Made by a program: the position numbers and the translations under genes
In this document: positions 1 to 64,000 of the stretch, in pieces
How positions within the stretch are numbered: the first letter of the stretch is position 1
How the letters are laid out: each line of letters opens with the position of its first letter
Source: Hysterium pulicare CBS 123377
Taxonomy: Eukaryota > Ascomycota > Dothideomycetes > Hysteriales > Hysteriaceae
Reading direction: 5' to 3'
Length of the DNA stretch: 64,000 nucleotides
NCBI GenBank assembly: GCA_000467715.1
Contig: AJFK01000980.1
Span: forward strand, 55,776-119,775
Notes under the pieces: generated by a model
What the model was told of the DNA's origin: nothing
Databases searched by the model: none
What the model saw: only the letters and a program-made list of their open reading frames with translations

Positions 1-314
1 AGTGACTTCAAGATGGTCAAATGTATACCCAAAAGCATTCATGGTGTTAAGGGTACGGAGTTTTGGTGCATTTCATGGGCTGGCTTGGGCTGGTCATTTG
101 CATTTGTTTATGATTTCCAATTATATCTATGAGTGGACATAAGTTTTATAACATAGTTTATGTTCATGTTTTATAATACGTCTTCAGCACGTCGCTCGGA
201 AGAATGAGGCTTCTGTTTCAAACAATCCAAGTTGAAAAGCCCTAATATGTACATTCCCAGCGATTCTGCCTCTAAAATCCATGACGCCACTAAATCATAT
301 CCCATATGTTGATC
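1..314. other. Window edge, no gene seen
   Basis: AT-rich sequence downstream of the metallophosphoesterase gene, presumably its 3' untranslated region and spacer. I see no open frame, repeat or RNA gene in it. Confidence 0.5.
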
Positions 315-2234
315 TTAATCGCCATCACACTTCCAATTGTCGGATATCCAGTCAGTGATAACATCCGTAAACATCTTTCCCTCTAGGTACGGCGCAGTAT
401 CCGACATGTCATATTTCTGTCCCAGATACTCCAGCGCCAACAAGACCCATTTCTCAATGAATTCATTGTAAATTAGGTCCACCTTTTCCGGTCCATCATT
501 GAATGAGAGCACCTCAGAGGAGTTCGATTGCGGGTTGACAAAGCCAACGGAAGCTTGAATACAATTCGGAACGTTATAGAATGATATTCTGGAGTGTAAG
601 GTATCATCTCCATCCTCGCCACCATCATCCTTAGTCGTATAGCCTGGAGTAAGCTCCTGGTCGTTGCCCAAGCGGATTTGAGAGTCGAAACCAGCCAACT
701 GCATGTCATGGAGCTCATTTTCGTTAGCTACGACACCTTTCCGGCCCGAGGCTTGCTCTGGCGGTGCCAACATAGCATTTTCTTGGGTAATGACATCCAA
801 TATCGGCCCTTCACTGTTGAGCAACTTCAAGACTTGACTCGCGACCTTGAACGGAACGTCTTTAACAAACCTGAGTCCACTCGTGAAGGGGGAGACAAGG
901 AACGTGGTGTCCTTCGTGAAAGGACCTTCGAAAATGTCAAAGCGTATACCTCCGGTATTCGTGATGACAAGGGCTTTCGAGCCGCCATGTATACGTGATG
1001 ACTGGCGAAGCTGTCTTGGGAGCACCTCCTTCTCGAGCCAGGAGAAGATGCTTGCCTTGTCCGGATACGGCGCACGGTTTACCCAGAGAGTATGCGGAGC
1101 GCAACCATGGGTCTGGTCAAGCTCTAAAGCCTGCCTGGCGTCGTTAATCTGAGTGGAAACATTGCGGCCGAGTTCAGTAGGAAACGTCTCGTTGTCCTTT
1201 CCACTGTGATGATAGAGCGAAAACAGGTTATTGTCGATGTAGCGACGCGCAAAGGAGAGGCCTTTCTTGGAATCTAGATCGGTCTGCTTGCCTCCAGCTT
1301 TCAACCCCTTTATCGACATGAACCCAATAGTCTCCATGTAACGACCGCTCTCGAGTGCGACAGACTTGTCATCATATATCCTGTAGTCGCGAATATGGGT
1401 GTGACCGCCGAAGAACTGGATTGGAACGTCCCAATCTGCGCCCCTAATCTCTCTAAAGATGGTCTTGTATTCTTTCGAGTCGATACCAACATGACCGAAC
1501 ACGATGACCAAGTCTACGTCCCGGTCTCGAATAGCGTCCTTGAACCATTTCTCTTTGACGGTATCTTCCACTTTGTGTATTACAGTGTTGTTCGAATTGC
1601 CTGTGAAATCGAATATAAAACCAAATGCAAGGATGCGAATCCCCTGATTCTTTGTCTTGAACTTCTTAAATCGTGCGGCCAGCGGCACAAGGTCACCAGT
1701 TTCGGGGTTATAAATGTCGAGGTTCGAGGCTAGATAATTCCCCTTGAAGTTAGGGACTGTAAAATTGAACTCTCCCTCTGAGGAGTTCTGCTTATACAAT
1801 TCGTGGTTCCCCGAACATATCAGGTCAATGTGTTGCTGTTTCACAATATCAAAGGTATATTCGCCCTTAGGTTCGGACGCATCGTAGAGACCGTTGCCTT
1901 CAATACGGTCACCAGTATCAATCAGGAGAAGGTCGGAGCCGTCGGCATCGGCTTTAGCATGCAGATGCTGGGCAAAAGAAATGTAGTCGCCCCAGTCAGC
2001 GGAGTACGAGGGTCTAGCGATTATCAGAATCGGCAATAAATCTTATATTTTGCTCAAGGTTGTTTACTCCTGTAAGTGCCCGCCTAACCAGCCATGTATG
2101 TCGGTTGTGTGCAGGAAGTTAAGCTGTCCCCAAGGAAGCTCTCTCAGTGGCGCAGCTATCGGAGAGGGTGCGGACGGCTGGGCGCAAAGGACAGGCCCAA
2201 GGAGGGCGGAAATAACTAGGGCATTTGTAATCAT
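315..2234 (-). CDS. Secreted metallophosphoesterase / 5'-nucleotidase-like protein (YHR202W type)
   Basis: Two exons, 2068..2234 and 315..2013, with a 54-bp intron; the join reads [13 protein letters not shown] in frame, giving about 621 residues. The N terminus is a clear signal peptide ([18 protein letters not shown]), so I prefer the ATG at 2234; an in-frame ATG at 2276 would add 14 residues. All calcineurin-like metal-binding motifs are visible in order: [31 protein letters not shown] and GGHTHIRD. The C-terminal half carries a 5'-nucleotidase-like segment ([16 protein letters not shown]). The family hydrolyses phosphomonoesters or nucleotides with two divalent metals; here the protein is probably exported or vacuolar. 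The exact substrate is unknown. It diverges from RCC1. Confidence 0.85.
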
Positions 2235-2806
2235 AGTAACTGCAGCAACTCTAGAACAATGAAAACACAATAACATTGTCCATGAAGCGCAGGCAGAAAC
2301 ACAGAGTGAATGTGGATTTGTATTGTGCTCGAGGCATCAACACGCCAGGCAACCAGCGTTGGCGTGACGTTCAACGCGCTAATGCGGGCGCTAATACCTT
2401 GTGGCGATAGTACGTGCATGGACCAGGCTAGTTCGGCGGCCGGGATCACTTGAGCCGCGTGCCTCGTATATTTTCTCGAAAACCACAACACATCACCGCT
2501 TTCCCATCACGGAATAACACACAGCTTTCCACTAGCAAAACGCATCGCTCAGCTTTGCATCTTGCGCTCAAAGAGCTGACGTACAAATCACTTGTACCTG
2601 TTGTCTATCCACCTCTTGTTCTCAATTAATCTCGTCACTCGAAACCCGTCATTGTCCGCGACGCCTTTCAAAGCCGTCTTGTCAGTTACGTGACGTCTTG
2701 ACGTGGCAATACACTTCACTCCACCTTATCGAATAACGATATTCTCCAGAGCTTTCCGAGCTTGGTACTCTCCTGTTTCCGCCTATTTGCTCTCACTCCC
2801 ACAGCA
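2235..2806. promoter_or_regulatory. Divergent promoter region, phosphoesterase / RCC1
   Basis: About 570 bp between two divergent start codons. The clearest element is a pair of TGACGT cores at 2691..2696 and 2699..2704, of the ATF/CREB (bZIP) half-site type, about 105 bp upstream of the RCC1 start. Whether either gene uses them is inference; no other structure is visible. Confidence 0.4.
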
Positions 2807-4773
2807 ATGGCACCCCGAAAATCCAGTCGCGTTGCCGACGCTGAGACGGCGAAAGCCAACAAAGCTACCGAAGCCGCGAAAGTCCAGAAGACAACCACCA
2901 CCACGAAAGCTGCAAAAGCTGCAACTGCTAAGAAAGAGAAGGCCGCCGCTAAACCTAAGGCAAACATTGCTGCGAAGCGAGCTACCACGACCAACGGAAA
3001 ACCTATGAAAGCAGCAACTGGTAAGTCTTCGCATTCACTCCACTTTCAAGTCTGCCATTGAACGGCTTCACTGAACATGACACTAACCCACCGTGTAGGC
3101 CCCAAACGCGGTCGTCCAAAGAAGGATGACTCAACACCACCCCCCGAGAAGGCCAGCGGGAAACGCAAGGCCGAAGAACACGATGCCGGCGACGAAGCTG
3201 GTGATGATGCTCCTACTATCAAGAAGGCCGCCAAGGCCAAAGCTCCAACAAAGCCCAAAGCCCCGCCCAAGGCAAAGAAGGCACCCAAGCCGAAAGCGGC
3301 CCAAAAACCAAAGCTTAAGGTCGTCATCAACGAACGACTATTCACTGAAAAGCTAAACATCTTCGTATGCGGAGAAGGTAGCGGTGGTGAGCTCGGCCTT
3401 GGAACTAGGAACAATGCACTCGATGTTAAGCGTCCTCGACTCAACAAACTTCTTTCTGCTGAGGAAATTGGTGTTGTCCGTCTCGCTACTGGCGGCATGC
3501 ACTGTGTGGCTCTCACACATGACAACAAGATCCTGACCTGGGGCGTCAATGACAATGGCGCTCTTGGTCGCGATACTACTAATGAAGATGCTGTTATGGA
3601 AGACATCGACGATGAAAACTCCAAATCTGTTGACTCAGCAGATGAGGATGACGACTCTGGCCTCAACCCAAAGGAGGCCAACCCAACAGCAATATCTTCC
3701 GACGTCTTCCCGGAGGGCACTATCTTTGTCGACGTCGCTGCCGGTGACAGCATGTCATTCGCTCTGACGGACGATGGCTTCGTATATGGTTGGGGTACAT
3801 TCAGGGTAAGTAACTTCTTTCTTGCTGCCAACCTCACAAAGACTAACCTGGTGTAGAAAAATGAGGGCGTGCTTGGCTTCACTCAGGCTATCAAGACCGC
3901 GACCACTCCTATTCTCATTCCACATCTCAAGAAGATCACTAAGTTAGCATGCGGTGCAAATCACGTCCTCGCACTGGATAACAAAGGCGATGTCTACGCT
4001 TGGGGTGCCGGCCAGCAGAACCAACTAGGCCGCCGCCTCACCGAACGGAACATGGAGGAGGCCCTCAAGCCAACCAAGCTTGGCTTCCACGACTCGAAGG
4101 TGAAGAAAGCAAGCAAGAAGATGGCCGACATCGCCACCGGCGAGTATCACTCATTCACTATCGGCAGTGATGGCCATGTCTGGGCGTGTGGCGCCAATAA
4201 CTATGGTGAAACTGGCATCCCAGAAGGTGCCGGCGACGACAACTCGACCATTACTACTCCACAGATCATCGAATCCCTTGAAAAAGGCAGCATTGTCAGG
4301 CTAGAGGGCGGCGGACACCACAATGTCGCCATCAACCAGGCAGGTCAATGTCTTGTATGGGGTCGTTGCGATGCCAACCAGATCGGTATCAAACTCTCTG
4401 ATATTCCTGAAGAGGACCTCATCAAGGACGACAATGGTAGAGCGAAGATTCTAATGCAGCCCACTGCAGTTCCAGGTAAGTTCCAATATTCTCTTTCCTC
4501 TTATGCCTGAAACACTGCTAACAATCCCGTCAAGGTATCGAGAACTGCGTTCTTGCATCTGCTGGTCCCGATCACGCGATTGCTGTGACTGGCGATGGCA
4601 AGGCATACAGCTGGGGCTTCTCAACCAACTACCAGACTGGTCTCGGTACTACTGATGACGTAGTGGAGGCTACATTGATCCAAAACAAGGCTGTGGAGAA
4701 TGAAGTTTTGACATGGGCTGGCTGCGGCGGTCAGTTCTCTGCACTTGCATCTGTTGCTCGTGCTTCGGAGTAA
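2807..4773 (+). CDS. RCC1: RCC1/Pim1-type Ran guanine nucleotide exchange factor
   Basis: Four exons, 2807..3020, 3099..3805, 3857..4475 and 4535..4773, giving 592 residues. RCC1 binds nucleosomes and loads GTP onto Ran, setting up the nuclear RanGTP gradient. The first 130 residues or so are a basic Lys/Ala/Pro tail with a GRPKK AT-hook-like core (exon 2 start), followed by repeats of the RCC1 propeller: ICVCGEGSGGELGLG-like blade 1 (read FVCGEGSGGELGLG), ILTWGVNDNGALGRD, VYGWGTFR-KNEGVLGF, VYAWGAGQQNQLGRR, VWACGANNYGETG, LVWGRCDANQIG and AYSWGFSTNYQTGLG. An acidic insertion (around MEDIDDENSKSVDSADEDDD) lies between blades 2 and 3. The start follows the pyrimidine-rich leader and begins MAPRKSSRV. 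Single-copy housekeeping gene; the call is secure. Confidence 0.96.
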
Positions 4774-5860
4774 GACGGGAAAGAGTAGTCGTTTCAACCT
4801 TTGGATGGTACCTTAGGACTTTGGTGTAGTATACCCTCATTGCATATTGGCGTTTACTTGGCTGGGTGGCTGGTTCTGCATAGCATGGGAAAATCCGGCT
4901 TGGGAGGCTCAAATCACTTCTGAATACTGTAAATTAGATTCTCGACCAAATCATCAGGGCAAGGATAAGACCCGCTATTGACTGTAACCTTCTATGTCTC
5001 CTGGTGACTCTAGTGCTTTTGCCGCTGCACGCCTATCATGATTGAATTATGGGAAAGGGGGTAAATCTAGTTCGCCGCTGTACGAATTATCAGGAAGATC
5101 CTTCTCATCAATACTCTAGTTCCACGTATGTACCTACTAGACTATACTACTGCTCTATTAATGGACATTCTCAACAGTAAATGCTAATAATCTTAAGAGC
5201 CGTACTAATTCATTGATAAGAACTCTACATCCAACCCTCAGCTTTGCGTAGATACCGTTTGCACAAATTTAGACATCTCTCCTTGCTCTCCATAACTAGT
5301 TCAACCTCGTCGAACCTCTTCAAATCCAGTTCACGCCCTTACACCCATCTTCGACATTTCCCTTTCCAGAGCTCTCCACTTCTATAACGCCTCTAATGCC
5401 TCTTCACTCTTCACTCTTCACTCTTCCACCTTCCACCTTCCCTTCGACCACATTCTGTCGAAAACGGCGTTATACCCCTCCGTTCCCAAGTCTCTATATG
5501 AGGCAGCTGATTTCGTGGTGGTCGTCGCTGAGGCGGTGGCCTTGGGCGGAAGTGTAGATGGACGACCGGCTGCAGATTTGGCGGAGGAGCAACGATCGTA
5601 TATAGTCTTTGTGCAATTCACTGTTTCGAGGATGGTGTAGCAGGATGGACGCTCTTTCCTGGAGTGCTAGCAAGGGGGTTTCAGCTTGTGGCAGTGGGTT
5701 CGGTTGGTGAGGCTATCTTCCTTGGGTTTGAGGCCGTGCTGGAAGCTAGGGAAATGGTGTTTGAGCTGGTGATGCCATGCTGGCTCGTGCTTTTTGGGTG
5801 CCTGAGGCGGTTCGATGGGCGGCTGGTTGGCCTTTGGGAGAATGCTCTCGGAATACATTT
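4774..5860. other. Intergenic, possible degenerate coding pieces on minus strand
   Basis: No convincing gene. A short 7-bp microsatellite (TCTTCAC units) occurs at 5401..5425. On the minus strand an open stretch from about 5669 to 5418 (ending VFDRMWSKGRWKVEE and a stop) has acceptor-like AG sites at its upstream end and could be the last exon of the broken CAP-Gly locus next to it, but I cannot connect the frames. Confidence 0.3.
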
Positions 5861-6067
5861 TTATATGCCGCTGGGCCGGATGAAGACACGATAGGTGTCA
5901 AATGTTTCAAAGTAGGCAACACCTCCGATAGAGCCGTTATTCTTGCCGGTCTCTTCCCGGTGTTCAATGCCGACGAAGTCGCCTTTTGCAACTGTGATGG
6001 GATCAATGTAGCGGATAAGTCCGACGCGCCGCTGGGGAGCCTTTTGGGAAGAAGCACGAAAGACATG
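5861..6067 (-). pseudogene. CAP-Gly domain fragment, probable gene relic
   Basis: The minus strand encodes most of a CAP-Gly domain that has no start codon of its own: RRVGLIRYIDPITVAKGDF, then FVGIEHREETGKNNGS, GVAYFET and VFIRPSGI, ending at a TAA at 5861..5863. CAP-Gly domains bind C-terminal EEY/F motifs of tubulin and EB proteins through a GKNDG loop, here GKNNG. The first strands of the domain are missing, because the frame meets a TAA at 6068..6070 inside a 19-bp triplicated repeat. A splice from an upstream exon (donor near 6175) to an acceptor at 6041 would be needed for a live gene; one such join keeps the frame, but yields no recognisable domain start. I judge it a broken gene, or the last exon of an unusual one. 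Confidence 0.5.
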
Positions 6068-6111
6068 TTAAATCACGAAAGACATGTTAAATCACGAAAG
6101 ACATGTTAAAT
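6055..6111. repeat. 3 x 19-bp perfect tandem repeat
   Basis: Three exact head-to-tail copies of CACGAAAGACATGTTAAAT (6055..6073, 6074..6092, 6093..6111). The unit is not a multiple of three, so it introduces stops into all frames of the adjoining CAP-Gly reading frame. Perfect identity suggests a recent expansion. Confidence 0.97.
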
Positions 6112-6615
6112 TTTGGGTCCACTGGATCGAATGAGGAGACTGTAGGAGTAATGCAAAGGAGGAAAGATATCTTACCATAGGAGGAGATAGGAAAGACAAG
6201 GTTTGAGTGCGGTAAAGTAGAGAGGGGTTTGGATGTAGGAGTGGTTGAGGAAGTAATAGCTGGTGGAGGAAAGGAAGCAGGTTTCGGGGAGGAAGCTAGG
6301 ATGGATAACGTTGAAGAAAGAGGCAAAGGAAAGGACATTGGAAGTACGGAAGCGTAATTTATTGTTTTAGAGCCCCAAGAAAGCGGAAATACACAGGGGG
6401 AGAGGCTTATCCTACATTGAACCATACTTACCCTGCAATAAAGACTAGGAAGGTCTTTATGAAATTAGGAATTTTCTAGCAGTTCCGCATTCCCCATCCT
6501 GCATTTAGTTTTCCACACGTTAGATCGACAGGAATTTCAACCTGAAGAGTGGACAGTAGAACATCCGCCAGTCTTGATAGGAATTAGGACAAGCTTAAAA
6601 TGCCATTTTTCTTCT
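6112..6615. other. Intergenic, Ser/Pro-rich minus-strand ORF
   Basis: A minus-strand frame at 6087..6425 encodes a low-complexity Ser/Pro/Thr stretch containing a donor-like GTAAGA at 6175 (minus). It may be the upstream part of the CAP-Gly relic. Otherwise nothing is recognisable in this stretch. Confidence 0.25.
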
Positions 6616-7552
6616 CTATTCATGCGACCACTCTGCTTTCTTCTTTTCTGCAAACGCCGTCATACCAATCTTCTGATCCTTGCTACCAAACAGCCCATGG
6701 AACACCCTCCTCTCAAACTCCACTCCCTCCCTGATACCTAAATCCTGACTCTTATTCACCACCTCCTTGGCCGCTTTTACCGCAATCCTAGAGTATCCCG
6801 CAATCTTCTCCGCCGTCTTCAGCGCGCCCTCGACACACTCTTCCGGAGTCTCAAAACACTTCGCCGCAAGACCCCATTCTCCAGCTTGTTTCCCATTGAT
6901 ATTATTACCCGTCAATATAACCTCCATCGCCCTGCTCTTCCCAATCGCCTTGGTCAATCTTTGCGAACCTCCCGCTCCGGGAATAACGCCGAGCTTGATC
7001 TCAGGCTGGCCGAAGTTCGCAGAGGTAGAGCAGTAGACGATGTCTGCCATCATAGCGAGTTCGCAGCCGCCACCCAGGGCGTGGCCGTTCACGGCGGAGA
7101 TGAGAGGTTTCTTCAGGAAGGTGGTCAATTGGGACCAGTTTTCTATGAAGTCGTTTCCGTAGGCGGAGGAGAAGGTTAGGTCTTTCATTTCTTTGATGTC
7201 GGCGCCGGCTGCGAAGGCTTTGTTGGAGCCTGTGAGGACAATTGCGCCGATTGAGCTGTCGGATTCGAAGGCTTTGAGGGCATCGTTGAGTTCGAGGATC
7301 AGAGGTGTGCAGAGGGCGTTTAGGGCTTTGGGACGGTTCAATTGGACTGTTTGATATCCAAGATTAGATGTTTATTGGTTTGTCATATAGATATATAGAA
7401 TTTGTTTCCCTACCCATTCCCACGCCAGGTTTTGGCGTTGAGACAATGATGTGCTCATATGTGGTTTGTGAGGAGTATGGCCGTACTAATCTTGGGAGGG
7501 AAGAAGGTGTGAATTGGGATGCTAGTCTCCTTGAAGCCCTGAGAGAATACAT
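6616..7552 (-). CDS. ECHS1: Mitochondrial enoyl-CoA hydratase
   Basis: Two exons, 7414..7552 and 6616..7346, separated by a 67-bp intron; the join reads KPGVGM-VQLNRPKALNAL and gives 289 residues, the usual length of the short-chain enzyme. It hydrates 2-trans-enoyl-CoA in fatty-acid and branched-chain amino-acid breakdown. The N terminus (MYSLRASRRLASQF...RPYSS) is an Arg/Ser-rich mitochondrial presequence. Crotonase hallmarks are present: AAGADIKEM (oxyanion hole), NGHALGGGCELAMM with the first catalytic Glu, and QPEIKLGVIPGAGGSQRL with the second. It shares a 400-bp divergent promoter with RER1. Secure as a crotonase; chain-length preference is inferred from family similarity. Confidence 0.94.
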
Positions 7553-7956
7553 CTTTGCAAATTACAGCTGACTTCTCTATTGCCAGTCACACAGAAGAAT
7601 AGTATGGAGTTATAGAAATAATTCACGTCTCTCCAAGCTCCACAGGCCAGACGCGGCTCCCAACCTCGGCTAGCAATGACGAAAGCTCGGAGATGCCAGC
7701 CCGCGTGGATTTCCAGTCTAACATCCCAAAGCAGCCTAGACTGGCAAACAGCTAACACGGGCCACCTTGAATCTTTCTCTACCGCTAATGGCAATCAGCC
7801 TCGCCGCGTTGGGTTGAGAAAGCCACGCCAGCTACATCTTCGAGCCTCCAACCCCCAATCCGACCCCCATCGCTCAATCCCAAATCCCTTCCAAGACGAT
7901 TCGGAGCGTCCATTCGATCAAGCCCAACGGAAAGCTCGACCAGAATAGCAGGAGCA
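7553..7956. other. Divergent promoter region, ECHS1 / RER1
   Basis: About 400 bp between the two divergent start codons. No TATA box or recognised factor site stands out and no additional gene is supported. Confidence 0.4.
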
Positions 7957-8776
7957 ATGGATGCGCCTGAGCCAGACACCCCTTTCGCGGCTGTGACAGC
8001 GCAGACTTCGAAATATGGAAGGGTGCGTTCACATATCCCAGCCCCGAGAGAGACAAGAAGCGGGACAGGCTGATGAGGCAAATCTTGCAGATATTCCAAG
8101 CCTATCTCGACAAATCGACTCCCTTTACCACATACAGATGGGGCGGGACAGGAGTCTTATTCCTCCTCTTCGCGCTCCGAATATTCTTCGCCCAAGGCTG
8201 GTATATCGGTTCGTCGCCCCTCCAAACTTATACTATCTAAAGTAGAAGGAACGCATGTGCTGATTACAACGCTTCAACTGTACAGTGGCCTACTCCCTAG
8301 GCATCTACCTTCTAAATCTTTTCCTCGCCTTCATATCCCCCAAATTCGACCCTTCGCTCGAGCAAGATGAAGGCATGGAAGATGGGCAAGCAGGTGGACT
8401 CCCCACGAAAGAAGAAGAAGAGTTCCGACCATTCGTGCGCCGACTGCCCGAATTCAAATTCTGGTATTCGACCACCAAGGCAGTCGTTATCGGCTTCGTC
8501 TGCAGTTGGTTCGAGATATTCAATTTGCCCGTCTTCTGGCCTGTGTTGGTGGTGTATTGGTTGATTCTGTTCGGACTGACGAGTATGTGGTGTTTTTCTT
8601 ATTTTGAGATTCAGTTGAGTAATGGGAGCTGGACCTCCATATGTGCGGGTTTTTAGGAGAGGAGAGCATGCTAACGGTATCAAATAGTGCGACGACAAAT
8701 CCAACACATGATCAAATACCGCTACGTCCCCTTCACAGTCGGAAAAACCCGTTACCCCGGCGCCGCTGCGAAATAA
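7957..8776 (+). CDS. RER1: Rer1 family ER/Golgi retrieval receptor
   Basis: Four exons, 7957..8022, 8091..8208, 8286..8582 and 8688..8776, giving 189 residues, matching the family length of about 190. Rer1 sits in the early Golgi and returns escaped ER membrane proteins and unassembled subunits through COPI vesicles. It begins MDAPEPDTPFAAVTAQTSKYGR; exon 2 gives AYLDKSTPFTTYRWGG and the first hydrophobic segment, exon 3 carries LYLLNLFLAFISPKFDPSL-type sequence (read YLLNLFLAFISPKFDPSLEQ), then EFRPFVRRLPEFKFWYS and further membrane segments, and exon 4 gives TMRRQIQHMIKYRYVPF and the polar C-terminal tail. Four membrane segments are expected. The family signature is unmistakable. Confidence 0.95.
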
Positions 8777-9399
8777 ATTCCTCTCCATCTCAGCTCCACT
8801 GTCAGGACCGCAGGTATATACCTGGGTACGTCGCACTTTTGTTGCATCCACCCACTTGGCCTTGATTATGGAGCCCTCATTTACCGCGGTACGAAGGTTT
8901 GATGAGCATCGAATTGGACCTTTGCCTGATATACTCTCATAAAGCTTGGACTAAATCGAACTTGTACCAATAGACTTTGTTTCTGTTGCTTTCGTGGAAC
9001 CATGTAGGGAGGGCGGGATGACAGGCGCATGATCCAGGCATGACGGAGTATGCATTTTTCAAAATAGACGTTTTAACTAAGGGAAATGGAGGGTTTTCGG
9101 GTTTTAGTGAGTGAGTGGTTGGTGAGGGGGATGAGCGTTCAGTAATGCATGCATGTTCATGTGAATGAAATCTTTTAAAAGGTTCGAAAGAAATACAATT
9201 CATATCCAGCAAACTGTATCTACCGAAAGCGAGGCTGTATAGACGTGAAACCCGGCGCTAAAACCAACATCATCCTACAAACGTTTATCCATCCATCCTA
9301 TCCAATATCCAGCGCCAATTCCGCAATAGGTAAAAACAGACGCTTTAGCATCCACCAAAAATGACTCCCCAACCTCAAGCCCAAAGACCTATCACGAAT
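8777..9399. other. Convergent spacer
   Basis: Sequence between the 3' ends of RER1 and the ferric reductase gene. I see only scattered short frames with no domain content and no structural repeat. Confidence 0.4.
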
Positions 9400-11418
9400 C
9401 TACCACCCAAACTTCTCAACACAAACCCTCACGTTCCTCCCCTCTCCCACCAACCCAGCACACGTATTCCTCACATCTCTAACCAACCCATCCGGTCCAC
9501 TAACCACCACACCCGCCCTCCTGCTCCTATCACCATCCCCACCTCCCTGAATCCACCCCCTCACAATGCCCCTAACATCAGGTCTGTCCACCTCAACCGT
9601 CGGCTCCGGGATCAAAACATCCAACCCCCACTCCCTCAACTCCTTCAATTTCTCCTCTTCCAACCACGAAAGATGAGCGCGGGAATGGACGATCCAGAGG
9701 AGTTTCACATGCTTCTTGTTTGTCTCTTGCGGAGCCAATTCAGCGTCTTGCGGAGAAGAAGATGATGATGATGATGATGATGGAGAGAGGAGAGACCAGA
9801 GAAGCGGATATGCGACCGCAATTCCGGAGCCGCCTGCTACGATGATGGACTGGTCGGAGGAATGGAGGACGTCCTCTGCGTGAGAAGAGCCGTAGGGTCC
9901 GTCTAGGCGGATGCGGGTTGTTGGGTGGGTGCGGGCGTAGGATGTTAGAGTGCGGGTGAAACCGGATTGGGGGCGGATGAGGAGGGAGAGCCAGGCGTGT
10001 TGGGTTGTTTCGGGGTCTGCTGAGGAGGGAGACGAGGTAGACGAAGGTGTTGGGGCGGCGGAATAGATGGTGAATGGGTGAGCTTGGAGAACGTGTGTAC
10101 GTGAGAGGGAGGGGATTGTGAGGAAGATGTGCGAGGTGGGGTTCCAGCCGTGTGAGATGGATTGGCTGAAAGGAGAGAGTTGGGAGAGAGGGGATGAGGA
10201 AGTTGGGATGTCCCAGTTTGAGGATAGCAGCACGGTTTCGTTGTCCTCCAGCACTGTGAGTGTTGCAGGCAGAGAAGCCGTTTTCAGACCTATCCGGAAA
10301 AGGAGACGGTCGATCAGGAAGATGCATAGGGCTATGCCGACATAAGGTCGAGTGGTGTGGTGGTGGAACCAAAGAAGAACTAGTCCAGCAACTTGAAGGA
10401 GGATATGCAGGACCAGAAACATCTCATACCATCGCTGCCGAAAGCTGCCCAAAGACGTAAAATAGATGAGCTCGTAAGCCACAAACGCAAATAATCCCAA
10501 AAGTACAAGTCTGACAGATAAAAATTTGGTAAGGGTAAAGCCGACATGTTGCAGCAAAGTACACCAAATACCCATCATGCCTACAAAGTGCAGGAATGCT
10601 TCAAAGCACATGAGTTCTCCAATACGACGGTGGAATATATTCTGTGATTCGTAGGAGTGCCCGGTGAGAAACTTGATAGGTTGGTTCTTCGCTGCGAAGA
10701 GGTAGAGGAGAGGGAGATTTGCAACAAAGACGAGACCAGCGCGATCAGCGAAGACGAAGAGGTAGCGTAGAGATAGGGGAATGTGATATAAGGTGTAGAA
10801 GATATTCAGGCCCATGAAGGCGAGGACGAAGAGGGAGACGGAGTTTGGCGGGAGGGTCTTGTTGATGATTGGAATTGGGCGAGGTTGATACATCATCCAG
10901 GAAACTATAGTATCAAATAGTCTTGAAGAAGTCTGCCCTTCAACTTTTCGCCGGGGTATCAGAGGCGTTCGTTCATCATCTCCATCCAGCTTCTTCGCCG
11001 CATCGGGAGGCGTCGCTGTACCTTCAATCGTACTGCTGGAGCTGGACCAAGCTTCGTCCGTCACTGATTCCACATTTTCAATTTCCGACTCTTCTCCAGT
11101 CTTCCTCCATACTTTTAGCGCGTTTACTCTTCTCCTTCTCGCCCATACTATCTTCTCTCCCCATTGCCATATTGCGAACAGCAATAATATGCCCAACAGT
11201 ACGAAATTATATGATATGATAAATCTCCTCGAAAACAATACGGCCTCAACTACTTTCCGAAATCTGGGATCTTTGCCTGGATCATCTAGGTTGATGTCCC
11301 CAGAGCTTGATACTGGAGAGGTTGGGTCGTTATCGGAGTACGGGAGTGTTGATGAAGCGGTGGCGGAAAGGGAAAATCGGAGGACCTCCCTCGCCCAGGA
11401 GAGAGGTATTCCGTCCAT
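9400..11418 (-). CDS. Ferric reductase-like transmembrane oxidoreductase (FRE family)
   Basis: A single intronless frame of 672 residues. FRE proteins pass electrons from cytosolic NADPH through FAD and two membrane haems to Fe3+ or Cu2+ outside the cell. A hydrophobic N-terminal segment (NFVLLGILLLFAIW) precedes the ferric-reductase core, where paired histidines for haem are visible in FHRRIGELMCFEAFLHF and FLVLHILLQVAGLVLLWFHHH. The flavin site is HPFTIYS, the nucleotide-binding fold contains GPYG and IVAGGSGIAVAYPLLW, and the C terminus has VVSGPDGLVRDVRN. A run of ten serines, encoded by an ATC/ATG-like triplet tract near 9757..9790, interrupts the NADPH domain in a loop. The metallothionein gene lies upstream on the same strand. 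Metal specificity cannot be read from sequence. Confidence 0.9.
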   Translation of the reverse strand: MDGIPLSWAREVLRFSLSATASSTLPYSDNDPTSPVSSSGDINLDDPGKDPRFRKVVEAVLFSRRFIISYNFVLLGILLLFAIWQWGEKIVWARRRRVNALKVWRKTGEESEIENVESVTDEAWSSSSSTIEGTATPPDAAKKLDGDDERTPLIPRRKVEGQTSSRLFDTIVSWMMYQPRPIPIINKTLPPNSVSLFVLAFMGLNIFYTLYHIPLSLRYLFVFADRAGLVFVANLPLLYLFAAKNQPIKFLTGHSYESQNIFHRRIGELMCFEAFLHFVGMMGIWCTLLQHVGFTLTKFLSVRLVLLGLFAFVAYELIYFTSLGSFRQRWYEMFLVLHILLQVAGLVLLWFHHHTTRPYVGIALCIFLIDRLLFRIGLKTASLPATLTVLEDNETVLLSSNWDIPTSSSPLSQLSPFSQSISHGWNPTSHIFLTIPSLSRTHVLQAHPFTIYSAAPTPSSTSSPSSADPETTQHAWLSLLIRPQSGFTRTLTSYARTHPTTRIRLDGPYGSSHAEDVLHSSDQSIIVAGGSGIAVAYPLLWSLLSPSSSSSSSSSPQDAELAPQETNKKHVKLLWIVHSRAHLSWLEEEKLKELREWGLDVLIPEPTVEVDRPDVRGIVRGWIQGGGDGDRSRRAGVVVSGPDGLVRDVRNTCAGLVGEGRNVRVCVEKFGW

Positions 11419-12122
11419 AATATATATTTAGATATGAAGAAGAAAGAGTTATTGTGGGTGTGAAGTTGATAGCATGTTTTATGGTGGAGGTAGATCCCGG
11501 ATTATCACTCACATGTAAGATACGCACACGAGTCAGTTACTTATAAGAGAATGATGCTGCGAGTCATTCACTATCTCTACTTCGTACCACCTCAAGTCAC
11601 CCTTATAACAACACATTCTTGCCTAAGTATGAAACAGTAAATTTTTGAACATTTCTACGCCCTAAAAGACTAAGGTTGGTTAGATCTATTCGAAAATCTT
11701 TCACAGGGCTCGGCTTTTGGAAATATGGCATGCGTAACTTCGAAGTTCACGAAGAGAATGGAGAATAGGCCATTATGGACTACGTTGCATTCGGTACATT
11801 ATTATCCTCTCATCATGAGAGCCCAGAGCTATCTGATATGCACTCCGAGTGCCAAAGTGTGATAACTCCAGCTGCTCGACTCTAGCATCGGTCAACACTC
11901 CTGATAAGCAGCGATCTATACAAAAATCTGTTTTCTCACACATGCCAAACAGTTCGGTACGAAGAGTTCGCATGGAGACAAGTAATTAATTATTCCGATA
12001 TACAGTTCGATTTGCTACAAGACTAGTTAACAGCCTCAAAATGATTGCATAGGACCACAAAAGTAGGTCCACTGCATGCCTCACAACCCGAATTCTCTCT
12101 TCGATGAATTGGCCAAACAAGC
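11419..12122. promoter_or_regulatory. Ferric reductase promoter region
   Basis: About 700 bp between the ferric reductase start and the metallothionein stop. It contains ATCTGATAT at 11831..11839, one base from the ATCWGATAA motif recognised by fungal iron GATA repressors (SreA/Sre1), and a second weaker CTGATAAG at about 11899..11906. Such near matches also occur by chance, so iron control is only a hypothesis. Confidence 0.3.
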
Positions 12123-12328
12123 TTAGTGCTACGAAGCGACTGTGTCAGCAATTTGCCTTTGGCGTTGGCTATGAGAAGCAGTGAGCACTCACGTTGCATG
12201 AGCCACAGTTGCATCCGTTGCAGTCACCACTGCAGGAGCAGGTCTGACAATTGCTATTTGAAGGAGAACTCCGTTAGTCTGATGTATCAATGAGCTGGAA
12301 TAGGGGGATCAACATACCATGAAGACAT
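12123..12328 (-). CDS. 25-residue copper-type metallothionein in three small exons
   Basis: Exons 12318..12328 (11 nt), 12193..12253 (61 nt) and 12123..12128 (6 nt) join to an open frame of 78 nt: 25 residues plus stop. Eight cysteines fall at residues 4, 6, 9, 11, 15, 18, 20 and 23, giving three Cys-X-Cys pairs in a Ser/Gly/Asn background (core CNCQTCSC ... CNGCNCGSCN), and there are no aromatic residues. Size and spacing match ascomycete copper metallothioneins such as the Neurospora protein, which chelate Cu(I) in thiolate clusters. Both introns have good signals: intron 1 GTATGT...GACTAAC...TAG, intron 2 GTGAGT...GCTGAC...TAG. A nearer acceptor in intron 2 (CACAG) lies only a few bases after the branch site; using it would give a longer tail without metal ligands. 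A TATA run lies about 120 bp upstream. Confidence 0.85.
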
Positions 12329-13053
12329 GATGAAGTTTTCGTAGTGCAAATTTTTGAGTGAGTTTTATGTTGGTGAGATTGGTAGTAGTAGTCGATAGGG
12401 TCTTCGTGTCCTGCTATCGTTTCCAAAAGTAAGTGGTAAGAGTTGTGGTATATATATACATTCAACTCTGGCACTGGCACATGTCAACCCAGCGGCATCC
12501 CAAGGGACTGGATAGCAAGCGGGGTCCAGCGCCGAGAAGGGGGAGTCGAAAGCGTGGCCCCAAATATGTGATGTTGATTAACCACCCACTGCAGGGCGTA
12601 AGGTCGAGAGCCGGGACTCGACTTGAGTTGAGGGGGTGTCTTATTATTGGCGCCGCCTTCTACGACGCATATGCAGAACTAATCGCACAAGCGGAATTCT
12701 CGTTTCTTGTAGGTAGTGCTTCGATCGTAGAAATCTATGGGGCATATCTATTTGAGGTTACAGGACATTTGAGTAAGATAGATGTCGGCCAAGATTCCCT
12801 AGATGAAGCTAGTATGAGAGTGAACGTAATAAGATAGACTCTGCCATACCTTAGAATGCTCGTAACGAATAGAAGCCAAATGAAATGTCAGGCGTTTGGG
12901 ATCTAATACAAATAGACGTGCGTTGATGAAACGAACCAATGCGCTGGTCAAAGTCATGCCGCTAGTCTAGAATTATATGGTTCTCCGCCAACCTATATAT
13001 ATATGATATCTGAATCAACGTACATATGATACAAGAGTCTGAGGGACATGGGA
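12329..13053. promoter_or_regulatory. Metallothionein promoter and peroxin 3' spacer
   Basis: The metallothionein lies on the minus strand and its upstream region is here. A perfect alternating TATATATATA run at 12449..12459 sits about 120 bp before the start codon and is the likely TATA box. I could not find a clear Ace1/Cuf1-type copper element by eye. The rest, up to the stop codon of the peroxin gene, shows nothing. Confidence 0.45.
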
Positions 13054-14770
13054 TCACCCCAGTTGCATCCTGAAATCATCGCCAAGACCCCACTCGCTTT
13101 CTCTACTGTTCTGCTGCTGTAAAGGAGTATGGACATCATCTTCGTCATCTCGCCCATCAAGATCGACACTACTAGAGCTTGCAATAGTCGCACTCCTATC
13201 ACTCGCAGGTCTACTTTTGCGGAACCAGCGATGTTTATGAGAAGACTTGGTACTACTGGCATCGGTATCGTCTTTAAGAGATGCGGCATACTCTGAAGGA
13301 GCCGTGTCAACTTTTGCCATATCTGTTTCAGGAAGAACACCGTCCGCGACTGGGTCCATTCTGGGCGTTGGGATAGGGGTGATTTCGGTAGATGGTGTAA
13401 CTTCTACCAATTCGGCATCTCTGTACCATTTTCTGCGACGAGTGTAGCGACCCCACCCATCTTGACCACGGCGACCATCTCGCCACTTCATGAGAAGTTA
13501 GTAATTTTAGAGTAGTGGGTCATAGGAAGAAGCGAACCTTGTTATCATAATATATCCATCCAGCATCGTCGCCCGAAGCCCCTTTCCCGGCCTTGTCGAC
13601 TGTAGAGTTTCCATCTGCTCCTTCGATCCGCCATTCACTATCCTGAACCCACCTCCACCTCGCCTGCCCTCCTTCGACTTCAGGCAATTGAAATTGGTCC
13701 TTTGGTGGCTGAGAGTTTAAGTGCTCATCAGTCCAGGAACCCCGCTCATAGGCAAGCATAGAAGAAGTCCATCCAATGCCTAGCCATCTCCGTTGATTTT
13801 CGTAGAGAGTAAAGGTGAATCGAATACCTGGAGAGTCTGGACGACGCTTCGCTGCAAGGGAAGCAGCAATCTCTTGCGCACTTTTGCGGCGCGGAGGCAA
13901 TCCGGGTGTTCCGTCCTTCTTATCGGCTTCCCATATTCCAAAGTCAAGTCCTGTGATCACTGCGCTTATTTGGCGTACAGTTTTTGAACGCCAAAGGATT
14001 GTGCGAGAGACTCTTGCCGGGCGGGAATGCCAACTGAGGACCACGGTTCCAACGGAAAGGACGACTCTCCTGGTTGTAATAATGTACAGTGGAGGGAGTG
14101 TGAGAATGATCCAGAGTGGAGTGACTACGAGTATTCGAATGAACAAGGTTGTTAAAGCAGGTCTCGTCGTCGCTGATGTTGCAGTGCGTTGTGTGGAAAG
14201 GAAGTCGGTCAACCGGAGGAATGGATCTAGTAGAATATTACATCGCGAAGTAAATAGTTTCAGAGTATCGACAATCTCCTCCAAGCTCTTGTGGTGCCTC
14301 GTGCTCCCCTCAGATTCTGCCCTTTTATGGCCCTTCTGACCTTTCTCACCTGTCCACCCTGTCGATGACAAAGGTGAATACCTCCGCGCATACATGCCCA
14401 GTATGAGTCCAAGTACTACAATCACTGGACCCGCCCATCTCGTCACAGCGCCACCATATAATACGATAGCCCAGAAGCTCGCAACAACAAGGAAGCTTTC
14501 CCAAGGATCGCCGGTTGTCCAAGTAAGAAGCCCGACGATCTTATTCAAGGGTAGAATGAAGGGATGAGAATATGCTAGCACGCGTGTAACCTGCGGTGGG
14601 GTCGCTGCTAGTAAGGGCGATTTCTGGTGGACGAGAATAGCGGAGCGAAGTTTCGTCTGGGGAGTTGCCTGTCCCAAAGTGGACGGTGAAAAGGCAGCAT
14701 ATGTGGGCGGATTGGGATCTCCACTTGGCTGTGGAGATGAGTTGTTGGTGGATCTTGCAGGGGTGGACAT
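13054..14770 (-). CDS. Pex23/Pex30-type peroxisomal membrane peroxin with dysferlin domain
   Basis: Two exons, 13538..14770 and 13054..13485, with a 52-bp intron holding a perfect TACTAAC branch site; 554 residues. These proteins reside at ER-peroxisome contacts and control peroxisome number and size. The N-terminal half is the Pex24p-type membrane domain (TRVLAYSHPFILPLNKIVGLL, FLVVASFWAIVLYGGAV, GPVIVVLGLILGMYARRYSPL, then LFIRILVVTPLWIILTLPPL). The C-terminal half is a DysF pair: FTFTLYENQRRWLGIGW (DysFN), then DSEWRIEG and GWIYYDNKWRDGRRG... WGRYTRRRKWYRDAELVE (DysFC, split by the intron). An acidic Ser-rich tail follows. Which of the yeast Pex28-32 paralogues it matches is not resolvable here. 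Confidence 0.9.
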
Positions 14771-15457
14771 ATGATCTAACCAGGGAGTATCTACTGGAAA
14801 TGTTAGGAGAAAGGGACTTCACGATAGTGGTGATAGTAAACTTGCCAAATGCTGCCATGCATGGAGTGGAACTGCGTCATCGCCAGGCGCGTTAGCATGT
14901 GCTTCGTTGAGGCTGAATGCAAGTAATGCGATTAGCCAGCTTCTTCACCTCGCCTTACCTGATACTTCAGTCAAGTATCAAAGGGAAATCTAAGCTAAGA
15001 TGCTCATGAGATGGCGATGTGAGAATGATGATCGGAGGGGCAGGTTTTCATGTGAAGGTCAGTGATACCGAGGACAAATAAGTAGGCGTCTTAGTTTATT
15101 CTTGTGAATTGCTTTACTATGTGGATAGACATGTCAGGCGCCAAATCATTTGCGTTGTGAATAATCGGAACGTGCTCGATGACTACTAAAGTACATCCCT
15201 GATTACCTTTCTATGTACCTACTTGTTGTTCTTCTACCTCTCGTCCGCTCCTACAGCATCCGTGATGCCGATCCCGTGCCAAGCACTTTCCAAGGTTTTC
15301 CCGAAGCCCTTCCGAATTGCACTCTGTATGAAATTTTGGAGCATCCTTTTCAACACAGCGGCAGGATCCATCGGCCATCGAACTCCACTTCCTCCTCAGC
15401 TTCAGCCCGCCTGGTCATTTCGTCCTCACTCTGGGTTCCTATTTAATTCTCAGCGTA
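14771..15457. other. Divergent promoter region, peroxin / PAM16
   Basis: About 690 bp between two divergent start codons. Short frames over 15213..15501 look like leader sequence of PAM16; none shows a domain. Confidence 0.4.
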
Positions 15458-15921
15458 ATGGTGAGTTGCATTCTCCGTATACCCGTTGCAACGCGACCTG
15501 ACCTTCATAGGCTCATCGAATAATAACACAAGTCGTCGTGACCGGAGGTCGAATACTAGGCCGTGCCTTTGCAGAATCATATCGACAAGCCGCAGCATCT
15601 CAGAAATACGCAGCCGCGAACAAAAACGGGAATGGAGGCAAGATTTTTGGCACTTCACAGTCGGGCATCACCATGGAGGAAGCATGCAAAATACTGAACG
15701 TAGCGCCACCTCGAATGGGGCAAGCAGATATGGAAGCTGTTACGGAGAGGTTCAAGAAGCTATTCGACCTGAACGACCCCAAAAAAGGCGGGAGTTTTTA
15801 CCTGCAAAGCAAAATACTAAGGGCAAGAGAGCGGATAGAAGCAGATGTGAGAACTTGGCAGGAAACGGCAGAGAAAGAAGCAGAGCTGAGCGGAAGACGA
15901 AACCCAAAGATGTACAGGTAG
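15458..15921 (+). CDS. PAM16: Mitochondrial import motor subunit Tim16/Pam16
   Basis: Two exons: 15458..15460, which is only the ATG, and 15511..15921, with a 50-bp intron; 137 residues. The join gives M-AHRIITQVVVTGGRILGR, the conserved start of the family, so the one-codon exon is well supported. Pam16 is the J-like partner that recruits and restrains Pam18 at the TIM23 motor on the matrix side of the inner membrane. The hydrophobic N terminus is followed by the J-like domain (ITMEEACKILNV, ERFKKLFDLNDPKKGGSFYL, QSKILRARERIEADV); the HPD tripeptide of true J proteins is absent, DLNDPKKGG standing in that loop as in all Pam16. Ends RRNPKMYR. Confidence 0.94.
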
Positions 15922-16740
15922 CGCATGTTGCGAGAGCGTTGCCACCCACGACCCATTCAATATCTCGAACTCCCTCCACTTTCTGGATGTGCTCCATCTA
16001 CCCCCATATCAAGCATCATCTCCATGGCGTAGTTTATACTTCGCTTTGAATGCATTATTACGGCGTTGGTCAAGGAATAGCATTTGGGTTTTAGGCATTT
16101 ACTCTCTGCTTGGAAGACCGGTTCACATTGATGCTATCTTCAATCGCGGTGGGAAAGGAGACATTTGTTGACTCTCCGCTCCTTTATGTAAATACTTGTT
16201 CATTCGATGTGCAAACGAGGGACAGCTACAAGAGTTTCCTATACTCTTCGATTCGTCTAAATTGACGAATTGTCAGATCACTTCATATTTAAGACCGGAC
16301 AATGTACTTTAATTGTAATCTGCTCTCGTCGAACATTGATTCTACTTAATTTCAACACTTGAAGTCTAAAGGCTAAAGATCTAGGGTTGCGGACGAGATT
16401 CCATTCATATGCCCCAGTACTTGCCTCCGTAAAGAAATCATGTACCCCAATGCGGCTAGACAAGCCAACGGGTAATTGCGCATGAGCTAATCGATACGCA
16501 CGGGCCATGCGGCTACAAGACAACAACTTTTCTTCAGCAACATCCATCCACTCGACCTTCTTTCCTCCACCCCGCTCCGCTCCGCTTGGTCACTGCTGGC
16601 CAACATCTAGCGGGCGTTATTTGTCAAGACACTAGTTTGTTCACCGCTGATGTCGATGGCCTCGGACAGACGAGTCAGGAAACCGGCAAAAATTTCGCTC
16701 ATTCGTCACCACAGTGCTTGACCGGCTGACAAGCTTCAAC
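15922..16740. other. Spacer and promoter upstream of poly(A) polymerase
   Basis: About 820 bp between tandem genes. Only short unsupported frames are present. It should hold the PAM16 terminator and the promoter of the next gene; no motif stands out. Confidence 0.4.
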
Positions 16741-19619
16741 ATGGCTGATTCTTACCGACCCAATCCTCGAGGCAGTAATGCTGGTCGCGATTATCGCCGA
16801 ATGCCTCCACCGACCCAACAACGTAATCCATTACCCCTCGAGGCCCGCATAACCATGGGCGGCGACAGCTATCGACCTCAAAACGCACGAGACGCGCCTC
16901 GCTCTGCAAACGCTCACCAACCTCGTGACCGACGAAACAACGATGCCTACTCAAGTCGTAGTGGACTGCAAGGAGAATTCACATTCAGGTCTAACCATCA
17001 AGCACCAACATTCACGGGCGTCAATGCAGATTCTTCTCGAGCAGAGCGACGTCCCCGCCGACAAAACAATCAACGCCGGCAGTATCAAAAGCCAGCAGCT
17101 CCGCACGAGCGTCCGCTCCTTCAATCCCGTAGAGAGACGACTCCCGAGCAGTTCCTTGGCATGACAGAAGGGTCAGCACGCTTTCTTAACCCAGATGATG
17201 TATCAGAGAGCGAAGCCGAAATGGATATGGGATCTGATGTAGATGAGTTAGACGCTCGTCTCAATGCCAAGGGAGGCTCTCCTCCAGAGGACGGTGAAGT
17301 TCCAAGTCTCAAGAGAACTCGTATGCAAGGGCAATCCAAGGCAGACGGCAATTCTGTCCCGAAATGGTCGAACCCAGACCCTTACACAGTCTTGCCACCC
17401 CCAGACGAGTCTCAAGCCAAAAAGAAAGACGTTGTCCAATTGATTCGCAAAGCCAAACTTGCTCAAAGTGAAGCAGCGGCATCGAGCAATCCAGTCGCGG
17501 ATAACGATGATTTCATCTCGCTCAACTTTAACGATGATGCTGTTCCAGGGTCCGATTACAACCATCTTCAAACATCCGGTTCGTACACAATCTCTTCTGG
17601 CGGTTCCAGTGTTTCTGGGGACATCGGAGAACATCTCGGCCCAGGATATGAATATCCTGAATCAGTGGCCATAGGTACCTCCCCAACAGATATCGGAGAA
17701 CATCTAGGCCCGGAATATAACTATTCTGAATCAGTGGCCAAAGGTGCATCCACAATTCCCCCTCCACCTTCTGAACCTCCTCCGAAGACCCCAACGCCTC
17801 CTCCCCCAAGCTCTCCTCCCCCATTACCTCTTCCCCCAGTTTTGCATTTGCAAGATATCCCGAATTATTTGGCCAATTACGGTGTCTACCGTTCTTTGCC
17901 TCATAATGCTCCTTACAATTTTCCTGATTACCATCCCACTGCGTACAATCCCCCCGTTTCATATCCTACCTACTCCCATTCTGCTTACTATCCCACTGCG
18001 TACAATCCTTCTGTTTCATACCCTACCCACTCCCCTTCTCCTTACACTGTTTCTCATTACAATGCTTCTCCATATACTGCTTCTGCCTACTCTGCTTCTG
18101 CTTACACTGCTCCTACCTACACTGCCCCTACCTACACTGCCCCTACCTACACTGCCCCTACTTATGACGTTTCTTTTATTCCTCCACAGTCTCTACACTC
18201 GATCGAAAGCTCACATAGCCCCCTTAATGCAGCTAATGATAGTTATGTAGCTGGCTCTCTCAATGAGGTCGCCTCAAGCGGAGTACTCAACCGGCCTCCC
18301 ATACCGCAAAGTACGACCGGAGCTAAGCGCAGGCGCGTTGACGACGACGACGAAGCTGACACACGGCCACAATCCTTTCGAGATCGTCGAAGTCTCAAGC
18401 GTCAACGTCCAGAGGAGGTTACAATCTCACGAGAGTGGCTTCCAAAGCCCAGTCAGACGGCGACACCTTGGTGTACCGCAGATTATTCTGAAACCACAGA
18501 CATGAGCGATCGGTGAGAATTGTCCCGGCCCTGACTCTTTTACTCTTTTACTCACGCATATTTTGGTACAGACTGCAAAGAGAAATCCGCGACTTCTATG
18601 ATTTTGTCAGTCCCCTCAGGTTCGAAGAGTCTGCCCGCGAGTCCTTGATCGAACGAGTCTCTGCTGCTACTCAAAGCCGATTTGGAAATAGTACAGTATA
18701 TTGTTTTGGATCATATGCGGCTGGATTCTACCTTCCTACTGCTGATATGGACCTTGTCCTCATCTCGCATAGATTCAGGGATGGCGGCCAAATGACTTGG
18801 GACCCAACAGGCAAGGGAAAGAGGTATCTTTACATGATGTCAGATGTTCTCAAAGCCAGGAAAATTGCGGAACCCGATGCGGTGCAAGTAATCTCGAAAG
18901 CCAAAGTTCCGATTGTCAAGTTTATCGATCGCCAAACTGGCCTTCGGGTTGACATTTCTTTCGAGCAAGTGGACGGCATGAATACTCAAAAGACTTTCGC
19001 AGAGTGGAAATCCGAGTATCCTGCCATGCCGATCTTGGTGTCGCTCGTGAAACAATTTCTCCTCATGCGTGGAATGAATGAGGTGATGAGCGGCGGTCTC
19101 GGGGGCTATACAGCCATATGCTTGGTGGTAAGCATGCTTCAGCATCTCAAACCAACAAATCAAAATCTTGGGGAACTGTTCTTGGAATTCCTCGATCTGT
19201 ATGGAAACAGATTCAACCTGAATACAACGTCAATATACATGGAGCCTCCCGGATTTGGAATCAAGGTAAGAAAGAGGTCTCGTCAGAGAGCTTATGCTAA
19301 TTACTGCTAGGGCCAGTATGGAGTAGACGGAAGAAAAGAGAAGCCCGACCAGCTTTCTATTGTCGACCCAAACCGTCCCAATAATAACATCTCTGGAGGA
19401 TCCCACAAAGTGGCACTCGTCTTCAAATCCTTCTCTGAAGCGCACAAAGCCATCAAAGACCGAATGGCGATAGCGAATATTGATCCGACGAGGCCCAACA
19501 GTCTACTTGAACCGATTCTTGGAGGGGACTACTCGTCTTACATGGACCAGCGTGAACGTCTTCGCAATGACGCTGGTGAACCTAAAGGGTCTCGTGCCAA
19601 GGGCAAGCAAAAGACCTGA
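16741..19619 (+). CDS. Non-canonical poly(A) polymerase, Trf4/Cid14 type
   Basis: Three exons, 16741..18512, 18572..19265 and 19311..19619; 924 residues. Trf4-type enzymes add short A tails to aberrant nuclear RNAs as part of TRAMP and hand them to the exosome. The nucleotidyltransferase core starts at exon 2: CFGSYAAGFYLPTADMDLVL contains the GS motif (about residue 637) and the metal-binding DMD (about 649-651), with the third Asp in GLRVDISFEQ (about 718). The PAP-associated region follows (LVKQFLLMRGMNEVMSGGLGG, then LLEPILGGDYSSYM) and a basic tail. The first 590 residues are predicted disordered, rich in Pro, Tyr, Ser and Arg, with two internal tandem repeats listed separately. That extension is much longer than in yeast Trf4. 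The start MADSYRPNPRG is the first ATG in good context. Confidence 0.88.
17620..17757 (+). repeat. Two 69-bp coding tandem repeats
   Basis: Within the disordered N terminus of the poly(A) polymerase, a 23-residue unit beginning DIGEHLGP and containing ESVA occurs twice in a row (17620..17688 and 17689..17757). The two DNA copies differ at several positions, so the duplication is not very recent. Confidence 0.85.
18103..18162 (+). repeat. 4 x 15-bp coding minisatellite (YTAPT)
   Basis: Four tandem 15-bp units, each encoding Tyr-Thr-Ala-Pro-Thr, near-identical at DNA level. Degenerate Tyr/Ala/Ser-rich relatives of the unit extend upstream through the preceding 150 bp of the same exon. Confidence 0.9.
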
Positions 19620-20741
19620 ACACTCTATATTTCGCCGAGGGAAACATCGTACTGTTGTTTGTTCCGAGCGACTGTCCTTACCTTCATAGTGCGACGTCCG
19701 GGATGTTGCCGTGATCAAGTTCACAGCTTTGACTTTTCTTTACACCGGTAAAAACGATCCGAACATCGATCATGTTGCAAAACTGACCAGATCCGGTAAC
19801 AGTGTCTCAAAATTATGCAGGAGAACATGTACATGCGAGCATTGCGAACTCAACCTCGCCGGTATAACATGGGGAGGTCGGATTTTTATGGATGGCGCAA
19901 ACGGAGGATATCTGCGAGGCATTTTTGCGACGAACTGATACCCTCTAGACTCGATCTCTGAACGAGACCTCGCGGTCACGACCGACTTTTCTCACGGACT
20001 TCTCTCTTTTTGTACTTTAGCTTCTTTATGCTTCCCACGGTTCAATCCCATGATTCACTTCTCTTGTCTCCCCCTCCTTCTCTTCATCGTCCATTTAATC
20101 TCCCCGTAAAGGGCGATGAATTCTAATATTCGACATGTGCAGGTCTGCTAGGATAGCATCGTATAGCTAATGTAATAAGCCTGTGCATAGGATCTACGTG
20201 CGCTCCTGAAGGTTTTCAGTCAGCTACCCTACCATTCTTAGGTCGCAACTGCCTTGTCAAAGTTGCACTCCTCGCCTGCTCTCTTTGGGAAGCGGCGGTG
20301 GACTCTTTTCTCATCAATGTGCGCGCTTTATGCGGGCCCTTGAAGAGGATATCTAAAATCAGGCACTTGCGCGAGGGTTTCCTGTGCATCACATGTCTTT
20401 TGATAGGCAAACTTCACGGATGTTGTCCAAATAGCAAAATGTTTTTCTTGCTTTTTGGTCGTCACCAAGAAGAATGTCTGCTGATGGAGGCTCACTGCAT
20501 CACTTGTCGTTCTAATTCAATGATATACAAAGGATCGCAACCATGATGATTAGCGGCAGGGTTGGTGCCGATCTGCTCGATGACGTTGTGTTTTGGGAAA
20601 GCTTGGCCAGCAACAACCCAGTTTGAGCGTCTCTGTCTAGGCCCCTCCATAAAATTCGTCAATTGCCTGCACTATTCTATTTTCTAATAACCTCTTCTCT
20701 CTCTGTGCTACCTACCCAATTTCACAGAGAAAGCCGCTGTT
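19620..20741. other. Long spacer, no gene supported
   Basis: About 1.1 kb between tandem genes. I looked for a tRNA around the TTCAATC at 20041 and could not build a cloverleaf; short frames in the stretch have no recognisable content. The last 150 bp should contain the promoter of the anoctamin-like gene. Confidence 0.4.
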
Positions 20742-23191
20742 ATGGCTTCTCCTGGCCCCAAGAGCCAGGCCTCGCAGACGAACATGGATGTCGACTACGT
20801 GATCAGCTACCGGTTCGCGGATACTGGTAAATTAGAATGCATATTGATAAGCACTTAAGGATTGAGCTAATAGTTCGCAGACAAGGCTGTTGCTGTCGCA
20901 AAATTCGAGCAATTGGTACAAGCACTTGCATCCGTTGGTTTGGCCACAGAAGTCCGCAATGGGGAAAAGCATTCGGTCTTAGTCTTCGTGAAAGTAACTT
21001 CAGAAGAGCATCTATTTGGCGAAGTGTACAGATCAAGGTAGGTATCGCTCACCTGTTACTATATACACACTCTGACATTGTCACAGGGTTCGAGACTGGA
21101 TCCACGGCGTTCGAGCGGCAGCCCCTCAGAAAGAGACTCGTCAATCTCTCGAAGCCGAGCCTTTGTACGAAGCTGAACGACTTCGAATCATATACCAGCT
21201 GATTACAAACCCCGTATCTGAAGGAGGTGCCGGTATAACACCCAAGGAAGACGGATGGAAGAACGTTGAATCCATATTTCCTCTCCACGACCATGCGTAT
21301 AACAAGGATTGGATTAAGAAATGGAGCACATCTTATTTCCTGAAGACGGAGGACTTGGACGATATTCGCAACAGACTGGGGGAGAAGGTAAGTTCCTGTC
21401 CCAAAGAAGTTGCCCGCCAATTGCTAAATCTGGCAGATTGCATTTTACTTTGCTTTTACCCAGTCATACTTCGCCTTCCTTATATTCCCAGCTGCTTTCG
21501 GCTTCTCAGCTTGGATCTTGTTCGGGCACTTTTCGCCGTTCTATGCTGTAGTCAATGCCCTCTGGTGTACCGTCTTCACAGAATACTGGAAACATCAAGA
21601 AGTGGACTTGGGCGTACGATGGGGGGTCCGAGGTGTTTCTCGTATTGAGCAGAAAAAGAGAGATTTTGAACACGAGAAAGAGGTCACAGATCCTATTACT
21701 GGAGAGACTATCCAGATGTTCCCTGCAACAAAGCGGCTACAGCGGCAACTTCTACAAGTCCCCTTTGCTTTTGGTGCTGCTCTTCTTCTTGGAAGTCTCA
21801 TTGCTACCTGTTTCGGCATCGAGGTTTTCATTTCGGAAGTGTACAATGGGCCACTTAAGGGCGTATTGGTCAGTAAACAGAACCTTCATATTGAAGTTTG
21901 ACTAAAGATATATCTAGGTCTTCCTGCCCACTGGAATCCTTACTACGGTCATGCCGATCCTATCCGGAATTCTCACAAACTTTGCGACGCAACTAACGAA
22001 GTTTGAGAACTACGAAACTCATGGGGCCTATGAGACGGCGTTGACGCAAAAACTCTTCGTCTTAAACTTCATCACATCCTATCTCCCTATTCTCCTCACT
22101 GCCTTCATCTATGTACCTTTCGGTAACATCATAGTTCCATATTTGGACGTTTTCAGTCTCACCGTCAGACCCTTCGCAGAGAACGAAAAGCAGATGCAAA
22201 TATCTCAGAAAGGTTTTACGATCAACCCGGACAGGCTCCGTAAGCAAGTCATCTACTTCACAGTAACGGCACAGATTGTCAATCTCGGCTTGGAGGTTAT
22301 CGTTCCTTATCTGAAACGTCAGGGTTTTTCGAAGTACAAAGAGATTAAGAGCAACAGAGCTGCGAAACAGGGTGGTGTGGCACCTGATGCTTCAGCCAAT
22401 GATCCTCCCGAAGAGTCAACATTCCTTGCAAGAGTGCGGGAGGAGGCTGAGTTGGATGTTTATGATGTTACGACTGATCTTCGGGAAATGGTTCTTCAGG
22501 TAATTTTGCATTCCCCGGTTGGTATTCCAAGTAGCTGACGTCTCCGTAGTTCGGCTACCTCTCCCTCTTCAGTGTCGTTTGGCCACTGACCCCCGTATCC
22601 TTTTTGGTGAACGACTGGGTCGAACTCCGTGCTGATGCGATCAAAATCTGCATCGAGATGCAGCGGCCTATTCCCTTGCGCGCTGATACCATTGGGCCGT
22701 GGCTCGACAGCCTCAGCTTTTTGACGTGGTTCGGCAGCATCACGACTTCGGCTCTTGTGTACCTTTTCTCTAATGACGGACTTGGTCCTGACGGAAACCC
22801 TTCCACCATTAAAGGCTGGGCGCTCCTCCTTTCTATTATTCTCTCTGAACACCTCTTCCTGATCACGAGATGGGGCATTCGTATCATAATCTCGAAACTT
22901 GATTCTCCTGGTCTACAAAAGGAGCGACGAGACAGATACGTTGTTCGTAAGCAGTACTTCGAAGAGAATCTTAGCCAGTTGGAGAAGACACCGAAGATGG
23001 CCGACGCAGGCGGGGAAATTAGTAGGTCAAGTCTTGAGGAGGATGCAAGGCAGGGCAGCCTAAGGACTAGTACGCCTGAAATAAGGTTCTGGTCGAGGCA
23101 GAGAGGGTGGAAGGAGACGGCGCAGATTGGTAGGAGCTTGATTGAGAAGGCAGCCATCGAACATCCGCCGGAGGAGAAGAAGGAGCTATAA
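20742..23191 (+). CDS. Anoctamin/Ist2-like multipass membrane protein
   Basis: Six exons, 20742..20826, 20881..21037, 21087..21387, 21437..21868, 21918..22499 and 22550..23191; 732 residues. Fungal anoctamins tether cortical ER to the plasma membrane or act as ion channels/lipid scramblases. An N-terminal cytosolic part (VISYRFADTDKAVAVAKFEQ; EKIAFYFAFTQSYFAFLIFP at its end) leads into the hydrophobic anoctamin core: FGFSAWILFGHFSPFYAVVN, FAFGAALLLGSLIATCFGIE, the RGV(S)RIEQKKRDFEHEKE loop, FITSYLPILLTAFIYVPFGN, DLREMVLQFGYLSLFSVVWP with VNDWVELRADAIKICI, and LLLSIILSEHLFLITRWGI. The tail is charged. Channel or scramblase activity cannot be decided from sequence. Confidence 0.9.
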
Positions 23192-23527
23192 GAGGTTAGT
23201 TAAGTGCGAACGAAGGGGAAGGGAAATAGTTGGACGAGAAAAGCGTGTCTATGCAGTTCTGGTTCATGAGGCAACGAGTCTATGATGCATTATAGGAAGA
23301 ATAGTAATTGTGATACTTATTTACACTTTCCATTGCGCTATGACACTGACTGATCTAGCCATTTCCACCTTTGAAGCAGGCACAGATACTAAAGTAATAG
23401 TTCTGCAAAAGTACACATACCTCCAGATCTTTTTACAAACGTGTTTCATTATCACAGGACGTACAGTTATTATTTATAGTACAGATACATTATAAGCCGT
23501 CTTATACAAGCCATCTCAGACTCAGCT
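23192..23527. other. Convergent spacer
   Basis: About 335 bp between converging stop codons, AT-rich, presumably both 3' untranslated regions. Nothing else is visible. Confidence 0.4.
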
Positions 23528-25068
23528 CTACCGACCAGCCTCTTCAAGCATCTTCGCAACATCTAGTACAAGATGATCATCCCCATATTGCCCAATAATC
23601 TGAATCCCCACCGTCTCCCTATCCACTCCTTGCTCTTTCTCAGCTCGAGCACTCTGAACAGGCACACTAACAGCAGGCAGTCCAGCCAGACTAGCCGGCA
23701 CAGTAAAAACATCATTCATATACGCATCCACAGGCCTCTGCTTCTCCACTTCTTCAAGCGAAGGCGGGAGCGTAGGGGCAGTGGGACAGACCACTACATC
23801 GACTTTGTCATCCGCTCCCTCTCCCACCGCCACTTCCTTCTCCTGGTCGTCCTTCTCAAGCAATGGATTCGACATCCCAAAAACCAATTCGAAATCCCGC
23901 TGTACTAATCTTCTGACTTTCTGCGCCTGAATGAAATAATTATCAATCGCATCTGCACTTAAGGTAAACGCGCCTAATACGATTCGTCGCTTGACCTCGG
24001 CGCCGAATCCGTCGCCACGCGTTTTACTGAAGAGGACGCTCGATGGTGTGCCGTCTACACCGGTGGCTCGGGAACCGTATCGTACACCGTCGTATTTGGC
24101 GAGATTAGATGAGGCTTCGGCGGGCGCGAGGACGTAGTATGCGGAGAGGGCGTGGCGGGTCATGGGGAGGGAGATTGGGTGGATCGTTGCGCCTAATGAG
24201 CGGAGGGCCGTTAAAGCAGACGTCCAAGTGTTTCTGACGGTGGGATGGAGTTCGTGGATGTTGTAGTCGAGGGGGACACCGATTCGAAGGGGCTTACTCC
24301 TCCTTCCGAGTCCCTGGAGAGCGGAGGTTATGCGCGAGCGGGTGGGCAGTGAAAGACTAGTTGGATCTCTGGGATCGTGGGAATTTGTGGCGTTGAAAAT
24401 AGCGAGAGCTGAATCGACGTCCTGAGAGAGGATCCCGACCGTGTCCAGGGAGTTAGCGTAGGCGATGACGCCCCATCGCGAGAGGAGGCCGTAGGAGGGC
24501 TTGAAGCCTACTATGCCGGTGTATGCGGCTGGGAGGCGGACGGAGCCTCCGGTATCTGTGCCTAGAGCTCTATATATACCCACGTCAATTAGCATTCGTT
24601 GTGAACCAATTGTGCGATTGAGAGAACTTACGCCCAACATTGTCCCGTAGCAACAGCCACAGCACTTCCTCCAGAACTCCCTCCAGCTGTTAACTCCTTC
24701 CCATTATGTCCATCCTGCTTCACAGCGCCGAAGAACGAGTGCTTGGAATGCGATCCCATGCCAAACTCATCCATATTCGTCTTTCCCGCAATAATCGCTC
24801 CATCCTCCCGTAGCTGCTTCACGACGGTAGCATCATACGGACTCTTGAAACTCCTTAGAATCCCCGAGGCGGCGGTAGTGGGCAGATCGGTGGTCGTGAT
24901 ATTATCTTTTATGGCGATGAGCTTGCCCGCGAGCGGACCCGTTTTCGAGGCGGCATTTTCGGCTTGCGAGAGGATGGAGGGTTGGGATGGGAGGGAGATG
25001 AAGGCATTGAGGTGGGCGTGCGTGGTTTGGTTAGCTAGGCATTTTTGCGCTGAGCGTAGGAGGGACAT
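23528..25068 (-). CDS. HER2: Mitochondrial glutamyl-tRNA(Gln) amidotransferase subunit A
   Basis: Two exons, 24632..25068 and 23528..24569, with a 62-bp intron; the join reads [19 protein letters not shown] and gives 492 residues. GatA releases ammonia from glutamine for conversion of Glu-tRNA(Gln) to Gln-tRNA(Gln) in mitochondria. The amidase triad is intact: Lys54 in LIAIKDNI, the cis-Ser near 131 in [14 protein letters not shown], and the nucleophile near Ser155 in [16 protein letters not shown]; the 24-residue spacing between the serines equals that of bacterial GatA. The C terminus has [15 protein letters not shown], typical of GatA rather than acetamidases. Only a short N-terminal presequence is visible. 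Distinct from the acetamidase at 31 kb. Confidence 0.93.
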
Positions 25069-25635
25069 GGAGGTTTGGAGACATTGCTGTTGGGGAGAGG
25101 TGATGAGGGAGGAAGCTTGGTCGTGGATTGTGTCGAATTTTGGTGCACGTGTCAGGGGGCGAGCTGAGCTTGGAAATTTATTTCGACGTTGGGGAAGCTT
25201 TCACGCAATGCATTTTTTGGGATTTAAGGATTCTTAGGGGACTGTTGTCCTTTCTATGTATCTATGTGTTCGTATAAAAAATGCGTAAGAAGTGCCTATT
25301 CATTTTCATATGCTGGTTCTTTACTGCATCGACTGGTTTAGGGAGACCTACGCAAGAGGCTTCCTTCTCTTGAGGTAATTCAGGCACCTAAGTTCCCCAT
25401 AGTGGCGCTGGAGGCTCTTCGATTGTCCAAAGTATCTATTCCCTTTAGCTCTTCCCAGATCACTAGTCGCAGAAGCTATCTCAACTCTTGACCCCTCTTC
25501 TCGCACATCGTTGTACCGACCCCCTCACCACATCTATACTTAAGATCTTATATCCGGAAGTCTCAATAAGTCAAGCAAAACCACTCATTGCGCTCCCATC
25601 TCGCCATTAAATCTCTAGACTTGCACTAAAATATC
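25069..25635. other. Divergent promoter region, GatA / cyclase-family gene
   Basis: About 570 bp between divergent start codons. No TATA box or repeated element is seen and none of the repeats found at 30.2-30.7 kb recurs here. Confidence 0.4.
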
Positions 25636-26977
25636 ATGCCTGAGCTTCCTAAATATTCATCGTTACCACTTAATAAAGGTGACCCTTTTAGATCAGCATG
25701 GGGCCTGTGAGTTATTTGCTTCTGTACCAATCACGCTACTTACATCAACTATCATAGTTACGGAAAGAATGATCAGTTAGGTTTCTTAAACCGTCTGACG
25801 GATGAAGTAGTGCTTGAAGCAGCCAAAGAGATCCAGACGGGTACAAGGTAATAGCTTTTTGTTAATTACCCAACCAAAGAACTCTAGTCTCTCACATATT
25901 CCATCATCTCATTCCAATATTTCGAATACTGCTTCATATTTAAATCTTCTCTGATATCTCTTTCTACTCCCAGAGTCTCTCTCAATTGGCCCCTAGACGC
26001 CCAAGACGATATTCCATTTTTTGGTCGCCAAGCCTTCCACAAAAACGTCTACGCCAAACCGCCTCGCTGCGTAAATGACGATACCTGGACTTTCAACACG
26101 CAGAGTAGTTCGCAATGGGACGGCCTACGGCATTTCGCGTATCAAAAAGAGCGGAAATTCTATAATGGCGTTACTATGGACGATATCCATGGGTATAATG
26201 CTAGTAATGTGAATGGCATACATGGTAATAAATCTAAAGTTCTTCAATCATTATGATTCAAGGTCGAGGATGATTGATCGATGTGACAACTGACTGACTT
26301 TGACATAGTAATGTCAGAAAAAGGCATCGTAGGCCGCGGCATCCTCCTTGACTACCACACCTGGCGTCTCGCAAACAACATCCCCTACGAGCCCTTCAAA
26401 GCTGGTTCCATCCCGTTGGACCATCTCAATAAAGTAGCAGAGAGTCAAAATGTGCAGATCAAGTTCGGCGACATTCTTCTCATCAGGTCAGGGTACATGG
26501 CTGCCTACAACTCCTCTCAACGCTCCGAACTAGAGGCTCTGAGTAAAGTCAATCCGCCCACTTTCTCCGGCGTCGAGCAGAGCGAGGAAATGCTCGAGTG
26601 GATTTGGGAGAATTTCTCCGCGGTCGCAGGGGATCAGCCGAGTTTTGAGTGTTGGCGTAAGTATCTTTTTCTCCCCTTGTTCGTCCCTCTGTAGCTGGCT
26701 GAAAAGAAAAATCGCTAATACTTGAACAGCATCACAGAAAGACTTTTTGCTGCATGAAGTGTTACTTTCCGGGTGGGGATGTCCGATCGGTGAGTTATTT
26801 GATCTTGAGAAGTTAAGTGAGGAATGCAAGAAGCAAGGGAGATATTCGTTCTTTGTGACGAGCGAAGTGTGTAATGTGAGTTTTCCTTCCTTATCTTCGC
26901 TTTGGTAGAGGATATTGATTTCGGTTTAGGTACCTGGTGGTGTAGCAAGTCCGCCAAATATACTTGCGATATTTTAA
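25636..26977 (+). CDS. Cyclase-family (kynurenine formamidase-like) hydrolase
   Basis: Six exons, 25636..25706, 25758..25847, 25974..26224, 26309..26656, 26730..26875 and 26930..26977; all joins keep frame and give 317 residues. The family (Pfam 'Cyclase') includes metal-dependent amidohydrolases such as kynurenine formamidase. Visible landmarks are WGLYGKNDQLGFLNRLTDE, VSLNWPLDAQ, the fungal active-site version SSSQWDGLRHFAYQ in place of the bacterial HxGTHxDxPxH, IHVMSEKGIVGRGILLDYH, KFGDILLIRSGYM, VAGDQPSFECWP and PGGVASPPNILAIF at the C terminus. The physiological substrate is unknown. Transporter, amidase and Zn2Cys6 genes follow within 8 kb, so an amide or lactone catabolic role is possible. 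Confidence 0.88.
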
Positions 26978-27890
26978 GCGTGAAAGAGAAGGAGAATACA
27001 TCTAGAATAGAACCAAATTGAAGAGGCAAAATGAAAGAACAATCTAAAAGAAAAGAGAAGAAAAGAAAGCCAAGAATACCATTAAGTTATTCGAAAAGCC
27101 AAGAAGGACAAGACGTTCCAGACCATTACGGCACGCTATACATCTATTGCCTCCGCTTCAGCTTGGCTAAAAGCCCAGCACAACATACGTTCCTGCCCCA
27201 GCATATTCTCGTTATATGCTCGAGTGCTACATTCATCCACCAACAGGGAAGGATAATTGTTTACAACCAGGGCCAAATTTCAACTGGCTAACGTTTCCAT
27301 GGATCAGTATATCTCGGCCGTGCAGAGACCGTTCTCTATCTAGGTGAATGATCAAAATCATCGCTTAAGCCTGCGGCCACAATTTTCTCTCCGCAGCTGA
27401 AGTCACCCTCACATGAGCTGAACCCAACCGGATACTGAGATTAATCGCCACGCTGCCCTTTGAAGCTTTTGGTCGCATATCCATCATACATCCTGTAAGC
27501 CTCTTCCCGCCTTTTGCCAAATTAAAAGCGTTAATGTAAATCAGAAACACCACCTGATTCGAGAAAGGCTTGAAACCCCTCACAATCCTGTTGGACGCTG
27601 AAGTCTACTGACGTGAAGTATGCACAGCAGTCCATATTTGGTAACATTGAAAAGAGACACACGTTTTATCGGAGGCAAGACAAACCAAGGGCTAACCAGA
27701 ATTCTGATTCATGAATTTCAGATGCTCGTGCGATATTCTGAGCAACAGAGGAAAGCACCAGCTTCGATGGCGCTACATAAAAACACACACAATACTTCGC
27801 ACCAATTCTCTATCACCGTGTACAAAGATATTATCACATATCGGTCTGGTAGTTCTTCACCTGCGAAGAGGTATCCTTTCGCGAGCCCCT
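26978..27890. other. Convergent spacer, no supported gene
   Basis: About 0.9 kb between the cyclase-family stop and the MFS stop. A minus-strand frame at 27365..27583 ends VTSAAERKLWPQA and has gene-like composition, but it has no recognised domain and no plausible splice partner; it could be a relic. Nothing else is visible. Confidence 0.35.
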
Positions 27891-29878
27891 TCACGAACCG
27901 TGTATCATAGCTGACGTATATCGCTGTGCAGTCTGACGTCTGAATCTCTTCCCCCATTTGAGAAAGATCGCTGAACTAAGAAATCCGACACAACCAATCA
28001 CAGCGACCGCAATGAAAGTGTTCTGAATACCGCAGGCTGCAATCCAGGGCTGGATAGCGAAAGTGAATCCAGTAGCAATGACCGCACGAATAAGGAGAAT
28101 AGAAGTGACTGCTTCTTCGGCGATGTGAGCGTAGCAATCCAGCACATATGACAGGAGAATGCTGACGCCTGAAACAAGGCAGAGACCGATTAGGCCCATT
28201 CCAATGGCAGGCACAATCCATGGGAGGCCATGACCGACGCCAACCCCGTACATTAACAGTCCACCTGCTTGGACGACTGCCAGGGGAAGCAAAACCCAGA
28301 GACGGAATTCTGGCTCGGCATAGCCGTTGTTTCGCTTGGAGAGAGATATGTAGATCTTATCATTGAGCACCCCTGACACGAGAAGGCTGCCGTCATTGGT
28401 TAGGTTATGACTGAGCGAGAGTTGATTTAGAGACAGATTTACTAACCCTAGTATGCTGCCGATCAATGGCGCTGCGTTCATATTGCCGACTTGTGCCGTG
28501 CTAAAATAGTATGGAGGCTCGAAGAAAAAGCTTGCCTCAGTTGTAGCCATAATGGTGAGCCAAGATATGAGAGTTCCATAGAGAATGCCAGCCTAGCATA
28601 GTGTTGTCAGCAAAACCCAGCACGCGAGCGGGAGAGGACACTCACCCAAAAAATTCCCGGATATGTGACGCTAGTTACAGAGTCCAAAATCTTTCTGGAA
28701 ACAAAATTCCACGGAACAGGATAGTTTCTCCACAATGCGAATCTTGAGCTCAGCCCTGGGTTTTCTGGTTTGGATTCATGGTTTATAGCGCCTCGTCCGA
28801 CCTTTGCTGCCGTGCTGTTAAGATTTTCAAAGTTCTTTTCGCTTGGCACCGCGTCGACTGTTTGGATGAATGCACCATCAACCTCTACGCCAGTAGCCTT
28901 TCGATAGAAAAGACTTTCTTCCAGGAAGAAAAACATCAAGAAAATGATGAGCCCACAGAATATAGCACTCCAACGCATAATCCATCGCCAATTGCCTTGG
29001 CCAGTTGCTTGATAGCCTTGCCACAAGGGACAGAGAAAGGATCCGGATGCCGCCGCTACAAGGTAGGACGACATTAGTCTACCTCTTTGATGTGTAAAAG
29101 ATATGTCGGTAATCTAGTATCAGATGAGCTCATTTCCCGACATTTTTTTTTCGCTGCGAGCTTACCGATATTTCCACTAGTACATCGAAAGGTGCTGCCC
29201 CAAGCCCGGAGAGTAGATATGACCCGATGAGCTGAGGCACGTTATGCACTGACATTTGCAAAAGCTGCCCGCATAGTAGAATGACCATCGTCCCTAGATA
29301 GACTGGCCGACGACCAAATTCTACGCAAGGTTGTGAGTATGCTTTGCTTCCAGCTGGAGTTGCCCCAGACCGCGGATAGATCTTACTATGTGTCATCGGG
29401 ATCCAAAAGACATTCCCAAGTCCCAGAAAAACCAGTTGCGTAGCAGACCCAGCATTCATTTGAGTAGGAGTCGCCCCTATGGTTTCCAACACATCCACAT
29501 AGACGGATGAAATTCCCAAAGATATGCCGCCAACAAGGAATGCGTAGATTCTATTGATGAATTAGTACAAGATTCTTTGATGTATACTTAGGCAACTGCA
29601 ACCCACAAGAGCACTGCTACGAAAACGGTCTTCTTCCAGTTCGGCCATCGCTAACTTTCATGTTAGCGTTGAGTCCAAAATCTGGAATGAAACGAGCCTA
29701 CCAACGGGTCTCGAGGATCGTCTGACGGCTGAGGGACCAAAATGATCTGTTCCGCTTTGCCACCAGCGTGGGCAAATCCAGTTACATTTTCGAAGATATC
29801 GATGAGATACACTGTGCCTGGAACTACCTCATATCCACCTTGTGGGTGAGGAACTTCAGGGTTCGGTAGCACTGGCAT
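27891..29878 (-). CDS. MFS transporter, probable H+-coupled exporter or permease
   Basis: Seven exons, 29702..29878, 29607..29650, 29387..29550, 29166..29320, 29083..29113, 28646..29055 and 27891..28592, including 44-nt and 31-nt exons; all phases agree and give 560 residues. The N-terminal cytosolic segment ends DPRDPLRWPNWKKTV, a motif common in fungal drug/H+ antiporter-type MFS proteins. Next come VAVLLIYAFLVGGISLGISS (TM1), the loop motif HKFGRRPVYLGT between TM2 and TM3, VEISITDISFTHQRGAAA, then a long charged central loop and six C-terminal segments (AGILYGTLISWLTIM through FIAVAVIGCVGFLSSAIFL). Exon 2 uses a GTGGGT donor. Substrate unknown. It is divergent from the amidase gene, with a repeat-rich promoter between them. 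Confidence 0.87.
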
Positions 29879-30213
29879 CTTCCTTCGTGGCCGTAATAAT
29901 CGCTGTAGTTAGCTAAACAATGTGTGATAAAGGACTGGAACAGATTGACAAAACCTTCGGAAAAGAAGGCGTTGGCTATGCACTCAGCATTCGCGCTGTC
30001 ATGAGCTATACTTATATTTGCTGAAGCAAATAAGATTGATAGATACAGGTCCCATCTTGAAATGCTTATCATAAATGAGATGGACGGCAATTTTTTTCCA
30101 CGTCTTCCTTTTGATAGTCACATTAGCAGTCATTGGATAGTCTCATCGGTCTGATGTCGTCTATGTTGAGCGACATACAAGGTGGTAGCCATGATGTCCA
30201 AAGTCAAAGTCAA
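29879..30213. promoter_or_regulatory. MFS-proximal part of divergent promoter
   Basis: Non-repetitive part of the region between the MFS start and the amidase start. It contains a TGATAA at about 29925 and a CTTATCA (TGATAAG in reverse) near 30066, both HGATAR-type GATA-factor sites. Function is inferred only from the motif. Confidence 0.3.
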
Positions 30214-30740
30214 GTTTTAAGCCGAATTGTTCGGAAAGCTTTAGTCTAGATTCCTGATAGGACAGCCCCTGAGGAGGCACCGCTTAATTTTCGCAAATAA
30301 CGTTCATTCGTCAATCATGGCTCCAGATAAACAGCATTCCAATAGTCTAGAGCCTAACTTTTACATTTCTCTCCAGTTCGCCGATTATAAGTCTAGATTC
30401 CTGATAGGACTGCCCTTAAAAAGGCACTGCCTAATTTTCGCAAATAACATTCATTGGCTAAGGATGACACGAGCCTTATACCTAGGTAGCTCCAGATAAA
30501 CATCATTCAAATATTCTGGAGCTTGATTTCGGATTTCTCTCTGGTTCGCCGGTCAGCCCTATCTCAACTTTAAGCCGAATCATCAGGAAGCTTTAGTCTA
30601 ACTTGCGACCTGATTTCGTGAATAACATTCATTGGTTAAGGATGACACGACCCTTATAGCTCCAGATAAACATATTCAAATGGTCCGGAGCCTACATTTC
30701 GGATTTCTCTCTGGTTCGCCGGTCGGCTCTATCTCAACTT
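30214..30740. repeat. Three diverged ~170-bp direct repeats in MFS/amidase promoter
   Basis: Three imperfect tandem copies. Shared blocks include GCAAATAACRTTCATT or GTGAATAACATTCATT, CTCCAGATAAACA, and TTCTCTCTGGTTCGCCGG. AGATAA falls at 30325, 30494 and 30664 (spacing 169 and 170) and GTTCGCCG at 30376, 30544 and 30714 (168 and 170), while the left halves differ by insertions and deletions. Copies 2 and 3 also share CGG...CCG triplets 16 bases apart in the TTTCGGATTTC...CGCCGG block. No terminal inverted repeats or coding capacity were seen. AGATAA fits the HGATAR site of nitrogen-regulatory GATA factors such as AreA. Confidence 0.8.
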
Positions 30741-30957
30741 ACGCCGGCAGTTGAATTTCATTGATCCCATTGTAATGAAAAGAACTCGAAAGAGTGGACA
30801 CCGCAACTGGGGCCCGCTAGCAGGCTTGTTATCAAGATACAACGATGCTTTGGACGGCCTGTATGTTATAAACTTTCCATTGTTGGCGCTCCAGAGCATG
30901 CGCCCAAAGCACATTCTCTCCTAGAAACAAACTGTGCTATCTCACCGACCTTTCACA
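30741..30957 (+). promoter_or_regulatory. Amidase-proximal promoter
   Basis: About 215 bp between the last repeat and the amidase start codon, non-repetitive, without an obvious TATA box. It presumably contains the transcription start of the amidase gene. Confidence 0.3.
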
Positions 30958-32917
30958 ATGCCCGTCAACAAGTCCCTCTCCTGGGAAGCCGCCTCCGCTA
31001 AGAAAAGGCAGGAATGCGCGGCAGCGATTCCTGAAGCATGGAGGCTGACGCCCTCTTTTCTCGAGCAATTTTCCCTCGGTGCAACCTCAGGAACGAATGC
31101 TGTTGCTCTGGACCTTTCACGCAAGTCAAAAATCTTGACTGAAGCAGAGATTGCCTTGACCGAGAATTACACCGCAAAGGAGCTTTTGAGAGGACTGGCT
31201 AGCGGTGCCATAAGCTCGGAAGCTTTGACGGTCGCATTCTCTAAAAGAGCAGCCATCGCTCAGCAAGTGGTACAGTTCCCTTCGAACGTCCTTAATCTGT
31301 GCGCAGTGAATAACTGGTCTAGACGGCATGCCTTACGGAAACGTTCTTTGACAGAGCACTTGAGAGAGCTCGATTCCTGGACGAGCATTTGAAAGCACAT
31401 AAAAAACCTATCGGACCTCTCCATGGTTTACCCATAAGCATCAAGGTTCGTCGAAAGGACAACAGTTCATTAGTACTATTCCCGATTAACATATGGTTAT
31501 TTGGCAGGATAGTTTCAACTATGAAGGAATCCCAACCACGATTGGGTATATCTCATTCCTTCAACATGATCCGCCGACGCAAAATTCTGCGCTGGTGAAC
31601 ATACTCTTGGAGCTTGGCGCTGTGCTATATGTGAAAACCAACGTTCCACAGAGCTTGATGGTAGGTTACTACAAGCGCCATAGTGAGTCGATTTCTCAAG
31701 AAAAATGGTTAATTTTCGTCAGACATCTGATTCCCACAACAACGTCTTCGGTCGCACCTTGAACCCGCTGAATCTCAGCCTAACCGCTGGTGGGTCCAGT
31801 GGTGGTGAGTCAGCCCTGGTGGCATTTCGTGGCTCTATTCTAGGAGTCGGTACTGACCTCGGAGGTTCCATTCGAATGCCAGCATTCTGTTGTGGCATAT
31901 ACGGATTCAAACCTTCAGCAGGACGTATTCCATACGCTGGTCAGGTAACTTCAGCATTAGAAGGGTTCCACAACGTCCGTGCCTGTGCCGGTCCTCTATG
32001 CCAGAGTTTTGATGACATGGAACTGTTCATGGAATCTGTAATTGGTGCCAGACCTGATCGCTACGATGCAGACTGCGATCCTACGCCCTGGGTCCCGATC
32101 GGAGGTAAGTGTGCCAAAGACACTCTCACAATAGGTGTTCTGGCTGAGGATCCCGGATTTCCTCTTCATCCGCCGATGCGTCGTGCTTTAGAAGCAGCGG
32201 CAGCCAAACTGAAAGCCGCCGGTCACCAAATCGTTGAGATTCCACACGATCCAAAAAACAGCATCAGTATGGCCAACGATCTGATGTTCAGATACTATGG
32301 TTGTGACCCAACTTCTTCCCAGCTACAAACTATCCAAGACGGTGGTGAACCAATTGTTCCCTCGCTGGCACGGATGAATACGTTGGGATCGACAGATCCA
32401 AAGCAGAAGCCTTCGGTGCTCGACATGGGAGCAATGAATCGTCAAAGGAGCCAGATGATCGATGGTTGGCGTCAAGTCTGGGTTACGAATGGACTCGATG
32501 TCCTCCTAACGCCGCCAGCTCAGAATACAGCCCTCGAACACGACGAGTATAATTTCATACCTTATACGACTGTGTGGAACTTGATGGATGTAAGTTACAC
32601 GAGGATCATATCTTTTTTGGATTACGCTGAGAGATGTTAGTTCCCTGCCGTCGTGCTGCCATTTATGAAATCATCTTCGGAACTCGATCCAAACCCCTTC
32701 AAGGTAACGCCACCAGCCCGTGGACCAAAATGTGAGCCTAATCTTCCCTTGCGCAGTGCCATCGCGGCTGAAGAGTTGAACTACGAAGCTGACGATGACA
32801 GATAACCCCGCAGCAACTGATGGAGCGCCATCAGCCGTTCAAATTGTTGCGCGCCGTCAGCAGGATGAGAAGTGTCTTTACGCAGCTAGAATTATCGATA
32901 CGGTATTGAAAGGCTGA
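30958..32917 (+). CDS. amdS: Acetamidase-like amidase (amidase signature family)
   Basis: Six exons, 30958..31269, 31323..31445, 31508..31660, 31723..32589, 32641..32731 and 32814..32917; all joins keep frame and give 549 residues, about the length of Aspergillus AmdS. AmdS-type enzymes hydrolyse short amides to acid and ammonia. The triad is intact: Lys145 in PISIKDSF, cis-Ser near 221 in [14 protein letters not shown], nucleophile near Ser245 in GTDLGGSIRMPAFCCG. The C terminus reads DGAPSAVQIVARRQQDEKC and ends DTVLKG. The start MPVNKSLSWEA is the first ATG followed by coding-like sequence. If the last intron (82 bp) is retained, the frame stays open for 24 codons and then stops, removing the C-terminal 35 residues. 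The stop lies 39 bp from that of the converging Zn2Cys6 gene. Substrate range is inferred from the family. Confidence 0.9.
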
Positions 32918-32956
32918 TTGTTATAGTACTGCTTTGTTCCGCAAACATTCAATTTC

Positions 32957-34532
32957 TTAATGACTAGTACCATCGAGGTTCAATGTCTCCAATAAGCCAC
33001 CTACATGGATCAGTCTGTCCAAGCCAGTAACTTTCGTTACACCTGAATCCACCAATTGATCATCCAGTATGCTTTCAATGATATACATTGTTCTTCGAGA
33101 GTGACCAAATCGTGAGACCTCCCAGATTGCTGCGGTTGTGTTTTTGATCAACTTGACATCGTCTTGATTTTGTATAGCACAGGCCAACACCGTCAAAGGC
33201 CAGCAGAAGTAGGAACTGCATGTGATGTCAATCCTACATGTCTGCATTGTCAAGATAGCTTTTGCGACCAGGTTCGTGATTGTTGGATGAGAACGAGTAC
33301 TCTCTGGATGTAAGACTTTAGACACGAAGACTAATGCCGCTAGCGCCCAAAGAAGGGCTGCTCTGGATGAATGTAACTCGTCTTCGTCCCGCAGCGAGAT
33401 CGTCTTCAATTCTAAATCCCTCCGGAGGACCTCTAATTTCCTCATGTATCCGAGGGCTTCGAGCCGTTCGGACGGCAGCAATGGAGTTTTTCGGCTCAAC
33501 TTGGTGATGTCAAACACCAACTTGAACAAGCCCATAGCCTGTCCGAGAATTGGAGAGTTTGCGACATCGGAGGCTTGTGGATAAGGTCTTGAGTCCTCAT
33601 AACCATTGAGATCTGTCCAAGTCAAATAGCTTGTGATGCGATCCATGCGCTTCTCCAGGAGAGACATGGCTGCGAGGTGGAAAATGAAGGCTTCGGCAGC
33701 GATGCGATGGAACGGATTGTTTGGGTTGGGCAGGGCCTGCTTATCTTTCCGAATTTTGAACAGGCAAGCAAGACCCTCGAGGTGTATGATGGCATCACAT
33801 GATATATGGAATCTAAAAGTCTGGGAAGAAAAATTAGACTAATGTCATGGAACAAACCGAGTAACATGTTACCTCAAATAAACAGAGAAACACTGTAAGA
33901 GTGAAAAGCCACTCTTCTGTACCATCAACTTCTTCTTTCAGGATTCGAGTCCACAGAGCGTTCAGCGCGGAATTGTAGTAGCGTAAGGCGGGTGATTTTG
34001 AGCTCTCCTCGTCTTGCGCAATATGTAGAGCTGCGATTCCCAGATACACGTCCATAACGTGACGGTGTTCAAACCCGATGTCATAGATAGTGGCGTATCG
34101 TCTATACTTAGGACACGCGTAACGATTGACGGCGTGTTGCAAAACACAAGTCGCAAAGTGGTGGAACAGCATCTTCTCGCGATTTGTCTTTAGGAAGGGA
34201 TTGATACTAGCAATTTGATACGGAAGAGAGACAGCTTTCTCAGTAGTAGTATATGAGAACAAGTCCTCGTCCGAAAGGGGTGATTGTTGGGTGGCCATTG
34301 CGTCTGCAATCTTCTCGACTGCAGAAGAGGACAAAGAACGATGTTTTCGACTACCATGACGACGGTCCGTAAATATCCTTGGCCAGATACAAGCTCTTTT
34401 GAACCTAGAACAATCAGTACACTGAGGTTTGCGCTCGTCGCACTTTTTGCGCGAAGCACGACAAGTTAGACAGCCTGTCTTGGAGCGTAGATCTCGAGGA
34501 GCTGGTGATGATTGCATGCCCAAAATCATCAA
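32957..34532 (-). CDS. Zn2Cys6 fungal transcription factor
   Basis: Two exons, 33873..34532 and 32957..33820; 507 residues. The binuclear cluster CX2CX6CX6CX2CX6C is complete at residues 21-48 (GCLTCRASRKKCDERKPQC, then TDCSRFKRAC), close to the N terminus as usual. A fungal-specific regulatory region follows, with FLCLFEVTFRFHISCDAI spanning the intron, and several helical stretches (LHIAQDEESSKSPALRYYN, LLPSERLEALGYMRKLEVL). The start could be the first Met at 34532 or the one at 34517. It converges on the amidase with 39 bp between stop codons, which makes it the best candidate for a pathway-specific regulator of the amidase and MFS genes; this is inference from position. Confidence 0.9.
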
Positions 34533-35358
34533 TCAGAAACAGCAGAGATTGCTAGAACGTTGCACAATGGAGAAGTGGAAGCACCTTTTATGGAATGAGA
34601 TTATGAGCATTGCTTGATTCATCTACAAAGTGGGCGGAGGCTACTTATTATACTCGATATCCTCCAGATTAGTCAGCTATCAGCCAACTCGTGTCGTGGC
34701 TTAGTAGAACCCCACTTCATATCTATATATCGCCCCTGAAGAATGTTAGACTCATATGCTTATCTCTTCCTGGGCTTGAAGATGTCGGTCTAGCGGAATG
34801 GAAAGGCGACAGCTTTGTTCTTTTTGCACTTTTCAACCCTGTTTCCATCCATCGCCATCCTGGTGCGTTATCTCGTTGGGAACATCCTCTCCCGCCTTGG
34901 AGCGGTGATAGTATTTTCATTCATCTTCTCAACTGGGCTTGCTCTATTTACGAGCGCTTGTCCGGTTGAATACTTTGCTGTGACTGCAGCGTACGTAGAA
35001 GATTGCCATAAAGTCCGACTTGTGCTAATATCAATTTTTGCGGACTTACATCCGTACAGGTAGTATTTATGGGAAGCCCTAGCGTTGCTGCAAAATGACC
35101 CAAACGCGTCAATCAAGTCATCAAAAAAAGTCAAAGGAAAGTTAAAAGGGTCAAGGCATATAGCAGTTGGTATTCGCTGCAAGTCCCTCAAGCAACTACT
35201 AACTGCTTTCATTCTGAGATATCGACAATGAAAAGGACACTCCGGGCGCGCTTCATGTTCTAGCTATTGAGATGGTACACTCTCAGTTCTAGTTGGATTG
35301 ATTGATCTTGAAGTATCAACAGCGCGGTCTCGATCCTTTACCAGCATTTCCATTTGAT
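34533..35358. other. Spacer and promoter of Zn2Cys6 gene
   Basis: About 830 bp between the regulator start and the secreted-protein stop. AT-rich, with no supported gene; short frames only. Confidence 0.4.
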
Positions 35359-35985
35359 CTAATCAGAGTCTCCATTCCACCATGGGTAGCAATACCTCTC
35401 CATATGATTATTCGCCGGCGTACAATCCACATCATCAGGAGGCATTCTCCCCTGATGACACCAATACCTCTCAGAGCATACAATTTCCGGTTGGCAATAC
35501 TCTCCAACACAATCACTTCTATGGGTGCCATAGTATTGTCCCAACCCATACTGCCGCTCACAGACATAAGTCTCATTACCAAACTCCAGCGTCCCCGCGT
35601 ACGTTCCCGTCTTCCCAGTACGCGCTTTCTCGGTGATGTTCACCGTTGCCCAACCACGGATTGTTTTCGAGTACAAGAGCACCTTTGAGATGCGACCTTC
35701 CCATCTCTTAGCTGGCATGTTATCCAATCCTTCCATGACGGGCCATCCGGACTGCAACCTCTGAAGGCCATAGGTCGGCGGTTGTTGTACGTCGTAAAAT
35801 GCCACCGCAGTGAAGTTGTATGTGGGTTTCCCCGCCGGGAGGTTGTCGGAGCATCTCATAAGATAGAAATTGAAAGGCGAAGTGCCATTAGCACCGGTGC
35901 TGTTCGTGCCGTTCGTCTGCGCAGAAGCGAACGGGAGAAGCATGCGCATGAAGTTGAGAATGGCCAGGAGGTCGAGAAAAGTCAT
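35359..35985 (-). CDS. Small secreted cysteine-containing protein, unrecognised
   Basis: Single exon of 208 residues from the Met at 35985 (context ACCATGACT); an in-frame Met at 36015 would add 10. The N terminus (TFLDLLAILNFMRMLLPFASA) is a signal peptide with a likely cut after ASA, followed by an Asn/Thr/Gly run containing several N-glycosylation sites (NGTNSTGANGTS). Eight cysteines lie in the mature part, four of them clustered in DCVGEYCQPEIVCSERYWC. No domain is recognised. Small size, signal peptide and even Cys number fit a secreted fungal protein, possibly effector-like or cell-wall associated, but nothing in the sequence proves that. It lies in a gene-poor stretch. Confidence 0.75.
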   Translation of the reverse strand: MTFLDLLAILNFMRMLLPFASAQTNGTNSTGANGTSPFNFYLMRCSDNLPAGKPTYNFTAVAFYDVQQPPTYGLQRLQSGWPVMEGLDNMPAKRWEGRISKVLLYSKTIRGWATVNITEKARTGKTGTYAGTLEFGNETYVCERQYGLGQYYGTHRSDCVGEYCQPEIVCSERYWCHQGRMPPDDVDCTPANNHMERYCYPWWNGDSD

Positions 35986-37440
35986 GGTAAATGAAGGGAG
36001 CACTGTGAAAAGCATACGAAAAATATGAAGAGATAATTCTCAGTGCTGGTTGAGTCGCATGCAACTGCTAGCTCTTTATATCTTTTCAAAGTTCGATGCT
36101 CGTTATTGTGGTAGAATTGATCGAATCCTTCTATGCATGTAACCTAACCCTTTCAGGGATATCTCTATATTAATGTTACCCTACAAGTTCACACCCACAA
36201 CCCATACGCCATATCTATACCTACTACTTATTGAGTAATACGAAGGAAATCGTACAGCCTCATTAGCTCTATATTACCAAAGTACGCGTCCTATGAGCTA
36301 GAACATCTCCAAACGTCACATCGCAGTCTCAACGTCTTGCTGCTTCATCCTGTCAACCCCAATGAATGCAACCGATCTTTCTATGAGTTCCTAGTTACCC
36401 AGGCGGTTTTTACAGAGCTCGAAAACAGGCAGAATTGTGTGCATATGGCTTTAGGCTGGAGATAGACCTGATACAGCAGTTTTAATTAAGCTTATACGAA
36501 CAGAGTAGTTATAGCCTTGCCAGCTGAAGAGTGGAACGGCCACACGTAAGCCTTTGAGTAGGTACGTTTATCTATCTTAGCTAGCAGTGGTGTCGTTAGC
36601 ATTGAACTTTGTTCCGTTACACAAGGCCGCTGTACACGCAGCCAAAGGACGCCTGAGTTGTCAGAGGCTACTAGCTGTGGATTGGAGTTCTTCCATGGAA
36701 GTATCTTAACAACGACAAGAGTCTATTCTTCCTTGAAGTGTCTTATGCGTCTTACGGCTTTCCAATAATCACTCCAACTCTTCTTGCCAGGAGGTGTCTC
36801 GAAGTCCACCTCAGAAGTCCGCGCCTTTCCGCCTTATTTCCCACTACGTCTCGGTGACCTCACTGTTTGGAGAGTCTTAAAGAAGCATCTGGCGGGCGAC
36901 TTCTCGTCGACTTTAATTATGCCTCCATCGAACCGGTATGAAATGTTGTCTTTATCCTCTGTAGGGCGATGACAGGCTGCGCTGATAATAACACTGTGCA
37001 TGCGGATAAAGGCTGGATACCACTGTTAACGTTTTGAAAGGTAAAAGGATGCAAACAAGAACCATTACGGTGCCGAAACAGTTTGGGTTGAAGATATTAG
37101 TGATGTGGTCTGATTCAAGGGCGTATTTACTTATAGATAATCGTAACACTGCTGCTGTAACCGGTCCTAGGTACACTCCTCAACACGCTCTCACTATATC
37201 CAAAAGTGAATCCTCCCATATATCTTTCAGCTTATGTAGCAGTGGAGAAGATAGCATTAAGTTCGTACACAAGATCAGGAGTCTGTAGATCAGCTCCCTT
37301 CAAGGCCTTCCTACTTCGTGAATGGAACCAGGGAAAGAATGGTTACGGCGACCGAAATGATTGCAGAATTACCTAGATAGATATCCCCGGCGCTCTACCC
37401 TTCAACGGACCATACTGTCTTAACTTGATTGCTCGATGCC
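35986..37440. other. Long AT-rich gene-poor stretch
   Basis: About 1.45 kb upstream of the secreted-protein gene. I find no open frame with protein-like composition, no terminal repeats and no RNA gene. The first few hundred bases should include the secreted-protein promoter. Confidence 0.4.
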
Positions 37441-38550
37441 TCAGTCGGGAATTTCAGTTTCTACTGTTTCGAGCACAATCGAAGTCCTTCTCATACCAGC
37501 AATTTCATACGCCACTATGACCCGGCAGGCAATCGTCGATGCTAGAAAGCGTATTACGACTATGAGCGCATCGCCATTAGCTATAAACACCATGCCGGAG
37601 AAAATGATGGTCCCCATAATGTAGTAGACAACGGTAAAGAAGGCTAGGAACCAGGAAGAGAGCAGGTACCAGTAGGTCTCATTTTTGAGCGTGATCTTAG
37701 TTGTGCTGTGTTGCGTACATGGTGCAAATTCGTCTTCTGCCCAAGTCCGGAGGTGTCGCTTGAGCCCTGTTCTTTCTGCTTGAGCATTTTTCACGTGGAT
37801 GCCCATCCGGAGACATAGAATAGCCAAAAGATGAAGGACTCCGGGCAGGAAAGCCCACAGGATCGGTAAGTATTCTGTTTCCACTGACCAAGCCACGACA
37901 GCCTGGACACCCAGCTCGAGACAGTTTGTTATATTATTGAGCAGAGCAGCAAGCACTACCCCGATTTCTATAATTACAACAAGAGCCGGTCCAGTAGTTC
38001 CTGTGGTCAGAAATCGCGGAGCAACTACCTTCCTGTGGTTGAACGATAGCATCTTGGGGATGTCGGGGTACTCGAATGTTCGGAGAGGAGCCACGGCTGG
38101 TGAGCTAAGAGCGAGGAGAAAACCAAGCAGAGGACGTCTGAGTGAGATGAGGGATGTCTCGGCCAGATTTGAGCCGGCGACGGCCAATATCGTAGGCATG
38201 AGGCCCAGTAACACGCCGGCGCTAGCCATATTGGACTTGTAACTTTCTGGCAGTGCATTGAGGATACAGCTGGCCAGGGTACCGGTATAACCAAACTTCG
38301 CATGATAGCTGCTTGTTGCATTGAAGCCGAGAGGGGTGATATACAAATTTGGATCTTTCTTGTATAAGTAATTGGAGTAAGGAACGGAGCAGTTGAGACG
38401 TATGACGGCCTCGAGTTCGGGCGCAAACCAAGGATACCAATACTTGAACTTATTGGTAGAGGTTTGAGGGACTTGTAAGGCTCGCAAAGCTCGCACCGTG
38501 GGTAGCATCGAGAGAAGCAAGCACAGGGATAATGTTTGCTTTGAGACCAT
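37441..38550 (-). CDS. Unrecognised multipass membrane protein with signal peptide
   Basis: Single exon, 369 residues from the Met at 38550 (MVSKQTLSLCLLLSMLPTVRA, a good signal sequence); an upstream in-frame Met at 38625 is less likely because it would bury that signal. An extracellular segment with two cysteines and N-glycosylation sites (NATSS) precedes about seven hydrophobic segments: SAGVLLGLMPTILAVAG, RRPLLGFLLALSSPAVA, ALVVIIEIGVVLAALLNNI, LPILWAFLPGVLHLLAILCL, WYLLSSWFLAFFTVVYYIMG, TIIFSGMVFIANGDAL and IVVIRFLASTIACRVIVAY. An RTW AEDEF-type polar loop with Cys lies between the fourth and fifth. I recognise no family. The next gene upstream on this strand is ATG15. Confidence 0.75.
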   Translation of the reverse strand: MVSKQTLSLCLLLSMLPTVRALRALQVPQTSTNKFKYWYPWFAPELEAVIRLNCSVPYSNYLYKKDPNLYITPLGFNATSSYHAKFGYTGTLASCILNALPESYKSNMASAGVLLGLMPTILAVAGSNLAETSLISLRRPLLGFLLALSSPAVAPLRTFEYPDIPKMLSFNHRKVVAPRFLTTGTTGPALVVIIEIGVVLAALLNNITNCLELGVQAVVAWSVETEYLPILWAFLPGVLHLLAILCLRMGIHVKNAQAERTGLKRHLRTWAEDEFAPCTQHSTTKITLKNETYWYLLSSWFLAFFTVVYYIMGTIIFSGMVFIANGDALIVVIRFLASTIACRVIVAYEIAGMRRTSIVLETVETEIPD

Positions 38551-39064
38551 GGTGCTATATGGAATGTGAAGGTGAGTTATTCTGACCTCAAAAGAGGAAA
38601 AGCGGGCGAATACCTTATATCTCAAGCGCGCAGGCTCCAGGACTTACAGCGTCAGTTCGAGTTGGATTATACGCCAAGGGCTCAGCCATATTCTCAGCCT
38701 CGGAGACAGTTGTGCTTTCTTGATAGGCTTGGATTACGAAACGATTCAGTAGAAAACAAGAATGTTTTGTAACAACAACAATCACAGTGGTAATAGCTGG
38801 CAATCTTGAAATTTAGCTATAGTACCATTAATTCCAATATATATATATATATGGCTGGGCGTCCCTTGAGAAACAACCTACCCTCAATGTTTGATTTATA
38901 CACTTTCAAATGCTAATCAAATCCTGCAGCATCTCATCGTCATCCGTATTCCATACATCCTTCAACACGCCAAATCCAACTCCCTGGATATAATGCCAAC
39001 GTAAAATGAAAAATGCGATTTTGTGGTCTGATCATACTTATGCACCGCGATGCCCTAATAATCT
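38551..39064. other. Spacer with (AT)n run
   Basis: About 510 bp between tandem genes. It contains a (TA)n microsatellite at 38837..38852. No gene is supported. Confidence 0.4.
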
Positions 39065-40888
39065 TTAAATTTCCATTCTCTCAGTGATGGTTGCAGATGT
39101 TGACCTTGAAGTCTGCTTGGAGGGGTCATAACAGATAAGCCCAAACCAGCCTTTTGAAGAACAAGAGGCGGTAGTTGGCGCGGAAGACGTCGAGGAGGAT
39201 ACTGCTTTTGAAGTCTCTGTAGGCTCATTGCATCCACCGAACCAACCTGGGTGAGCGCAACTCGAAGTGGAAGTTGGGATGGATGAAGTAGTGGTGATAG
39301 TTGGAGCAGGAGCCGCCGTCTGGCTTGAGCTTGACGAAGTAGTGGTAGTCGTCTCATCCTTACAGCCGAACCAGCCTGGTGTCTTGCAAGTAGATGTTGA
39401 GGACGAGCTGGTCGAGGTAGTCGTAGGCTCACTTGTTGTTGTTTCGTCTAGACAACCCCACCATCCAGGAGTCTTGCAAGTCTGTGTCCGCGTCCTGGTT
39501 GATGTCGATGTCGCTGGTGCGCTAGTCCGAGTAGTAGTTGTTTCGTTTCCGTTACTTTCAAAGAATTCCCATGGGTAGCAGTCTGTGCAATTGATGTATT
39601 GCTCGCACGCAGCTGGTTCATCGTATTTTTCAATCACATCTTTGATGACGCTGACAATCTTGTGGGTTCCGATTCCAACACGCCAACCTAAGTCATCGAC
39701 AGTGTTGTATACACATTTGAAACCGGTATGGCAGACACTTTGCATGGCATATCCACCAAAGGTACACGACGAACTGGCTTTGTTGCACTGGCCCATGAAG
39801 ACTGGATCTGCAGTGTGGCCGAAATGAAAGCCACCGGTCATTCTCCTCCGTTGCTGTAGAGAACCGACTTGATGACCCGGAGGCACTGGCAATCCAAGAC
39901 GAGCAGCCGGCATAGCTTCTGGAACGGCTTCAAAAGTTACCACAGGCAGGCCATACGTTAAGCCGAGGAAGCTGCTAACAGCTCCGCCGAGGGAATGACC
40001 GGCTGCCCAGATATCTGCGTTCGGATACAAGGCGGTGACATTGTGGTAGAGATCTTGTGCGGCATAATAGTATCGGTTCTTATCTCGCAAAGCTTGGACA
40101 AGACAAGTCGAATTGCACGTATATGCGCTCGTCTGACAATCGCAGACCTGTCTCCACAGGTACTGTCCTCCTTGCCCGCAGCAACAGCTGAAGAACAAGT
40201 TGTCGTTTATCTTGTCCCTCGTCGTTGTCTCTGAGCCATCAAAAACAGCAGGCGAGGTTCCCTTCAGCCCAATGACGACGGTTGCGTTCGTCGTATCGGC
40301 GAATATATGGCCACGCAGGCCATCAGCCTCCCATCCAAAGTCTTCAGTATAGTTGAATCCTCCGCCAACGTCCTCCCAGTCTCCAGTATGCGGTTCTAAT
40401 ATGTAGGCATTGGATGCCATGCGGGCGAAACTCAGTACTGTTTCTTTGTCCGATACGTTTGGACCAGCTATCTCGTCGATAGTCCAATCTGAGGCAGGCA
40501 ATTCGATTGCTTTCCCGAAATAGCGCCCATATTCAAGGATGCCATTGATGTTGGAAGAACTCCGGTCAACGAGTCTCTGGATACTGAGAGGCTCTGACTT
40601 TGCGCGGAGCGGAGGAATACGCTCTCGATCGGACGGGTTGTCGTCATTCATGATCCAAAGAGGAGCGGTCGGGGCAACGTCGAGACGCCTGTGGAGTTCG
40701 GGGTATCGATAGGTCCCATGATGAAAGATATGGCGTAGAGAGAATTCCTTCGTCTGTACTGCGGTGTTTGGTGGTGTTGGTGGTGGAGGGAGAATAGGCA
40801 GCTCTGCTGCTGTTGTGATGGCGATGAACGACAGCAGCAGTCCGGCCGTCACTTTGCTGGCGGAAGCGCAGAATGGCCGTCGACGCAT
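39065..40888 (-). CDS. ATG15: Autophagy lipase Atg15
   Basis: Single exon, 607 residues. Atg15 is a vacuolar phospholipase that breaks down autophagic and multivesicular bodies. A short cytosolic N terminus precedes one membrane anchor ([18 protein letters not shown], about 13-30), then a lumenal class-3 lipase domain with GHSLGG at 297-302 (nucleophile Ser299), likely Asp361 (HTADPVF) and His409 (GTHKIVS), a CCCGQGG segment and many cysteines. After residue 450 the protein continues as a Ser/Thr-rich tail with four copies of a Cys-X-X-X-Gly-Trp-Phe/Trp-Gly-Cys-like motif starting at Cys471, 501, 544 and 576. The extension is absent from yeast Atg15. Divergent from the VPS9 gene. Confidence 0.94.
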
Positions 40889-41418
40889 GGTGTAATATGT
40901 AATATGAGGTACAAAGGAAAGACGAGAAGGGTCGCAGAGGAGTGGAAGTGGTAGATAGAGGGCAGCAAAGGAGATGGCAGGTGATCAATGTTTGGAGTTG
41001 GCGATGATGCAGTCGTTGGTGGCGGGACTGCCGAGAAACGGCGGCTCTGGGGGACAATGGCGCCTAGTCCCGTGCGCCTCTACCCATGTAGGCCCTAAAT
41101 TCGCGGGCATGCGACAACAAGCAGGCATCAGCTTTATTTATCGTCCATGCCGCGTAGGTGGAATATAGCCAGTAAGAGATAGAGACCACCACCCAGTCTG
41201 GGTTTCTGAAACATTCACGCGATGAAATCTTCAATGTTGCGCCAGCTGTACTTTTCACGCCGATGACACTCTTAACTCTGCTTTCTCAGCCTCCGCATGA
41301 CGTTTGGGGCACGAGCTTCTTTACTGCAATATCGCTCTACTACCAGCAGCTCCACATGTCTATCTTGACACCTTGAGAACCATCCTCTCTCTTTCTCTTT
41401 CTCTCTACACCCAATATC
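40889..41418. promoter_or_regulatory. Divergent promoter region, ATG15 / VPS9-domain gene
   Basis: About 530 bp between divergent starts. A pyrimidine tract of CTCTCTTTCTCTTTCTCTCT type lies at 41388..41407, immediately upstream of the VPS9-gene ATG, as is common in fungal housekeeping promoters. Confidence 0.4.
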
Positions 41419-43704
41419 ATGTCGAAACGGTCTCAAGCTCTCCACTCTTCCCAGTCATTCACTAGACTGGAGGCAGCCAACCAATCCCCCCTTTCCCGAA
41501 GCCGAGCGAGCACCATCCAAGGCCCTCCAGTCCCCGACATCCTATTTCCGCAACATGTGGCCTTATCACCCGAGAGAGAGGAGCATCGATCGAAGGATGA
41601 CGTGTTTTCTATACAGGATACAGAGGAGGTAGTAGAGCATGAAGCGGATGTAGCAGTACCGGATACTTTCGAGGAACTCCCGATTGAGATTCGGAGTCTC
41701 ACGGAGAGGTGAGCATTTCATTTCATATTAAGGGCGACCTGGCATAGCTCCATTACAGCCAGCTGATAACTAAACAGATTCCTTGAGTCCTTATCCGCAA
41801 AAGTACATCCCAGTCCACTCTCCATAGATGCCCTGTCCGACCTGTTCCAAGACTTCTACACACGGGCTTCGTCCCACATCAACACCCATATAGCCACTCT
41901 ATCCTCCCGATTATCCCGCGAAAACTCCTCTCCCGCACCCAATAAGGGCACCAAGACTCCTCCCAAAAGTAGTCCATTAGGCCGTAAGAGGGGCGATAGT
42001 ACGGGGAGTGAGCAGCAGATGCTTACAGCGTCCGAGATTACAGATCGAAAGAAGGCCAGACGATTATTAGAACTGAAGCGCACTTCATTAGAGGAGGCCG
42101 TTGAAAGAGTAGTATGTGAGAAAATATATGATAGGATATACAGACACCGAAGTACAGATGATGAGGAGCGAGACCAGAAACTACGATCGCGAACGGCCGC
42201 CTTATCTCTCGTTGGAATCGGCCTAAAAGAACTCCTAGTAAGCACAGAGGATGTAAAGGAGGACGTAAAGAACAGATCCACAGAGAAGGAAGAGGAGATC
42301 CGGGAATGGTTGTCTGCTGCGAGGGAGGACATTCAGAAGATGGATGACGAGAAATATCCACTCGGGAAACTGCATCATCTTACTGCCGCACACAAAAGTA
42401 TTGTCGAAGCATTATCTAAAATTTTCCCAGCGTCCTCATCCGCAGACGAGATCCTCCCAACCTTGATCTATACCCTCATTACCTTACCCCCTGACACGAT
42501 CAACGTCATTAGCAATCTCAACTTCATACAAAGATTCCGGGGTTCAAGCCGTATGGATGGGGAATCGGCGTACTGTCTCGTGAACCTAGAAGCCGCCATA
42601 TCCTTCCTCGAGACGGTAGACTTGGCCTCGCTCCGAGCAGAAGAGGCCCGAGCAGGTCCAGAGAAAAGTGGTCCTCAGTCAACAACACCAAGAACCGAAA
42701 TCAGACCTATGAAACTTGGTCTTTCCTCAGTCCCTGACCTCCCCCAACCAAACACGTCTACTGCCGATTTTAATAACCAACCTCCTGCATCCCCCACAAC
42801 TAAGACTCAACGACGCTTGAGCAATCTTATTCAGGCGCAAACTAATCGTATCGAAGCCGCCAGCGATGCTGTCAGAGAGAAAGTCATGGATAGCGCAGAC
42901 CAAGCCATCGACACTATAAACAGCACGCTCGAAAACAGTTTCAAGTTCCTCTTCGGTAGAATAAAAGAACAGCAGCAGTCTAACAGCCCATCCTCACCTG
43001 TACTGCCCAAGACACTCGAAGATGCGCGCAGACTAGTCAGCACTCCCTTACCTCACGAAGACGACACTGGCAGCGTCAGTGCCGCAAGTTCTATTATCGG
43101 AGACGAGCAGCATCCCGACGAAATGGCCACAAAAGCAGACCTGAACTCGCGCATGAGCGACATCTTCGGCGGCAAGAAAGCAATGCGAGATCGAAGCGTC
43201 GACAGCACCAAAAGCGGCGGCAGCAACAGCGGAAAACGCGTAGCCTTCACCGAAATCAAAGCACCCACCCTCTCCAAACCCGACCCCGTCTCCACCTCCA
43301 CAACGCCCCCAGTCCCCGCCGGCAACGCAGCAGTCGAGTCAATGCGGAATCTGGGCAACACTCTTAACCCGCTCAACCGCTTCGCAAACATCAACGTTAT
43401 CCCGCGCTTCGGGCGCACTTCTTCATCGACGGCGAGCACGCCGGCTCCAGAACAGAACAAGCAATTACCAACGCCCCCGGCTGCTCCTTTAGCATCTACG
43501 CCTCCCTCCAGTAGTGCGGACACAGCCAAAGAGGCAAAGGCGACAGCGGCGTTGGAGAGTCTGAAAAAGACCACGCCGCCCGTGAAGCGGTTTCTGGAAA
43601 TGAAAGATGCGAAGGAGATGAGGTTGGGAGAGGTGGATGAGTTGTTGAAGGAGTATCAGCGCTTGGCGGGGGCGCTGAGGGGCGCTATTAATTCGGGGGC
43701 TTGA
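41419..43704 (+). CDS. VPS9-domain Rab5-type guanine exchange factor
   Basis: Two exons, 41419..41708 and 41778..43704; 738 residues. VPS9 domains load GTP on Rab5/Vps21 proteins in endosome and vacuole traffic. The domain lies at roughly residues 200-390: REDIQKMDDEKYPLGKLHHL, ALSKIFPASSSADEILPTL, IYTLITLPPDTINVISNLN and SAYCLVNLEAAISFLETVDL. The N-terminal part is Ser-rich and polar. The C-terminal 330 residues are predicted disordered, with amphipathic stretches (ASDAVREKVMDSADQAIDTI) and a conserved-looking end (LGEVDELLKEYQRLAGALRG). No ubiquitin-binding CUE domain is visible, so it looks closer to Muk1-type than to Vps9 itself. Confidence 0.85.
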
Positions 43705-44352
43705 AATGCTCTACTTTACTTATTATCATTGGAGCATTTGGTTAGATGTATAAAAGGGGCGGAGAATAAGTCGTTCGATATAGCATTTTTTGTTTTCTAG
43801 CAGGGCTGGTGAGTGGATGTGGTAGGGTAGGATAGGGAGCGGCTTTTGCATATAGAGTGGGGTTGGAAATCTTGCTTTCAGAATGTTTGGAAGACCGTTT
43901 CTTGACTATTCCGCTTCTTCGTTCCTATATTGACCTCGACCCTTGCGTGACGCGTCTATTCGTGCGTCACGTCTCTCAAGATATATGCATAGCGAATCTC
44001 ATTACATTACCCTAACACCGAATTCCAGGACCTACCGTAGAAATCAATTTGCAAGGAGTCTTTGATATGCTTTGTATAAGTATGTACCTTCAACTAACGA
44101 ATACAGGGAACTCTCCCGGCGAGACGAATAAAGCCACCCAATGCTCTTTCTCTAGTCTTCTGCTTTCCTGTCTCTATTTGGATAACTCCTCTAACCCAGC
44201 AAACAAAAAGAATACCACCATCTTCTATTTACGTCTATCTATACCTGGTACCGCTGCTCAAACGTCGTCTACACCCTTCCCATAAACCTAAGCTCGGGTA
44301 AGAAAACCCGGGAAAGGTAAAAATAAAAACCGCGAAAGTATTTCGTAATCGA
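43705..44352. other. Convergent spacer
   Basis: About 650 bp between converging stop codons, containing both 3' untranslated regions. A short near-palindrome around TGCGTGACGCGTCTATTCG occurs near 43945..43972. No gene is supported. Confidence 0.4.
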
Positions 44353-47300
44353 TCAGTCGTCCAGGGCAGGAGGTGGAAGTTGTTGTTGTTGTGGTTGTTG
44401 TTGTTCTGCCTCCTCATCTTCTTTCTCCTTACCCTTCGTCTCATTGTCGTCCTTTGCATCTCCCTTCCTGATGCCGAACGCATCCGGGACCTTCTCCGAG
44501 AGATTGATTGCGACGAAGGATTTGGGGAGTTTGACACTAGAGAGAACGGAATGTTAGCATGAAGTTTAGTCGTGAGGAGGAGAAAAGTAATGGAGAGTAT
44601 TTTCACGTACGTGTGGAATTTGGCACGGAGAGTTTCTATAACCTCTTCATAGCCATGATGGGCTGTGAGACTCCGACGAGGGGAGAAGCCGATCATGTGT
44701 TTGGAGTCGAGTTGGACGTCCAGTGGAGCAAATGTGTGGCAGCCGGGAGAAAGAGTGATTCGGATATTGTAATTGAAGGAATTAGGTTCATCGTCTGGTG
44801 TTGCGTTTTGCGATTCATACAGCTCGAAGCCTATCTGTGACAAATAGTCAAGCTCCGGGATGTTATTGCGCTCAATTTTCGTTTTGATACCGCCTTCCAA
44901 GATGCAGTTGAGCAGAGTATAGATATGTGACTCCTTGGTGAAGTAGAAGAACGTCTTTGGGGTGTCGGACGCCTGCAACTCTTCTAGGTCTTCTACGATC
45001 TCTTTCAAGAGTGGGAGAGATGTAAGAAGACCGATCTCCAATTTTTCGTCGTTGTCGATACCGTATTCCTGAGGACCAATATAATCGAAGAGAACTTTGC
45101 AGAGCCGGTACATTTCGCGCAGCTTGATTAAACGTGCATCGACCGTTGCTTTTGACGGCGCATTGCCAATTCCACCATAAAGAGCAAAGTACGATTCGTG
45201 CGGATACGAAGGAGTGTTGGATTTTGGAGGACTGGACTTTGGAGGACCGATTTCAGATCGACGTCTGAAGCCCATACGTTGCGCTATGTTGCCTCGCTCA
45301 GGTGGTTTCTGCTCCGAGATTTTCTCTGTACCTGATCGGTCTTTCTGCTCCGGCTTAGAACTAGACTCCGTTCTCTGGGTTGACGGTTGTTTTGCTTGAG
45401 GATCATTCAACTGTTTGGGGTCACTCTCTACTACACTCACTTCATCCAAGAAACTTGAATCTGGAGTGAACACCCATTCGAGGAATTGTCGGTTATGCAG
45501 GGCATCGAATTTCATAGTATCGTACAGTTCGGAGATTTTGCTTGGGTCCACTCTATCCGCATCGTGGAACTCTTTGAAGAGCTTCTCCCAGCGTTCTTTG
45601 AAAAGCTCCGGCCCCTCTCCACAACACCAACGAGCCTGAATAGAACTAGAGGCGGTGATTTGGGCAAGTGCATGGCCTATGGGTGACGGTCCTGCGCTAG
45701 AGGGGCTGGTGGGATGGCCAGCAATGGCGTTGAGCGTTGACGCAGCCCCCGCAGGTTCGAGCTTCTTGAAATTGTGGTTCATTACCTTTTGGTGGAACTT
45801 CATCAGATCCACCACCTGCCTGACGACAAGATAAGGCTCTGGGAAATCTTCCTTGGGCCAAGCGAATTGTGGAGGTGCCTTGATACCCTCTCGCAACAAC
45901 GGCTTGAGCTTCTTTTTGACTTTGTCCATCTCGTCTTTTGCTGCATTTGAGTCGTCTAGAAGATCCTTGCGGATATCTATGTGGTCGGCCGGGAAATTTT
46001 CTTGCTCGAGGAATGCTGCTGCGAATATTTGAGCGCTCGTTGTAACTCGTCGTTCTGAGCTGCTAAAGACAGATACATCATCTAGTACGTCTCGATTCAG
46101 GATCTTCAGGTCGTTTCTGAAGGCTTTGCCCATTTCTTGAGCTTGGTAGCGTGCCGAGTGAGTCGGCTCTCCACCCCATTTGATAATTAATTGTAACTTG
46201 TCCAGAATCAAATTATTCTCGACGGCGGAAATCCGTGACATTGTAACGCCAGACATAGAGTCACTCCTCTTCTGGATCCAGTCCGCCGATAATTCCGATT
46301 CATTTTGAACTGCGGTTTGGTCACCTGTAGCAGGCTTCTTTTCCCTCTCTGGTGAGGCGTTAAGGGGAACACCGGGGGGCAATTCGTCTTTCCTTCTCTT
46401 ACGAAACAAAGGTTTAATCTGAACTTTGGTGCCCGGCCAGGACCCTTTCTTGTTCAAGTATATCCTCAATTCACGCAACTTGTTTGGATCTTCTACGCCT
46501 TCCTCAATTGCCTTTTTGACAGCTTCGCCGACGCTGTTCAATGCTGCTTCCCCAATGAGAAGGACTTCTTCCTGATGGCCTTTCAAAAGATCGACGAAAG
46601 GTTTCGTGTGAAAAGTATACTTGAACTTCTGTTTCGGTGTACGGTCGGCATGTCTAATAACGGAAACCATGCCTTTTAATCGCCACTGAGCTTTCGAAGC
46701 GGGTGGTGGAACGGCGGCAATCTGATCCTCCGAATGTGAAGTCTGGATATTGAGGGCAAGCTCTTTCTCTGAGACGGGTGGCGGGAGGACTAAATCAGGC
46801 TCAGACATCGGAGCACTCGTTGTCGGGTTTCCATATGGTTTTTCGAAAGTCGGAGAATTCATGATTGGTGTCGTACTCATCGATGCTTCGGGTGAAGAGG
46901 TAACATTGCCTGAACCATGTCGACCAGGTAAGTGAGGATGAGTCAGTCTTGTCATGCTTGGGGACTTGAATATGCCCTTTAGAGTAGAACGGTGGGCCCC
47001 GGCGGTGGTTTTGCGTGAAGGCGCAGAAATGTTCGCATCTGTTACGGGTATGATGTCCTGAGGGTCGGAAGGAGCTTGTTTCCCAGCTTTCTGCTCTTTG
47101 CGTTGAGTCTCTTTGGTAAACATCTCCTTCAATATATCTGCAGCCTTGTCGTAGTAGCTCTCGTTATCCTTGACAAAGCTCCACCCGTTAACGTCAATGA
47201 CATAGCTCTGATCACCCGTACGGAGGAGATCAAAACCGCAGACTCTCTGACCAAAGCCCTCGGAAATCCTCGAAGCCATTGTTGCTTCTTCTTGGGTAAG

Positions 47301-49012
47301 TCTGGTTACATATCGCACTTCCTTGCCACTTGGATTGCGCTTGACCAGGCCGTCGACTACCGGAGATTTTCTCGTCTCAGCATGACAGAAATTAGGTCCA
47401 ACAGTGTATGCCTTGACGTCTTCTGCATTCTCGACTTGTAGAAACTGCTCGTATATGTAGCTGCTTGTCGGGTCTGTGATGCACCTGGGTTGATTCAAGC
47501 TTGGATCCTTCTCCGAGCTCTTGTTGTTGATTTTTCTGAAAAGTCTACGCCCCCCTCCACCATGGCTATTTGGGAAGTATATGTTGATGTTGTGGTCTTC
47601 ACCACTAACTGGCTTCTCAACGAATGGTTTTGTTAGCTTGATGCCGTCCACCACAATTGTATCGCCATCATCGAGCAGTTCGATATTTTCCGGCGCCGGC
47701 ATACCGCCACCTGTCCCATCCTCCGGGCCAGGCAATTGTACGCCAGTTCTTTTGAACACTGCCTTGGCAAACTCGGCGGATTGCAACCTTGGTCCTCCAT
47801 CTCTATTCACCTCGACACGCTTAGGTGTCGGAACTTGCAAATTGTCGAGTATTCGGAGGCAAAGTCGGCGATCCCAGAGCACTTGCTGCATAGGCAAGTC
47901 ATTGACACAGAAAGGTTTGCGTAGTCGAGTATATGCAATTGCTTTGTCCAATGGGAATCCGTCCGAGAAAAAGGAGATTAAGAAGTCACAAACGGGCCAG
48001 TTTTCCACGTCCTCATCCAGAATGATTTTGTCGCCGAAGATATGAACTTCAAACTCATCGATGAGCTTTCCAAAAATGTTTCTTGCGGGTTTACTTCGTG
48101 CCTTGGATTCCAAGGCACAGACTCCGATAATGCCCTTGCTGGACTTCTTCCCTGCTGGATCCCTCATGTCCCTGCTTCCAGGGCTACTACTGGTCCCCGT
48201 GCTCCCACTTATTCTTCTCTGCGTGGCTGTCCGACTTCGAGAGCGGCGTGGCTGTTGTGTTCGAGGGGGTTGTCCCAATTGCGGGGAAGTAGAAGCGTAG
48301 GTTGGAGCAGCATTGGGAGTGGGCGTCATTGCGTTCTGTTGTGTTTGCTCATTTGGGAACAAATATTGTGATGGCGACAGGCCGAGGCTGCCGTTCTGGC
48401 TCGAGGTTGTGACTGACAGGGAGGAAGTGGCCGTTGTTGTGCCTTGAGAAGGAACTTCCATTCTACCTGCGGTGATGGTCAATCAAGCGAACACTATCTT
48501 TTAGTAGAACTCATACCTTCAGGCTCCGACTCAGTAAGTGAACTTGGTCCGCTCAGGCCTCTTGTGCCTGTGTAGATTGCGGATCCAAGGGAGTAAAGGG
48601 ACGAAAAGGACATGCGATTCGATTCTATGTCTGGCTCAGATCTGGCTTGGCGAATGGCCGCATCTGGTAGCGTGAGGGTCTGAGCTGAGGAGCCAATTCC
48701 GGCTCGTGAAGGCTCTAAGGTTGGAGTTGTATCAGTGTCTTTCAGGCCATGCCCTGTGATTACATTGGTGTCAGAAGCCTTGGAGGGCCGCCTGGATGGA
48801 TTGAACTGCCTCGCAACAGCCTTGGAGGCCGGCGGGGGCATTGAGATACTGGCTCTTTCCACATTACTGCTGGTAGTGTCCGGTTCGGCAGAACGAGCCT
48901 TCCTGCTTGAAGCTGGGGAGACATTTCCCGAGCCCAGGTAATGAGGGGACGTCCAAGATCTTGTACTTTCAGCACTGACAGTACGTGAGAGCTGCTCCAT
49001 CGAGGCTGGCAC
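44353..49012 (-). CDS. VIP1: Inositol hexakisphosphate/diphosphoinositol kinase Vip1 (Asp1)
   Basis: Three exons, 48517..49012, 44611..48466 and 44353..44536; 1,511 residues. Vip1/PPIP5K makes 1-diphosphoinositol phosphates from IP6 or 5-IP7 and carries a phosphatase-like second half that removes them. After about 280 low-complexity residues the ATP-grasp kinase begins ([19 protein letters not shown]), with [20 protein letters not shown] and the [11 protein letters not shown] metal-binding stretch. The histidine acid phosphatase-like half starts at about residue 768 with [17 protein letters not shown]. Its end reads [20 protein letters not shown]. The last exon adds a Gln-rich tail. An unspliced reading of the last intron would stay open for over 100 codons, but that peptide lacks coding character. 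Divergent from UTP21. Confidence 0.94.
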
Positions 49013-49657
49013 TATCCCACGCTGAGGGGTGTGCGATGAGTGTGTGGGGTGGCTGGCCTTTCTTTTTCTTCAACTCTTTTGCAAGCGACATCAAGTTCCT
49101 TTATGACGTTAGTGGCCCCAAATCCACCAAGCACTCCGAGCGACCAATGATAGGGTCCATGATCGGGTTTGGCATAGGTATCCGAGATAGGTTGCGGGCG
49201 AATGACGATAACGGTCGACAGCTGAGAGAATGGGAGAGCCGTCGTGTATTTATACATTTTATACATTCAAGACCGCGGCGTCAGAGCATGTGTCACCCTG
49301 TGCGAAAACGCTGGATATCCTGAGCCTTGACGTCTTTTCGACCGAGCATTGGAAACGAGATGGCACGAAGTAAGCTGTAAGACGATGTATCTACACAGCT
49401 GATCTGAGATGGAGGCTATCAAGTCCAGCATCAGTGCCACTCCCTGACCCGCGGTGGCACCCTGTCACGAAACGTGAAGCTTCCAAGGTTGGGGGACAAG
49501 GGAATGTGGGGTGGCGCTGGGACCAACTGGCTTAGAGTTAAGGTTATCTAATCAATCTTGATCTGTCGACGAAATTTTATGATGCGTAATGACTTGCACA
49601 CCTCTCCAAATGCCCGCTTTCTCCCGTCGACCACATTGATTTCACCCAAGACTGGCA
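49013..49657. other. Divergent promoter region, VIP1 / UTP21
   Basis: About 645 bp between divergent starts, with no obvious TATA box or repeated site and no additional gene. Confidence 0.4.
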
Positions 49658-52600
49658 ATGCCTTCTATCGTTCTGCCGGAAGCATCTCAACATGGCCCGA
49701 TAACAAAGCGCCAAAAGCTCCAAGTGAGCCAGACAAACGGCGTCCAGACACCTGTTTCTAGGTCTCGAATATTTGCGCCTTTCCGAGTAAGAATTGCAAA
49801 CACTTCAAAACTCCGTGCCTAGAAAGCTGACAACGTCCATAGACAGTGGGTTTAATTTCGCCTACCGATGTCCCATTTACTACTTTACCGCTTGGAAAGA
49901 CCACTTTTCAGATCACTACATCCGCCGGACGATGCCTTCAGACCTACGACCTGAAAAAGGGCTTGAACTTGGTCTTCATTACTAGACCACAAACCCCTGA
50001 AAATATCACAGCAACTACAACATGCAAGAATTCTGTCCTCGCAGCATGGGGTGGGGAAGGACCAAGTGCAGCCAGAGGTGTATGGGTTTTCCGAAGAGGG
50101 AAGAAGACGGATGAGCTGGAGCTACCACGCGGAATGACTGAGAACGTAACCCGGCTGTTGGTGTTTGGTGCCTGGATTGTGGGTTGCTGCTCTTCGAGGA
50201 TCGAAGTATGGAAGTCTGCTACGCTGGAATACTATACCACCTTACAGGGTGCATCATCAAGTCCGCTCTCGGGGGGCGTCTGTAACATGCCAACATATCT
50301 GAACAAGATATTCGTGGGCCGCAGCGATGGTTCAGTTGAGATATGGAATCTGAGCACAGCCAGGCTCCTATTCACGCTTCTTCCTCCCGCCTCCACTTAC
50401 GGAGCTGTGACTTCGTTGCAGCCAACACCAGCTCTGTCACTACTGGCTATTGCCTACTCCTCCGGACCCATAGTGATTCATGACGTACGCATGGATAAGG
50501 AAGTATTGCGCCTTAATACGGGAACTTCGACTGAATCACCCATAACCTCGATTTCATTCAGGACAGATGGTTTAGGCGCAGGAGACGATGGTCGTAAAGA
50601 CGGTGTTATGGCGACATCATGCAAAGGGAACGGCGATGTGACATTCTGGGACCTGAATGCTGGCGGCCGAAAGATGGGAGTTCTGCGCGGAGCACACAAT
50701 CCACCGTCTTCCGCTGAAGGAGGCATTGGGGGTGGGATCAGCAAAGTGGAATTCCTTCCAGGACAATCCGTTCTCCTCACAAGCGGCTTTGACAATTCAT
50801 TGAAGAGCTGGATTTTTGACGAAACCCCCTTTTCCGCGATTCCACGCATCTTACATTCTCGCAGCGGTCATGCTGCCCCTATTTCGAGCCTACAATTCCT
50901 GCCACCTGACGCGGATGGCACTGATGCTGCTGGAAAATGGCTACTCAGTGCAAGCAAAGATCGAAGCTTATGGGGCTGGAGTTTACGGCGAGATGGTCAG
51001 AGTACGGAATTGAGCCAAGGAGCGATTCGCAAGAAAGCAAAGAAAATGGGCCTTCTGACAAGCAGCCGTGGGACTTTGGAGTCTACTTCATCATTCGAAG
51101 GTCTCAAGGCTCCAAGTATTACGTGCATCGCATGCTCTCTCAATCGCGACGGAGGCATAGGTGCTCTTCCTGGAGCCCAAGGAATTTGGAATAACTCAAC
51201 CAAAGGAAAAGGACCTCAGACTGCGGAGAGTAGTATGACGGGATGGGAGAGCGTAGTAACAGGTCATCAAGGGGATAATAAGGCTAGAACGTGGTTTTGG
51301 GGTCGAAAACGGGCTGGACGCTGGACTTTTGATACTGGTGACGGAACGGAAGTCAAAGTAAGTGTCGTGTTTCCAATATATGTCGCAGAAATCTGACTCC
51401 AAATCCACAGAGCGTTGCGATCTCTCCTTGCGGTACTTTTGCTCTTGTGGGATCAGCTGGTGGTGCAGTTGATATGTACAACTTACAATCGGGTCTGCAC
51501 CGCCAGAGGTTTCCCGCTCGATTAACTCCAATACAAGCCCAACGACTTAAAATTCAACAGCAAGAGGAGGAAGATGCTCTGTTCAGCCCAAATACTGACA
51601 CGGCTGCGAAATTTCTAAAAGGTCAAGGGAAGCATACAAAAGCAGTTACCGGTCTTGCGATAGACAGCCTCAATCGAACAGTCATCAGTTGCAGTGAAGA
51701 TGGAAAGGTCAAAGTAAGACAGATTTGCACAATTTTTTTCGCCATTCTCTAACGATTATAGTTTTGGGACTTTGCGACGAGCCTGCTACTCCACGAGATA
51801 GATTGGTACCCTATGACACGGATAAAAGGGATGCGATATCATCGCACAAGCGACCTAATAGCCCTCAACTGCGACGATGGGTCTATTAGAATCGTTGACA
51901 CTGAGACAAAGAAACTCATCCGTGAGCTATGGACATCGACCCAGCATGTTCAAACTCAAACCGTTGATTTCACCTTTTCGAATGATGGTCGATGGATCAT
52001 TTCAGCATCATCTGACTCTGTTATCAGAGTCTGGGATCTACCTACCGGACATCTAATTGATGCGATGAAACTCCCTACCCCTTGCACTTCGATTGCCTTC
52101 TCACATACCGGCGAGTATCTCGCGACCGCACAAGAAGGTGACGTAGGTGTAAACATCTGGACGAACCGCACACTCTTTACCCACGTCTCCACACGCCATA
52201 TCTCAGAACAAGAAATCGCTTCAATTGATGCTCCGACAGCGTCTGGTGAAGGCGGCGAAGGTCTTATCGAAGCCGCAACAGAGGAACAAGACGAAGAGCA
52301 AGAGCCCGAAGACCAAACCATCGCTCCAGCAATCGACCAACTCAGCAAGCAGATCACGACCCTAAGCCTCGTCCCCAAATCCCGCTGGCAAACCCTCCTC
52401 CACCTCGACATCATCCGCGCCCGCAACAAACCAAAAGAAGCACCCAAACCTCCCGAAAAAGCCCCATTCTTCCTTCCATCGCTCCAGCAAAACCCCGCCT
52501 CGACTTCCACCACCGCAGGAACTCCTTCCAACGCCTTAGTCCCTCCTCCCTCAGACCCCCCCTCCCGCATCAAAACATCCTCAAAACTAACCTCCTCATC

Positions 52601-52988
52601 TTCCACCACCAACGAATTCACCCACCACCTCCAAACCGCCGCCCAAATCACCACATACACCCCCCTCCTATCCCACCTCTCCACCCTCGCCCCCTCATCC
52701 GCCGACATCGCAATCCGCACCCTGGACACCACGCCCCCCTACACGGAACTGCAGACGTTCATCCGGGCGTTGACTTCGCGGTTGAAGGAGCGGCGCGACT
52801 ATGAACTCGTGCAGGCTTGGATGGCGGTGTTTTTGAGGCTGCATGGCGATGTGGTTGTGCGGGATCGTGGGTTGGTGGGGGAGGTGAGGGTTTGGCAGGA
52901 GGAGGCGAAGAGGGAGAGGGAGAGGGTTGGTGGGTTGGTTGGGTATGCTGTTGGGGTTGTTGGGTGGGTGAGGAGTGGGAGGGCGTAG
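49658..52988 (+). CDS. UTP21: U3 snoRNP (SSU processome) WD40 protein Utp21
   Basis: Four exons, 49658..49786, 49843..51357, 51411..51713 and 51762..52988; 1,057 residues. Utp21 (human WDR36) belongs to the UTP-B complex of the small-subunit processome in the nucleolus. The start MPSIVLPEASQHGPITKRQK followed by SRIFAPFR-TVGLISPTDVPF is the standard N terminus. Two WD40 propellers are evident, with repeats such as IFVGRSDGSVEIWNLSTARL, WLLSASKDRSLWGWSL, VISCSEDGKVKFWDFATSLL and ISASSDSVIRVWDLPTGHLI. The C-terminal Utp21 domain begins near SKSRWQTLLHLDIIRARNK-like sequence (read PKSRWQTLLHLDIIRARNK), preceded by an acidic segment. The last 200 residues have strong codon bias against A/T. Confidence 0.95.
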
Positions 52989-53278
52989 AGGTTGTGGATT
53001 TGGTAGTTTGGGAGATAGAGTAGGGAGTCTGAAAATATCGTTGAATAGAAGTTTTCTATCCTTCTGTCACAACTAGGATTGAGGATGTTCTGGGTCATCA
53101 TGAGAGACATGCGTAAGAAGGTTCTATAGTTTATTGAAGATATACGAATTCTCTCAATGTGACTTCCCAACGCTATCTCTACAGATATCTACAAGTCCTT
53201 TATAATAACGAGCCTTCTTCTATAATACAATGCCTTCCCCAATCCCTTCTAACCAACATCCACCAATCCCCAACCACC

Positions 53279-54869
53279 TCACTCTCTCCCAGTAACGGGC
53301 AACCCCCTTTCATGCAGCGCATACTCAATAACCTTCCACCTCCCAACCTCCCTATCTCTATCAATCTGACTCCGCCTCTTCCCGTGAACCCTCACATTCG
53401 GCGTCTTGAGCAACTGCGCCTGTCGCTGTATCGACTCGACCAGCGTCTTCGGCTTCGGCGGTACGGAAATGCGTTCAAGGAGCTGGCCCACGTTCTTAGC
53501 GTCCGATATTATGGGGTCGGGGATGCGGGAGCCAGTGAGTTGCATCAGACGTTTTACGACCTGATAATTCATTAGAAGGGGGTTAGGGATTTTGGGGGGG
53601 TTGGATGAGTGTTGGGGAGGGAGGTTTGCTTACAGCGAATTTGATCTGTGGATCTTGGAGGGAGATTGTTCGCCATCCGTTTTCCCATCTCGTGGCTTCG
53701 TCTTTTCTCTTCGATATGCCTTCAATCTTCTTTGTAGCCGATGCCTTATTGAGCTGGTCAATCACCTCCTGAGCCCTTTTTGCCTCGACTGGGGTTTCGG
53801 CTTCTTCGTCCTCAAGTTCCTCTTCTACTACATCATCCACGATCTGGTCTTTATCGGAATGTTTTAAGAGTTCGTCGCTTGCGATAGGGTTTGCAAACGG
53901 CCCGTTATCCGGGATCTGCACCTGATTCACCATGTTCTCTTCGATCTTCTTGACTCCCGCATCTGTTTCCTCGGTGTAAGGCACCTCTTCCATGGCGTCT
54001 ATTGCTTCTGGAGTAATGCGAGCCACATCCTTTGCCGTTAGCAGGCCTTGAGATTCTGGTGTCATATACTCCAGTAATCCCTTCAACAATTCTTGGTTTT
54101 CATGGGATATCGTAACGTCGGACTTATCGTTTTTCGCTGGCCCGATCTTCACATCGTCAATCCATCCCATAGACAATTGAGTCCGCTGAGGCCTAGCCGC
54201 AACATTCATATCCAATCCAGCTTGACGAAGCGTGAAGACCTCAACGAGCGCGCGGTGTAATGCCAATTCTAGCTCTCTAGGATCCGTGATTTTATTTTGA
54301 GCCATGTACCTGTAACACGTTAGCCACACCATCTCCGCCACTCCTTCAAAACCCAAAAAGCTAGAATGAAGGAAAACTCACGTATCCCTAAACTCCTTCT
54401 TCTTCCCCTCCTTCCTCTCCTTAACCCACTTCTCCCCACCAACCCTCTCCAACCCATCCCAAGTCATCGCCTCACTATACGGCTCCGGCTCCTTAACATC
54501 ATCATCATAAAGTCCATCCTCTTCCTCTTCATCCAAACTATCCTCCTTCCCCTCCTTCTTCCCCTTTACAGCCTCCCCTTCCTCGGGCTCCTCAGGCCGC
54601 ATGGGCGAATTCGGATCATAAGGATTCACACGTCCGAAATTCTTGCCCCAGATCCGCTTCTGCCATTTTGCCGCGAACTCGGTTTCGGATTCGGGCGTGC
54701 GTCCGCCGAGGATGAGGTGTCGTGATGAGGTGGAGAAGGCGGCTGCAGGGGTGGTGTTGGTGTTGCGGAGACAGGCGCGGCAGGGTGAGGGGGAGATGAG
54801 AGAGCGGAGGTGGTGAGGTGGATATGTTAGGGTGTCAATTGGCCCTCTTGGACGAGGTATTCGACGCAT
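53279..54869 (-). CDS. Probable mitochondrial ribosomal large-subunit protein (mL50-like)
   Basis: Three exons, 54382..54869, 53634..54309 and 53279..53560; 481 residues. The N terminus (MRRIPRPRGPIDTL... HLRSLISPSPCRACLRNT ... AAAFSTSSRHL) is an Arg/Ser-rich mitochondrial presequence. Next come FAAKWQKRIWGKNFGRVNPY, AMTWDGLERVGGEKWVKE, YMAQNKITDPRELELALHRA and a long acidic stretch (EELEDEEAETPVE), then a basic C terminus (VHGKRRSQIDRDREVGRWK). The organisation resembles fungal proteins annotated as 39S subunit/mL50, which lack enzymatic motifs; I recall this resemblance and could not check it. A mitochondrial location is well supported, the exact identity less so. I start at 54869; an upstream in-frame Met exists at 54917. 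Confidence 0.65.
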
Positions 54870-55261
54870 GGTGGGTGGTGATTGAAATGGATGGGGGTGA
54901 GGAAAGATGCATGGCATTGGAATCTTTTGTCGGGGAATGGATAATCCGCTGGAATTTCTACAGCCAATCATGCGCTAGTACTTTCAATTACTCAGCTTCC
55001 TACCCATGTAGTTCTGAGAGATTACAAGATTTGAAACAGAATTTCAGTGCTCGAAATGTACAGAAAGGATGATTTAGAGAATATAGCATACAAGTGTAAG
55101 TCAATGAGATCATTTTAGAGTAGCACACTATAGCCTCCTCCGTCCATTAACGGTATAAATAAAGAGTATACATATCTATCTACAGGGGGAGAACGCCAAC
55201 ACATCAAGAAACTGCAAACGCAATCATCATATTGGGTATCGAGAAGATCGTACAAAACTCC
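54870..55261. other. Spacer, promoter of preceding minus-strand gene
   Basis: About 390 bp between tandem minus-strand genes; nothing else seen. Confidence 0.4.
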
Positions 55262-57247
55262 TCACTCCAACTCTTTCGGGCCCGAACCATCATCCAAAAT
55301 CTGACTGAACGGAATATTAACGTCCCACATCTCCTGCAACGTCGCCTCTCTTCCCATAATGCATCTCGTCTTCTCCATCGTGTTCTCGCTCATACCTTTT
55401 GCGTGTTCCAGGAACACATGGTTCATCAACGTCTCGACATTGCCGTAGATGCCTGTTCCTTGACCCTCTGCACAGCAAAAGATACATCCGTAGTTACAGT
55501 CGTCCTCTTTACGAAAGGTCCCGGGAGCGCTCTTCTTCTTGACGTGGGATTTGGCGAGGAAGATCCAGCGATATTTTATCCCCACAGCACTGACATAGAT
55601 GTTGGGATTAACGGTAATTTCTTTCTTCTTCTTGCCGTCCTGTTTAAGGGTGTAGGTATCGCCTTGAAAATTACAATGCTTGCACTGCCATATAGACACG
55701 GTGCTATACACCCCCTCTGGCCTCGTTTGAATTGACAATCCCTTCTTAAGCTCCTCTCGGCATCCCCATGCGCCTTTGCAGAAGCCCCAGTAGTTGTTGT
55801 CCTTACAAGGCCGACCAACCATCATGTTCTGCTGCGAGGCTATTGAGGGCATAGATATAGTGCTTGATCGATAAGCAGCAGGCCGAGGGGTAGGTGCAGC
55901 TCTAAATGTTGACATCACGCTGTTTCGTGAAGGCGGACTGACAGGACGATAACCTGGAATAAATCCAGACGTTGGCCGGTCTGGCTCGATTGGGCTTGCA
56001 GGAGTCCCATTCAGGGACGTGCGATTTGAGGGGGCCAGCATCGAAGATGGCGCTGGAGAATTCGTGGAAGCTTTAGAACTGTGACTCCTAATGGAAGGAG
56101 GTGCGTCGACGGAATACGTCGAATGCGTCGATGTCGAATTGTTCCTATTGAAGGCTTGCGACCTAGAATACGGTTGACTAGATGTCCCATACTGACTGAA
56201 CATGGATTGATTGAATAAGTCATTGTTGGTTTGCCCATGCAAACCCTGTAGCTGGCCTAACGTGTCTCTGCGTGGAGCTTCTATCTGCAATCCTTGGAAG
56301 GAGTCCAACGTATTGTTGATATCTTGCATAATATCGTTTCTCTGATCACGCTCTTGGATTGCAGGTCCCAGGTGGCTAAATGACGGGATAAATGACATGC
56401 TTGATGCAGATGTCGTGGGACGATGTTGGGTTTGATTGCGACTATTATTCCTTCTCGTAGAGAGTAGCCTGCCGAACCCACTCCTGTGCTCTGGCTCATC
56501 TGGTATCATAATAGCGGGTGGTAGGTAGGTGTCCGGTATTGGGTTTAGATTTGCCGTCTGGAAGCTTTGAACCGACTCAAACGATGACCTTGGATTAGGC
56601 TCCGTCGTCGGTGGTGCTAATGCCCGTTCAACTGGCCTGGTCAGGAAGATACGTTGTTTCAGCTCATCCAACGTCGTTATGGTTTCCTTCCGGTTCATGA
56701 TCGAAGCCTCAAGGAGAATGGTCAAGTCTAAGATTGCATTTTCATATTTCACGGCGAGTTGCAGACTCCGTATGATCTCCGCCTGCATGCAAACGGTGAT
56801 GTGTAATAATCGATCTCGGGCAATCGCTAATATGGTTAGTACTTCATGTTGTTCTTAGGGTGAGTGTGACTTACTATCGCCCTTCCGCATATACTCCCCA
56901 AGCTCCCTACAGTCGGATGTATATCGTTGGTCGACCTGAGTTTCGCCGGTCTGGAGTGATTCCTGTAGTTGCTTCTCCTTGTATGCCTGTTCACTCTTGC
57001 GCTTTCGATGTTTCTTCTTGATATGAGCAACCAGTTCTGCCCCGCCATGGAAGGCTGAAACCACAGCGGAGACCGCGCCGATAACCTGGTTCGGAGGTAT
57101 TTTGTCAGCATTCAAAATCACAACGCCGTTCTGATCGAATCTGGGGACATCAATAGAGTGGTCCATCTTACAGCCAAAGGCTACAAGAAAAGGTGTTAAT
57201 ATGAAACTAAGACTACTGGAGATGTATCTTACTTCAAGCCCGGACAT
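55262..57247 (-). CDS. Unrecognised fungal protein with Cys/His-rich C-terminal domain
   Basis: Three exons, 57233..57247, 56875..57166 and 55262..56826; 623 residues (MSGLE-MDHSIDVPRFDQNGVVIL). The tiny first exon rests on an AAG acceptor directly before an ATG; if it is not used, translation starts at that ATG. The N-terminal 230 residues are helical, with AVSAVVSAFHGGAELVAHIK and a basic KKKHRKRKSEQAYKEKQL stretch, and look like a coiled-coil family found in fungi. A Ser/Asn/Pro-rich linker leads to a conserved-looking end with paired cysteines: RPCKDNNYWGFCKGAWGCRE, WQCKHCNFQGDTY, DDCNYGCIFCCAEGQG and MNHVFLEHAKGM, which could form zinc sites. Function unknown. Confidence 0.8.
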
Positions 57248-58261
57248 GGTACCTAGGTATCCGCAGAGCTCAGGCCTCAGGCTCCTTCAGTGCGTTTAGT
57301 TACGACACTGCGTATGTGATGATTGGATGATCTTGTACAACTTCAAACGATATCGCCTCAAAAGACACAGAAAAGGCAGGTACAAAGCATCATAAGAGAA
57401 AGAGACATCAGAGAGGAGGAAAGGAAAAGCAGTGGTAGAATTCGACTCAGAGCGCGAAGTTGAGAGAAGGCTCCGCCCCACTACCTACTGAAAGGTTCAC
57501 CGGGCATGGCTATGCAGAGTGAGTTAGCCTTGTGTCTGCCAGAGAGCTGCGTGGCGCTTCTCGAACTGAGGGCTTTGAGGCTTGTCTTTTTATCGATTTT
57601 GAACTACTCTCCAATCGCGGCATGGCTCGCGTTTTCTAGGCAGGCTGTGTGCATAGCTTGGGCGAGCACCAACCCGCACCCGGTTCTCGGAGACTCTTAA
57701 AACTACCGTATCCCGCGTTGGCGCCTTTTAGCTCTTTTAATTCATCAATGAACGAGCGCGAGGCGTTGACGTTGCCTAAGCTTTGATGCAATTGCAGAGT
57801 TCTGTGAGGTGGTTGATGTTTAATTGCCTGAGGCTCAGAGCAAGCACGCCTCGCTTCTTGTGACATGAACGAGTCATGCAGATAACTCAGCATCCTCATA
57901 GAAGAGCTCAAAGCGTGCAAGTATGATATCTTTTGAACTTTGGATTTGTTATACATATAGAAGTTTTACCGCTTTGCCAAGCGGCTTGATTAAAACTCTG
58001 TCCCCTAAAAGCTATGGATATAAACGGCCTGCATAACAGCATTTACGACACCCCGCAAAGCCAATTCCCGAAACCCGTCCTTGTCTGCAACTCCACATTT
58101 TGACGTCTGGGACCCCAAACGTATCAAGAACAAAACGCTAACATCAGCAATCCAGTTCCCCCGGCTCCTCATGCCCTGTCCAAGGGTTAACTTGGGAATC
58201 CAAAATCATACCAAAACGACCCAGCGCAAAACTGATCACTATAGAAACGAATGTATGTGAA
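57248..58261. other. Spacer, no supported gene
   Basis: About 1.0 kb between tandem minus-strand genes. Short frames only, without domain content; no tRNA found. Confidence 0.4.
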
Positions 58262-60188
58262 TCAAGTATCCACCAACTGTACTCTTTGGCTCCTCCGGTT
58301 CTTTAGTTCAACTAAGGTAGGAGTGAGAGGCTTCTTATCCACCAACTTCTCAAAGCCCCCGGTCTCGACCAGAGGTTTCAGCATGTCACGCCGCGATGGA
58401 CCCGTTGCACGCGACACCGAAACAGTCCTGGCAACGCCCACGGACACCTGAGTGGCGTTTTGAGAATCGGCTTCAGTTGCTTGTGGTGAGTCCCTCCTCA
58501 GTAGGGGTTTCGGTTTAATATCTCCCTGAGCGTCTAGCTCCGCGAAAATGGGAACGGATGACGATTTCTGTTCCTGAGACGTGAGCGGGGCATGTTTTGA
58601 GACAATTTCCCACTCGGGCTCTCGTAGGCGGGGTTTCCAGGGACCTGGCTCCTTGGCTGCTACAATGGGGACCACTTCAGAGTCGGAGTCGAAACTGTGG
58701 CGACTTGTAGGTGTGGGCGTCAAAAGTTGCGTGACCATTCCTGGGTCGGACTGCGGATCTTCACGGATTATTTCGACATGTGACGGGTCCATCTCCACAT
58801 CAGTTGGGTTTTCAAATGTCTGGCGGCTTGGAGAATGTGCAGGTGCCGTGTTTGATCGGTGCAAGGGTCGGGGTCGGTGAACTGACGAGATCTTCGGGGA
58901 AGGTGTTTTATCGTCGCGGGCTCCAGCTGGTTTAGGAAAGAGCGATAGGGAGAAAGTCGGCGACTTCGTCAAAGCAGGAGATGTTGCCCTGCGAATTGGT
59001 TTTAGAAGGCCATTTCGACTCTCCGCATTGTTTCTCTATGCTAACAGTTAGGCAACAGTTGTGAAGATCGATGAACGATGTTTGACTGACCTTCGTAGGC
59101 AACTCAGTCAACGGTTTCAGTTTTTCTGAATTGCCTTGTCGTCGAACGAAGAGTGACGACGACCGGTCCGGCGTGAGTAGACTTCCAAACATTACGCTGT
59201 ATCTCTCCATTTGGATGTTAGGGATATCGACATCCAGTAACAGACCACCTCCAATGGTCCTTGGAGTGGTATTTCCAGAATGGTTAGATACGGTCAATCT
59301 GGGGATGCTTGGAGAGTAGTTCAGGTTGTCCTTTGGTGGAGGTGGGGGGCTGCCTTCATCCCTTATGCTGGGCTTGTAGTTGCTGGCCATTTTCTCCATC
59401 GCAGCCTTCACCCTTGCCTGCTCTGAGGTTGGCTTCTTGACGGCCTTGGAGAAGGACTTGGACCTTTTCCGGGTGTCCTTTTGCTCTGTCGCTGACGGCA
59501 TGGGCGAAGCCAGCCTAGAGTCGGGTTTGAAAGCGGAATGTGAGTCGAGAGATTCAGCGTCGACATATTTTTCTGCTCGGGGCTGCTGAACTGGAAACTG
59601 TTGCAATTGATAGAATGAGGTATGCGAAGAATTGGTTGACTTCTTTCCAAAGAGTGACCTCCATCTGCTGAGTTTTGGCCTTGCAGTCGTCTCCTGGTTT
59701 GTTTCTGAAGAATCCGCAATTGAATTGTCGCAAGAGATGTGAGTGACGGTACCAGTCTGGCCGGTGGCATAGTCCCCAGCATGAGAGTTCTGGTTCCACG
59801 GAGAGGCCATAGTAGGACTTCCCAAAGCCATTCCAATGGCTCGGTCTTCGTGAACCTTCGCAGCGTATAAGACAGTCGTTGAAGAAGGAACGGGAAAGTC
59901 GAAGGTGGTGTGATCATCTGAAGAAAGAACGTAGGGGGTTACTTTTTTGTGGAACAGCTTTCCGCGATCTCCAGGTCCACTGGAAGTCTTCGGACGCTGA
60001 AGCAGGTCAGGAGTCTCAACACGTCGATCCAACTTAGTCGCGGATGTAGCATCCCTCAACTTCCCCAAGTCAATTTGAGATTTGGCACTCGGTGGCGTCG
60101 GAGTCGACTTCCCAGAGTCCTGCGCATAGAAATCTTTTTGGGAGGCCTTTAGTCGTAGAGACCTCGATCTCCCCAGCATCCCAGCCAT
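58262..60188 (-). CDS. Unrecognised Ser/Pro-rich basic protein
   Basis: Two exons, 59091..60188 and 58262..59035; the join (LTELPTK-RNNAESRNGLLKP) keeps frame and gives 623 residues. The intron has a GTCAGT donor and CTAAC branch. The start MAGMLGRSRSLRLKASQKD has excellent context (GCCATGGCT); the in-frame ATG at 60230 would add 14 residues. The protein is Ser, Thr, Pro and Lys/Arg-rich and probably disordered, with short conserved-looking blocks: PKLSRWRSLFGKKS, SEQARVKAAMEKMASNYKPS, LLLDVDIPNIQMERYSVMFG and REPEWEIVSKHAP. Blocks like MERYSVMFG plus RSLFGKK recall fungal proteins of unknown function associated with the cell cortex, but I cannot name a family. Confidence 0.75.
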
Positions 60189-61301
60189 GGCGGTTTCAAG
60201 AGCAGTAGTAAAGCCGAGGAAAGGTCTCAAGGAGTAGGTCTAAATAAAGGAGCGACTCGAATGTAGATGTATACGCACAGTAAGGAATGGACAGCTCTCC
60301 AGAGAGCCAGCAGTCGAAGCAGAATAGTGGAGGGAGAAGGACGAAGGAAGAGAGAAGGTGGATTATCCAAAGAAGCCGCCGGCAAGAAGAACAATGCCCA
60401 AGACAGTACAAAAGAAATGCTTCGTGCTCAGCGGCAACAACAAGGACCCCTACCTGTCACGGAGAGATTGGCAGGAGATTGATTCGCCCCAGGATTGCCC
60501 ATGATGGTGAGGACTAGAGCGGTGGGGGACGAGGATTTGCACACGACCTCACAATCGCCGAAACAGCACAGCGGATTGGACGCAGAGGCAGATTTGCGAC
60601 GCCGCCATCCATGACCGCTGACAGAAGCCAGCGTCTCGAAGGGTTCTGGCAGAGGCATATTCATGCGGCTGTTCCTGCGCGTGTTCGGTGCGTTCCTGCG
60701 CCCACGTTTCAGACGTCGTGAATCCCCTGCAATCATCTCGCCTGCACCAGCCTTGGGACTGTGCCAAGTTCTGGCGGTGATTGCTTTCAGCCCGGTGGAA
60801 CAACGCGCAACGGTTGGATCTTGTTCAAATGATGTGGTGGCACGATCTCGCCTCGGCCTTCCTGGCAATATTAAACATGGTATTAAGGAGCATGGCAGAC
60901 GGCAGCCGCCCACGATGGCATGCAGTGCTAGAATCTCGGACAAAGCTGTCCACCGACGGCCCAGCTGCGGAAATGAACAAGAAACGCAGGAGCCCAGTAA
61001 ACACCCTTCCACCAACACATCCAAAATAGGTTGTCAAAGCACTGCTAGTTCCCGGCGCATCGCATGAGGCCTACCCGATCCTCGGATCTTCTAGTTTTCT
61101 ACGAGCGGCTTCTATTGCAATGCGGGTAATTTGCCTATCCCCATTCGCCACCTACCTTGTTATGCCCCCGATTCTTCCTCTTCATCCATCATACCTTTGC
61201 TGTCTTGAGATGCCCTCGTGATAGCAACCAGATCATAAGTTGACTCTTGATATCATCACCTCTCTCGCCAGTTTTCGGCAACATGCCTTCAACCACAGTA
61301 C
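60189..61301. other. Spacer with a weak minus-strand coding candidate
   Basis: About 1.1 kb. A minus-strand stretch around 60545..60670 encodes PLPEPFETLASVSGHGWRRR and LCCFGDCEV, which has protein-like composition and could be an extra 5' exon of the Ser/Pro-rich gene: a donor after GAGGTC at about 60533 and the acceptor TTTAG at 60241..60245 agree in phase. The intron would be about 290 bp, far longer than others here, and the donor (GTGTGC) is weak, so I do not add it. Confidence 0.25.
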
Positions 61302-63569
61302 TTAATCTTCGGAGAGTGAGAGTCCCGGCCTCCATTTCTCGTACCTCACCGCAGCTTCTTTCATAGTGTGCGGAACATGCTTGCGTAGAGCTTGTTCGAA
61401 ATGGCACATCGTGATTTGAGGCTGGCTTGCTTCATACCTCACGTGGTCAGAAATAGCCGCATCCACAGCGACAGAACAAAGATCTTTGATTTCGGCGCCA
61501 CTGCTGCCTTCTGTTCTTGCTGCGAGAATGGACAGGTCTACATCCGCTGCTAGTGGAATGGTCCGGGTATGGATCTCAAAGATTTGTTGTCTTGCTTCAA
61601 GAGTTGGTAATCCAACGTGGATGTGGGCATCAAATCGGCCTGGTCGGATCAGTGCTGAATCGAGAACGTCTGGTCTGTTGGTTGCTCCGATGATGAAAAC
61701 CTCCTTTAATGCTTCTATGCCATCCATCTCGTTGAGCAGTGTCGTGACCACGTTCAGGCCACTGTCTTGTGACTTCTCTCGTGACTTGCCAATGGAGTCA
61801 ATCTCATCAAAGAAGATTATACAAGGTCGAGCTGCGCGAGCCCTCCTGAAGATATCGCGAATTGCGCGTTCAGACTCTCCGACGTACATTTTGATAAGCT
61901 CAGATCCCTTTACCGCAAGGAAGTTTTGATTTGATTCAGTCGCTATTGCCTGACCCACCAGAGTTTTGGCGCAGCCAGGAGGCCCGTATAGGAGAACTCC
62001 TTTTCGGAAATGGGTTACCCCGAATTTGGCATAGAGCTCGGGACGCTTGAGAGGGCGGACAATCATATTTTCTAGCGCTTCTCTGACATGCGTAATTCCG
62101 GCTATGTCTGTCCAGCTGACCTTTGGAACCTCCAGAGGACTTTCCCTCAAGACACTCGGTCGAACCTCGTCTATGACCGCATCGAGATCGTCCTGGGTAA
62201 CAATGTCCATGCTTTGCATCAGTTCCTGGAATGATGACCGTTCTGTAAGCTTCAGGGAGTCGCGTACCGATTTACGACGATGGTTTATAGCTAGGTCGCA
62301 TAAAAGGTCAAGGTCTTGTCCGACAAAGCCATGCGTACGGTCGGCAAGGGATTTGTAGTTGACACTATCTCCAATACGGTCCTTCCCTAATATCTGCCTC
62401 AATATGTCTTCTCTCTGCGTGACATCAGGAGGGAATATCTCCGTCTTGTAGTTGAACGCTGGCGTATTCCTTAGACTGGAATCGATAGCATAGAAATCTC
62501 GAGCAGTAGCTACCACAAAGACCTTGGAGCCTTTTAGGCTTATTAGTTCTCTCTTCAAGCATTGATCGAGAGATTCTGCTTTCTTGAGTAACTCATCTAG
62601 CCTATCTATCAAGATGACACTGGGTTGAAACTTCCGAGCTTTATCGAACGACTCGGACATAGCTTTTGACTGAGCTTTGGAATTGGAGCTCAACGAACTT
62701 GCATCCAGTTTGACGACCTCACGCCAGTTGCCTTCGGCGATTTTAGATAGCAGCAATGATTTTCCAGTACCTTCAGGACCGTGGATAAGGACAGATGTAG
62801 GCCCATATGAACGTTTGCCGACCCTTATGAAGTCTGCGTTGCTCAAACAGTCCAGGCACTCATTTATGAGCTCTACCTGCGCTGTTAGGCCACCAATACC
62901 TTCCGTATCTATCGAAATTACCTCATCCGTACGATTTGCTGGTTGTTGGACGACCTGAGAGTTGCTAACGATAACTCGACTTTGACGGCCTTTGAAAAAT
63001 ACGGGTCCGTTCGCGTCAGGAGCAGGCTCGAGGCCGCTCACAATAGCCCGAATTTTGGAAGCGCTTTGATAAGATTTGGGACCTTTACTTGGCACTTCGA
63101 ACGAACAGTTCGGATGAATCATGTCAAGATCAACTAGAAGTCATTAGTTGCTTTCCCGCAATGCAATTTGTAGGCTTACCTTACCTAGGGCGTGCTCTGC
63201 CCAATATTCAATGTCTTCATGGGTTTGCGAAGGGTCCACAAGGGTGATTGAAACTGACTCTGCTGATTTCCACGCATCATCGGCTTTTTCTACAAAAACA
63301 CGCTCAGTCAAGGGAAATCCATATGTCTCTCGTAGTATTTCTGAAACCTTGACAATAGGCTTGTTGCCAGGATTCGTTTCTTGAGATAGCCAGGCCACTG
63401 CATAGCCCCAAGCGCCGCTAGCGGCAGTAAGTCGGCAGAGATCTCCTACTGAGAGTTCTAAGCTTTTAAGGTCCTTACTTGAGAAGTGAACTCTGAATCC
63501 ACCTTCAAGGGCTGAAGCAGGAGTCCGACGTTCCAGTGGACGGAGCGTAAAAGCTTGGGTGGCCGTCAT
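61302..63569 (-). CDS. Cdc48/Afg2-type AAA+ ATPase with degenerate D1 ring
   Basis: Two exons, 63185..63569 and 61302..63133; 738 residues. Type II AAA+ proteins of this group unfold or extract partners; Afg2/Drg1 releases Rlp24 from pre-60S particles. The N domain (FRVHFSSKDLKSLELSVGDL) resembles the Cdc48 N domain. D1 has a Walker A (GPEGTGKS, 247-254), but the Walker B acidic pair is replaced (VILIDRLDEL: Arg306 at the Glu position) and the arginine-finger block reads SLRNTPAFNYKTEI instead of LRRxGRFD. D2 is intact: GPPGCAKT at 512-519, IIFFDEIDSIG with Asp571-Glu572, GATNRPDVLD, and LIRPGRFDAHI; its pore loop is MYVGESE. D2 resembles Afg2 most (GPPGC-KT, NFLAVKG). Whether this is Afg2 itself or a divergent paralogue is unresolved. 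Confidence 0.88.
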
Positions 63570-64000
63570 ACTGGACGTAAGTAGAGGAGGTTCAAGGACT
63601 ATTTTGGCCGCAGCTCGAGACGTTAGACTCTGGAAAGAGAACCCAACGTCCTAAAGTGCGTAATGGAGGTCTTGATTTGAGTTGATGTTGGTTCAGCACC
63701 GATTGTTTTTTCGAGCGGGTAAATTTCCCCGAACTCTATAGAAGTCCGCAGTGAATTGTTTTCAATGTCGAGAGTCCAGCTTATAGAACGCTATGTTGTT
63801 TGATGTAGAAGTGTGGTAGTATTGATGAAGAGTGTTGGAGAATGTTGAAAGAGAAGACCCGACCGAGCAGTGCTTTTTGACATGCGCCAGGTGCGCGTTG
63901 GGCTAATGGAGTGACTCGGAGGTAGGTAACATGAAATGGCTATTTAAAAGTGATGATAGGTAGCATACCAAAACCAAAGAGCCAAACCAAAGAGCCAAAC
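63570..64000 (-). other. Promoter side of AAA+ gene, window edge
   Basis: About 430 bp upstream of the AAA+ ATPase start. At the extreme end AACCAAAGAGCC is repeated in tandem (about 63972..63998). No gene is supported. Confidence 0.35.

What the first reader, a model, noticed from the sequence alone, without database searches (positions are those of the whole stretch)
12123..12328. 25-residue metallothionein gene made of 11-, 61- and 6-nt exons
Seen: three tiny exons with strong splice signals join into an 8-Cys, Cys-X-Cys peptide with no aromatic residues. Known: ascomycete copper metallothioneins are about 25 residues and are routinely missed by gene callers. The last exon codes only one residue plus the stop.
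Basis: partly seen in the sequence, partly recalled or inferred. Interest (0 to 1): 0.8.

Follow-up and report, generated by a model that had tools for sequence, protein, structure and literature searches.

The report
Tiny three-exon fungal metallothionein gene
A fungal genome holds a very small split gene that probably makes a 25-residue metal-binding peptide, an ordinary kind of gene, though its cysteine pattern and closing histidine look more like a cadmium-binding peptide than the copper-binding kind first proposed; none of this has been tested in the laboratory.

Summary
On the minus strand, 12328..12123, three coding segments (11, 61, 6 nt) and two 64-nt GT..AG introns join into MSSCNCQTCSCSGDCNGCNCGSCNH: 25 residues, 8 Cys, 3 CXC, no aromatics, one His. 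Intron-aware Cys-rich gene models occur at this one locus in the window and in 0 of 3380 simulated windows. It is very probably a real metallothionein (MT) gene, and the only copy found in the 37.2-Mb genome. The neighbouring peroxin gene points to a Dothideomycete. 'Copper' is not supported: the Cys spacing differs from the published Neurospora/Agaricus Cu-MT pattern, and four recalled copper/metal-element patterns have no match in 700 bp upstream. The closest match I know is the 8-Cys, cadmium-specific MT of Heliscus lugdunensis; its sequence as I recall it has the same Cys spacing and ends Cys-X-His, but no held text gave it. If right, this supports the odd last exon, whose only residue is that His. 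No RNA, orthologue or binding evidence was available. New member of a known kind.

The parts
12318..12328 (-). first coding segment, ATGTCTTCATG, ends inside a Cys codon (TG|C)
12254..12317 (-). intron 1, 64 nt, GTATGT...CTAAC...AAATAG, branch A to last G 20 nt
12193..12253 (-). internal exon, 61 nt; completes the first Cys codon and codes the other seven Cys
12129..12192 (-). intron 2, 64 nt, GTGAGT...CTGAC...CGTAG, branch A to last G 16 nt; a nearer AG at 5 nt
12123..12128 (-). last coding segment, CAC TAA: one His and the stop
   Evidence: terminal Cys-X-His also in the recalled Heliscus MT
12449..12458 (-). TATATATATA, likely TATA box, 130 nt before the ATG; the 120 nt between it and the ATG hold no upstream ATG
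   Evidence: function inferred

Best explanation
A functional gene for a 25-residue fungal metallothionein. After both introns are removed, the peptide, presumably cytosolic, wraps its eight Cys thiolates round a few soft d10 metal ions and keeps them from damaging the cell. Shown here: the open spliced frame, the Cys pattern, the His and the rarity. Inferred: transcription, splicing, location and metal binding. The pattern CXC-X2-CXC-X3-C-X2-CXC-X2-C with a terminal His most likely gives a divalent-metal (Cd/Zn) clamp of the Heliscus lugdunensis kind, in which the His, added by the last exon, can serve as an extra ligand. Likelihoods: real MT gene about 0.93; divalent (Cd/Zn) rather than copper as main cargo about 0.6.
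For: The Heliscus MT is an eight-Cys small MT (PMC13107397 passage); its 'histidine residue' and 'cadmium-specific' nature are in a title cited by PMC8003315; 'cadmium detoxification' as its major function in a title cited by PMC7796288; 'cadmium induces a novel metallothionein' in a title cited by PMC4685053. Recalled Heliscus sequence: same Cys spacing, 15 of 25 residues identical with a Met added, same terminal C-X-H.
Against: No RNA or protein data. No Pfam match and no PDB match. The protein search found no relative, but only a 42-residue alternative splice product could be searched, and the method needs shared 5-residue words. The Heliscus sequence is recalled; two text searches that included pieces of it found none. 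Retaining intron 2 gives a rival 31-residue product with 9 Cys. A review passage says the Fusarium oxysporum MT mt1 affects resistance to Cu, Zn and Cd and is regulated by Zn rather than Cd (PMC9036806), so metal preference varies among ascomycete MTs.
Confidence: 0.6

Rival explanations
1. Copper metallothionein: a fungi-I MT induced by copper through a copper-fist factor, holding Cu(I) ions in a thiolate cluster.
For: Size and general make-up as in the 26-residue N. crassa MT; 5 of its 7 Cys positions (4, 6, 18, 20, 23) coincide without gaps; two partial copper-fist matches over the family cut-off in the genome.
Against: The published Cu-MT spacing is not met and there is an eighth Cys. No match to 4 recalled ACE1/Cuf1/CuRE/MRE-type patterns in 700 bp upstream; these come from other organisms, so this is weak.
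Confidence: 0.33
2. A real MT gene, but the natural product ends differently, for example by retaining intron 2 (31 residues, tail VSAHCFS, 9 Cys) or by another acceptor.
For: The retained form is open and stops inside the intron; other AGs exist, one nearer and many further downstream.
Against: Intron 2 has a full donor, branch site and acceptor; the spliced tail NH resembles the recalled Heliscus SH tail; the retained tail carries an aromatic residue.
Confidence: 0.12
3. Chance Cys-rich reading with no gene.
For: No expression or orthologue data; Cys-dense short stretches alone occur in 2-4 of 60 simulated windows, and strict intron motifs are no commoner than in simulations.
Against: 0 of 3380 simulated windows give the full model; regular MT spacing with small polar and Gly spacers; TATA and clean leader.
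Confidence: 0.05

Closest known systems
Heliscus lugdunensis (Neonectria lugdunensis) Cd-specific metallothionein
   Same: Small, eight Cys (PMC13107397 passage), a His (title only). By recalled sequence: identical Cys spacing, terminal Cys-X-His, 15 of 25 residues identical.
   Different: Known from a Hypocreales fungus, whereas the window is from a Dothideomycete by its peroxin relatives. Metal preference here is unknown.
Neurospora crassa copper metallothionein (P02807, Binz and Kagi family 8)
   Same: 26 residues, CXC-rich, no aromatics; 5 Cys positions coincide.
   Different: Seven Cys with X5 between the first two CXC pairs, no His, ends GSK.
Agaricus crocodilinus AcMT2
   Same: Short MT gene in three exons with introns of about 50 bp (PMC12508003, passages and section 19).
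   Different: Basidiomycete; heptaCys motif C-x4-C-x-C-x2,3-C-x-C-x4-C-x-C.

Membership tests
Metallothionein superfamily (general) | very small, Cys-rich, CXC motifs, no aromatic residues | tested here: met
   predicted peptide: 25 aa, 8 Cys (32%), 3 CXC, 0 aromatics
Metallothionein superfamily (general) | binds d10 metal ions through thiolates | not testable with these tools
   needs recombinant peptide
Neurospora/Agaricus-type Cu-MT (family 8 prototype) | 7-Cys pattern X2-CXC-X5-CXC-X3-CXC-X2-C-X3 | tested here: not met
   spacing 1,2,1,3,2,1,2 with 8 Cys against 1,5,1,3,1,2
Neurospora/Agaricus-type Cu-MT (family 8 prototype) | copper as native metal | not testable with these tools
   no expression or binding data
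Heliscus-type Cd-MT | eight Cys in a small MT | tested here: met
   8 Cys here; Heliscus MT has eight (passage, PMC13107397)
Heliscus-type Cd-MT | a His residue | tested here: met
   predicted His25; title of Perinelli et al. 2020 seen in a reference list
Heliscus-type Cd-MT | same Cys spacing and terminal Cys-X-His | tested here: inconclusive
   identical to the recalled sequence; that sequence was in no held text
Heliscus-type Cd-MT | induced by and specific for cadmium | not testable with these tools
   needs culture and binding work

The most novel reading that the evidence does not exclude
A cadmium/zinc-selective, His-capped MT type, biochemically known to me from one aquatic hypocrealean fungus, is an old gene of filamentous ascomycetes. 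Its selectivity-tuning His sits alone in the last coding exon, so splicing intron 2 (His-ended form) or retaining it (a nine-Cys form without that end) could switch the peptide's metal preference.
Probability: 0.08. Interest if true: 0.7.

Novelty: new member of a known kind. Interest (0 to 1): 0.36.

Why it matters
Very short spliced MT genes escape gene callers, so fungal metal-handling inventories are likely incomplete. If the match to the Heliscus Cd-MT is confirmed, a 'cadmium-specific' MT would exist in two ascomycete classes, and one could ask whether it arose under pollution or is an old zinc/cadmium buffer.

Tried and rejected
Pfam and PDB searches of the peptide: nothing. Protein database with a 42-residue alternative splice product: nothing. 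Own-genome search for a processed copy by one exact 29-nt spliced word: 0; for paralogues by exon-2 DNA and by peptide: only the locus itself (diverged or more finely split copies could be missed); with the N. crassa MT: nothing, but without a positive control, and it does not find this locus either. Phytochelatin synthase family: nothing, and the 14 control genomes gave nothing either, so absence is not shown. Bacterial promoter scan: not applicable to a fungus. Upstream pattern scan: no match to 4 copper/metal patterns or to the heat-shock pattern; 1 YAP1-like, 2 STRE, 2 GATA and 3 CCAAT matches, with no chance control, not pursued. Paper searches for the Heliscus sequence or MT gene structures gave no MT sequence with this spacing in what I read (listings; passages of nine papers and one or more sections of two). 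Structure prediction was not run: the peptide is below 30 residues.

Full report
What is there. The joined frame reads MSSCNCQTCSCSGDCNGCNCGSCNH and stop. It has 8 Cys at positions 4, 6, 9, 11, 15, 18, 20 and 23, three CXC pairs, no aromatic residue and one His at the end. The first intron splits a Cys codon; the second falls between codons and leaves a single His before the stop. The 11-nt and 6-nt figures describe coding parts only, since both terminal exons must carry untranslated sequence. On both strands, five stop-to-stop frames of 40 codons or more overlap the locus (43-69 codons); they were not searched further.

Is it more than chance? The parts alone are not striking. Strict donor, branch and acceptor triplets are 42 in the window, inside the range of 40 simulations (mean 31, 19-46). 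Seven or more Cys in 20 stop-free codons occurs at 2 places in the window and in 2, 3 and 4 of 60 simulated windows at Markov orders 1, 2 and 5. Together they are striking: models with an ATG, one or two strict introns and a product of 15-60 aa with at least 7 Cys and 25% Cys occur at one locus in the window and in 0 of 3380 order-2 simulations. The criteria were set after seeing the peptide, so the rarity is somewhat overstated.

Which splice sites? Intron 1 runs GTATGT...CTAAC...AAATAG, with 20 nt from branch A to the last G. Intron 2 runs GTGAGT...CTGAC...CGTAG, with 16 nt. Intron 2 has a nearer AG only 5 nt after the branch A, normally too close to be used (general knowledge); using it would give a 62-residue product with Trp and Phe. 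In the neighbouring peroxin gene, where protein homology places one intron, the distance is 12 nt by my reading of the printed sequence, though that intron's donor (GTTCGC) is weaker than the motif I used. Retention of intron 2 would give 31 residues with 9 Cys and cannot be excluded.

Surroundings. A TATATATATA lies 130 nt upstream of the ATG, and the 120 nt between them contain no ATG. The next long frame downstream on the same strand (9400-11427) is a ferric-reductase-like protein, and upstream lies a Pex24p-family peroxin. Among the 120 relatives of the peroxin listed (of 1673 found), the best is from Zopfia rhizophila, 86% identical, class Dothideomycetes; the next, Clohesyomyces aquaticus at 84%, is also a Dothideomycete by general knowledge. 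Exon 2 is found once in the 37.2-Mb genome by DNA and by peptide search, and one spliced word gave no processed copy. Two partial copper-fist matches exist.

What it most likely does. A peptide of this make-up is a metallothionein: it binds soft metal ions in thiolate clusters. The Cu-MT pattern in print is X2-CXC-X5-CXC-X3-CXC-X2-C-X3 with seven Cys (PMC4755600, passages and introduction read). The peptide here is CXC-X2-CXC-X3-C-X2-CXC-X2-C with eight, so that membership test fails, although five positions coincide. The closest match I know is the MT of the aquatic fungus Heliscus lugdunensis. A passage in PMC13107397 calls it an eight-Cys small MT. [quoted passage not shown] PMC13107397 cites the same DOI for the eight-Cys Heliscus MT). 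Titles naming cadmium detoxification as its major function and cadmium as inducer were seen in the reference lists of PMC7796288 and PMC4685053. The two original papers I looked up are not held. The sequence as I recall it has the same Cys spacing, ends in Cys-Ser-His against Cys-Asn-His here, and is identical at 15 of 25 positions once a Met is added. Text searches that included pieces of it did not find them, so this rests on memory. If right, it supports both the last exon and a Cd/Zn rather than Cu preference.

Against this reading. There is no RNA, no orthologue and no binding data. Family and structure libraries found nothing, and the protein database could only be asked with a longer alternative product. 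Absence of copper-type elements upstream rests on recalled consensus patterns from other organisms and is weak evidence. Metal preference varies among ascomycete MTs: a review passage says Fusarium oxysporum mt1 affects Cu, Zn and Cd resistance and is regulated by Zn (PMC9036806). Thiol-rich MTs often bind Cu(I) too (general knowledge), so copper keeps about one chance in three.

Novelty. It is a new member of a known kind. Small three-exon MT genes are known in a basidiomycete (PMC12508003), and short exons are a known cause of MT misannotation (PMC4755600). Whether this gene is already annotated could not be checked. The interest lies in a possible second lineage for a cadmium-type MT and in the lone His exon.

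Noticed in passing
9400-11427 (-): Ferric-reductase-like protein (PF01794, PF08022, PF08030), the next long frame downstream of the MT gene on the same strand; a metal-handling neighbour, possibly coincidental.
   Followed up: partly
about 13060-14794 (-): Pex24p-family peroxin in two homologous blocks separated by an intron with donor GTTCGC, placed by homology to Zopfia rhizophila P0001; useful as a synteny anchor.
   Followed up: partly
44345-44440 (+): Stretch with 7 Cys in 20 codons (SCCCCGCCC); it lies on the strand opposite the long minus-strand frame 44235-48482 and looks like the reverse reading of a repetitive coding end.
   Followed up: no
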